Source: an uncultured Verrucomicrobiota bacterium (GTDB lineage Bacteria > Verrucomicrobiota > Verrucomicrobiia > Limisphaerales > UBA1100). Taken from it: a DNA stretch of 48,062 bases. This document shows, piece by piece, positions 1 through 48,062 of the stretch (position 1 is its first letter; the number at the start of each line of letters is the position of its first letter). The DNA lies in NCBI GenBank assembly GCA_902551155.1, contig CACDBG010000008.1, positions 1 to 48,062 on the forward strand, read 5' to 3'. The notes beneath the pieces were generated by a model. That model was not told the origin of the DNA. It made no database searches and was given only the letters and a program-made list of their open reading frames with translations. The position numbers and the translations under genes are program-made.

Positions 1-2
1 AA

Positions 3-1127
3 GCTAAAACTCAGGAAACCCTTACACAACCCAAGCAGTCCTGCTTGCTCAGAATTGGCCGCAGCATTTATTCAGCAACCGGCTGGTGTTTCGGAATGGT
101 TTCTTTGATTTTCGGTTTGGCAGTCGTCTCAGCAATTCCCGTGGTTAACTTGATTAGCCTCGGATATTTATTGCATATCAGTGGAACCGTCGCGCGAACC
201 GGCCGACTACGTGACGGCTTCATCGGAATAGGTAAAGCGGGGCGTATCGGGGGTGTGGCCTTAAGCATCTGGCTACTGCTCTGGCCTACCCGCCTTCTTT
301 CAGCTATGCGCGACTCAGCCTTAATAGTAAACCCCAGCGGATCGGCAGGATGGAGTGTGGGGCTTTGGATTATAACTGGGCTTACCTCTCTCCATATTAC
401 ATGGGCTGTGCTACGAGGCGGCAAACTACGCCATTTTATATGGCCGGCCCCCGTCGATTTTATCCACTGGCTGCGCTCACCCAATAAATTTTCCAGTGCA
501 CGCGATGCTCTTTGGAACACCGTATCAGAACTGCGATTACCATTTCTATTTTGGCTGGGGGCCAGGGGCTTTGCCGGCACCCTCCTTTGGCTATTAATTC
601 CGGTGGGCCTAATGATTCTGGCCTCAAACATTTCCTCAAATGCCGGCATACTCGTTTCACTGCTAGGTGGATTAATCCTGATGGGGGTACTGCTATACCT
701 ACCTTTTCTACAAGCCTGGTTCGCAAGAGAAAATCGGTTCGGTGCCTTTATTGAAGTTGCGATAGTCCATCGACTGGGAAATAAGGCTCCGTTCATGTTT
801 TGGTTGGGAATCCTTCTAACACTGGCACTGGCAGTCCCACTGTTTCTAATGAAAATAGAACTAACGCCAGCGGAAATCACTTGGCTTCCTGCACTCTTTT
901 TTGTGATCTTCGGGCTGCCAGCCCGATTAATGGTTGGCTGGGCCATGGGGCGAGCTAATCTTCGCGAGACTTCCCGTCATTTCACATTGCGGTGGCTTTT
1001 TAGGTTGGCAGCACTACCAATTGCTTTTGGCTATACGCTGATTCTCTTTCTCACCCAATTCATCTCTTGGAACGGCCCATTGAGCCTGCTCGAACAACAC
1101 GCATTCCTCGTGCCTAGCCCATTCTGA
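3..1127 (+). CDS. Multi-pass membrane protein, 5'-truncated by window edge
   Basis: The reading frame is open to the left edge of the window, so the true start probably lies outside. The first internal start candidate is a TTG at 45. The product is very hydrophobic, with about six to seven predicted membrane segments, including one near the start of the visible part (LIFGLAVVSAIPVVNLISLGYLL) broken by short basic loops, and paired segments in the second half. It has no catalytic motif that I recognise. The overall look resembles DUF4013-type membrane proteins found in Planctomycetota and Verrucomicrobiota, but I cannot confirm the family. It converges on the ceramidase-like gene with only 16 bases between the stops. 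Function unknown. Confidence 0.6.
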   Translation, partial: AKTQETLTQPKQSCLLRIGRSIYSATGWCFGMVSLIFGLAVVSAIPVVNLISLGYLLHISGTVARTGRLRDGFIGIGKAGRIGGVALSIWLLLWPTRLLSAMRDSALIVNPSGSAGWSVGLWIITGLTSLHITWAVLRGGKLRHFIWPAPVDFIHWLRSPNKFSSARDALWNTVSELRLPFLFWLGARGFAGTLLWLLIPVGLMILASNISSNAGILVSLLGGLILMGVLLYLPFLQAWFARENRFGAFIEVAIVHRLGNKAPFMFWLGILLTLALAVPLFLMKIELTPAEITWLPALFFVIFGLPARLMVGWAMGRANLRETSRHFTLRWLFRLAALPIAFGYTLILFLTQFISWNGPLSLLEQHAFLVPSPF

Positions 1128-1143
1128 AAAATAGATAGCAACT

Positions 1144-2637
1144 TCACCTTATCAATTTGCGAATAATTTCACCCGCCTTTATCTCGTATTTATTTTGCCA
1201 AGTAGGATCAAGCAGGCAATCACTATCCTCCTGTGCTCCCCCAACATTCTTCAACTGCTCAGCAGTGGGCGCGTAATAAATATAGCCATTAGTATAACCA
1301 GCAATAAAAGCGTGAGGGTGCTTTGCAGCCTTTTTTATATTCAATCCAACGGGCACAGTCAGTTCGCCCGGAAAAGTAATTAAAACAAAATCTCCAACAC
1401 GAAGCCCCGCTAACTCCACCTCAATTGTCTTATTACCTGAATCAAAACCTGTCTTCTGATGGTTCTTTAAAAGGCGCAGGTTAGTGTTTAATCGGGTGAT
1501 TTTCTCCATGGTATGTATATTACGCATGTATGCTTTCAAATGGCGGCGATTCGCCTCATCAAGACGCACCAAATCACTGCGTTTCATTTGCAGCTCATGA
1601 AGATAGCGGTAGGAATTTAAAGAGGGACTATTGGTGGAAAGCTGATATTTCACAGCCAAAGGCAAAAAGGTGTCTAGATTAAGGAAAGTTCCCTTCAAGG
1701 AATCAGCGAGTCGAATCTGTTCCACTTCCATGGAAGCAATCCGCTTGGAATGATCTGCGCGCGGCAGCTTGAGTTTTTCGTTATGCACCTGGAGTGGCTG
1801 ATTAGGACGAGTCTGAATTTCTCTCACTGCTCGGAGCGTACTTAAACCTAACATCAAGCCCAATGGCTCAGCACTATGTAGATGATTAACATCTTTATAA
1901 CTGATGGGATTAATATCTCCACCCGCACCCTGAACAAAAAGAGCAACACAATTAAGGTTTTCCTCAATAATTTTTGATGAAAAACCAGTAATATCGGCTG
2001 AATTACCAACTTCAGGAGTATTCTGAATGGGGTGACAAGCAAAGTTATAAACTACCGCCAAGGCTTTACCATCCAAACGGTCAAGACGCAGAATACCGAT
2101 CTCAGGGTCCACCGGCCCCACAGAGACGACGTCTTTATCAGAAGGAAGAGAGTAAGCCCGTCGCACATCAACGGTACTGCCATCCCTAAGAATCAAGCGC
2201 CGGTTTTCCATGATTCGGGTCTCCCGCCCCGCACCCACACCAACTTTTACTGGCACCATACTCCTCACCGCCCGGCGTACCACCTCAATGGTACGCGCTT
2301 CAATCTCCGAATGTACCAATCCATGACAATGACTGGCATTAAACAAAGTATTTTCAGGAGCAATATCCAACTCGTTTTTCAATTTTGCCCGAACCCTAGG
2401 AAGGAAGTCGTTTTTGATACGGCCGATTCCACCAATAGCCACAGCATCAATAGAAACCAAAACCGCCGTAATGTCGCCACTACGTAAGGCAAGTGCACGG
2501 GCATACAGCCGATCATTCACCTTCCCGGTCTCGTCGGTAATGTCTATCTTAGCCGCACCAGCATGAAGAACCGCGGCGATTGAAGCCGCCGGTAAGTAAA
2601 CCAGCAGCAAAACCACAAACAGTCGCAGATATTTCAT
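1144..2637 (-). CDS. Neutral/alkaline ceramidase-like secreted hydrolase
   Basis: A 497-residue protein with an N-terminal signal peptide (basic MKYLR, then a hydrophobic stretch ending near SIAAV). The body resembles the N-terminal catalytic domain of neutral/alkaline non-lysosomal ceramidases: an early AAKIDITD strand, ASHCHGL with paired histidines typical of the zinc site, a FACHPIQNT segment, and VQGAGGDINP followed by a late FPGELTV motif. True ceramidases are zinc amidases that split ceramide into sphingosine and fatty acid. Most bacterial proteins with this domain have unproven substrates, so the reaction is inferred. It is shorter than full ceramidases (about 650-700 residues), as it lacks the C-terminal immunoglobulin-like domain. 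It starts five bases after the stop of the TIM-barrel gene, so the two are probably co-transcribed. Confidence 0.75.
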   Translation of the reverse strand: MKYLRLFVVLLLVYLPAASIAAVLHAGAAKIDITDETGKVNDRLYARALALRSGDITAVLVSIDAVAIGGIGRIKNDFLPRVRAKLKNELDIAPENTLFNASHCHGLVHSEIEARTIEVVRRAVRSMVPVKVGVGAGRETRIMENRRLILRDGSTVDVRRAYSLPSDKDVVSVGPVDPEIGILRLDRLDGKALAVVYNFACHPIQNTPEVGNSADITGFSSKIIEENLNCVALFVQGAGGDINPISYKDVNHLHSAEPLGLMLGLSTLRAVREIQTRPNQPLQVHNEKLKLPRADHSKRIASMEVEQIRLADSLKGTFLNLDTFLPLAVKYQLSTNSPSLNSYRYLHELQMKRSDLVRLDEANRRHLKAYMRNIHTMEKITRLNTNLRLLKNHQKTGFDSGNKTIEVELAGLRVGDFVLITFPGELTVPVGLNIKKAAKHPHAFIAGYTNGYIYYAPTAEQLKNVGGAQEDSDCLLDPTWQNKYEIKAGEIIRKLIR

Positions 2638-2642
2638 GAGAT

Positions 2643-3500
2643 CTAGAGATCTAGTAATTCGTCCATCAACGCTGCCGTCTTATCCGCTCCACCATCATTC
2701 CCCTCTCGTGTAACCCATCCAGAAAAGCCAATCTTCGCCAACTCCTCCCGGACCTTATCCCACTCCACATCACCTTGACCGAGCGGACAGAATTTTTTAT
2801 TGGGTCCACCCCAATCCTTCACGTCCAGCTTCACGTTGCGTTTACCGAGAATGCGAATCCACTCATGACTGGGCGCAAACTTCTGCATGTTTCCAATATC
2901 ATAATAAGCCTGAACCCAAGGATTATTGATTTCATCCAAGTAATCACGGAATTGCTCTGGCTTTTCACAGAAACCATTCCAAACCGTCTCGATGAGCACA
3001 TGTATACCCAATTTACTCGCTAATGGAATAACTTTACGAATTTCAGTGATAGAGCGTTCCCAAACATGTTCATGCGTCTCGTCCGGCCCTCGAACTGCAC
3101 CAGGCACCAATAAAACCGATGAGCCACCAACAGCCTTCGATTCGCGAATGGCTGCCTCCAGCCCTGTGCGACCTTCGTCGCGCACCGCTTTGTCGGGCGA
3201 AGAGAGTCTCTTATTCCAGTGCTTGTTATAAACTACCCCGTGCATTGGAAGACCGACCTCTTCGCATGCTTTACGCAATCCACCCACATCCATACCGGGA
3301 GCCGAACCCTCGATACCATCAAACCCCAAGGCCTTTAGCTCTTGCATGCGTTTTACATTCGGTCGACCACCAAATTTTGTAGATTTGAATATGAGCCCCT
3401 TATTTGCGCGCGCGCGCTTTTTGTCAGCAGCTTGAATTGCGGAAGTTGCGGCTACAGCTGCAGCAGCACCTGTAGTTTGGATAAATGTGCGTCGATTCAT
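2643..3500 (-). CDS. Tat-exported sugar phosphate isomerase/epimerase-like TIM barrel
   Basis: A 285-residue protein opening with a twin-arginine signal (NRRTFIQTTGAAAAVAATSA), so it is probably exported folded to the periplasm. The rest matches the xylose-isomerase-like TIM-barrel family: GFDGIEG near the N terminus, the VLIETVWNGF strand supplying a metal-binding glutamate, YYDIGNM, and LDVKDWGG and GQGDVEWD near the C terminus. These positions usually hold a divalent metal that serves keto-aldose isomerisation or epimerisation. The substrate cannot be told. A good ribosome-binding site (AAAGG) sits about eight bases before the ATG at 3500. It leads a two-gene unit with the ceramidase-like gene and is divergent from the esterase gene across a 125-base gap. 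Confidence 0.8.
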   Translation of the reverse strand: MNRRTFIQTTGAAAAVAATSAIQAADKKRARANKGLIFKSTKFGGRPNVKRMQELKALGFDGIEGSAPGMDVGGLRKACEEVGLPMHGVVYNKHWNKRLSSPDKAVRDEGRTGLEAAIRESKAVGGSSVLLVPGAVRGPDETHEHVWERSITEIRKVIPLASKLGIHVLIETVWNGFCEKPEQFRDYLDEINNPWVQAYYDIGNMQKFAPSHEWIRILGKRNVKLDVKDWGGPNKKFCPLGQGDVEWDKVREELAKIGFSGWVTREGNDGGADKTAALMDELLDL

Positions 3501-3625
3501 GGTAATACCTTTATTGATTTGGGAACACAGAAAGCCTAGGAGGGGGATGGAGTTTGATCAAGTCCGGAGGTTTTGCTCGACCAAACACGGGGGATTCGAG
3601 ACGCTTTTAGCGCTACCTATTCATC

Positions 3626-5722
3626 ATGAAGCTAAAGAATATTTTCCTGCTGATTCCATTTCTGTGCGCTCTCTCCATAGCCAAAGCTCAAGATTCAGGA
3701 ACCATCCGGTTTGCCAAAATTATAAGTGACAACATGGTGCTGCAGCAGCAGAAACCCATCGCCCTCTGGGGCTGGGCAAAGCCAAAAGTTACCGTAAAAA
3801 TCACCCTAACTCAGGATGCCTCGTTAGGGAAAGCCGCAGCTAATAAACTGGGTAAAGCTCAAAATACTGAAACAGCTGAAGAGGAATATTCAGTTCGAAT
3901 TAAATATGTGGAAAAAAATCCTCCAAGGCTTGAAACCAAAACACTGGAAACCAAGACTCTTGATGACGGTTATTGGCGGGTTGAATTCCCCCCAGCCGAG
4001 GCCAGTTTTCAACCCATCTGGATAATTGCCCAATCAGGCGACCAAATCGCTCTCGCACAAAATGTGCTTATTGGAGAAATCTGGATCTGTGCAGGCCAAA
4101 GCAACATGGGTTGGGGCAATTTTAACCGCAAGGATCGTGAGGTTGCCTCAGCAGATTTCCCGGGTCTACGCTACATTGCCTGGGAAGATTCGTGGTATAA
4201 GCCGCTGCCTGATATCCGTAAAAATGCCAACTGGCAGGAATGTTCTCCAGAAAGTGCCCAACGCTTTTCGGCTGTACCCTATCTTTACGGTATGTTCCTC
4301 CATCGCTACCTTAAAGTTCCCGTCGGCATTATCAATGTGGCGCGCGGCGGAACACTGGGCCAGACCTGGTGTCATCGCAAAGAACTTGATACTATCGATA
4401 ATAAACTGATGAAAACTGTGCTCGCTGAACACGATGCACAAACGGCTATCTGGGATGACCCCAAGCAGGTTGCTGTTCTGATGGATAAATGGGAAAAATC
4501 CTGCGAGGTTGCACGTCAAGCCCATACCCAGAAGATTGCCAAGGCCAAGGCCGAAGGAAAAAAGGAACCACGCCTAAGACTACCCAAGAAACCCGGAGAT
4601 GCCCGCGCGGGCTGGAGCCCGCCCGCTGGCCTATTCAACGCTACTGTAATGCCCATCCGTCTCCTTGGCCTACGCGGAGTCCTTTATTATCAGGGAGAAA
4701 ACAACAACTTCATGCGCTGGACACGCTACGAATCAACCTTTCCGAAAGTACCAGTTTCCTTTCGCAAAGCATTTGGTGATGATACCCTTCCCTTCGGCTG
4801 CATCAGTCAACCCGGATGGGGAACTTTCGGGATCGATCCGGAAATGGCTACTGTTGCCGAGGGATATGCCATCATCCGCGACATCCAGCGTCGAGCACTA
4901 GAGAATGATCCCCATGGAGATATGATTGCCACCTACCCATCCGGCAATTCGTATATCCATCCCGCCGAAAAGCTCCCCGTAGCCGAATACGCCTCTCTCT
5001 GGGCTCTGGCGAAAGTTTACAAAAAAAAAGTTGTCCATCGCGGCAATGTGTTTAGTGAGATGAAAAAGCAGGATGGAAAATTGTTCCTCTTTTTTGATCA
5101 GGATCCTGTGGTGTATGAACGCTGGAAACACATCGAAAACAATGCCGCATGGCAAGTTCTTCCACAGCCACGCGAAGGTAAAGCACCCATTACAGGGTTC
5201 ATTATCGCTGGCGCCGATCGCCGCTGGTATCCAGCCAAAGCAAGAGAAACGCGGTTCGATAAAAAATGGTGCATTGAATTAAGTAGCGATCTAGTCAAGG
5301 AACCGGTTGCCGCACGTTACGGCTGGGCCAACTGGCCCACGGGCAATCTGGTAGGACGAGAACGAATACCAGTGCCCACTTTTCGCACCGACAACTGGCC
5401 CTTACCCGAAGGTATGAATTATACAGACGAAGCGAAGAAAGCCAGTGAGGAAAAAATCAGAAACCTGAGAGAAACCGCCCAACGACAAGCACTGGACCGA
5501 AAAATTCGCCAATTACAAATCGACCTACCCGCTCTTGAACGCGATCTACACAAAGCAAACGCAAAAGCGCAGATTGAAAGGAAAATCAATCGCATCAAGG
5601 CTGTGATCGAAGAATTCAAGACCGACCCCTGGCTATCGAGGAGATTGGATGAGTATAGCCCACAGCTTTCGGATCAACTTAAGGTACTGGAAAAAAACAT
5701 TAACGATCTAAAAAGCAACTAA
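3626..5722 (+). CDS. Secreted sialate O-acetylesterase-type carbohydrate esterase
   Basis: A 698-residue protein with a signal peptide ending about at SIAKAQ. It has the layout of the sialate O-acetylesterase (SASA) family: an N-terminal beta region with SDNMVLQQQKPIALWGWA, then GEIWICAGQSNMGWG, whose GQSNM carries the nucleophilic serine, then RLLGLRGVLYYQGENN. Family members remove O-acetyl groups from sialic acids or other sugars; here the polymer is unknown. The last 120 residues are charged and helical, with a likely coiled coil (repeated K/E/L heptads from about residue 575), which is not part of the usual domain. It is followed nine bases later by a sulfatase, suggesting joint deacetylation and desulfation of one glycan. 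The start is chosen from the signal peptide. Confidence 0.85.
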   Translation: MKLKNIFLLIPFLCALSIAKAQDSGTIRFAKIISDNMVLQQQKPIALWGWAKPKVTVKITLTQDASLGKAAANKLGKAQNTETAEEEYSVRIKYVEKNPPRLETKTLETKTLDDGYWRVEFPPAEASFQPIWIIAQSGDQIALAQNVLIGEIWICAGQSNMGWGNFNRKDREVASADFPGLRYIAWEDSWYKPLPDIRKNANWQECSPESAQRFSAVPYLYGMFLHRYLKVPVGIINVARGGTLGQTWCHRKELDTIDNKLMKTVLAEHDAQTAIWDDPKQVAVLMDKWEKSCEVARQAHTQKIAKAKAEGKKEPRLRLPKKPGDARAGWSPPAGLFNATVMPIRLLGLRGVLYYQGENNNFMRWTRYESTFPKVPVSFRKAFGDDTLPFGCISQPGWGTFGIDPEMATVAEGYAIIRDIQRRALENDPHGDMIATYPSGNSYIHPAEKLPVAEYASLWALAKVYKKKVVHRGNVFSEMKKQDGKLFLFFDQDPVVYERWKHIENNAAWQVLPQPREGKAPITGFIIAGADRRWYPAKARETRFDKKWCIELSSDLVKEPVAARYGWANWPTGNLVGRERIPVPTFRTDNWPLPEGMNYTDEAKKASEEKIRNLRETAQRQALDRKIRQLQIDLPALERDLHKANAKAQIERKINRIKAVIEEFKTDPWLSRRLDEYSPQLSDQLKVLEKNINDLKSN

Positions 5723-5731
5723 CCCACTCAT

Positions 5732-7318
5732 ATGAAACGCATTCAAAACATTCTGTTATTATTCAGCTTAACCGTTGTGTCCCTTGCCAAGGACAAGCGT
5801 CCGAATATTCTGTTTATCTACACCGACGATCAATCCACCCGTACGGTATCTTGCTATGATGAAGCGTTTGACTTTGTAAAAACCCCAAATATTGATGCGT
5901 TGGCAAAATCCGGTGTCAGATTTGCACGCGCCTATATCGGTTCATGGTGTATGCCTTCACGTGCGACCATGCTCACAGGCCACCATCAGCACGGGGTGGA
6001 TTCAATGCGCATGGAAGGAAAGTATCCGGGCAGTGCCTATGACCCAAAAAAATGCCCCTTTTGGCCTGCGGTTTTCCGCAAACACGGCTACGTAACTGCG
6101 CAAATCGGCAAATGGCATACTGGGGTGGATGGTGGCTTTGGTCGTGATTGGGATCATCAAATCATCTGGAACCGCCCAAAATATGTGAAGAATTCACCGA
6201 ACTATTACCACGATCAACTTACCGAATTTAACGGCGGCAAGGCACAACTGGTAAAAGGCTACACAACTGATAATTATACAAACTGGGCCATTGAGTTCAT
6301 TGATGGCAAAGGCCGTGACAAAAATAAACCGTGGTACCTCTGGCTGTGTTACGGTGCAGTTCATGGCCCCTTCACACCGGCAGACCGCCACAAGGGAAAC
6401 TACGAGGCGGCAAAGGTACCGATACCCAGGGATGTTTACCCTCCAAGAGAGGGCAAACCAAAGTATGTTCAAAAGATGGAACACTGGGAACCGGCGGGCC
6501 AAAGCCATATTCGACCAGATCAACATATAGTAACAAAAGGAGAACCAGTGGAAAAAAAAGTACGCGAGCTGGGACCAGTTGGAATGAAAGATATCCCAGG
6601 CAGGCCTCTGCGCCAATGGATTAAACAATATCACGAAGGAGTGCTGGCTATCGATGAAGGAGTCGGTAGAGTGCTAAAAGCTCTAAAGGATAGCGGGCAA
6701 GATGAGAACACCTTAATCGTTTTCACCTCAGATCAAGGCTTCGCATGGGGCCAACACGGATTTAAATCCAAAGTTGCCCCATATCATGCGACCGTAGCTG
6801 CGCCTCTAATAATTCGGCCGCCATTGGAAATAGCCAAAAAAACGGCAGGCCGCGTAGTAAAAGAACCAGTAAGCGGAGTCGATTTGCCGCCAACCTTTTT
6901 TTCACTAGCAGGCCTGTCTCTCCCGTGGGAAATGCACGGCGAGGATTTAAGCCCTCTACTCAAAAACCCGAAAGCACAACGCAAATCACCAGCCATGCTG
7001 GTGCATACCGGTAAAATCTATGGCTCAGCTACGGCCAATATTCCGCCCACAGACGATCCAAAACTTTACCATGGTCCAGGCATACCCTGGTACGTGATGA
7101 TTTCCGAAGGGCGCTTCAAATATATACGTAATCTCATCGAGGGTGAGATGGAGGAATTGTATGACCTAGACAAGGATCCCCAGGAATTAAACAACCTTGC
7201 GTTAAATCCCCGTCACTCTAGGAAGTTGGCCACCTACCGAACCAAAGCCGTTAAGGAACTACGACGTACCAAGGCGCCTTTCGCCGACACAATGCCAACA
7301 CCCAGTACTTTGAAATAA
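5732..7318 (+). CDS. Secreted sulfatase (arylsulfatase A-like)
   Basis: A 528-residue type I sulfatase with a short signal peptide ending near SLAKD. Metal-binding aspartates are seen in FIYTDDQ (D32, D33). C73 of CMPSRATMLTG is the CxPSR site that is oxidised to formylglycine by a separate maturase, which is not in this window. GKWHTG and FTSDQGFAWGQHG supply further active-site residues, and the C-terminal ELYDLDKDPQELNNLA stretch is typical of the family. It hydrolyses sulfate esters, probably on a polysaccharide, in the periplasm. The substrate is not predictable from sequence alone. It lies nine bases after the esterase gene and is likely co-transcribed with it. Confidence 0.93.
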   Translation: MKRIQNILLLFSLTVVSLAKDKRPNILFIYTDDQSTRTVSCYDEAFDFVKTPNIDALAKSGVRFARAYIGSWCMPSRATMLTGHHQHGVDSMRMEGKYPGSAYDPKKCPFWPAVFRKHGYVTAQIGKWHTGVDGGFGRDWDHQIIWNRPKYVKNSPNYYHDQLTEFNGGKAQLVKGYTTDNYTNWAIEFIDGKGRDKNKPWYLWLCYGAVHGPFTPADRHKGNYEAAKVPIPRDVYPPREGKPKYVQKMEHWEPAGQSHIRPDQHIVTKGEPVEKKVRELGPVGMKDIPGRPLRQWIKQYHEGVLAIDEGVGRVLKALKDSGQDENTLIVFTSDQGFAWGQHGFKSKVAPYHATVAAPLIIRPPLEIAKKTAGRVVKEPVSGVDLPPTFFSLAGLSLPWEMHGEDLSPLLKNPKAQRKSPAMLVHTGKIYGSATANIPPTDDPKLYHGPGIPWYVMISEGRFKYIRNLIEGEMEELYDLDKDPQELNNLALNPRHSRKLATYRTKAVKELRRTKAPFADTMPTPSTLK

Positions 7319-7509
7319 ATTATTCCTATACTTCTTTGGGGGTGTAACCTGATCACCAAATACCTCTAGGCTTACATTCATTTCTCCCATTATACTGGGG
7401 AGGAGTTGGTGAAAGATAATTCAAACCAGATACCTGCAAATAAACTCAGAACAAAGTTTAGTCTCCAAGGTCTATTCTTAAAAACCGATCGTTACAGCCA
7501 ACGCAACAC

Positions 7510-8445
7510 TCAATAAAATCGCCTAAAAAACCGTCCTGGATGTTGGGTAATCAATTTTTTCATCTCCAGTTGCAATAACGCCACTGAAACTTGCGATGAA
7601 GATAATCGACTAAGGCGAATAATTTCATCCTGTTGTATCTCTTCATGAGAAAGTACGCCATAAACAGATTGTTCAACTGGCGACAAAGTCGGCATGGGAA
7701 TTTTGATCAAATCGGGATCCACCGCTTTGAGATGCGTAAACTCACTGATAACATCCTCAGCTGATTCGCACAATTGAGCACCATCTCTGATGAGATCATG
7801 ACATCCTGCACTCCGAGGTGAGTCTATCCGGCCCGGCACCGCATAAACATTACGGCCATACTCTCCCGCTAAATTAGCGGTAATTAATGCACCACTGGCG
7901 CGATTTGCCTCCACCACCAACGTCCCTTGGGTCATCCCCGCCACGATCCGATTTCGAACCGGGAACGTATATTTACTTCCCTTATAACCAAAAGGGAATT
8001 GCGTAATCACCGCCCCTTGTTCAGATATTCTCTTGAAAAGGGAAACATTTTCCGACGGATATACAATGTCCATCCCGGTGCCAAGAATGGCGATTGTCCT
8101 ACCTCCTGCATTCAAAGCTCCCTCATGTGAAGCACTATCTATTCCGCGAGCACCACCGCTGACAACCATTACCCCTGATGCCGCAAATTGCCCGGCTAGC
8201 ATTTTCGCTACCTGCCGTCCATATAAGGTAGATTGCCGCGTCCCCACCATCGCAATGGAACAATCGTTAATTAAACCGATTTCGCCTTTTACATATAAAA
8301 CATACGGAGGATCATATATCTGTTTAAGTAAAGATGGATAACACTCGTCATCAAGAGTAAGAATTTTGCAGGGAAACCTATCAATACGGCGTAATTCTTC
8401 ACTCAAATTAACTACTTTATTCCACTGATGTATTTTAGCAGACAC
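7510..8445 (-). CDS. dprA: DNA-processing protein DprA, cut off from its N-terminal region by a stop codon
   Basis: The 311-residue frame holds the complete Rossmann-like core of DprA/Smf, which binds single-stranded DNA and loads RecA during natural transformation. Motifs are VGTRQSTLYGRQ, VVSGGARGIDSASHEGAL, ILGTGMDIVYPSEN, FPVRNRIVAGM and NVYAVPGRID. A winged-helix-like C-terminal segment follows, ending FFRRFY. The only start in this frame is a GTG at 8445. The codons upstream of it continue the family's usual N-terminal region in the same frame up to a TAA at 8503-8505, so the gene has been split by a nonsense codon. The truncated product could still fold, but no clear ribosome-binding site precedes the GTG. 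Confidence 0.85.
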   Translation of the reverse strand: MSAKIHQWNKVVNLSEELRRIDRFPCKILTLDDECYPSLLKQIYDPPYVLYVKGEIGLINDCSIAMVGTRQSTLYGRQVAKMLAGQFAASGVMVVSGGARGIDSASHEGALNAGGRTIAILGTGMDIVYPSENVSLFKRISEQGAVITQFPFGYKGSKYTFPVRNRIVAGMTQGTLVVEANRASGALITANLAGEYGRNVYAVPGRIDSPRSAGCHDLIRDGAQLCESAEDVISEFTHLKAVDPDLIKIPMPTLSPVEQSVYGVLSHEEIQQDEIIRLSRLSSSQVSVALLQLEMKKLITQHPGRFFRRFY

Positions 8446-8598
8446 TTTAGTTCCTATTCCGTCTACAGAGATTAATGCGCGCTCAGATGCACCTAGTATT
8501 TTTTACGGTTCTCCAAAGCAATCAAGAAGTTTAGACAAGCGAACCGGCCCAATCTCAGGCAAAAGATTTAGCGCAATTAATGCATCGTGGTTATCCAT
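8446..8598 (-). pseudogene. dprA: Disconnected 5' part of dprA with in-frame TAA
   Basis: Starting at an ATG at 8598, the frame reads LNLLPEIGPVRLSKLLDCFG and then EP-stop-KILGASERALISVDGIGTK before running straight into the annotated dprA core. This is the normal DprA N-terminal helix-hairpin-helix-like region (compare the usual family pattern of FG-x-P-x(3)-L and then GIG). Frame is kept on both sides, so one base change to TAA (from CAA, GAA or AAA) explains the break, not an indel. The TAA is followed by AAA, giving an A-run, so a base-call error cannot be excluded. Confidence 0.8.
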
Positions 8599-8615
8599 GT
8601 ACTATTAAATAGTAC
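8599..8615. promoter_or_regulatory. Perfect 17-base palindrome abutting the dprA start
   Basis: GTACTATT-A-AATAGTAC has two perfect 8-base arms around one central base and ends directly next to the ATG at 8598. A site here would overlap the translation initiation region of dprA. It could be an operator, or a hairpin that hides the ribosome-binding site. It is AT-rich and no T-run follows it, so it does not look like a terminator. The binding factor is unknown. Confidence 0.5.
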
Positions 8616-8654
8616 GAATTATGAAATCAGGCAAGCCGGCCGATAAAAACAAGC

Positions 8655-9260
8655 TTACTCTGCTGAAAAAGCTTCACTGAGCTCAGGCTCAGTCCAAGGC
8701 TGTGACTGGCCCTGTTCTTGAATCTTTGCACTAACTTTTGAAACTTCTTCGCCAGTTATTCTACTGGCACTATTGCCCCACTCTTGCCGAATGTACGTGA
8801 GAACTTCTGCAATTTGCACGTCACTTAAGGTGCTCTCCCACGCCGGCATTGCACCATTATAAGTTTTGCCAAGAACTTCAATTGGACCTCCCAGTCCTTT
8901 TAATAAAATAGCGCTTAATCTCTCTGAGTTCTCTAAAACATAAGGCGAATTAGCCAACGGAGGATTTACTCCAGAGCCCCCTCCATTTGCTTGGTGACAA
9001 GCCATACAGTTTTTTGCGTAAAGCGCTTTACCCCGCATTACAACCAGCTGCTCTTCAGATGGCGCCAGAGAGGCTACTTCGATAGGACTGCCAAAAGGAA
9101 AATGTACATTGCTGGCAAAGTTGGCATTTAGTTCATCAACCTTTGTACACCCAATGTACCCTAGCAGCGCAAGAACCACCGCAACACCCACAGGCATTTG
9201 GGCATTTCCTGAGACTGGCTCATCATGCTCATTCATGCTCAATTTGGGTTCTTCACTCAT
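8655..9260 (-). CDS. Membrane-anchored monohaem cytochrome c
   Basis: A 201-residue protein with an N-terminal hydrophobic anchor (VGVAVVLALLGYIG, followed by C) and one c-type haem site, CMACH. A later GAMPAW motif supplies the likely axial methionine. It is the last gene of the respiratory operon, 21 bases after the CcoO-like gene. The LLKGLGGPIEVLGKTYNG stretch resembles the GLGGPIEKVKFD stretch of the other operon cytochrome at 11924-12649, so the two may be related by duplication. Its likely role is electron transfer in the periplasm between ACIII and a terminal acceptor. The LGYIGC sequence could be a lipobox, which would make it a lipoprotein. Confidence 0.88.
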   Translation of the reverse strand: MSEEPKLSMNEHDEPVSGNAQMPVGVAVVLALLGYIGCTKVDELNANFASNVHFPFGSPIEVASLAPSEEQLVVMRGKALYAKNCMACHQANGGGSGVNPPLANSPYVLENSERLSAILLKGLGGPIEVLGKTYNGAMPAWESTLSDVQIAEVLTYIRQEWGNSASRITGEEVSKVSAKIQEQGQSQPWTEPELSEAFSAE

Positions 9261-9281
9261 ATATTCAAATAATATACCTTA

Positions 9282-10454
9282 TCACTTTGCTGATGCTTGT
9301 TTCCTTCTTACCAACGGAGCTTCCTGCAGCGGTTTATCGTTTCGCAAACTTTTCATGTATTCTAATAAGGCCTTTGCTTTTGCTGTTGGCGTAATCGCCA
9401 CTCTGTATGAATCTTCTTTTTCAACTTCGATCTCTCCAGACTGCACGCGTTCATTCTCTCCCAGTTTCCTTTCCTTAAATAAATATCGAAATGGTGGCAT
9501 ATGTGAACTTTTCCCGTTCCATTGTGGGTCATAGAGGTGTTTATAAATATTATTATCCTCTATTACTTGCTCCTCTGGATTATTTGCCACCTCTTCGCCA
9601 TTCTTTTTATCGAATAAAATGTTACGGCCTATATTACTTAAATCCGGCCCAAAACGCCTCACTCCTACCATGACATGTTCATCGAAAAGAAAATCTCGTG
9701 AAACACTTTGACGCCCGGCACCCTTCTGTACATCAGGCCATTCCTTTGCCACCGGCTGCAATTTATATTGGGCACCCGCCTTATCCTTTAATTTTTGAAT
9801 CGTTCCCTCAATATCTTTCCAGCTCTCGCTCCCATCAGTAACTGGAAAACTCGCTTCTTTAATCAATCGAGCCTGATTAGCATTCATTTCTGCCGGTAAG
9901 CCCAACTGAGCAAGCAAATCCTTTTCAAAACTCACCCCAGATACTCCATAGGCTTTTAAATTAACGGCCTCTTCTGCTCCTCGCGAAATATCATTTGATA
10001 AGCCAATTGCCGAAATCAAAGTTGCATTGGCATCCTGAATTTTTTTCTCGTCCCGCTCTTCAGGTTTCTTGTCCTGTTCCGCCTTTAAAGCATCCGCTGC
10101 CTTGGCCACTGCCTTGTAGGAGTAGGCTTTCTGAAAAACAGATTTTTCTGAATATTTGCCGTGCCGGTCAACTGCCTCTGCATTGAGTTGCCGATCATCG
10201 CCCAGCTGAGTAATTTGGATTTCATAACCAAAGGTCCCGCCAATAGCAGCACGTGTATGACAATAATAACAGCCATTCTCTCGATAAACCTGCTCGCCTT
10301 GTTTAGCCAGCCCAACACGTGGTCTCAGGGGATCGCCCGCCCCCAATTCAGGAGACAAATTATTGGCCTGAGAAGCCGGGCCATAAACCATCCCCCACCA
10401 AGAAAGACTAAGGGCAAAAAGCACGCCTAGAAAAATCCAAGGTGATTTATTCAC
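9282..10454 (-). CDS. CcoO-like cytochrome c subunit with a large internal insertion
   Basis: A 390-residue protein resembling cbb3 oxidase subunit II (CcoO). It has an N-terminal anchor, then QVYRENGCYYCHT with the haem c site C62-x2-C65-H66, then RRFGPDLSNIGRN near residue 267, and SHMPPF carrying the probable axial methionine. Ordinary CcoO proteins are about 200-250 residues, with roughly 50 residues between the haem motif and the GPDL motif. Here there are about 200, mostly charged and helical (many K, E, A), so about 150 residues are inserted. It starts with GTG at 10454 and overlaps the CcoN-like stop by four bases. It should bind one haem c and transfer electrons on the periplasmic side. 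Confidence 0.8.
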   Translation of the reverse strand: MNKSPWIFLGVLFALSLSWWGMVYGPASQANNLSPELGAGDPLRPRVGLAKQGEQVYRENGCYYCHTRAAIGGTFGYEIQITQLGDDRQLNAEAVDRHGKYSEKSVFQKAYSYKAVAKAADALKAEQDKKPEERDEKKIQDANATLISAIGLSNDISRGAEEAVNLKAYGVSGVSFEKDLLAQLGLPAEMNANQARLIKEASFPVTDGSESWKDIEGTIQKLKDKAGAQYKLQPVAKEWPDVQKGAGRQSVSRDFLFDEHVMVGVRRFGPDLSNIGRNILFDKKNGEEVANNPEEQVIEDNNIYKHLYDPQWNGKSSHMPPFRYLFKERKLGENERVQSGEIEVEKEDSYRVAITPTAKAKALLEYMKSLRNDKPLQEAPLVRRKQASAK

Positions 10455-11911
10455 TTAGCACCTCCCTCGGATTCAGTTGTACGACATTGGCGAATCAAAG
10501 ACATCGGGTTGCATTCACCACAGCAATTACGAAACAACAAACACGCTATACTGCACAGAAAGATCAAACTTCCTGCCAAGAAGGCAAGTTCTCCCAAGAA
10601 TGCAATCCTCATGGGCATGAGCGCCTTCTTGGCCAGTACATCAGCACCAACACTTTCTTGCAATGCATATCCGTGCCCGTAAGAAAAACCCATTCCAGCC
10701 AATGCCACAACAGCTACTCCAAAACCTGTTAAGTAAAACACCCACTTATAAGTCCCGGAACAGGCCCAGTCGACTTCATTGCCAAACAACCGAGGCGCCA
10801 CATAATAAATTGCGCCAAACATTGCCATAGCAAAAAAGCCCCAAGCAAAGACATGGCGCATCGCTGTGGCAGCATAAGTAAATTGAAGTAGGTTATTCCA
10901 TTCTACAATAGAGTTACCGAAAGTATAAAATGCCACCAATGCCCAAGAGGCAAATGATACTCCCATAAATTTCAGTGTTAAATCCCTTGATCCAATCAGG
11001 GGCACTCCTTTCGCTGTCTGGAGAAGATTCCAACAGACTGCGAGAAGAACAAATATGTACAACATCGAAGCTAACTGACTGAGTTTGATTGACCAAACCG
11101 GGATAGGCGATCCACTATTCAAATTCACCCAACCTCCCAAAATTAAAAGCATCCAGAAACCAAATCCTGCCCATTGACGACTGTGAAGTTCGCGCTGGAT
11201 GATTTTAGGTATAAAGTAAATCAAGGCTGCTAATCCCATGCTTCCTAACCAGACTTGCTGCAAACTGGTTGCCGCCCAGTGCGCTGCAGGAATCTGAGCT
11301 GCGCCTCGAACAGGATTTTCCACCAAAAGCCAATGTGCTGTGCCCAGAATCCAAGGAAATGCCACCAAAGACGCAATCAGATACCAAGAACTTGGGTAAA
11401 GCTGCTTATGGCGACGGGAGAAATAGGTAAGAACCGCGCTAAAAGCGATTAAAGCATGACCTACAAAGAGCACCCTTCCGGCGTAAGCCGGCAACTCATA
11501 CCCGGGTACACCCGGTTGGTCGCCCATGGTAATTCCTACCATCGCAGCAGTTACCCCAACATTCCATAAAACCGCACCTGCTACCACAAAACCCGGACGA
11601 GCCAACTTCATTCCACGTAACCGACTCAACATCCAAAGAGTCAAGCCGAGGCCTGCATTGCCGCCAAAACCAAATAGAAACGCTACCCAAGCATTTGCCT
11701 CCAACCGCCCATAGGTCAAATACGGAAAATCAGGCAGAAATCCTGGCATGTGCATGCTAAGTGAACCCAAAACACCAACTGCAGAAGCCTGTACAACCCA
11801 AATAGCTGCACTGAAGAAAAGAAACAAAACAGGCAATCGACAAGAAGCATTAATTGCCTCTGGCTTGGCCTCAGGTGCCGGATTGGCAGCGCTATCTGTA
11901 TTTTCGCTCAT
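10451..11911 (-). CDS. CcoN-like membrane protein lacking most haem-copper ligands
   Basis: A 486-residue, roughly 12-helix protein that aligns almost without gaps with cbb3 oxidase subunit I (CcoN), sharing YGRL..FGFGG, YFIPK..R, GFW and FGAIYYVAPRLFG. At the catalytic positions the ligands are missing: the low-spin haem histidine after GRL is A74, the first CuB histidine is T215, the CuB pair is N265-S266, the cross-linked tyrosine is G259, and the haem b3 histidine is M351. Only the last histidine, H353, remains. I compared it with the CcoN sequence from memory, so the exact pairing needs an alignment. The usual call would be cytochrome c oxidase subunit I, but oxygen reduction looks impossible. 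A structural or quinone-related role in a complex with ACIII is the likely alternative. Confidence 0.75.
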   Translation of the reverse strand: MSENTDSAANPAPEAKPEAINASCRLPVLFLFFSAAIWVVQASAVGVLGSLSMHMPGFLPDFPYLTYGRLEANAWVAFLFGFGGNAGLGLTLWMLSRLRGMKLARPGFVVAGAVLWNVGVTAAMVGITMGDQPGVPGYELPAYAGRVLFVGHALIAFSAVLTYFSRRHKQLYPSSWYLIASLVAFPWILGTAHWLLVENPVRGAAQIPAAHWAATSLQQVWLGSMGLAALIYFIPKIIQRELHSRQWAGFGFWMLLILGGWVNLNSGSPIPVWSIKLSQLASMLYIFVLLAVCWNLLQTAKGVPLIGSRDLTLKFMGVSFASWALVAFYTFGNSIVEWNNLLQFTYAATAMRHVFAWGFFAMAMFGAIYYVAPRLFGNEVDWACSGTYKWVFYLTGFGVAVVALAGMGFSYGHGYALQESVGADVLAKKALMPMRIAFLGELAFLAGSLIFLCSIACLLFRNCCGECNPMSLIRQCRTTESEGGAK

Positions 11912-11923
11912 CTACTATTTGTT

Positions 11924-12649
11924 CTATTCCGCTTTACTTAAGCTTTTTACGTAAGCCAACAACGCCTTAAGCTCTTCATCAGTTATAGGGACAGGAGGAG
12001 GCATGGGCGCCAAAGCTCCCTTGACCACCTTATCCATTGGTTTACGAACTGATTCAGTAAAATAAGCCGCATCAAATTTTACTTTTTCTATCGGCCCTCC
12101 GAGGCCTATATGAACTTCACGTTCTTTACCCCAAAATTCACCTATAAAGTTTGGTGCTTTCAAAGCTAAACCGGCTGGAGCCGGCACAGCCGGATCCGCT
12201 TGATGGCAAGTGAAACAAATCTTTGTCTGGAATAAAGTCTTACCTTGGGCGATGAGAGCCGGATCCTCTAAATCCTCTTCATTCCCAGCTACGGCCAGTC
12301 CTGCCGCTGACATGCTCCTAGCAACGAGCTCCTTATGTAGCGATCCTGAATTTTCATTCATTTTAAAGACCACCTCCGTCATGGCGTCGGCAACAGGTAT
12401 CCGATAAACTTTTCGGTCAGCATCCACCACTCCATAAGTGCTTAACGCCTCCTCATCAGCCTTCATTAACTCGGCCTGCTTTTCAGACCGTGCTTCATCT
12501 CGATCATTAGTCAGCGACTGAGACTGAGTATCTGCACCATACTTAGTCACAATCCACACCGCCAACACCAAGGTCAAGATCAGAGCAAATAATTCGTGAG
12601 CCGCCCAGCTAGGCAGTAATGAATCAGACTTTTTGATATCTTCGCTCAT
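11924..12649 (-). CDS. Membrane-anchored monohaem cytochrome c
   Basis: A 241-residue protein with an N-terminal membrane helix (LFALILTLVLAVWIVTKYG) and a single haem c site, CFTCH, in the C-terminal half. APMPPPVP supplies the probable axial methionine. Between the two lies a charged linker of about 90 residues. It overlaps the actF stop by one base (TAATG) and precedes the CcoN-like gene by 12 bases, so it is translationally coupled to ACIII. In position it could be the electron carrier that leaves ACIII. It is not one of the six standard Act subunits and I give it no name. Confidence 0.85.
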   Translation of the reverse strand: MSEDIKKSDSLLPSWAAHELFALILTLVLAVWIVTKYGADTQSQSLTNDRDEARSEKQAELMKADEEALSTYGVVDADRKVYRIPVADAMTEVVFKMNENSGSLHKELVARSMSAAGLAVAGNEEDLEDPALIAQGKTLFQTKICFTCHQADPAVPAPAGLALKAPNFIGEFWGKEREVHIGLGGPIEKVKFDAAYFTESVRKPMDKVVKGALAPMPPPVPITDEELKALLAYVKSLSKAE

Positions 12650-13932
12650 TAATGACGCTCCAAAGCTTCTCCCATTCTCGGATCCTTCATGAGTATCACT
12701 GGGTGATTGAATAAATCACGCATGAAAATCCAAATCAATGAACCTCCCAAAAGTAATAATGCACCCAAATCAGCCAACACGAGAGATGGCCCATCCTCGT
12801 GTATCTCAGGCATAACATTAAAATACATATCCATGTAATGCATTAGGAGAACCCAGATAAAAACAGGAACCATAACCTTATTAGTTAATTTAACATCAAT
12901 ACGAAGCAGGACCAAAAATGGGATCAAAAAGTGGCCAATAATTAACGCCCAACTCACATAGGCCCAAGAACCTTGCTCTCTCAAAACATACCAAAAAGTC
13001 TCCTCAGGTATGGCTGCATTCCAGATAAGAAAATACTGGGAGAAATGAATATAGGAGTAAAAAACAGTGAACGCCAAAAGCATAGTTCCCAAATTATAAA
13101 ACTGTAGGTTATTTATTTGGGGCACAATATTTTTAGCCTTTAAGATACGACCAATAATCCAGACTGCAGATATGCTCATCCACAAACTTCCGGCAAAATA
13201 ATAGACGCCATACATCGTGCTAAAGAACTGGTGCTGAATACTCTTCATCCAGAGGATCGCCCCCAAGGTTAAGGTAAACGCGAAAAGCAAAATTCCATAG
13301 GCAGAGTGAATACGCATCATACGTGTACACATTACCTGTTGTTGGTCCTGCTCAAACGGCAATTGCTGAGCTTTTTTGTAAAAGCCGACAATTAAGTGCT
13401 CAGGAAACATTAGTTTCCCCTTAAAATCAGAGGTGCCAGACTTGTCCTGCTGCAAACTCCAATAACGCAGGCGATGAGTTAACCAGCCCCACGCAAAAAA
13501 CAGGATAACTGATAACGCATACCAGGTAGGCTTATTAAATAAAGCCATTTTCACATGCAGCGCGTGATCGGAGTGCGGATCTTCTATTCGCATCCATGGG
13601 TAAATATATTCAGGACCAAGAAAACCTACCGGAATAAATGCCAGCCCCAACCATGGAAAAAGCAGGCAAGCCAAATGCTCGCAATAACGCCGGATAGGAG
13701 ATGACCAGCCCGCATCAAAAAGATGGTGCACTAAAACCAAGAAGAGTGACCCCAGTCCCAAACTCAGGCAGAACATAAAAGCAGTAAGGTAAGAGAAGGC
13801 AAACTGCTCTTTGTCCTGCACATAACCGTAAATACAAAGCAGCAAACCGATAACTACTGCGATCTGGGGAATGCTACGCCAATTAGTCGTCTCCTCAGAT
13901 TCTTGAGTTGTAGTGGTCACTATTTCGCTCAT
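12649..13932 (-). CDS. actF: ACIII subunit ActF, quinol-oxidising membrane protein
   Basis: A 427-residue polytopic protein with about ten membrane helices, of the NrfD-like type found as ActF in alternative complex III. Signature parts are the early YLTAFMFCLSLGLGSLFLVLVHHL helices, FNKPTWYALSVILFFAWGW, and the late HFLIPFLVLLRIDVK and MHYMDMYFNVMPE segments. ActF pairs with ActC and is thought to provide a proton path and possibly a second quinone site. It lies one base after the actE stop and overlaps the next cytochrome gene by one base. It fits in order, length and hydrophobicity. Confidence 0.9.
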   Translation of the reverse strand: MSEIVTTTTQESEETTNWRSIPQIAVVIGLLLCIYGYVQDKEQFAFSYLTAFMFCLSLGLGSLFLVLVHHLFDAGWSSPIRRYCEHLACLLFPWLGLAFIPVGFLGPEYIYPWMRIEDPHSDHALHVKMALFNKPTWYALSVILFFAWGWLTHRLRYWSLQQDKSGTSDFKGKLMFPEHLIVGFYKKAQQLPFEQDQQQVMCTRMMRIHSAYGILLFAFTLTLGAILWMKSIQHQFFSTMYGVYYFAGSLWMSISAVWIIGRILKAKNIVPQINNLQFYNLGTMLLAFTVFYSYIHFSQYFLIWNAAIPEETFWYVLREQGSWAYVSWALIIGHFLIPFLVLLRIDVKLTNKVMVPVFIWVLLMHYMDMYFNVMPEIHEDGPSLVLADLGALLLLGGSLIWIFMRDLFNHPVILMKDPRMGEALERH

Positions 13933-13933
13933 A

Positions 13934-14614
13934 TCAGTTCTTCTGCTCCTGATCAGAATTCTTGGCCTCAGGCTTAGTTTTTACATGAAACCTATCTGGA
14001 ACTTCCCCTTCCTTACCCAATCTACTCAACTGAAGAGCTCGGAGGTAGGCCACAATCGCCCAGCGATCTGTAACATCAAGAGTATTTGCATAACCCATCA
14101 TCAAACCTTTTCCTTTGGTAATAACACGGTATAAGTGACCGTCAGTGCTTTTCACTACATCAGGTTCATGCAGGTTTCTAATTCCCCCAAAACCAAAATA
14201 ACCAACGATACCCTTGCCATCGCCTTGACCACCGTGACAAGGGACACAGGAAATATTATACTTCTCACGACCACGCTCCATGAGCTGACTGGTGACTGGA
14301 ATTGGGATAACTGCTACAGTGTTTGTTCCACTTTCAAAGCCACTGACAACCGTGTGTGTTTTCTCAAAAGGATATACCTCCTTACCTTCATTCAAAGTTA
14401 TAGGCTGACTACGAGCAATTGTCCCCTTAACCAACGGTTGAGAGCTCATGCCATTCTTAAAGAAACTATTAGGCTCCATCGGGCGAAGCTTGGGTTGCCG
14501 ATCCATATCCGGGAAGATTTCCAAGGGAGGCTTACGAGATATATCACCTCGGAAACCAGCCAAGCTCACTACCATAAACACTAACATAGCAATACCGATC
14601 AGAACGTATCTCAT
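13934..14614 (-). CDS. actE: ACIII subunit ActE, monohaem cytochrome c
   Basis: A 226-residue protein with a hydrophobic N-terminal anchor (VLIGIAMLVFMVVSLAG) and one c-type haem site, CVPCH, in the SCVPCHGGQGDGKG context typical of ActE. The downstream KGLMMGYAN methionines supply an axial ligand. It receives electrons from the iron-sulfur and haem chain of ActB/ActA and passes them to a soluble or bound cytochrome. Its ATG overlaps the actD stop by four bases (ATGA). There is no clear lipobox cysteine, unlike some ACIII haem subunits that are lipoproteins. Confidence 0.9.
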   Translation of the reverse strand: MRYVLIGIAMLVFMVVSLAGFRGDISRKPPLEIFPDMDRQPKLRPMEPNSFFKNGMSSQPLVKGTIARSQPITLNEGKEVYPFEKTHTVVSGFESGTNTVAVIPIPVTSQLMERGREKYNISCVPCHGGQGDGKGIVGYFGFGGIRNLHEPDVVKSTDGHLYRVITKGKGLMMGYANTLDVTDRWAIVAYLRALQLSRLGKEGEVPDRFHVKTKPEAKNSDQEQKN

Positions 14615-15148
14615 TGAGCGTCCTCCACCATTTCTATGTGTTGTGTCCCGGTGCTCTCCAAAAGAGCACGCGTGGTCTGTTCATCGTAGCGTTCATCCTC
14701 ACACTCAATTACCACATAAAACTTATCGTCAGTCACATCAGCAAACCGCGCATTGGCTAGGAGCGGATGATGATGTCTAGGTAAACGGTTCAGTATAAAC
14801 ATCCCACCTAACGACCCAAAGGCACTCAGCAAAATTGTTAATTCATAAGCTACCGGAAAAGCAAAAAACCCACTAAACAAAGGCTTACCTCCAACAACAA
14901 TATCGTAGTCAAATTTGTTCATGAAATAAATCATGACCATACCCGTTGTAAAACCAGTCACCCCCCCCAAAAAAAGTAAACCAACCCACCTTTGCATTAT
15001 CCAACCCCATCACCTCATCCATACCGTGAATCGGAAATGGAGAATGCACATCCCACTTCTGGTAACCTTCACCATGGACTTTCTTGGCAGCAGCCATGGT
15101 CTCAGCCGGAGTTTCATACTCCGCCATGATGGCAAAAGGCTTACTCAT
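14611..15148 (-). pseudogene. actD: ACIII subunit ActD (DUF3341), frameshifted at a G8 run
   Basis: Two overlapping frames together make one ActD. The first, from the ATG at 15148, gives [20 protein letters not shown] to VGWFTFFGG. The second continues with VTGFTTGMVMIYFMNKFDYD, then GGKPLFSGFFAFPVAYELTIL and a C-terminal cytoplasmic domain. The switch falls in a run of seven T and eight G (minus strand). Removing one G restores a 178-residue protein, the normal ActD length, with its two membrane helices. ActD is a small membrane subunit without cofactors. All other act genes are intact and coupled to it by overlaps at both ends, so the gene is probably functional in the cell or has only just been lost. 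A sequencing error in the homopolymer is the simplest explanation. Confidence 0.88.
14961..14975. repeat. Homopolymer pair C8-A7 inside actD
   Basis: Plus-strand C8 (14961-14968) followed at once by A7 (14969-14975). This is the point at which the actD reading frame changes. Long G/C runs of this kind are hot spots both for replication slippage (phase variation) and for sequencing error. Confidence 0.9.
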
Positions 15149-16620
15149 CAGTGTGCACCTCCTTCAACCTTATCTGCCCCACCCTCTTTAGTATGCGGGT
15201 CAGCCTGAGCCGTTACGCTTTTCACCTCAAAAATACAAATAGTCGGCAGATACCTGACAAATAATAGAAATAATACCATGAACAGACCAAAAGTACCTAC
15301 AAAAGTGAGGATATCCACCTGTGTTGGACTATAATACCCCCAACTGGAGGGTAAATAATCACGATGCAGTGAAGTCACAACGATCACAAAGCGCTCAAAC
15401 CACATTCCAATATTCACAAATATAGAAACAATAAAAATAAACCAAGGGGTTGTACGACACCACTTAAACCAAAAGAACTGGGGACTAATCACATTGCAGC
15501 TAATCATGATCCAGTAACTCCACCAATAAGGACCAAAAGCACGGTTTTTAAATGCGTATAGCTCGTAGGGATTACCGCCGTACCAAGCTATAAAGAACTC
15601 CATCCCATAAGCATATCCAACTATAGAACCCGTCGCCAGTATCACTTTACACATCAATTCCAAATGCCTGATTGTTATGATATCCTCTAAATTGAAAATC
15701 GTTCGCATCGGGATCATCAAAGTGAGAACCATTCCGAATCCGGAGAAGATTGCCCCAGCTACAAAATAAGGGGGGAAAATGGTCGTATGCCAACCTGGCA
15801 ATTGAGAAACCGCAAAATCGAATGAAACAATTGAGTGCACCGATAACACCAAAGGCGTACTTAAACCAGCCAAGAGAAGATAAGCCTTCTCGTAATTACG
15901 CCAGTGGCGGTTACTACCAATCCATCCCATTGAGAATAGTCCATATAGATATTGCTTAATCCTGTTAACCAGTTTTTCAAAACCGGTTGTACACTTGCTG
16001 GCATTTTTACGCAGGCGATCACGAATCGTGGCCAAATCAGGAATTAACCCCATGTACCAGAACAAGAGCGATACCGTAAAATATGTAGATACCGCAAAGA
16101 CGTCCCACAAGAGTGGCGATCGAAATTGTGGCCAAATTGCATTTGCGTTGGGAATTGGCAGAAGCCAGTAAGCGAACCAGACACGACCTACGTGGATTCC
16201 TGGAAAAATACCCGCACATATAACAGCAAAAATAGTCATTGCCTCGGCGGTTCGATTAATGGAAGTCCTCCACTTTTGTCTCAATAGAAATAGAACTGCT
16301 GAAATTAACGTTCCCGCATGCCCGATACCAATCCAGAAGACAAAGTTTACAATTGCCCATCCCCAAGCCACGGGATGGTTTAAGCCCCAGACACCTACCC
16401 CTGTTAGGATTAAGTAACCAATGTAGGTGAAGCACATCATCGTCACCAAAAAACTTATAGCAAAGGCAACATTCCACCAACGAGGCATTTTGCCCTCCAG
16501 AATCCCAGCAACCTGATTAGTAATCCAACCGAAAGATCGATTATTCGAAACCAGAGGAACACGGACCAACTCCTTGGGAGTATGAGTTTCCACCTTAGGT
16601 TGAACCGTGGATTCACTCAC
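15148..16620 (-). CDS. actC: ACIII subunit ActC, NrfD-like quinol-oxidising membrane protein
   Basis: A 490-residue NrfD/PsrC-family protein with about ten membrane helices, which forms the main menaquinol-binding site of alternative complex III. It contains [37 protein letters not shown], a [15 protein letters not shown] helix and [19 protein letters not shown], all typical of ActC. The start is GTG at 16620 and overlaps the actB stop by one base. Its own stop overlaps the actD start (TGATG). In the membrane it passes electrons from quinol to the 3Fe-4S cluster of ActB. Confidence 0.95.
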
Positions 16621-19600
16621 TAATGGTTATCCTCCTTATGAGAATGGCCATGCCCTTTGTGTGCACCGTGATCATCACCATGCCCTCCCTCCGTAGCTTT
16701 ATACTCCTTAGTGCTGAAGGGTTTCTCGTAACTGTCGGGCATCTTAGGGTTTGGATTGCGCACCTTGGCCAAATAAGTGGTACGCGCACCATTATCCAGA
16801 AAATCAAGCGTCTCGTAGGTGCGAGGATTATTCTTTTCCTCCACCACCCTTGAATCCTTATCCAACAAATTGCCGAAGGTAATGGCATCTGCAGAACATG
16901 CTGACTGACAGGCTGTCTTAAGATCAGCATCCTTGATCATAACATCGCCCCCGGTCCCCGCCTTAACCTTTTTATTAATCTTAGCGGCTTGAATCCTAGA
17001 ACTACAGTAATCACACTTCTCCATTACCCCCCGCATACGCACTGAAACCTGAGGATTCTTTGCAAGCTCGAGTAAATCCCATTCATCCTCCTTCTTGCTT
17101 GGCTTTTCACGATCTGACAGCCAATCCAAGAACAAAGCCGGTTTAGTTAATGGTGATTCATAAAGGTTTTCTAGGGGACGCTTATTGTAATCAAAATAAT
17201 TGAAACGCCTAACTTTCCATGCACAGTTATTAGAACAATACCGAGTACCCACACACCGGTTGTAGGCCATAACATTTAAACCCTCATCATCGTGAACCGT
17301 TGCATTCACCGGGCAAACACTCTCGCAAGGTGCATTTTCACAGTGCACACAGCTCATTGGCATGTTAACTACCTGAGGATCATCAATCCATTCCTCAGCA
17401 TGCTGCACATCGTCACCATTTTGGCCTTGATCCTTTATTTTTTTAATCAAAGGCAACCCGTCAGAATCCTTCTCTTTGGGGTTATGGTTCCGGCCAGTGT
17501 AATAACGATCGATCCTTAACCAATGCATCTCACGCCCGTTGGCAACCTGCTCTTTCCCTACAATCGGAATATTATTCTCACTTTGACATGCAATAACACA
17601 GTCATTACATCCCATGCAGGAATTAAGATCAATTGACATGCCCCACTGATTAACATCACTCTTCAAAGTCGGACGTTCTTGGTAAGGATGTTCGTATATT
17701 TCCCCTTCATTACGGGCATGCGAACCCAGACCTAGATTGTCAGGAAAGAAATGCTTTTCATTATATTCCTCCTTACCTAACTCCTTAGCACGCTTCTTCT
17801 CAGACTTTCTAAACTCCTCAAGAGTTGCCTCCCTGACAATGGGACGGCCCTCCATAGACCAATGCTCCTGAGTACTGGACAACGGATAATCTTCGCCGGT
17901 ATTTTCGATTTCTCCGAAATCCAAATTCCTTCCAGAAGATCTTAGTTTATAAAAATTGAAACCACCAACGTCTATGACCTTAGCCCCAAAGAAATTGTTG
18001 TTTATGAGGGGCCTTTTCTCATATTCAAAGTTTGCTATTCTCAAGTCACCTTCCCGCCCATAACCCAAAGGCAGGGAAACGGTATTATCGGACATCCCCG
18101 GCTGAACCCATACAGGTGCTTCTATAGATTTACCTTGAACAGTAAGTTTTGCCTTTTTGCCATGCTCAAGTCCCAGCTTTTCAGCTGTCTTACGGCTTAC
18201 GCTCATTACATTATCCCACGTGATCTTGGTAATGGGATCGGGCACCTCCTGACACCAACCATTGTTAGCAAAACGACCATCATCCACACTGTAATCGCGG
18301 GTAAACACAACCTCGACACTCTTTGAAGGAATCGTACTATAAGCAATACTTGGAATTTCTTGAGAAAGTTCTAAATCAGTAACAGGAGTCGACTTGCTGC
18401 CCTCCTGATAGCCCTGGTGTAGATAATGCTCCCAACTATCACCACTGAAAGTATCTTTTACTATATCGTAAGCTGACTGGTAAGTATCTGGGTTTACCGA
18501 AGCATAAATCGACAGGACCTCTAACTCACTCATCGCATCGAAAAGTGGTGCGATTAATGGCTGAATGGAAACAATAGTTCCATCATTGGCTCGAGCATCG
18601 CCCCAACTTTCCAAATAATGCGCCAAAGGAGCATTTATACAGAGGCGGGTGGAAGGTTTACCAAGGGACGAATGAGATTCATCCTTCTTAAAATATGTCA
18701 GCCTAAACTCCGTCTTATCAACTATTGCCTTGCTGCCGATATCAACCCCACCATCATAAATAGGATTGCAGCCAAGATTCACTACTCGATCATACTTACC
18801 AAGATCTTCTGACAAATCCTTAAGCGTCCCAAATTGCTCTGTAGCTACAGGTATGAACTCAACAGTATTTCCGTTATTACCCAATATACCGTTAATGTGG
18901 TGTACCAATATGTGGACCTCCTCCGGCTGGCGATAGCCGGCCACTACCAGACCCTTACCTTTGTTTGCCTCGAAATCTTCCAGACATGCATCAATCCAAT
19001 GTTTTTGCTCTTGAGTAAGGTCCTGAATTAACTTTTGAGAATTGGCATCGGACAAAACCCCAAGCTTACTAGCAATATAAACAGCAACAGCCCCTATTCT
19101 GGATGCATTGGCTCGCAAACGATGATCGGCATTGGCACCGGTTTGGGTAAGCAATCCCTCCACCGAATAAAGACGGTTCATTGAATCATCAGCACTTGCC
19201 AACTTGCGATTTTTCGTAAAATCACAAGTATATAGACCTGAATCTTCCTCCGTCCCCATGAAATCACAATCCAAGGATAAAATGACTTCGGCTTTTTCAA
19301 ATTTCCAAACAGGGGTGATGGATTGTTCAAAAGCTTTGGATGCCGCTCTAGCATGAATACCGAAATCGATTGCTTCATGAACATAAAACTCCACCCTGTC
19401 ACCCATCCGGTCCTTGATCAGCCCAATCATTCGGTCGCGGGAAGGCGAGTTGGCCGACGGCATTAGAAAGGCCGTTCTACCCTCACTTTGAGCTAAACTT
19501 TTTAACTGTTCAACCGCATCAGCTTTGGACATCTCCTTACCGTTCTTAAAATAAGTCCGAGCACGATCCGGGTCGTACAAATTCAATATAGAAGCATAAG

Positions 19601-20042
19601 CAAAACCATTAGCTGCTCCCTTACTTGCGGGACAATCAGCATTACCGGAAACTTTCGTGGGCCTGCCTTCGTTAGACTCTGCCAAAAGCGGGATCGCTCC
19701 GGTTCGTGTCGGCATAGCAGTAGCAAAATACATCGGCACACCATGAACGTATTCCTGACCGTGTATTCCCTCACTAGTTTCAGCACCAAAGGGAACAATA
19801 AGCTCTTCAGGACGGCGACAACCCACTCCAAGCATTCCTGCTCCTGCCAATCCCGCCGACGCCCCCATAAGTTTGAGAAAATCTCGACGTGAAAAATCTT
19901 CAGGCAACTCCGATGCCCCCTCCGGAAACTCCCTATCAGACCATTCAGGATGCTCAACTTCACCCATGGACTCGCCAATGCTACGCCAATAACGCGATTC
20001 AACTGCGTTTCCAACCTGACCTGTTTTCGAATTCATCTTCAT
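16620..20042 (-). CDS. actB: ACIII subunit ActB, fused molybdopterin-fold and iron-sulfur protein
   Basis: A 1140-residue protein. It begins with a long N-terminal extension and then [14 protein letters not shown], a Tat-type signal of the extended kind seen in ACIII ActB. Residues from about 75 to 780 have the molybdopterin-oxidoreductase fold, which in ActB is known not to hold the cofactor. From about residue 800 a ferredoxin-like part carries four cysteine groups ([39 protein letters not shown] with CQSAC), enough for three 4Fe-4S clusters and one 3Fe-4S cluster. A histidine-rich tail ends the protein. It links the quinol site in ActC to the haems of ActA. It begins four bases after the actA stop. 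Confidence 0.95.
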
Positions 20043-20046
20043 GGGT

Positions 20047-20700
20047 TTAACGGTGGCAAGCTGAACAGTTTTGACTGGAGCGAATCTTCATTTTATCCAC
20101 TAGTGCCTGCCCTTCACGATCAGCATCCCATTCGGCCGACGGTTCCCAATTTAAATTATAAACCTCACTTTGAGGCCTGACATTCTCATGCGGATTGCGA
20201 TGACATTCGAGGCAGAAAGCCATACTCAAGGACTTCGAGTGCTTAACCTCATCCATCTCATTGACCTTGCCATGGCATTTCACACAGGAAACGCCTCGGT
20301 TCACATGAACAGCGTGGTTGAAATACACATAGTCCGGCGTCTTGTGAATTTGCACCCAAGGTACTGGCGTATTTTCCTTAAAACTTTTCCGGATGGGTTC
20401 CAAACGTGGATCTTCAGCCAACACCATTGAGTGACATTTCATACACGTCTCTGCAGAAGGGATATTGGAGTACCAGGACTTGTCCACGTCATTGTGACAG
20501 TAACGACAATCGATACCCATCTGACCCGAATGAATCTCATGGGAAAATGAAACCGGTTGAATAGGTTGATACCCTACCCGTGTGTATTTTGGAGTAAAAT
20601 AATAGGTAACTCCTGCGACAACACAGGCACCAGCCACCAACACACCCACCGTCAGGATCAAAGGTAAGCGATTGGTCCATTTAGGAAAAATATTAGACAT
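20047..20700 (-). CDS. actA: ACIII subunit ActA, pentahaem cytochrome c
   Basis: A 217-residue protein with an N-terminal membrane helix and five c-type haem sites in order: CRYCH, CMKCH, CVKCH, CLECH and CSACH. Five is the count expected for ActA. It anchors in the cytoplasmic membrane with the haems in the periplasm and takes electrons from ActB. It is the first gene of the operon. A CRP-type inverted repeat lies about 70 bases upstream of its ATG, and a weak promoter-like pair (TTGCAC, 16 bases, TAGGAT) falls between that repeat and the gene. Confidence 0.95.
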   Translation of the reverse strand: MSNIFPKWTNRLPLILTVGVLVAGACVVAGVTYYFTPKYTRVGYQPIQPVSFSHEIHSGQMGIDCRYCHNDVDKSWYSNIPSAETCMKCHSMVLAEDPRLEPIRKSFKENTPVPWVQIHKTPDYVYFNHAVHVNRGVSCVKCHGKVNEMDEVKHSKSLSMAFCLECHRNPHENVRPQSEVYNLNWEPSAEWDADREGQALVDKMKIRSSQNCSACHR

Positions 20701-20758
20701 CCAAAGAGAACCGTCCCGGCCCGAATCCTACGAATCTAGGGATTTTGTGCAAGGTGAT

Positions 20759-20778
20759 TTTGTGATTTTTTTCACAAA
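20759..20778. promoter_or_regulatory. CRP/FNR-family inverted repeat upstream of actA
   Basis: TTTGTGA-N6-TCACAAA is a perfect inverted repeat with 7-base arms. It contains TGTGA-N6-TCACA, the ideal recognition pattern of the CRP branch of the CRP/FNR regulator family. Its centre is about 68 bases before the actA ATG and about 50 before a possible start of transcription, a usual place for an activator site. The stem is AT-rich with no T-run after it, so it is a poor terminator for the tRNA gene upstream. No CRP/FNR regulator gene is present in the window. Confidence 0.6.
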
Positions 20779-20811
20779 GTCTGAAAATGACAACCTCAGA
20801 GAGAGTAAAAT

Positions 20812-20885
20812 TGGAGGCGAGGGCCGGAATCGAACCGGCGATAGAGCTTTTGCAGAGCCCTGCCTTACCACTTGGCTACCCCGCC
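20812..20885 (-). tRNA. tRNA-Cys (anticodon GCA), CCA encoded
   Basis: The minus strand folds as a full cloverleaf: acceptor GGCGGGG with CCTCGCC (one G-U), D-arm with AGTGGTAAGGC, anticodon stem GGGCT/AGCTC around loop CTGCAAA (anticodon GCA), and T-arm GCCGG-TTCGAAT-CCGGC. The 3' end is T-CCA, with U73, the discriminator base expected for tRNA-Cys. It lies between mtnA and actA in the same direction. Confidence 0.97.
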
Positions 20886-20932
20886 TTAAGGGACGAGAGA
20901 CTGTATCGGTGAAAGCGGAAAAGTCAATTTTG

Positions 20933-22033
20933 TTAGACACAGCCCAACTTACGGCGGTACTTCCATAATTCACGTGGCTTGAAGATTCCTTTTGGAGTGA
21001 TAATTCCACTAATCAGCTCAGGAGGCGTCACGTCAAAAGCAGGATTGCGGGCATTACTTCCACGGTTAGCCACAAATACCTCGCGCCACCGATCAAGGTT
21101 ATCTACGCCCCATGCACTTAAGACCTCTTTGCTCTCACGTTCCTCAATGGGTATCTCCACCCCTGCCCGCAATTCCCAGTCAATTGTTGAAAGTGGTATT
21201 GCAACATAAAAAGGTATTTTATGTCGTGCAGCTAGCACTGCCTTGGTGTAGGTGCCTATCTTATTTGCTACTTCTCCTGTACGGCCGAGAGTGCGATCAC
21301 TTCCCACGATCACCAAATCAACTTCACCACGCTGCATCAAATGCCCAGCGGCATTATCAGCAATCACTTCATGAGAAACACCCTGCTGATGCAATTCCCA
21401 TGCAGTTAATGCCGCCCCCTGTGATCTCGGACGAGTCTCATCACAAAACACATGAAAAGATTTTCCTTTAGCTTGAGCAGCATACATAGGAGCCGTAGCA
21501 CTGCCCACATCCACGAAAGCTAGCCAGCCAGCATTACAATGAGTTAGCACAGACGAACCATTCTTGATAAGTTTTACACCATGACGACCGATCGCTTCGC
21601 AGTGAGCTACGTCCTCATTGGCAAATCTTTCAGCCGCCTTTAAAGCAAAACGCTGCTGTGCCTCAATAGTGGGACCTTTGATCATGCTTGCACGCACACC
21701 GTTCATTGCATTAACCAAATCCACTGCTGTGGGACGTGCCCCGGCAAGAGTTCGGTAAACACGGTCCACATGCCTATTAAAGGCGTCTAGAGTTTTTCCA
21801 GAGAATGACCGAACCCCCTGCGCAAGCCCATAAGCAGCAGTTGCACCAATGGCTCCAGCACCACGCACGGTCATATTGGTAATTGCGCGGGCTGTTTGTT
21901 TATAGGTCGAGGTACGGGTGAGCTCAAAAGCGTGAGGCAATCGTCGTTGCTCTATCAGAACAACCTCGTTACTCCGAACATCGAAGGACACAGTACGAAA
22001 TTGTTTCGTTCGACCGTGGACTCGAACCCTCAT
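20933..22033 (-). CDS. mtnA: S-methyl-5-thioribose-1-phosphate isomerase
   Basis: A protein of about 366 residues of the MtnA / eIF2B-like family. It converts methylthioribose-1-phosphate into methylthioribulose-1-phosphate in the methionine salvage pathway. Key parts are MTVRGAGAIGATAAYGLAQG, the VLTHCNAGWLA loop holding the catalytic cysteine, and IVGSDRTLGRTGEVANKIGTY holding the catalytic aspartate, followed by IPFYVAIPLSTID and IEERESKEV. An ATG at 22033 is the preferred start; a TTG three bases earlier is less likely. It begins three bases after the TPR gene stop. No other salvage genes are seen here. The related ribose-1,5-bisphosphate isomerases are a less likely alternative. Confidence 0.92.
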   Translation of the reverse strand: MRVRVHGRTKQFRTVSFDVRSNEVVLIEQRRLPHAFELTRTSTYKQTARAITNMTVRGAGAIGATAAYGLAQGVRSFSGKTLDAFNRHVDRVYRTLAGARPTAVDLVNAMNGVRASMIKGPTIEAQQRFALKAAERFANEDVAHCEAIGRHGVKLIKNGSSVLTHCNAGWLAFVDVGSATAPMYAAQAKGKSFHVFCDETRPRSQGAALTAWELHQQGVSHEVIADNAAGHLMQRGEVDLVIVGSDRTLGRTGEVANKIGTYTKAVLAARHKIPFYVAIPLSTIDWELRAGVEIPIEERESKEVLSAWGVDNLDRWREVFVANRGSNARNPAFDVTPPELISGIITPKGIFKPRELWKYRRKLGCV

Positions 22034-22036
22034 CAA

Positions 22037-22453
22037 TCAGTCCTGAGTCGCCTCAAGCTCTGCAATTTCCTGCTCAATACCCGCATAGATTTCATTCTGG
22101 CGAAGAAGCTCAAGATCAGAATCTTTTCGCAAATGATCAAAATCGCGGTAGCCATAATGAATGGCCTTACGGAGGGCGTTGGCCGCTTTTCGGAATTCCT
22201 CGGTAAGCGAAAAACTACAGGCCAAGTTATAGTGGACCAAAGGATCACTAGGACAAAGACGAGCTAGGCGGCGGTCTACACTGAGCCCATCCTCAAATCG
22301 GCCACGACGCGTATAATCATCACCCAACAGCTGAAGAGCTTCAACGTAACGGCGATCCCGCTGGGTGACCCCTTCGAGAAATTGAATCTCTATATCTAAA
22401 TCCCGCTGCTCGCGATTCGAAAGCTTCCGTCCTGAACTATTTAATTCGGCCAT
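22037..22453 (-). CDS. Small TPR-repeat protein
   Basis: A 138-residue soluble protein with a charged N terminus and about two tetratricopeptide repeats (YVEALQLLGDDYTRRGRFED; PLVHYNLACSFSLTEEFRKA with ALRKAIHYGY). Such repeats bind partner proteins, so an adaptor role is plausible, but no partner can be named. It sits between mfd and mtnA on the same strand with gaps of 44 and 3 bases and is probably co-transcribed with mtnA. Its NLACSFSLTEEFRKA resembles NLACYKCQSGDLDAA in the other TPR protein at 29916-30422. Confidence 0.75.
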   Translation of the reverse strand: MAELNSSGRKLSNREQRDLDIEIQFLEGVTQRDRRYVEALQLLGDDYTRRGRFEDGLSVDRRLARLCPSDPLVHYNLACSFSLTEEFRKAANALRKAIHYGYRDFDHLRKDSDLELLRQNEIYAGIEQEIAELEATQD

Positions 22454-22497
22454 GGGGTTTTAGGTGGCTCAGAAGGGCTAAACTAAGTCACAGACCA

Positions 22498-25400
22498 TTA
22501 CAATGCCAACAACAACTTTTTCACCTCACGCAACCGAGCTAACGCTTTCTTTTTTATTAAACGAGGAAACTTCCCCCCAAGCGAGATATAATCACCAGAT
22601 CGTTTCAACTTTAGCCGATCTTTGTCGACCACAATAGAATCAATACCTTGATCCGAAGCGATTACTTTTAGTTCACCAACCAGCAGCAAGTGCTCCATTG
22701 CATGGGGTAATTTTCCAAAACGATCCCGTAGTTCGTTGGATAAACTTCGAACTGTTGATCGATCATCAGCCTGAGCCAGACGACGATAAACGTCAATACG
22801 CTGCGGTAATAAGGAAATATAATTCATAGGAATATAAGCCGGAGCAATTTCACAGGTATTTTCTTCAGAATTAGACTCAGGCATATCACTATCATATTCT
22901 TCCAATTCACAGATATCTTCCCGTGGAACCGAAATGGTGCTTTTTGATTTACCTGACTGTGACCGTGTAGATTGCTTAGGGGCAGTATCCTGCTCAGGGC
23001 TTAGCGTGAGGAAATCAAACTTTGTCTCAACCTCCACTCGCCTCTTCACCTTCTCTCCTTTCAATTGAGAGACACTTTGCTTAAGGAGCTGACAATAAAG
23101 CTCAAAGCCCACCGCAGTAATATGACCACTCTGCTCCGGACCCAGTAAATTTCCAGCGCCCCGAATTTCAAGATCCCGCATCGCAATCTTGAAACCACTC
23201 CCAAGACTGGAATATTGTTTAATGGCACTAATCCGTCGCCGCGCATCAGCCAGTAATGCCGCGTGTCGAGGCAGCAACACATATGCATAAGCTTGATGTT
23301 TGTAACGACCAACCCGACCGCGTAACTGATAAAGATCACTCAATCCAAACCGATCTGCTCGATCAATGATAATCGTGTTGGCATTAGGAATATCGATGCC
23401 ACTTTCGATGATAGTTGTTGATAATAGCACATCTGCCTTGCCCTCAATAAAAGAAGTCATAACCTCTTCCAGCTCATCTGACTTCATTTGACCATGCCCT
23501 ACTACGATGCGGGCTTCGGGCACAATACCCCGCAGTTTTTTCTCCACGGTATGAATTGTTCCAACGCGATTATGTAAAAAAAACACCTGCCCCCCCCGAT
23601 GCAATTCACGTCGAATGGCTTTACTGATAAGATCTTCATTATAATCAGCAACAATAGTCTCGACGGGCAAACGGTCTACCGGTGGAGTCTCTATTGTGCT
23701 CATATCGCGCGCTCCGGTAAGAGCAAGGTACAGTGTCCGAGGGATAGGTGTCGCACTGAGCGTAAGCACATCCACATGCGTGCGCAGCATCTTGAAGCGC
23801 TCCTTATGAGCGACCCCAAAACGCTGCTCCTCATCGATAACCACCAAGCCTAAGTCCCTAAATACTACATCAGGTTGAACGAGCCGATGTGTTCCAATCA
23901 CGATATCCACTGCCCCTGCCTTCAAAGCACCCACTGTTTTTGCTTGTTGGCTTTTGGTTCGAAAACGCGAGAGCAATTCAACCCGAACCGGATACTCCAT
24001 CATACGCTCGGTAAATGTGTTAAAATGCTGCTGTGCAAGCACCGTGGTGGGAACCAATACCGCCACCTGTTTACCTGCCATAACCGCCTTAAAAACAGCG
24101 CGAATAGCCACTTCAGTTTTTCCAAAACCCACATCACCGCAAATCAACCGATCCATGGGCTTTTCGTTTTGCATATCGTTCTTGGCCTGTTCGATAGCCT
24201 TCATCTGATCCTGTGTTTCCTCATATACGAAGGAGGTTTCAAACTCCCGCTGCCAAGTCGTATCCTCGCCAAAAGCGTGGCCATGCTCGGTTTCACGGAC
24301 CGCTTGGATACGCAGAAGCTCTGCTGCCAGATCACGAACCGCTTTCTCAGCTTTCTCCTTGGTTTTCTCCCAGCGTTTACCGCCGAGTATATTAAGTGGA
24401 GGATTGATTTTACCAGAGCCTACATATTTGCTCACCAAGTGGGCCTCACTCACCGGCACATAAAGCTTGGGAGGAGGGTTTTTCGGATCGCTCTGAGCAT
24501 ACTCAATAACAATGCATTCGTGAGCACTTTTATCATCTCCCTCTTTCGATCCGGAAAGCGGCATGACCTTCATCCCTAAATATCGCCCTATCCCGTGCTG
24601 AACGTGCACCACATAATCTCCCTTTTCCAGTTCGGTGAAGTTAATATCAAAAGCCGACTTCGTAGCACCACCATACGAACTTTTCATACGCCGCGGGCGC
24701 TGCACTTTGTAGCGCCCAAAGATTTCCGCATCACTTATCACCACCCACTTTTCCTCATTGAACAAAAATCCTCGACTCAACGTTCCGTGAAGAATATCCA
24801 ACTTACCACCTTCCTTCACAAACCCATATTCATCCCACAACTCCTCTAACCTCTCTTGTTCACCCTCATTGTTACACAACATCAATACCTTATATCCCTG
24901 TCGCCGCCATCGGTGAATTTGCCCGAAAAACTCCCGCCTTTGCGCATCAACAATTTGCGGATCAGAAATTTGAGCACCCATGGGTCGGAAAACCTCCAGA
25001 CTAGTAATGTCCAACTGCACATCAGATGCTTCACTGTCCAGCTCGTACAATTCTATACGACTGAGATTTCGCTCATCCATACGGTTGCATAGCGTAGCCC
25101 ATTCAACGTGGAACTGATCGCCAGGAGGAACCTCCATTACTTTTTGTGCGGCCATTTCCTCAATGCTGTCAGGATCGCAAAAGAGGAGAATGCTATCTTC
25201 TGGCAGATGCTCCAAAAGAGTTGTTCTCCCTGAACCCTTGATATGCCTAAGTAAACCAACTTCTCCACCTGGAGAAATATCTACCTGATCAATTTTATCC
25301 CGTGAAATCTGGCTTTGCGGATTGAAGTAGCGAATGGATTCAAGCTCATCACCGAAAAACTCAAAACGAATGGGCCACGGTGTAGTAAAAGGAAAAACAT

Positions 25401-25962
25401 CAACAATTCCCCCTCGAAGAGAAAGCTCACCACGCGCAGTAACCTGAGCTTCAGGTTCGTAGCCCTGTTCTTCCAACCACTCGATAAAATCCAATGGATC
25501 AAGCCTCTCTCCCAACTTCAATGTCCGTGTGCGGTGAAAAATCTCCTGTGGAGACAGGGTGCATTGCATCAACGAGGCGACCGTAGCAGTAATCACCAGA
25601 GGCTGCTCTCCCTTCAGCGCCTGAAGCGTTTCAAGACGTTCACTGATCACGTCAGCGTGCGGGAGTTTATCTTCATGCGGTAACACCTCCCAATCCGGAT
25701 AAAACTGAGCTTTCATGTCCGACTTCAGGAGCCTCAACCAAGTTTCAAGGTCCTGCTGAAGGATTTCCTGCTGTTTAAGTTTCCCTGTAAGTAGAACAAC
25801 CGGACGATGAGTTTGAACCCCAAGAATCGCACCCAAATGAGCCCAGCCAGCCAAGTCCACCCCCCCACAAGACAAAGCGCCGCCGGCCGCAATACGTTTA
25901 ACCAGCTCTTTGCCAGCGGACGATGCGATAACCTGATTGAATAATTGTGAGCGCTCACTCAT
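22498..25962 (-). CDS. mfd: Transcription-repair coupling factor Mfd
   Basis: A 1154-residue protein, close to the usual Mfd length. It removes RNA polymerase stalled at DNA lesions and recruits UvrA. In order it has a UvrB-like N-terminal region, a CarD-like RNA polymerase interaction domain ([20 protein letters not shown]), then the RecG-like motor with Walker [15 protein letters not shown], a DEEQRFGV box, [12 protein letters not shown] and QLRGRVGR, and a C-terminal TRCF domain. I chose the ATG at 25962 (MSERSQLF). The frame stays open for another 297 bases, but that extension overlaps the divergent gene at 26071 and has no family likeness. A 110-residue charged linker before the TRCF domain contains a Ser/Lys-rich stretch. 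Confidence 0.96.
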
Positions 25963-26070
25963 CGAAGATGCGCGCAGAAAAAATACGCTTGCACGAGAAC
26001 ACCGAGGGGTCAAGCGCCCTATTGACAGAGTAACCTGCGAAGGTAGGATGACGTACACAGACTTATAACT

Positions 26071-27504
26071 ATGAAGATTATTGCAGCTATACTCGCCACA
26101 GCAATCGTTTCTGCAGCGATTACTTTTGTTGCTATTTCCACCGACAGCAAGGGAGAGGTGGAACGAAAGATTGAAGTAAAGGAAGATAGTTCCGGCCAAC
26201 AAATCGCAGAACTCGAAAAGAAACTTCGCGTGGCGGAAGCCGAGGCTGGCAAAGTACAAATCGTGCGCGAAGAGATTGTAGTTGCCGGTTCATCAACCGA
26301 AAGCCCCGAAGCGATCCTTGATTACTTGAGCAAGCTACCGATGGGTGACCGCAATGACCGAGGTGGCGACACTGATGAACATCGCGTACTGATCCGTCAA
26401 GTCATCCGCCAATTTGAAGAACTCACCTCCATGGGATCCGATGCACTTCCGGCTATCGACCGCTTTCTTGATCAAGGACTCGACTTGGTGCTCTGGGAAA
26501 ACACCTCGCAAATTACCACACGCAATTGGGAGCGCGGAGAGGTTTTCCTTGATCCGATTTTCCCTCCGTCCTTACGAATCGGCCTTTTCAATTCCGTCCG
26601 GCATATCGGCAAACGCAGTGGTGCAGACCTTCAAGAATGCGAACGCATCATCCTCAAAGTTTTAGGCACGACCGGCAGGTCACTTGAGGTTTCCTATCTG
26701 GCACTGGTTTTAGATGATCTTTCAAAGGATCAACACACCGATGCATACCTGCAGGCAGCCCACGAGCTTCTTATTGACTTCTATGATAAGAGACCAAAAT
26801 CAGCCAATGGATTACTTATGTCATTGGACGAAAGAGAAGTCTCGTATCTGGACCGTCAAAATAAATGGCTGCTTTGGAACATGTTAAGGAACAAAAAGGA
26901 CGCCACTTTCATGGACCAAGCCAAAAAGGAGCTACTTTACGAATATAACCGGACCGAAAAGAAAGACGGTCAGGAAATTGAAGTAGGCTATACCGGTATT
27001 GATCGATCTGTTTTGAGTTACCTCACAGGTGTCCTCGGAAAAGATGCGATGCCAATAATCCGTGACATATATGAGACTCCCGATCTAGGCGATCGCAACC
27101 GAAGCACACTCAGGCAGGTAGCCGCCAACTACATGGGGGTCAGTGAGGATGCCAGTATTATGGTTAATAGCCGAATGAATGAAGGATTTGCACTCTTGGC
27201 CTCACTGGATGACAAGAAAAAGGAAAAGGAAAACCGAGACCGAGGCTTAAGAACCGTTAGTTATTACCTAGGCAAACTGGGTGAGGGCAAAAATGTTGCA
27301 CCGGAAACCCTGATGGCCCGGCAAAATTACCTATCCTCTTTACGCTCCCAAACTCAGGACAAGGAAGTTCTTAACTGGATGGACAACACCCAAAAACAAC
27401 TTCAAGCCATGGGTGACCCCGAAAGAGCCAAGAAAATGGACGGCCGCTTCGATGCCCGGCGTAAAGTAGATGATCAAAGGCGCGATAATAACCGCCGCCG
27501 ATAG
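26071..27504 (+). CDS. Membrane-anchored alpha-helical protein of unknown function
   Basis: A 477-residue protein with an N-terminal signal or anchor (IIAAILATAIVSAAITFVAIS), then a short coiled coil (QQIAELEKKLRVAEAEAGKV), then a long helical body without cysteine-rich or catalytic motifs, possibly an alpha-solenoid of HEAT type. The end is very charged, with a run of R, D and N. It would face the periplasm. I do not recognise the family. It is divergent from mfd across about 108 bases that must hold both promoters, and 84 bases separate it from pyrF. Confidence 0.7.
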   Translation: MKIIAAILATAIVSAAITFVAISTDSKGEVERKIEVKEDSSGQQIAELEKKLRVAEAEAGKVQIVREEIVVAGSSTESPEAILDYLSKLPMGDRNDRGGDTDEHRVLIRQVIRQFEELTSMGSDALPAIDRFLDQGLDLVLWENTSQITTRNWERGEVFLDPIFPPSLRIGLFNSVRHIGKRSGADLQECERIILKVLGTTGRSLEVSYLALVLDDLSKDQHTDAYLQAAHELLIDFYDKRPKSANGLLMSLDEREVSYLDRQNKWLLWNMLRNKKDATFMDQAKKELLYEYNRTEKKDGQEIEVGYTGIDRSVLSYLTGVLGKDAMPIIRDIYETPDLGDRNRSTLRQVAANYMGVSEDASIMVNSRMNEGFALLASLDDKKKEKENRDRGLRTVSYYLGKLGEGKNVAPETLMARQNYLSSLRSQTQDKEVLNWMDNTQKQLQAMGDPERAKKMDGRFDARRKVDDQRRDNNRRR

Positions 27505-27588
27505 TTCATTTATTTATTTAACGCCCGCAAGAAGATCCTCAAACTTCATTCTGTTCAACCTCCTGTAGGGATGTTTTGATCCTGCGCA

Positions 27589-28293
27589 GTGAAGAACCCC
27601 ATCATTGTTGCACTGGATGTTCCTGAAGCGAGCGCCGCACTCACACTGGCCGAAGCAGTTGCCCCGGCAGTCGGCGCTTTCAAGATCGGCAAGGAACTCT
27701 TTGTCTCTGCAGGCCCGGACATCGTCAAGCGCGTGCGCGATACGGGTGCGGCAGTGTTTCTAGATCTTAAGTTTCATGATATTCCCAATACCGTAGCCAA
27801 GGCAGTAGCCAGTGCCACACGACTGGATGTGCAAATGTTAACGGTCCACACATGTGGTGGGAGCACGATGCTTGAGCGTGCCTTGGAAGGGGCCAATGAA
27901 GCAGCTGAACAAACAGGCAATGAAGCACCACTGATTTTGGGAGTCACAGTACTAACCAGCATGGATGAGAGTGACCTTAATGAAGTAAGTGTAAATAAAA
28001 CTCCTGAAAGCCAGGTCATCCACCTTGCCCAGATGGCAACTGGAGCTGGCCTCAAGGGCTTGGTGTGTTCACCAAAGGAAATTGCCCCCTTACGTGAAGT
28101 ATTACCAGCTGAAGTAAAACTGGTCACCCCGGGTATCCGCCCTGCGGGCAGTGAAACAGGTGATCAGAAACGGGTGATGAGCCCGGCTGACGCAGTTCAA
28201 GCAGGCGCAGATTGGCTGGTAATTGGCCGACCGATTTACGCAGCAGACCATCCACGAGAAGCAGCCGAAGCCATATTGGATAGTTTAAATTAA
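27589..28293 (+). CDS. pyrF: Orotidine 5'-phosphate decarboxylase
   Basis: A 234-residue TIM-barrel enzyme making UMP from OMP in pyrimidine synthesis. It shows the N-terminal IIVALDVPEA strand, the catalytic LDLKFHDIPNTV motif (D-x-K-x2-D type), LTVHTCGG and the C-terminal LVTPGIRP and VIGRPIYAA phosphate-binding loops. The start is GTG at 27589, the only start after the nearest upstream stop. No clear ribosome-binding site is visible. Its last bases overlap the end of the convergent fatty-acid-hydroxylase fragment by four. Confidence 0.96.
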   Translation: MKNPIIVALDVPEASAALTLAEAVAPAVGAFKIGKELFVSAGPDIVKRVRDTGAAVFLDLKFHDIPNTVAKAVASATRLDVQMLTVHTCGGSTMLERALEGANEAAEQTGNEAPLILGVTVLTSMDESDLNEVSVNKTPESQVIHLAQMATGAGLKGLVCSPKEIAPLREVLPAEVKLVTPGIRPAGSETGDQKRVMSPADAVQAGADWLVIGRPIYAADHPREAAEAILDSLN

Positions 28294-28571
28294 TTCCGAC
28301 CTTTTAAATGGGTCCATGTTCCCAACAGCCAATCCCATAGGGGCGAACTAACTCCATAATTACCCTTACTCTCCACCTTATGATGGTTTAGGTGGTGGTT
28401 ACGCAAAAAACGCCCCAACCGCGTCTTGGGTTTACAATGGTGAATAGCCAAGTGTACCCCTTCATAAAAAAGGTAACTCAAGATAAAAAACCCCATGAAG
28501 ACCGTTAGAGCATGAACCGGCAACACCAGAAAAAAGATTAATAAAACTAAAGGTGAATTAACCCAATCAGA
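28290..28571 (-). pseudogene. C-terminal fragment of a fatty acid hydroxylase / sterol desaturase
   Basis: From a GTG at 28526, 78 residues can be read; the open frame extends to 28571 with no ATG. It has one membrane pair and the last histidine groups of the fatty-acid-hydroxylase superfamily (GVHLAIHHC and NHHLNHHKVESKGNYG), then GVSSPLWDWLLGTW. These enzymes need eight histidines for a di-iron site. The first two groups (H-x3-4-H and H-x2-HH) and roughly half of the protein are missing, so it cannot be active. The break is at the same place where the LRR gene on the other strand loses its own 5' end. Confidence 0.75.
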
Positions 28572-28581
28572 TTACAATAAA

Positions 28582-28953
28582 TTGGACAGATTAGATTTGG
28601 AGGGTATGGGGCTCAAAGAAATCAAAGGATTGCATAATCTTGAGGAATTAAAATTTTTGAGAGTTGCAGGGAATAGATTGAAACAAATAGGGCAAATTGA
28701 GGAACTAACAAACTTAACTGAACTTAACCTTATTAATTGTCAAATCTCAGACACAAAGGGCCTTGAAAAACTGACAAAGTTAAAATGGCTGGGGCTCAGC
28801 AAAAACAAACTCACTAATCTTAAAAATTTGGAAAAACTCACTCAGTTGGAGTTCTTATATGTAGCTCATAATCCAAACCTACCCTTTTCTGAAATTGTAC
28901 GGATTCAAAAATTACTCCCGAAATGTCAAATTAAACATAATGCAACGGAGTGA
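28582..28953 (+). CDS. Leucine-rich-repeat protein, N-terminally truncated remnant
   Basis: A 123-residue frame from a TTG at 28582 (an ATG is at 28606), open upstream to 28516 with further LRR-type sequence (GELTQSDYNKLDRLDLEG). It contains about four leucine-rich repeats of 22 residues (KLTKLKWLGLSKNKLTNLKN as example) and ends LPKCQIKHNATE, a C-terminal signature common in Verrucomicrobiota LRR proteins. Those proteins usually have a signal peptide and an N-terminal part, both missing here. It is probably a decayed gene, though the repeats themselves are intact. No ribosome-binding site is seen. Confidence 0.6.
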   Translation: MDRLDLEGMGLKEIKGLHNLEELKFLRVAGNRLKQIGQIEELTNLTELNLINCQISDTKGLEKLTKLKWLGLSKNKLTNLKNLEKLTQLEFLYVAHNPNLPFSEIVRIQKLLPKCQIKHNATE

Positions 28954-28979
28954 AGGCAGGGATTTTATCACTCATTTCC

Positions 28980-29162
28980 CTACCATACCTGCACTGAATC
29001 TGCCTCAAAGATTTCTTCCAGCAAAACCGAGTAATCACCTTCCGGATCAACCTGTGTTAGGTCTACCACACGCGTTTCATGTCCTGCCGCTTCTTGCGCA
29101 GCAATCACACTATTGGCCAGTCCATCGCCTTCCCTAGTTGTCATATGAAAGATTCGAGCCAT
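28980..29162 (-). CDS. Small protein downstream of DsrE/DsrF-like genes
   Basis: A 60-residue protein, MARIFHMTTREGDGLANSVI at the start and ending ADSVQVW. It begins three bases after the stop of the DsrF-like gene and is therefore co-transcribed with it. Its place as third gene after a DsrE-like and a DsrF-like gene recalls DsrH/TusB, and the short length could fit, but the sequence has no cysteine and I see no clear likeness to TusB. Function unassigned. Confidence 0.55.
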   Translation of the reverse strand: MARIFHMTTREGDGLANSVIAAQEAAGHETRVVDLTQVDPEGDYSVLLEEIFEADSVQVW

Positions 29163-29165
29163 TTT

Positions 29166-29552
29166 TTAAAAACGCATCACGCTATCAAACTCTGCAGTCA
29201 GAGCCATAAATTGCTCTTCTTTAAGACTGTGATTAACCACTTCATCAACATGAACCACTTCCATTGCCGTTTTATCGGGCATTACTGAAACCTTCCCTCC
29301 TTTGCCTCGAATCATTCCAATAAATTGACCGAATATTTTTCCATCGGGAAGTTCCGTTGCTCCTTCCCCCAAAGCTAGTGCGGCAGCTCCACGTAAAACC
29401 ACATGAAGCTCCACTTGCTTCCAAACACTTACCCCACCAGCCATGCGGACTGCCTCCCCAACCCGTGAACTGGTACGCGGATCTGAATCAATCACAATCA
29501 GGATACGTGACTTGGGGCCCTGAAAAGCAGTTGGGTGAGGTTGTTCTTTCAT
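29166..29552 (-). CDS. DsrF/TusC-like protein
   Basis: A 128-residue protein with a Rossmann-like alpha/beta pattern (ILIVIDSDPRTSSRVGEAVR then VELHVVLRGAAALAL) resembling the DsrE/DsrF family of sulfur-relay proteins. It lacks cysteine, as some DsrF/TusC partners do, so it would serve as a structural partner of the cysteine-bearing neighbour. Its start overlaps the stop of the upstream gene by one base (TGATG), a sign of a stoichiometric complex. The family call rests on fold pattern and context only. Confidence 0.6.
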   Translation of the reverse strand: MKEQPHPTAFQGPKSRILIVIDSDPRTSSRVGEAVRMAGGVSVWKQVELHVVLRGAAALALGEGATELPDGKIFGQFIGMIRGKGGKVSVMPDKTAMEVVHVDEVVNHSLKEEQFMALTAEFDSVMRF

Positions 29553-29872
29553 CAGTTAAAGCTCACAAGACGATCCGCACTGGCCATCACATCACTGAGC
29601 ATGGTAAGCCCGCCATAAATAGCGTTCTCAGTCTCAGGCAAACCCCGTTGCTTGGAAGCAAAGGAACAGGCAAAGAGCCTCAGTCCATGACCCTTTAAAG
29701 TCTGCAGGCGCTCATCGCTCACCGCACAGACCGCCTCATCCAAACAATAAAGATAAACCTCATTCTGCGCATTAAGGGCAGCAGCAGCCAGTTGCAAACC
29801 GTGATTAAAATTCGGATGATCAGCCCCAATGGAAAGAAGAATGCCTAGTTTTTTAGGGGACCGCTGGTCCAT
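29552..29872 (-). CDS. DsrE/TusD-like sulfur-relay protein
   Basis: A 106-residue protein of the DsrE type: LGILLSIGADHPNFNHGLQL, then EVYLYCLDEAVCAV, then LRLFACSFASKQRGLP. The cysteine in LFACSFASKQRG lies where DsrE/TusD proteins hold the persulfide-carrying cysteine. Proteins of this family pass sulfur in tRNA 2-thiolation or in sulfur oxidation. No dsr or tus partner genes beyond the two small genes downstream are present, so the pathway is open. It lies 43 bases after the TPR gene. Confidence 0.7.
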   Translation of the reverse strand: MDQRSPKKLGILLSIGADHPNFNHGLQLAAAALNAQNEVYLYCLDEAVCAVSDERLQTLKGHGLRLFACSFASKQRGLPETENAIYGGLTMLSDVMASADRLVSFN

Positions 29873-29915
29873 CGGGCAAGATTAGGCAAGCTGCCCAGCT
29901 GAGTCGAGACTGGCT

Positions 29916-30422
29916 TTAATTGATGGTTACGCCCGTCTTCCACAAAGGCATCAGGTCCGGGTCCGTCGCCGCCATTTTACCCACACGCTTTGTATCCCCA
30001 ACCTTAAGCGCCCGCTCAAGCCATTCCCTCGCCGCATCCAAATCCCCGCTCTGGCACTTGTAGCAGGCCAGATTATAGGGAATGGCTTCATCATGCGGAA
30101 ACCGTTTAAACACCGGGGCCAACGCATCATAGGCTTCCTGATAGCGCCGCATATAAAAGAGGCCGTTGCCATGGTTGATCCAGCCCTGTGGCATTTCCGG
30201 ATTGGATTCAATCATCCTGAGACTGATCACAAGACAGGTCTCCCAATCTTCCATGCGGTTGTGAATGTGCCAGCGTACCTGCTGGACATCGAAATACTCA
30301 CGGCAGTTTTCAGAAACCAAATCCAGCTCAGCCAAAGCTGACTGGAAATCGCCTAATTCCAACCACCCCTCTGCTCCAGATACATAATGAGTATCCGGTG
30401 CGTCCAATTTCCCCATCTTCAT
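29916..30422 (-). CDS. TPR-repeat protein
   Basis: About 168 residues with three tetratricopeptide-like units (AEGWLELGDFQSALAELD; PQGWINHGNGLFYMRRYQEA; AIPYNLACYKCQSGDLDAA). I chose the ATG at 30422; a GTG at 30446 would add eight residues. No signal peptide, so it is cytoplasmic and probably an adaptor. It is upstream of the DsrE-like genes on the same strand. It resembles the smaller TPR protein at 22037-22453, notably in NLAC followed by an aromatic or charged helix. Confidence 0.75.
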   Translation of the reverse strand: MKMGKLDAPDTHYVSGAEGWLELGDFQSALAELDLVSENCREYFDVQQVRWHIHNRMEDWETCLVISLRMIESNPEMPQGWINHGNGLFYMRRYQEAYDALAPVFKRFPHDEAIPYNLACYKCQSGDLDAAREWLERALKVGDTKRVGKMAATDPDLMPLWKTGVTIN

Positions 30423-30449
30423 ATTTGCCCAAAAATGTGAGAACACAAC

Positions 30450-30524
30450 TTACCCCAAAAGGTGGATGTTTGGTGTGCCCTCCCTGGTCAGTTCGTGCGG
30501 CTCCCTCGCAACACATGTAGTCAT
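30450..30524 (-). other. Candidate 24-codon ORF between ligA and the TPR gene
   Basis: From an ATG at 30524 the minus strand encodes a peptide ending REPHELTREGTPNIHLLG, then TAA. It is rich in charged residues and has a plain reading frame, but no ribosome-binding site. The peptide ending looks like short hypothetical ORFs that I believe recur in other genomes, which I could not verify. It may instead mark a non-coding RNA. The 160-base gap 30447-30607 holds only this and the hairpin at 30540-30557. Confidence 0.25.
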
Positions 30525-30539
30525 AGCAGGACCATTGCC

Positions 30540-30557
30540 AAAACCCAAGATTGGGTT
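30540..30557 (-). terminator. Short hairpin with T-run after ligA
   Basis: On the minus strand AACCCAA-TC-TTGGGTT followed by TT (four T in all) lies about 50 bases after the ligA stop. The stem is seven bases with a very tight loop and a short T-run, so it could be a weak intrinsic terminator. Confidence 0.4.
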
Positions 30558-30607
30558 ATTCACTGCCTTTTTTCGTAAAAGACCAAGATTGTGCGAAATT
30601 GATTAGG

Positions 30608-32650
<2,043 letters not shown>

Positions 32651-32667
32651 TCAATCGTCACATGATC

Positions 32668-33549
32668 CTAAATCTTGGGAGAAAAATCATCCGCATGGTA
32701 CGAACTACGAACAAGTGGGCCGCTGGCTACATAGGTGAACCCCATGGCCTCTGCCTTTTCCTTGTGTTCTGCAAATTTGTCTGGATGGATAAATTCCTTT
32801 ACTGGCAAATGTTTTTGAGTCGGCTGCAAATACTGTCCCAAGGTTAGCAAATCACAGCCAACTTCACGCAAGTCTTTCATAACTGCATACAATTCCTCCT
32901 CAGTCTCGCCCAAGCCAAGCATAACCCCAGACTTGGTATAAATTTCAGGAACCCTCTCCTTCACCTTACCCAACACAGATAGAGACCTGTCATACTTCGC
33001 AACTGAACGCACTTTCGGGGTGAGTCGGCGAACTGTTTCCATATTATGATTGAAAATTTCTGGGCGTGCTGAAATGACCGTATTAATGGCTGAATCATCG
33101 TCCTTAAAATCAGGTGTAAGCACTTCAATAACTATGCCAGGATTAACCTCCCTCACCCGTTCAATAACCTTTTGAAAATGAGCCGCACCTCCATCGGGTA
33201 AGTCATCACGAGCTACAGCAGTAATGACCACATGCCGCAGCTCCATCCTTCTGGTGGCTTCTGCAACGCGATCTGGCTCATCAACTTCCAAAGCCATCGG
33301 GCGCCTTGTGTCAACCGCACAAAACCCGCAAGCCCGAGTACAACGCTCACCAGCAATCATGAAAGTCGCTGTTCCCTTACTCCAACACTCCCAATGATTT
33401 GGACATCGCGCGCTCTCGCAAACAGTGTGAAGATTCAGATCGTCTATCAGGTTTCGCGTGGCGAAATATGCGCTGGCTGTAGGCAACTGCAAACGAAACC
33501 AATCTGGTAATCGCGGGCGTTTCGTTTTTGATACAGCAACCGAGCTCAT
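32668..33549 (-). CDS. lipA: Lipoyl synthase LipA
   Basis: A 293-residue radical-SAM enzyme that inserts two sulfurs into octanoyl groups on lipoyl domains. It has the auxiliary-cluster motif C-x4-C-x5-C (CESARCPNHWEC), the radical-SAM motif C-x3-C-x2-C (CTRACGFC), and the C-terminal RSSYHAD serine that ligates the auxiliary cluster. The start ATG overlaps the glutaredoxin stop by one base, so both are translated together. A glutaredoxin next to LipA may serve iron-sulfur or redox supply. No lipB is visible. Confidence 0.97.
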   Translation of the reverse strand: MSSVAVSKTKRPRLPDWFRLQLPTASAYFATRNLIDDLNLHTVCESARCPNHWECWSKGTATFMIAGERCTRACGFCAVDTRRPMALEVDEPDRVAEATRRMELRHVVITAVARDDLPDGGAAHFQKVIERVREVNPGIVIEVLTPDFKDDDSAINTVISARPEIFNHNMETVRRLTPKVRSVAKYDRSLSVLGKVKERVPEIYTKSGVMLGLGETEEELYAVMKDLREVGCDLLTLGQYLQPTQKHLPVKEFIHPDKFAEHKEKAEAMGFTYVASGPLVRSSYHADDFSPKI

Positions 33550-33803
33550 TAGCTTTTACCCAGGCCCTCCCAAAACACCACCAATTCACGCGCACCAAAA
33601 TCCGCCAGCACCTGACCGTCCACCTCAATTACCGGTGCCAGCGTTTGGCCGGAGATTTGCTCCATGTGTTCAAAAGCTTTTGGATCTTCCATTACATCAA
33701 TAGTATCAAACTCAATACCCTGACTTTTAAGCCAATGCTCAGCTTGCCGACACCATCCACAAACGGGCTTCACATAGAGCTTTACTGATTCAGGTTGATA
33801 CAT
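33549..33803 (-). CDS. Glutaredoxin-family protein
   Basis: An 84-residue glutaredoxin-type thioredoxin fold with active site CGWC (VKLYVKPVCGWCRQA) and the cis-proline region in LAPVIEVDGQVLADFG. The C-G-W-C pair is unusual compared with the more common CPYC, and might suit thiol reduction rather than cluster binding. It is the first gene of a two-gene unit with lipA. The start is ATG at 33803. Confidence 0.85.
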   Translation of the reverse strand: MYQPESVKLYVKPVCGWCRQAEHWLKSQGIEFDTIDVMEDPKAFEHMEQISGQTLAPVIEVDGQVLADFGARELVVFWEGLGKS

Positions 33804-33910
33804 AACTGGCGGATATATTCAACCGAATCCCTCTCAGTATCAAGAACCAAGAGAAGCAGATCCTTCCCTACAGGCTGGTATAATCCGATGATCGGGACTA
33901 AAATGCGTTC

Positions 33911-34277
33911 ATGAAACATTCAACCGGTTTTCTAAGCCTCGTGAATGATGCCCTAACTCGTGTGAATGAGATTCCAATCTCAGAAGCAAAAACTCTAATC
34001 GACGAAAACCAGGATGTTGTGTTACTCGATGTTCGAGAAGAAAGTGAATGGAATAAGTCACACGCCAAAAAACGCACAGTATCTTGGGAAAGGCGTGCTG
34101 GAACGTGATCTTGAATCGCGTTTTCCCGATAAGAACACCGAAATAATCATGTATTGCGGCGGAGGATACCGTAGTGCTCTTACCTGCGACGCCGCTCAGA
34201 AGATGGGCTACACAAATGTAAAATCATTGCAAAACGGCTATAAAGGCATGATTGCCTCTGACTGGCCAATGGAATGA
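33911..34277 (+). pseudogene. Rhodanese-like protein, frameshifted at an A6 run
   Basis: Two overlapping frames join into one rhodanese domain. The first (from ATG 33911) gives VVLLDVREESEWNKSHA; the second gives NAQYLGKGVLERD, then IIMYCGGGYRSALTCDAAQK, with the active-site loop CGGGYR. The switch falls in AAAAAA at 34067-34072; removing one A restores a product of about 121 residues. Rhodaneses carry sulfur as a persulfide on that cysteine. It is divergent from the glutaredoxin-lipA pair. Either sequencing error or recent inactivation can explain the break. Confidence 0.85.
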
Positions 34278-34281
34278 TAGG

Positions 34282-34779
34282 TTATTTTTTTACCTTAGCA
34301 GATTTCTTTTTATCACGCTTGGCAACCATTTTACGCAGTTTTGGCCAGAATTCCACGTCAACCATATAACCCACGCAGTTCTCTGAACCACAATTACAGG
34401 GATTTTCAAAAGCATCAACTAAATCGTAGTTGTAATTATATAGCACTTCCTCTCCTTTTTTGATGTTTCGCGTGGCCATGATCCACACCCGATCCTTTAG
34501 AATATCTGATTCAGCATTGGTATCACATCCATGGTTAATGAAACGGGCCGGATTCCATTCTACGCTTCCATCAATATCAAAATGTTTGTTTATCGTGAAG
34601 ACATAACCATTTCCGTCATCTAATTCCTTCTGTGCCTTTTTCTTGGTCAGCGGACGACCAATGTATTCGATAATGCGAACGCCTTTTACAATGGGCTTTT
34701 TAGCGTACGCCCCGTAATTATGAATGCCGGATTTTTTGAATTCCAAATAGTTATTTTCTACTTGCGTCTTCACTGCCAT
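34282..34779 (-). CDS. SET-domain protein, probable lysine methyltransferase
   Basis: A 165-residue protein consisting almost only of a SET domain: GAYAKKPIVKGVRIIEYIG, then RFINHGCDTNAE (the knot asparagine and histidine), GEEVLYNYNYD, and a post-SET group PCNCGSENCVGY with three cysteines for zinc together with the SET cysteine. The C terminus is rich in lysine (RDKKKSAKVKK), which might bind nucleic acid. Such enzymes transfer a methyl group from SAM to protein lysine. Bacterial examples are scattered and few are characterised, so the target is unknown. It converges on the rhodanese gene with four bases between the stops. Confidence 0.85.
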   Translation of the reverse strand: MAVKTQVENNYLEFKKSGIHNYGAYAKKPIVKGVRIIEYIGRPLTKKKAQKELDDGNGYVFTINKHFDIDGSVEWNPARFINHGCDTNAESDILKDRVWIMATRNIKKGEEVLYNYNYDLVDAFENPCNCGSENCVGYMVDVEFWPKLRKMVAKRDKKKSAKVKK

Positions 34780-34881
34780 AACGCGGGCATATAACGGGAG
34801 TCTCTATAAAACGGTCAAGTTGCAGTTGTTAGAAAAAACCATGCAGTCCGTTGAAAAAACGTCTTCAGGAATCGAAACTCA

Positions 34882-36246
34882 CTATTTTGCAACAACCTTC
34901 GTAATCTTGGCGGTTACAGCATTGGTCCATGGGCAGGCCGCCCTGAAATTCCAAGTCAATTTAGATCCAAGTTGATTGGTAAAATCCATAGTCTGCCCCA
35001 TGAGCTGGCCTTGCTGATCGTATAACTCTATTTGCACCTCCACTTCCTTGTAATCTTTGTCGGAGTTATTACTTACGTTTCCGGTGACATACATGACCCC
35101 AGCGACACCTGAGGGAGAATTTAGAGAAACTGCGGTATTATCCCACTTGAAATCCTCTGTAGAATTTATCCTAGCCTCACCCCCAAATTGAAAACGAGTG
35201 TATTTGCGGATGTCTCTCGCTAAACTTACATCAAAAACCTCGACTCCAGTCGGCAACAAAAAATAAACAAAAAGCAGAAGAAAACCTACGCCACCGAGTC
35301 CCAGTGCCCACTTGGGAATAGACCTAGGCTCATCGGCCTCATCTTCTTCTGCCACCTTTCTAATCACAGGTTCAGGAACAGAATCTTTACCACCTATGGG
35401 TTTAGGAGCATTACCAGAGCCTAATACACCTCCCATTCCGGCAACCTTACGCTGAACAGGAGCGGGAGCCGCACCTCCGCCTCCTATTGGCCGCGGATTT
35501 GCTGCCGAACTTCCAGGGGCCACATCACTCATCGGATCCATTGGATCTTTGGTAGATGCTATGGGTTGTTCTGCCTGTGCGGGTTGAGGTGGCGGCACCG
35601 CACCTTTTCGCGGAGAAGGAGCACGTGCTTCCTCAACACTTTCTATCCTGCTCGATCGCTTGGGCGCAGGTCTTGACTGTGTAATTGAAGATTTAGGTTT
35701 TGGTTTTGGAGTAGAAACATTCTCAGATTTAGCTACACCGGCGGACCCAGCTAAACTGCGACCTATCTTCTCAGGAGCAGCCCCACTTACCTCTTCTTTT
35801 GAATCTGGCTGGGGTGAATCTGATTTTTGCTTTCTCGGGCGAGGCGGACCCGAGCCACGTCTGGGTGCACGGGGTCTGGGTGGGCCCCGTCTTTTTGACT
35901 TCTCCTCAGGATGTTCCTCTACCGCCTCTTCTTCCGTGCCGGCGTTTTCATTCCCTGATTCAGGCGAAATGACTGACTCTTCCAAGTCCTCAGTTGAAAA
36001 AGTAGAGGGAGATAAAACAGTTTGTTTGTGGCAATGCCCGCATTCAACCTCAGTTCCAATGGCATCCGGGTTGTTATCAAAAGAAAGCTTTCCATTACAA
36101 TGTTCGCACACATGCTTGAGCAGCATCTGCAACCCCGCCCCGCAATGCGGACAATTGAAATCTACCCCAACTGCATCTAATGGTAATGAAACGCGCCCGT
36201 TGCATTCACAACACGGAGCCTTAATATAACTTTCTTCACTCATCAC
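34882..36246 (-). CDS. Zinc-ribbon, proline-rich, FxLYD-type membrane protein
   Basis: A 454-residue protein. The N terminus has two zinc ribbons (CCECNG...CPHC and CEHCNG...CGHC). Then comes a disordered stretch of about 250 residues rich in P, S, R and G, then one membrane helix (WALGLGGVGFLLLFVYFLLP). The C-terminal part, with NNSDKDYKEVEVQIELYDQQG, has the FxLYD-type beta domain. This orientation puts the zinc ribbons and linker in the cytoplasm and the beta domain outside. No function is known. Many similar layouts occur in Planctomycetota and Verrucomicrobiota. The start is an ATG pair at 36246. Confidence 0.7.
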   Translation of the reverse strand: MMSEESYIKAPCCECNGRVSLPLDAVGVDFNCPHCGAGLQMLLKHVCEHCNGKLSFDNNPDAIGTEVECGHCHKQTVLSPSTFSTEDLEESVISPESGNENAGTEEEAVEEHPEEKSKRRGPPRPRAPRRGSGPPRPRKQKSDSPQPDSKEEVSGAAPEKIGRSLAGSAGVAKSENVSTPKPKPKSSITQSRPAPKRSSRIESVEEARAPSPRKGAVPPPQPAQAEQPIASTKDPMDPMSDVAPGSSAANPRPIGGGGAAPAPVQRKVAGMGGVLGSGNAPKPIGGKDSVPEPVIRKVAEEDEADEPRSIPKWALGLGGVGFLLLFVYFLLPTGVEVFDVSLARDIRKYTRFQFGGEARINSTEDFKWDNTAVSLNSPSGVAGVMYVTGNVSNNSDKDYKEVEVQIELYDQQGQLMGQTMDFTNQLGSKLTWNFRAACPWTNAVTAKITKVVAK

Positions 36247-36312
36247 CTTAGATCACAGACTGAACTTTGATTATTGCCGAAGCACACGTTTATGGCGATT
36301 GGATTTTTTCCA

Positions 36313-36987
36313 TTACGCAGACCATGACACAAATTCTTTTAAAGGGGTTCGCTCTGGAATAAAGGTGTTAACTTTCGCATCTGGATCGGCATATCCAAGT
36401 GACAACCCCGAAACGATCCATCGATCCGAGCCCAATCCCAGTGCCGAACGAACAATATCAGCATAGCCAGCAACACTAAATTGCGGACAACTTCCCAACC
36501 CATAAGCTGTGATTCCTAGCATTATATTTTGCATAAACAAACCTAAATCGAGGAAATTCCCTCGTTCTGAACCAGCAGGCAAATGAAAGATCATATGAAC
36601 CGGGGCACCAAAAAATTCAAAATTTTCCCTGCCATGTGCTTTGCGAGCTGGCACATCATCACGCGCTATACCCTTGAGTTCAAAAAGTGAGTAGCCGCAA
36701 TTTCGAGCCCGTGCCAACCACTCCTCAGGTCCTGGCATAAGAGAATAGTCATAATCGGGCTTTGGCTTTACTCCTTCATCATAGGCATTACAAAGAGCTG
36801 TACTGAGTTCGTCGCGTTTTTCTCCTGTAACAACTGTTACATGCCAAGGCTGAGAGTTTTTACCTGAGGGGGCCTGCCCAGCAGCAAGAAGAATGGTTTC
36901 AAGTATTTCGCGCGAAACGATCTCCGAGATAAAAGAACGCTTACAGTGACGAGCGTTAATGACAGACAAAAAATCAGCTGGATTCAT
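36313..36987 (-). CDS. Nitroreductase-family oxidoreductase
   Basis: A protein of about 224 residues of the FMN-dependent nitroreductase family: RHCKRSF near the start, APSGKNSQPWHVTVVTG (FMN-binding region), and GLFMQNIMLGITAYGLGSCPQ in the second half. Family members use NAD(P)H to reduce nitro groups or quinones. The start is ATG at 36987; the frame extends to 37056 but that part overlaps ndk and has no likeness to the family. It follows ndk by 19 bases and is likely in the trpE-ndk unit. The natural substrate is unknown. Confidence 0.9.
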   Translation of the reverse strand: MNPADFLSVINARHCKRSFISEIVSREILETILLAAGQAPSGKNSQPWHVTVVTGEKRDELSTALCNAYDEGVKPKPDYDYSLMPGPEEWLARARNCGYSLFELKGIARDDVPARKAHGRENFEFFGAPVHMIFHLPAGSERGNFLDLGLFMQNIMLGITAYGLGSCPQFSVAGYADIVRSALGLGSDRWIVSGLSLGYADPDAKVNTFIPERTPLKEFVSWSA

Positions 36988-37006
36988 GGCGGATAAAACG
37001 CCGATG

Positions 37007-37426
37007 CTAGTGAACTTCGTTTGCTTCGAAAAAACGCTTAACTTCGATAGCAGCATTCTCGACTGAGTCGGAGGCGTGGCAGATATTTTTCATACTCGTA
37101 GTGCCAATGTCTCCCCGGATTGTCCCCGCCGGAGCCTGAGTAGAATCGGTTGGACCAAGCAAATCACGAATTGCTGTTACAGCGTTTTCACCTTCTAAAA
37201 CCAATGCGAGAACCGGACGAGAACTCATGAATTCGACGATCTCAGGAAAAAATGGCCTGTCTGCGATATGGGCATAGTGTTCCTTTAGCAGTTCATCGGT
37301 GAGGGCAATAAGCTTAGTGGCACGAATCTCAAAGCCTGCCTTTTCAAAACGACCAACCACCTCGCCAGCATGTTTTCCTTCGAGACAATCAGGTTTAAGT
37401 AAAATAAGTGAACGTTCTGTAGCCAT
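37007..37426 (-). CDS. ndk: Nucleoside diphosphate kinase
   Basis: A protein of about 139 residues starting MATERSLILLKPD. It equalises the nucleoside di- and triphosphate pools by transferring phosphate through a histidine. The NICHASDS motif holds the active-site histidine, and the family's GDIG and RPVLALVLEGENAV segments are present. The ATG at 37426 was chosen over a GTG at 37471 because the family starts at this point. It lies after trpE and before the nitroreductase on the same strand. Confidence 0.96.
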   Translation of the reverse strand: MATERSLILLKPDCLEGKHAGEVVGRFEKAGFEIRATKLIALTDELLKEHYAHIADRPFFPEIVEFMSSRPVLALVLEGENAVTAIRDLLGPTDSTQAPAGTIRGDIGTTSMKNICHASDSVENAAIEVKRFFEANEVH

Positions 37427-37491
37427 ATTTTTCAGTGTTTCAGGAGAGGGACTAAACCAGCTTTGAACCAAGGACGCAATAGTGGAAAATT

Positions 37492-39030
37492 TTATGAACC
37501 ACTAACGCAATGCTCTGCCAGAGCAACCGCCTTAATCATGGCCTTAGCCTTGTTGACTGTTTCCTGGAACTCAGTTTCGGGCACCGAATCATTGACCCAA
37601 CCCCCGCCTGCTTGGACGTAGGCCTTGCCATCCTTAAGTAGAGCAGTGCGAATCGTAATACAGCAGTCGAGATTCCCATTGAAACTGAAGTAGCCAACTG
37701 TGCCGCCATATGGTCCACGAGTCGTCTGCTCAAATTCACTGATAATCTGCATTGCACGAATCTTCGGTGCGCCCGTAAGTGTTCCTGCGGGAAAAGTGGT
37801 GCGCATCAAATCATATGGAGTTTTGTCCGAGCTAAGCTGTCCCGTCACACTCGATACAATGTGCATCACGTGGCTATAACGTTCAATGACCATGAGGTCA
37901 GCCACCTGTACACTTCCGTATTCGCACACGCGACCGATATCGTTACGAGCAAGATCCACCAACATCACATGCTCAGCGCGTTCTTTTGGATCAGCTAACA
38001 ATTCCTCTTCATGTGACAAATCTTCCTCCTCCGTTTCCCCTCTTGACCGAGTGCCGGCAATAGGCCGTATCTGCACCTTTCCTTCTTCACTACGCACATG
38101 AATTTCAGGTGAAGCACCTACAAGCGAGAAACCATCCAGTTCTAAAAGGAACATGTAAGGTGAAGGATTAATGGAACGCACTGCCCGGTAAACATCCAAT
38201 GGGTCAGCCTTCACTTCAGTTGAAAAACGCTGCGAACCCACGACCTGAATAATATCACCCGCTTGAATATACTCCTTGCTCTTGACAACGTTAGCCAGAA
38301 AAGTCTCCTTTTGCATATTTGACTCAAAGGATGGAGAAGGCGGTTCTGCAGCAAGAGTTACAGGGCGATGTTCACTGGGTTGCTCCAATAGAGAAACAAG
38401 ACGATCAATTTCATCCACCGCATCCTCATAAGTATCCTCGGGCTTAGCCCCTTCTTCAATGATGGCATTTACCAAAATTGTCACAGTCTGCCGCACGCGA
38501 TCGAAGATGAGAAGCTCATCGGCAATCAGAAAATACATCGTGGGCGTCCCTAGTTCATCCTTAGGAGGACGAGGAACCACCGGCTCCACATCGTGGATAA
38601 ACTCGTACCCTACAAACCCCATCGCCCCGCCGGTAAAACGCGGTAAGCCTGGCAGACCCACCGCTTGATAACGTCCCAGTACTTTCTCCACTACTTCCAG
38701 GCCATCCCGTACGTGGCTATCACCCTCTTCACGGCTCACAGTATAGGTTGCGGTAACCTTGCCTCCTTCAACTACCTGCACCTGATTTCCATCCTGCCGA
38801 ATAATCCCGCGTGGATTACAGCCTACGAAAGAGTACCGGCTTAAATGTTCTCCACCCTCCACACTCTCACACAAAAACGCCTCACCGTCGGAACGTATCT
38901 TCCGGTAAGCCGATAAGGGCGTCTCGAAATCGCCGAGAATCTCGCGGTAAACCGGAATCAGATTTCCTGATTGAACGTAAGCCAAAAACTCATCGCACGA
39001 CGGAGTAATGTTCGAGTCTTCACTCACCAC
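37492..39030 (-). CDS. trpE: Anthranilate synthase component I
   Basis: A 512-residue protein of the chorismate-using TrpE family. It makes anthranilate from chorismate and glutamine-derived ammonia, the first step in tryptophan synthesis. The N-terminal domain includes LIPVYREILGDFETPLSAYRK, and the C-terminal domain has SPEIHVR, PIAGTRSRG, ARNDIGR and TFPAGTLTGAPK. The start is one of two adjoining GTG codons at 39030 or 39027. The 135 bases upstream contain no clear leader peptide or attenuator. No trpG lies beside it. Confidence 0.95.
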   Translation of the reverse strand: MVSEDSNITPSCDEFLAYVQSGNLIPVYREILGDFETPLSAYRKIRSDGEAFLCESVEGGEHLSRYSFVGCNPRGIIRQDGNQVQVVEGGKVTATYTVSREEGDSHVRDGLEVVEKVLGRYQAVGLPGLPRFTGGAMGFVGYEFIHDVEPVVPRPPKDELGTPTMYFLIADELLIFDRVRQTVTILVNAIIEEGAKPEDTYEDAVDEIDRLVSLLEQPSEHRPVTLAAEPPSPSFESNMQKETFLANVVKSKEYIQAGDIIQVVGSQRFSTEVKADPLDVYRAVRSINPSPYMFLLELDGFSLVGASPEIHVRSEEGKVQIRPIAGTRSRGETEEEDLSHEEELLADPKERAEHVMLVDLARNDIGRVCEYGSVQVADLMVIERYSHVMHIVSSVTGQLSSDKTPYDLMRTTFPAGTLTGAPKIRAMQIISEFEQTTRGPYGGTVGYFSFNGNLDCCITIRTALLKDGKAYVQAGGGWVNDSVPETEFQETVNKAKAMIKAVALAEHCVSGS

Positions 39031-39165
39031 TATTTTTTACTATACACCTCATCGGGATCAACGAGACGATCCTCAGTGATTTCAGATTATCGATAAAAGA
39101 CATGGGTCAGGTTTACCGCAGGGCACTGTTGCAGCATAGGAAAAAAATTTGGATGGAGTAGTTCT

Positions 39166-39537
39166 CTACGCCCCAGCCAAATCAGAAAATTCACCCGCAT
39201 CAAAGTAGGACCCCTGACATTGCCCACATTTCTCGAATACAATTGCGCCACGATGTGTGTTTTTTTTCCGACGCAACCAGACCGTACTCATTTTGGTTTG
39301 GCAACGGGGACAATTAACCCCCTTAAAACCTCCCGGAGATTCAGACAAGGCAGTTCCCTCGTCAGGATTACGATCCCAGATACAGTCTATATCCACGGCT
39401 TCACCCCCCGGCAAAGCTAAAAGCTGGTCGCACTCCATGGCATCAAACCAGATGCCCTGACAACCGGTACACCGATCCACGGTCACTTCTCCGAAGACAA
39501 CGGACTCCATTTGCTGACTACAAGCCGGGCACTGCAT
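39166..39537 (-). CDS. Double zf-TFIIB zinc-ribbon protein
   Basis: A 123-residue protein with two similar zinc-ribbon units: CPACSQQM...CTGCQGIWFDAMEC and CPRCQTKM...CGQCQGSYFDAGE, each of C-x2-C type with the conserved W/Y-F-D that typifies the zf-TFIIB family. Linkers are short. The family is widespread in bacteria with no known function; it may bind nucleic acid or protein. It stands between trpE and the TIR gene on the same strand. Confidence 0.8.
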   Translation of the reverse strand: MQCPACSQQMESVVFGEVTVDRCTGCQGIWFDAMECDQLLALPGGEAVDIDCIWDRNPDEGTALSESPGGFKGVNCPRCQTKMSTVWLRRKKNTHRGAIVFEKCGQCQGSYFDAGEFSDLAGA

Positions 39538-39614
39538 AGGATGGAGATTCTATTGACCTGAGGAAAGGTGGCAAGAGTGAAACCCAATTGGAATGATTGA
39601 AAGGCTCTTTTTTA

Positions 39615-42600
39615 CTACTCGGGTGAGTTATTTTTGAGCCAAACTTGGTAACGCTTCTGCACAAGATTATTAAAATCGTTCTCGGTAAAATCTAGGTCTA
39701 TTGCTTCCCAGATCCTCGCTATTTTATCAGCACTCCCCGTCATCACACGCTTGCCATCAGGGGAAAAGGCAACGGAGTTAACATTGTCGGTATGGCCCCT
39801 AAGAGTTAGCAGTTCCTTACCCGTGTCTACATCCCAAATCTTCGCTGTTTTGTCGGCACTCCCCGTCACCAGACGCTTGCCGTCGGGAGAAAAGGCGACG
39901 GAGAAAACCATTGGTGAATGAGCCATACCCTTTGGAGTATGCAATTCACCTGTCTCTGCATTCCAGATTCTTGCTCTTCCATCAGCACATCCTGTTACCA
40001 AAAGCTTTCCATCGGGGGAAAAAGCGACGGAGGAAACAATAGGCCTTAAATGGCCCACGAGGGTTAATAGTTCTTTTCCATTTTCTGTATTCCAGATCTT
40101 CGCTGAGTCTTTGACGAGCGGCCTAAGGCGCCCACTTTTGTCCCGACGACCCCTCGCAAAGCCGCGGCTTGCCGTCACCACACGCTTGCCATCAAATGAA
40201 CAGGCAACGGAATAAATAGGATTATTACTTTTACCCCCGGCGACCCCTAGAGTCAGCATCTCCCTGCCCATAAGCTTGTCATTGCCACTGGCGGGATCCC
40301 AAATCTTTGCTGAGCCGTCCCAGCTCCCGGTTATCACATGCTTCCCATCGGATGACCAGGCAACTGAGCTAACTGCACTGGTATGGCCTTTGAGGGTCTG
40401 TAGAACGCTTAAGTCAGACGACAACGAAATCTTCGCTGTTTTGTCAGCGCTCCCCGTCATCACGAACCTGCCATCAGGTGAAAAGGCAACGGAGTAAACT
40501 CTGTCGGTGTGGCTTCTGATGGTCATTTGTTCCTTACCGCTGTCCGCATCCCATATCTTCGCTGTTTTGTCCCAACTCCCTGTCATCACACGCTTGCCAT
40601 CGAATGACCAAGCAACTGAAGAAATCTCGCTTGTATGGCCCTCGAGGAGTTTTAGTCGAGAATCACTGAGTGCATCCCAGATCATTGCTGTGCTGTCGTG
40701 GCTCCCCGTAACTACACGCTTGCCATCGGGGGAAAAGGCGACGGAGGTGATTGGATGGACGTGGCTTTGGAAGGTTTGCAGCTCCCTGCCACTGTCTACA
40801 TCCCAGATCTTCGCTGTTTTGTCAGCACTCCCCGTAACTACACGCTTGCTATCGGATGAACAAGCAACGGATGAAACCTCTCCGGCATGGCTCAAGGTAC
40901 GTAATTTCTCACCCGTCTTTGCATCCCATATCTTCGCTGTTCTGTCCTTGCTTCCGGTTATCACATACTTGCCATCGGATGACCAGGCAACGGAGCTAAC
41001 TCCATCGGTATGACCTTTGAGGGTCCGTGGTATGCTTAAGCCTAGCGACATGGAAATTTTTGCTGTTTTGTCAGCACTCCCCGTCACCACGAACCTGCCA
41101 TCGGGAGAAAAGGCAACGGAGCTAATTGCACTGGTATGGCTTCTGATAGTCATTTGTTCCTTGCCGCTGTCTGCATCCCATATCTTCGCTGTTTTGTCGG
41201 CGCTCCCCGTTACCACACGCTTGCCATCAGGTGAAAAGGCAACGGAACTAACCCAATCACTATGGCTCTTCAGGAGGTGTAATTCCTTACCACTGTCTGC
41301 ATCCCATATCTTCGCCGTCTTATCCCTGCTACCCGTTACCACTCGTTTGCCATCGGGTGAAAAGGCAACGGATTGAACTATACCTTCTCGTAAGTCATGC
41401 TTGAGGGTATGTAATTCCTCACCTGTCGCTGCGTTCCATATCTTCGCTGTTTTGTCCCAACTTCCTGTCACCACATGCTTGCCATCGGAAGAAAAGGCGA
41501 CGGAGCTAATATTTCTTTGGTCCAATGTACCCCAATTTTTGGTATGGCCCTTGAAGATTAGCAGCAGCAAGTCCGAATGACATAATTTTACTAGATGACC
41601 CCACTCCCAACCTCGAAGCTTTATTGGAAAATTTTGTTCGTCCCATAGCAGGCTTTTAGCCGAAACATAATTTCCACTATCAATTGCTAATCGTACTCGA
41701 GCAAAGGCGTTGACATAATTTTCCTGTTGGGTTTTTTTGAGGTTGGCTTCAGCCTCCCTCTCGTTCACTTCGGCAATCCCCTTTTGCTTAAGTGCTTCTT
41801 TTTCATTCTTTTCAGCAATCCCTTTTTGTTTAACGGCTTCTTTTCGCTGTTGGACCGCCTCATTACGCTGGGTCCATGCCCAGATAGCCAGACCTCCCAT
41901 TACCAACGCTAGTGCCCCCGATATTCCGCTCAACACCATCATCCGTCTTTGCCGCCTTACAGCATCCCGCTGCTTCAAGTCATCAAATCCCACCCCCAAC
42001 AACCCTGCCACCAACTTCAATAAGGCATTGGCTTTCCCATCTTTTCCTTTCCGTGCATCCGCTGCAATCGGTTCAGTCCGCTCCTCTGAAAGCTCTCCAT
42101 CCTCTCCCAGTTCATACTTCACCGCCTCAGGGAAACATTCCTCCAAACCCATCTCCGGCTTATCAGCCCCGTAAGGTTCCCCATCGACTATCAGACACAA
42201 TATCCGGTCCGACTTGCCCAACCTCTTGAATTGCTTGATCTCCTCATTCACCCACTGGCTCTTGGCTGAGCGAGGAGAACAGATCACCACCAGATGACTG
42301 GAGCTTTTCAAGGCGTTGTCGATCACCATTCCCAACTCGGTGGCCGTTGGGAGTTCTTCCCGGTCTCTAAATACCGGGAACAAACGTTTGGGTACCTCCC
42401 CCTGACTGGTCTTCCTGCCAATCAATCCTTTCGGGATAGAATAGGTTTCCAGAGATTTATGCAGCCAGTCTCCCCACTTCTTGTCCTGATGGGAGTAGCT
42501 GATGAAGGCCTTGTACTTGAACTCTTCTGAAGTGGGTTCTGCAGGCAGTATCTCGCTTAGAGGTGTCCAGTTCTCCAGCCCTTCATGATATGCCAGTTCC

Positions 42601-42698
42601 TGGCCGGTCAGCTCCCCTTTCCTTACCAGATCCTGAACCTGATCCACACTGTAGGGACCCACAGTATCTCCGTCATCACGATGGACATGGATTTGCAT
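39615..42698 (-). CDS. GYF-TIR-transmembrane-WD40 protein, 14 blades
   Basis: A 1027-residue single protein. Residues 1-50 look like a GYF_2 domain (GPYSVDQVQDLVRKGELTGQ). Residues about 60-195 are a TIR domain: YKAFISYSHQDKKWGDWLHK, a later VFRDREELP, and SQWVNEE at 148-153, where a glutamate sits where TIR NAD-cleaving enzymes have the catalytic one. A membrane helix (about 254-275) follows, then a charged coiled-coil stretch to about 330. From about 385 to 1000 there are 14 WD40 repeats, enough for two seven-bladed propellers, before a C-terminal helix. The layout suggests a TIR effector fused to a WD40 sensor. TIR-WD40 proteins of this kind are thought to act in bacterial defence or stress signalling. 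The ATG at 42698 has no strong ribosome-binding site. Confidence 0.85.
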   Translation of the reverse strand: MQIHVHRDDGDTVGPYSVDQVQDLVRKGELTGQELAYHEGLENWTPLSEILPAEPTSEEFKYKAFISYSHQDKKWGDWLHKSLETYSIPKGLIGRKTSQGEVPKRLFPVFRDREELPTATELGMVIDNALKSSSHLVVICSPRSAKSQWVNEEIKQFKRLGKSDRILCLIVDGEPYGADKPEMGLEECFPEAVKYELGEDGELSEERTEPIAADARKGKDGKANALLKLVAGLLGVGFDDLKQRDAVRRQRRMMVLSGISGALALVMGGLAIWAWTQRNEAVQQRKEAVKQKGIAEKNEKEALKQKGIAEVNEREAEANLKKTQQENYVNAFARVRLAIDSGNYVSAKSLLWDEQNFPIKLRGWEWGHLVKLCHSDLLLLIFKGHTKNWGTLDQRNISSVAFSSDGKHVVTGSWDKTAKIWNAATGEELHTLKHDLREGIVQSVAFSPDGKRVVTGSRDKTAKIWDADSGKELHLLKSHSDWVSSVAFSPDGKRVVTGSADKTAKIWDADSGKEQMTIRSHTSAISSVAFSPDGRFVVTGSADKTAKISMSLGLSIPRTLKGHTDGVSSVAWSSDGKYVITGSKDRTAKIWDAKTGEKLRTLSHAGEVSSVACSSDSKRVVTGSADKTAKIWDVDSGRELQTFQSHVHPITSVAFSPDGKRVVTGSHDSTAMIWDALSDSRLKLLEGHTSEISSVAWSFDGKRVMTGSWDKTAKIWDADSGKEQMTIRSHTDRVYSVAFSPDGRFVMTGSADKTAKISLSSDLSVLQTLKGHTSAVSSVAWSSDGKHVITGSWDGSAKIWDPASGNDKLMGREMLTLGVAGGKSNNPIYSVACSFDGKRVVTASRGFARGRRDKSGRLRPLVKDSAKIWNTENGKELLTLVGHLRPIVSSVAFSPDGKLLVTGCADGRARIWNAETGELHTPKGMAHSPMVFSVAFSPDGKRLVTGSADKTAKIWDVDTGKELLTLRGHTDNVNSVAFSPDGKRVMTGSADKIARIWEAIDLDFTENDFNNLVQKRYQVWLKNNSPE
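39690..41545. repeat. Tandem WD40-coding repeats, about 126 bases per unit
   Basis: Fourteen copies of a unit of about 126 bases coding SVAFSPDGKRVVTGSADKTA and variants. Copies 4 and 9 stand out because both lack the usual WD and read KTAKIS. The copies around 41141 and 40514 are near-identical and 627 bases apart, pointing to a block duplication of five units. The repeats code for protein blades and are not CRISPR repeats. Confidence 0.85.
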
Positions 42699-42777
42699 CA
42701 GTTAATTTAAACTAGATGATTAAAATGGATTTTAGATCACCCATGGCAAATGCTCAAACCTGAACTGGTCAAATTCC

Positions 42778-43554
42778 CTACACTAACCGCACCGGAATAG
42801 CCGCTTTTGCCAAATGTTCCTTCACCTCACCCACGGTGTATTCGCCAAAGTGAAAAATACTGGCAGCCAAAACTGCATCTGCCTTGCCTTCCTTCAAAAC
42901 ATCCACCATGTGATCCAAGTTGCCTGCACCGCCACTGGCCACAACCGGTACTCCTATATTTTCACTGATACGCCGAGTGATCTCAATATCATAACCGGCT
43001 TTAGTCCCATCTGCATCAATACTATTTAAAACAATCTCGCCTGCCCCTAATTCCACCGCTTCCTTAGCCCACTCGACGGCATCCAAACCGGCTTCTTTTC
43101 GACCACCATGAGTAAAAACCCTCCACTCTTCTGCTCCGGTTTTTTTAGCGTCAATACTCACCACAATGCATTGACTGCCAAATTTTTCCGCTCCCTCACC
43201 AATGAGTTTGGGATTGGTAATTGCTGAGGAATTAATACTTACCTTATCAGCTCCCGCCTTAAGCATCGTACTCATATCTTCAAGAGTGCGAATACCCCCT
43301 CCTACCGTTAACGGCATAAAACACTGATCTCCCGCTCGCTCAATCACATCTACAATCGTTTTGCGTTCATGAGCCGTGGCGGTGATATCAAAAAAAACCA
43401 TTTCATCAGCCCCCTGATCATTGTAGGCAAGGGCCAACTCCACCGGATCACCCACATTGCGTAGTTCCCCGGCCTCGGCCTTGCCAAACTGCACACCACG
43501 GGTCACTTGCCCATCATGGACATCGAGACAGGGAATCACGCGCTTAGCTAACAT
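42778..43554 (-). CDS. hisF: Imidazole glycerol phosphate synthase cyclase subunit
   Basis: A 258-residue TIM barrel of the histidine pathway. HisF closes the imidazole ring using ammonia supplied by HisH. It has the N-terminal [17 protein letters not shown] with the first catalytic aspartate, [27 protein letters not shown] with the second catalytic aspartate, and [10 protein letters not shown]. No hisH or hisA is next to it, so the histidine genes are dispersed. Start ATG at 43554. Confidence 0.97.
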
Positions 43555-43646
43555 TGTACTACAAAGGAGAGAAGAGACTAACGGGCAAAAGGGATCATCA
43601 CGAGTGAAAACCGTCTAAAGAAATTTTCTTTATCCATGGACAGCAG

Positions 43647-44357
43647 CTATTTCACGCCCACATTGATGGTCATCGCGCTACCAAGAATTCGATGGAGAGC
43701 AACTTCACTGCATCCCAGTTCACGCAGAACTTTTTCCACCCCGTCCTGTGCAGGGTAATTTTCAAGTGATTCATGAATATAGGCATAAGCAGGAGCATCG
43801 GAGCAAAAGACCCTACCGAAAATCGGCACCACCCATCGAAGATAAGTGGAATACCCCCAACGCCAAGGAGCGAACGACGGCCGGCCAAAATCCAGAATCA
43901 ACATTCGACCGCCAGGTTTAGTAACTCGATACATTTCTTTAAGACCACCCTCGAAATCAGCAAGGTTGCGTAAGCCATAAGCAATCGTAACGATGTCAAA
44001 ATGGTTGTCAGGCAATTCAGTGTTTAATGCATCACCCCATTGAAAGGTCACTTCGGATGTTGAGTTTCTTTCTTCAGCGTACTCCAGCATGCCCTGGCTG
44101 AAATCCATTCCTATTACTTCTACCCCCCGTGCAGCCAACCCAAAAGCTACATCACCAGTTCCACAACAAAGATCCAAAGCTCTCTGACCAGACGACGGAT
44201 TTGCCAAGGATATAAGCCGGCGTTTCCAGTAGCGATGCAGCCGCAAACTTTGCAAGTCATTGATAAAATCATATCTTGAAGCAATCACCTCAAAGAGGTC
44301 CTGCACCCTCTCCGCTCGGGTCTCATCATTGGAAAAATAACCCTCTGCCATAGACAT
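43647..44357 (-). CDS. ubiE: Demethylmenaquinone / ubiquinone C-methyltransferase UbiE/MenG
   Basis: A protein of about 236 residues (from the ATG at 44357; another is at 44351 and a GTG at 44369). It has the family's FEVIASRYDFINDLQSLRLH start, then a SAM-binding Rossmann fold (ALDLCCGTGDVA), NHFDIVTIAYGLRNLADFE and KPGGRMLILDFGRP. It methylates demethylmenaquinol or the ubiquinone precursor. Menaquinone is more probable with an ACIII. It lies after the divergent topB start and upstream of hisF, on the same strand as hisF with a 92-base gap. Confidence 0.93.
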   Translation of the reverse strand: MSMAEGYFSNDETRAERVQDLFEVIASRYDFINDLQSLRLHRYWKRRLISLANPSSGQRALDLCCGTGDVAFGLAARGVEVIGMDFSQGMLEYAEERNSTSEVTFQWGDALNTELPDNHFDIVTIAYGLRNLADFEGGLKEMYRVTKPGGRMLILDFGRPSFAPWRWGYSTYLRWVVPIFGRVFCSDAPAYAYIHESLENYPAQDGVEKVLRELGCSEVALHRILGSAMTINVGVK

Positions 44358-44484
44358 ATAATTTAGCACAAAGAGCCCTGTAAGACCGTGCTAAAAAAGA
44401 TTTTTCAAATAAATCTATCGGAAAGAGCGTCAGTGAAAAGGATTGCCAAAAGGCAAAACGGCCCCTAAACCCCCGAAATCACGC

Positions 44485-46965
44485 ATGGGCAAAACACTGG
44501 TCATCGCTGAAAAACCGTCAGTAGCCACCGATATCGCCAAAGTACTCAAGGCGAAACGTGACAAGAGCAAAGACTTTTTTGAGAATGATGAATATGTGAT
44601 CTCCTCGGCAGTTGGCCACTTGCTCGAGCTGGCAGTCCCTGAGAAGCATGACATCAAGCGGGGCAAATGGTCTTTCGACAAATTACCCCACCTTCCTCCC
44701 CAATTTACGCTTAAGCCAATTGCCAAAAGCGAATCTCGCTTGAAAGTTTTAAAGCGGCTAATTAAACGCAAGGATATCGATACTCTCGTTAATGCTTGTG
44801 ACGCCGGCCGTGAAGGGGAACTCATTTTCCGCTACATCATCCAGCACACCAAATCCAAACAGCCCTCCAAACGGCTATGGCTTCAATCCATGACCCCAGC
44901 CGCAATTCGTGAAGGATTCACTCAATTACGCGATGATGAATCCATGCTCCCATTAGCCGCAGCTGCTACATGTCGAAGTGAAGCTGACTGGTTGGTCGGA
45001 ATCAATGGCACCCGGGCAATGACTGCATTCAACTCCAAAGGCGGTGGTTTTTTCCTAACCACCGTTGGCCGGGTACAAACCCCTACCCTCGCGGTAGTCG
45101 TGGAAAGGGAACAGGCAATCAAAGATTTTATTTCGCAAGATTACTGGGAAGTACACGCGACCTTTCAGGCGGACGCCGGCGAATATACGGGGCGTTGGTT
45201 TGACGAAAACTTCAAACGCGATGAAAATGATACTCACAAACGTACTGAGCGAATCTGGGATCAGGCAAAAGCAGAAACCATCAAGACTACCTGTGAAGGT
45301 CAACCCGGAGAGGTGACTGAGGAAAGTAAGCCAAGCAAACAAGCCCCACCACTTCTTTACGATCTCACCACGCTGCAACGAGATGCCAATAGCCGATTTG
45401 GATTCTCCGCACGCAACACGTTGGCGATTGCTCAGGCATTATACGAACGCCATAAGGTTTGCACCTATCCGCGTACTGATTCCAAAGCATTGCCCGAGGA
45501 TTATCCTCCAACAGTACGCAAAACCCTTGAGCAACTAGCCGCTGGCCATTACGGCCAACTGGCGGACAAAGTGCTAAAAAACGACTGGGTTGTCGCAGGC
45601 AATAAACGCATTTTTAATAACGCAAAAATTTCTGATCACTTTGCGATTATCCCCACCCTTCAAGCACCAAAAAATCTAAAGGAGCAGGAACAGAAAGTTT
45701 ATGACCTCATTGCAAAACGATTTTTAGCAATATTTTACCCGAGCGCGGAATTTGAGGTCACCACCCGCATCACTCGTGTACAAAACGAACCTTTCAAAAC
45801 CGAAGGTAAAGTAATGGTAAAGCCGGGGTGGCACGAAGTGTACGGCAAGGATCAGCAAGGTGAAACCCTCACCCCCATAAAATCCGGCGAAAAGGTTAAA
45901 ACCACTGAGGTTGAGGTGGAAGGAAAGGAAACCAAACCCCCTGCCCGTTATTCTGAGGCCACCCTCCTCAGCGCTATGGAGCATGCGGGTCGTTTGGTCG
46001 ACGACGAAGAATTGCGTGAAGCCATGAGCGAAAAGGGACTTGGCACACCGGCTACTCGAGCAAACATCATTGAGGAACTCATCCGCCACAAATATCTTGT
46101 CCGCGAAAACCGCGAGCTCATTCCCACTGCTCAGGCTTTTCAGTTAATTACCTTGCTCAACGGTCTAGAAGTAGAGGCTCTCTCAAAACCTGAACTCACC
46201 GGCGATTGGGAAAATAAGCTGCATGAAATTGAGCGCGGCAAATTGGACCGCGATTCTTTCATGAGCGAAATTCGCAGTATGACTGAGGAAATCGTCAACC
46301 GTGCCAAGAGTTATGAAAACGATACTATCCCCGGCGACTACGTAGAACTAACAACTCCCTGCCCAAAGTGCGGCGGACTGATAAAGGAAAACTACCGTCG
46401 ATTCAGCTGCAGCAAGGCCGACTGCGATTTTGATTTTGGCAAGGCCATGGGCGGACGATTTTTTGAAATCCCGGAAGTGGAAGAACTACTCACTAACCGT
46501 ACCATCGGCCCTTTGCAGGGGTTCCGCAGCAAGATGGGGCGGCCCTTTGCCGCAATCATTCACATAACTGATGAGCAAAAAGTAGAGTTTGATTTCGGCA
46601 ATGATGAAGAGGATGAGGAGCCACCCGATTTCAGTGGTCAGGAACCCGTTGGCAAATGCCTTGCTTGTGCTGCCAGTGTGTTTGAACACGGCATGCGATA
46701 TGTTTGCGAAAAAACCCCCGAAAAAAAATGTAAGTTTAGCACCGGTAAGGTAATCCTACAGCGGGAAATGTCTCGTGAGGAAGTTGCCAAATTACTTGAA
46801 ACCGGGAAAACAGATTTACTAGAAAAATTCATATCTAAAAAAGGGCGGCCCTTTAAGGCCTATCTTGTTTGGGATGAAAAAAAGAAACAGACCGCGTTTG
46901 AATTCGAGCCACGTGCACCTAAGGCACCAAAAAGCGCAAAGAAAAAGGCTCCAAAAAAGTCTTAA
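44485..46965 (+). CDS. topB: DNA topoisomerase III-like type IA enzyme
   Basis: A protein of about 826 residues from the ATG at 44485, where it matches the family start LVIAEKPSVA; a TTG at 44443 would add 14 residues. It has the Toprim part with VIAEKPSVA and NACDAGREGE, then the catalytic CTYPRTDSKAL with the active tyrosine, then GLGTPATRANIIEELI. The C terminus adds zinc-ribbon-like cysteine groups (CPKCGG with CSKADC; CLACAA with C-EK-C) and a basic tail rich in lysine and alanine. Length, with a C-terminal zinc extension, is greater than E. coli TopB (about 650). It cuts one strand to relax or decatenate DNA. Confidence 0.92.
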   Translation: MGKTLVIAEKPSVATDIAKVLKAKRDKSKDFFENDEYVISSAVGHLLELAVPEKHDIKRGKWSFDKLPHLPPQFTLKPIAKSESRLKVLKRLIKRKDIDTLVNACDAGREGELIFRYIIQHTKSKQPSKRLWLQSMTPAAIREGFTQLRDDESMLPLAAAATCRSEADWLVGINGTRAMTAFNSKGGGFFLTTVGRVQTPTLAVVVEREQAIKDFISQDYWEVHATFQADAGEYTGRWFDENFKRDENDTHKRTERIWDQAKAETIKTTCEGQPGEVTEESKPSKQAPPLLYDLTTLQRDANSRFGFSARNTLAIAQALYERHKVCTYPRTDSKALPEDYPPTVRKTLEQLAAGHYGQLADKVLKNDWVVAGNKRIFNNAKISDHFAIIPTLQAPKNLKEQEQKVYDLIAKRFLAIFYPSAEFEVTTRITRVQNEPFKTEGKVMVKPGWHEVYGKDQQGETLTPIKSGEKVKTTEVEVEGKETKPPARYSEATLLSAMEHAGRLVDDEELREAMSEKGLGTPATRANIIEELIRHKYLVRENRELIPTAQAFQLITLLNGLEVEALSKPELTGDWENKLHEIERGKLDRDSFMSEIRSMTEEIVNRAKSYENDTIPGDYVELTTPCPKCGGLIKENYRRFSCSKADCDFDFGKAMGGRFFEIPEVEELLTNRTIGPLQGFRSKMGRPFAAIIHITDEQKVEFDFGNDEEDEEPPDFSGQEPVGKCLACAASVFEHGMRYVCEKTPEKKCKFSTGKVILQREMSREEVAKLLETGKTDLLEKFISKKGRPFKAYLVWDEKKKQTAFEFEPRAPKAPKSAKKKAPKKS

Positions 46966-47002
46966 GCTTTCTTACCCTCCGGTTTTCTGATAGGGTTTAA
47001 CT

Positions 47003-47971
47003 GTGCCGGGGAGGGCCGACCAATGCATTGAAACCGAAGACGTCTTGGTATTGTCATTTCTGCAATACCTTCAAAGCGAGGCGGGAGCTTCGGTGTATAC
47101 ACAACGCAACTACCGACAGGCCATCAGTGAATTTATTGGATGGTATACTAAAGACCGGAAAAAGAGCCCTGACTGGCTGGGTTTAAAGAAACTCGATTTC
47201 CGCGGATACCTTAGGTTTCTAGGCCGTGGGAATTATAGCCGATCGGCAATCCAACTGCGTTTCTCTGCCTTACGCTCTTTTTACAAGCACCTGATAAGAC
47301 GTGGCAAATTAGATGCCTCACCTATCAAAGAGATTACCCTACCCAAGAAAGAAAAAAGGCTCCCGCAATTCCTTACACCTGAGCAAATGATTGCCTTGCT
47401 AGAAGCACCCTTACGGGAATTTGAGTCAGCAAAGGAAAATGATAAGCAATCTGACTCCCTTGACCCTGCCCCCTATCTACGCGATGCGGCTGTCCTTGAG
47501 GTGATCTACTCCTGCGGCCTACGCATCAGTGAATTATGTAGCTTGCGTGTAATGGATTTAGATACCAAACAACGCCTAGTACGTGTTTATGGCAAAGGCA
47601 AAAAGGAACGCCAACTCCCCATCGGCGAACCAGCCCTCATGACAATTAGCCACTACTGGGCTGCGCTAGCACATCCCCCCACCGGAGTGATGCCGGTTTT
47701 TTTGGCCAATGGAAATGATCCCAAGCCGATCTATCCGAGAATTGTACAGCTAAGATTAAAACATTATTTGGAGATCGCAGGGCTTGATCCCAAACTTACC
47801 CCGCACAAATTACGACATAGCTATGCCACCCATCTACTCAATGCAGGTGCAGATTTGCGTAGTGTCCAAGAACTATTAGGCCATGAAAATCTGGTGACTA
47901 CCCAAGTGTACACTCACCTCACAACCGACCGTCTGAAAAAAGCCTACGATGACGCACACCCTCGCGCTTAG
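47003..47971 (+). CDS. Tyrosine recombinase XerC/XerD
   Basis: A 322-residue site-specific recombinase, probably of the dif site for chromosome dimer resolution. The N-terminal SAM-like domain contains YTQRNYRQAISEFIGWY. The catalytic domain has the R (GLRISELCSL), K (GKGKKERQLP), H-x2-R (HKLRHSYATH), H (LLGHENL) and nucleophile tyrosine (TTQVYTHLT). A 20-residue insertion after IALLEAPL is charged. XerC versus XerD cannot be decided without its partner. The start is GTG at 47003 with AGGG eight bases before. It follows topB by 37 bases. Confidence 0.93.
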   Translation: MPGRADQCIETEDVLVLSFLQYLQSEAGASVYTQRNYRQAISEFIGWYTKDRKKSPDWLGLKKLDFRGYLRFLGRGNYSRSAIQLRFSALRSFYKHLIRRGKLDASPIKEITLPKKEKRLPQFLTPEQMIALLEAPLREFESAKENDKQSDSLDPAPYLRDAAVLEVIYSCGLRISELCSLRVMDLDTKQRLVRVYGKGKKERQLPIGEPALMTISHYWAALAHPPTGVMPVFLANGNDPKPIYPRIVQLRLKHYLEIAGLDPKLTPHKLRHSYATHLLNAGADLRSVQELLGHENLVTTQVYTHLTTDRLKKAYDDAHPRA

Positions 47972-47999
47972 CCTTTTACCCAACCGCGAATAACCTTGA

Positions 48000-48025
48000 G
48001 TTATTAACCGCTATTGGTTAATAAC
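48000..48025 (+). terminator. Hairpin after xerC, 10-base stem
   Basis: GTTATTAACC-GCTATT-GGTTAATAAC is a perfect 10-base stem with a 6-base loop, 29 bases after the recombinase stop. It is followed by CTTTC, not a long T-run, so it is a weak intrinsic terminator or an inverted repeat of other use. Confidence 0.5.
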
Positions 48026-48029
48026 CTTT

Positions 48030-48047
48030 CTTTCGCATGAGCGAAAG
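48030..48047 (+). other. Second hairpin after xerC, 7-base stem
   Basis: CTTTCGC-ATGA-GCGAAAG is a perfect 7-base stem with a tetraloop, directly after the first hairpin. It ends with GGAGGG, not T, so it is not a terminator by itself. A paired set of hairpins at the edge of a gene may be a repeat element or a regulatory site for a gene beyond the window. Confidence 0.4.
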
Positions 48048-48062
48048 GAGGGTAGATCTCGG

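Follow-up and report, generated by a model that had tools for sequence, protein, structure and literature searches.

A cbb3-type subunit I homolog without haem-copper ligands is part of the alternative complex III operon in most of the Verrucomicrobiia

The window, which here means the whole 48,062-nucleotide stretch of verrucomicrobial DNA that was analysed, encodes a CcoN-like protein, a relative of subunit I, the catalytic core of haem-copper oxidases (HCO), within an alternative complex III (ACIII) operon. At the conserved ligand positions its sequence gives good support for a loss of catalysis: the protein would hold neither CuB nor haem b3 and would not reduce oxygen, as the original prediction had held. 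Judged by the homologs compared here, the ligand loss extends far beyond one genome, and the degenerate form appears in most of the class Verrucomicrobiia, its acid-loving methanotrophs included. We consider it probable that this protein serves as a cofactor-free scaffold for the c-haem output arm of ACIII, through which electrons would pass to another oxidase.

Gene cluster in the window

The CcoN-like gene is the eighth in a co-directional cluster of ten, in the order ActA-B-C-D-E-F, 241-aa cytochrome c, CcoN-like, CcoO-like, CcoP-like, and the complete actABCDEF series that marks an alternative complex III cluster runs in order from 20700 to 12649 on the minus strand. The features are as follows.

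20047..20700, minus strand: ActA, pentahaem cytochrome c with five CxxCH motifs
16620..20042, minus strand: ActB, Fe-S/molybdopterin-like protein (Pfam)
15148..16620, minus strand: ActC, NrfD-like protein (Pfam)
14611..15130, minus strand: ActD, PF11821 matched in two frames, the frame being broken near 14961-14968
13934..14614, minus strand: ActE, monohaem cytochrome c with one CxxCH
12649..13932, minus strand: ActF, assigned by position within the conserved cluster and by its homologs at other loci, without a Pfam match of its own
11924..12649, minus strand: membrane-anchored cytochrome c, 241 aa
10451..11911, minus strand: CcoN-like pseudo-oxidase subunit I, 486 aa, with A74, T215, N265, S266, M351 and H353 at the ligand positions and G259 at the cross-linked Tyr
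9282..10454, minus strand: CcoO/FixO-like monohaem cytochrome c, 390 aa, with CYYCH at residue 62 and a conserved Met319 (Pfam FixO, E 1.4e-9)
8655..9260, minus strand: CcoP-like monohaem cytochrome c, 201 aa, with CxxCH at residue 85 and an invariant Met138

The CcoO-like protein thus corresponds to the monohaem CcoO partner of C-family oxygen reductases, and the CcoP-like protein, with its single CxxCH, does not correspond to their dihaem CcoP. The slot preceding ccoN holds the 241-aa cytochrome c in the window's family, sometimes followed by a second one, and a single-TM protein of about 125 aa without haem in other families, an apparent gain of a c-haem in the window's family. Elsewhere in the window (39615-42698) a 1027-aa protein combines an N-terminal TIR-like segment, recognised by eye, with 13 WD40 repeats.

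Ligand positions of the CcoN-like protein

The CcoN-like reading frame (10451-11911, minus strand) has an ATG start, contains no stop codon and is full length. The protein matches the HCO subunit I profile (Pfam COX1, PF00115) with 73.6 bits against a cut-off of 34.8, and the solved structures most closely related to it by sequence are cbb3 CcoN chains (phmmer E 2e-10). Its match to TIGR00780 (ccoN), the closest NCBI model, reaches 48.6 bits against a cut-off of 583, which is a weak test, as intact members of the same operon slot miss the cut-off too (239.5). The expectation that the protein would be annotated as oxidase subunit I therefore holds as far as matches to both models go, and fails at the TIGR00780 cut-off. 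An AlphaFold model built from an alignment of 12 close relatives was of low confidence (pLDDT 60.6, pTM 0.70). In both structure comparisons, performed using Foldseek and VIA-align, cbb3 subunits I ranked first against this model, with a Foldseek TM of 0.70 and, for a model with a pLDDT of just 60.6, a VIA-align Z of 34.4 over 426 residues at 3.6 Å.

When the protein was aligned to CcoN of Pseudomonas stutzeri, the reference positions H60/H207/Y251/H257/H258/H345/H347 corresponded to A74/T215/G259/N265/S266/M351/H353, exactly the residues originally predicted. The alignment around the active site, which had been described as free of gaps, contains a 2-residue deletion directly after N265-S266. 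Of the six histidines by which a C-family (cbb3) oxygen reductase is recognised only H353 is left, and the cross-linked Tyr of helix VII, a further mark of that family, is replaced by G259 in the window and is present in 0% of 76 degenerate members. At the position of H353, several congeneric species (L005, L006, L007, L008 and L009) have Q, so that this histidine, although the sole one remaining in the window protein, is not a maintained ligand, and the protein has no remaining site for haem or copper. H353 was accordingly rejected as a functional ligand.

Distribution, linkage to ACIII and number of losses

A CcoN-like homolog was present in 52 of 58 relatives, and the named records of such homologs were mostly Verrucomicrobiota MAGs. 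The operon order ActABCDEF, small TM or cytochrome c protein, CcoN-like, CcoO-like, CcoP-like was the same in more than 12 families of the order and in twenty further loci of the class, finished genomes among them. For the co-occurrence analysis 289 genomes spread evenly over the phylum were used and the ActD and CcoN-like tables were compared; of the 65 genomes of the class in which ActD was matched strongly, 64 also contain the CcoN-like gene, G065 being the exception. The proposed coupling to ACIII is thereby borne out as operon linkage. The search for further genomes with the ACIII and CcoN-like pair, which had been suggested as a check, uncovered a family that spans the class and includes intact sisters at this operon position. 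One genome of the window's genus (G001) also has a second, divergent cluster of ACIII and pseudo-CcoN (L077, on C432).

Within the order, ligands were lost in 50 of the 53 homologs checked and all seven positions were kept in L045, L049 and L071; in the wider class sample they were lost in 37 and all kept in 21 of the 58 homologs checked. Altogether 24 checked homologs from the ACIII slot read HHYHHHH, with every ligand kept, and those of their clusters that were retrieved whole proved to be the same ACIII operon; these sister proteins are presumably active as oxidases. The seven ligand and Tyr positions were invariant in the 24 intact slot homologs and in 16 canonical ones. Among 76 degenerate proteins the ancestral residue was kept in 10% of cases at these seven positions versus 56% at 144 further columns with conserved residues in the intact clade, a difference which argues that the ligand loss is not due to chance. 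Structural residues (G54, G67, W24, W102, W204 and P265 in P. stutzeri numbering) were found in 99-100% of the degenerate proteins. Clade-specific conserved residues include P186-W187, P141 and W382 of the window protein. The substitution pattern at the sequence level reads as release from cofactor binding and not from folding.

For the phylogenetic analysis a tree of 57 proteins was constructed with the ligand columns removed. The degenerate L086 grouped inside a well-supported intact clade and a single degenerate clade was rejected by the AU test (p 0.0038); one ancestral loss was therefore discarded and at least two losses are needed. When L086 was set aside, the remaining degenerate sequences could form one group, with weak support (70/90). 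Going by the tree, more than two losses are likely, and since several degenerate branches are long the count beyond two is left as a lower bound.

Partner cytochromes and putative function

The CxxCH motif was intact in 42/42 CcoO-like and 42/42 CcoP-like sequences, and the likely axial Met was kept in 95% of the former (Met319) and 100% of the latter (Met138), so that loss of the oxidase core has left the c-haem chain in place. The genome of the window encodes a canonical A-type COX1 beside ctaA/ctaB on another contig (C2), and an A-type COX1 was found in most genomes carrying the degenerate gene. In L176-L179, L186, L190 and L191, all degenerate, and in the intact L182 it lies directly downstream of the CcoP-like gene. 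The presence of this oxidase in most degenerate genomes, in some directly after the CcoP-like gene, suggests an electron bridge to it.

The ancestor would have been a C-family (cbb3-like) HCO subunit I of an active oxidase encoded with ACIII, as may still be the case in some lineages. Its catalytic site would then have decayed in the lineage of the window and at least once more independently, with the membrane fold retained. The retained job would most likely be structural, the pseudo-CcoN anchoring the CcoO-like and CcoP-like cytochromes beside ACIII, and electrons could run from menaquinol through ACIII (ActA/ActE haems) and the CcoO/CcoP-like haems c to a separate A-type (aa3) oxidase, with the last transfer being either direct or via a soluble cytochrome c. 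From the ligand loss, purifying selection, conserved operon, partner haem-c sites and the separate A-type oxidase of most genomes, all read from the sequences, we infer the physical complex as well as the direction and destination of electron flow. Several observations weigh against the scaffold: the A-type oxidase of the window's genome sits on a different contig; in G034 (L076), which is degenerate and 95% complete, the degenerate gene was the only profile match to COX1; some members may carry one haem (see below); and the structure model is of low confidence. A putative structural partnership with ACIII, one of two roles originally envisaged, is the best-supported reading. The stronger proposal, that a cofactor-free HCO subunit I has been recruited repeatedly across the class as a fixed part of ACIII, a dead oxidase that holds c-haems as a bridge to aa3, seems to us evenly poised between right and wrong.

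If the protein were purely an assembly or structural subunit, stabilising ACIII or filling the vacated oxidase site while the CcoO/CcoP-like cytochromes acted independently, the retention of structural and loss of catalytic residues would be expected, as would the strict linkage with ACIII. CcoN is, however, the anchor of CcoO and CcoP in known cbb3 oxidases, and here the CcoO-like and CcoP-like genes follow the CcoN-like gene in identical order in every annotated cluster, with perfect haem-c sites, which makes such a restricted role unlikely.

Alternative cofactors, selection and artefacts

The 85 full-length degenerate proteins retained few of the six histidines (none in 34, one in 45, two in 5, three in 1) and displayed 71 different residue patterns at the ligand positions, which points to drift rather than to a new site. 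No invariant His was found in the degenerate family, and none of its His, Met or Cys columns, which were searched for replacement ligands, was universal; a new ligand set was therefore rejected. A few His columns outside the ligand set show moderate conservation (61% and 70%). Just two degenerate members, L085 (1435-2934) and L092 (1270-2778), keep the pair of histidines for low-spin haem b, and in them the haem b3/CuB ligands are all gone; by their residues these possibly represent an intermediate state with one haem still carried. These two proteins, the few His columns and H353 of the window speak for a subunit that still binds haem(s) or another cofactor via different residues, with an unusual redox or gas-sensing function. 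Given the variability of H353 in the genus, the lack of a conserved His and the many ligand patterns, we regard this as improbable. The quinone role raised in the original prediction found no backing either: nothing tested points there and the degenerate family has no conserved His.

The dN/dS of the CcoN-like gene was 0.103 against L033 and 0.066 against L043, the two nearest relatives, both values falling inside the spread seen for the rest of the operon, and the frame was open in nearly all species sampled, with one stop noted (G298). A decaying cbb3 oxidase pseudogene in the course of being lost would explain the missing catalytic site and the long branches of the degenerate lineages. It is a very remote prospect given the open frames, dN/dS values of 0.07-0.10, retained structural residues and a gene kept in 64/65 ACIII genomes, and a pseudogene was rejected on these grounds; the view that the full-length, in-frame protein is kept for another use is upheld. 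That the ligand loss stems from misalignment, assembly error or a chimeric MAG is next to inconceivable. The window does come from a MAG that is fragmentary and 50% complete, and relative to L033, a near relative, its actD has an additional base in a TTTTTTTGGGGGGGG run at 14961-14968, which puts the ActD halves in different frames and is probably a homopolymer error of the assembly. The same loss is, however, present in independent records and finished genomes, and phmmer and two MAFFT alignments concur on the ligand columns save for gap placement at S266, so that a sequencing or MAG artefact was rejected.

Methanotrophs and implications

The methanotroph genomes considered were five with pmoA, tied to the organisms through gene content. 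Their COX1 proteins are, to judge by sequence motifs, of A-type, B-type-like and NorB-like kinds. Beside these there is a single CcoN-like protein, a degenerate one that adjoins ACIII; no intact C-type gene was found in these five. In all four of their clusters that were read whole an A-type COX1 follows the degenerate cluster. One of the pmoA-bearing genomes, G129, has a nos operon, for nitrous oxide reductase, between actF and the pseudo-ccoN module (L177 10478-17045). This arrangement, a nos operon within the ACIII cluster, is known from Methylacidiphilum caldifontis IT6, where the neighboring gene is named a cbb3-type oxidase (PMC11102522).

That Opitutaceae and methanotrophs have ACIII next to a C-type oxidase was known already (PMC8498564), terminal-oxidase inventories of verrucomicrobial methanotrophs include a cbb3 oxidase (PMC8498564, PMC10205796), and a link has been drawn between the ACIII-adjacent cbb3 oxidase and the high affinity of Methylacidiphilum for O2 (PMC6688271). 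In the open-access papers searched, neither an earlier report of the ligand loss nor one of cofactor-free reuse of an HCO superfamily subunit I was found. The pmoA-bearing genomes examined carry the degenerate version only, which has a bearing on the published physiology of Methylacidiphilum (O2 affinity via cbb3, PMC6688271), and claims of microaerobic respiration for Verrucomicrobiota that are based on gene names need the same ligand check. If the class-wide bridge to aa3 is real, it follows that verrucomicrobial methanotrophs do not have the O2-reducing cbb3 oxidase ascribed to them. The intact and dead versions in one slot form a natural experiment on what the HCO fold does beyond catalysis, which also bears on how ACIII passes electrons on.

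Comparison with known systems

With the CcoN of cbb3 oxidases (3mk7, 8smr, 9g6b) the window protein shares the 12-helix HCO fold (Z 34), sequence relation and CcoO/CcoP-type neighbors. Unlike CcoN it lacks the residues for haem b, haem b3, CuB and the cross-linked Tyr, save the non-conserved H353, its CcoP-like partner has one haem and not two, and its gene lies inside the ACIII operon. The ACIII-adjacent C-type oxidase of the literature (PMC8498564; PMC6688271; PMC11102522) occupies the same operon slot, in which 24 checked members keep all ligands; it is treated there as a working cbb3, whereas the five pmoA-bearing genomes contain the degenerate form only. Nitric oxide reductase NorB has the same superfamily fold as the window model (Z 30-32) but retains its metal-binding histidines, which the window protein does not. 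In Flavobacterium johnsoniae and Rhodothermus marinus ACIII is associated with an oxidase in an ACIII-(c)aa3 supercomplex (PMC8552683, PMC5928083), in which electrons exit ACIII via c-type haems to aa3, a route similar to the one proposed here. The partner in those organisms is an active A-type oxidase that is directly bound, whereas in the window a dead C-type subunit and two extra monohaem cytochromes are interposed at the level of the operon.
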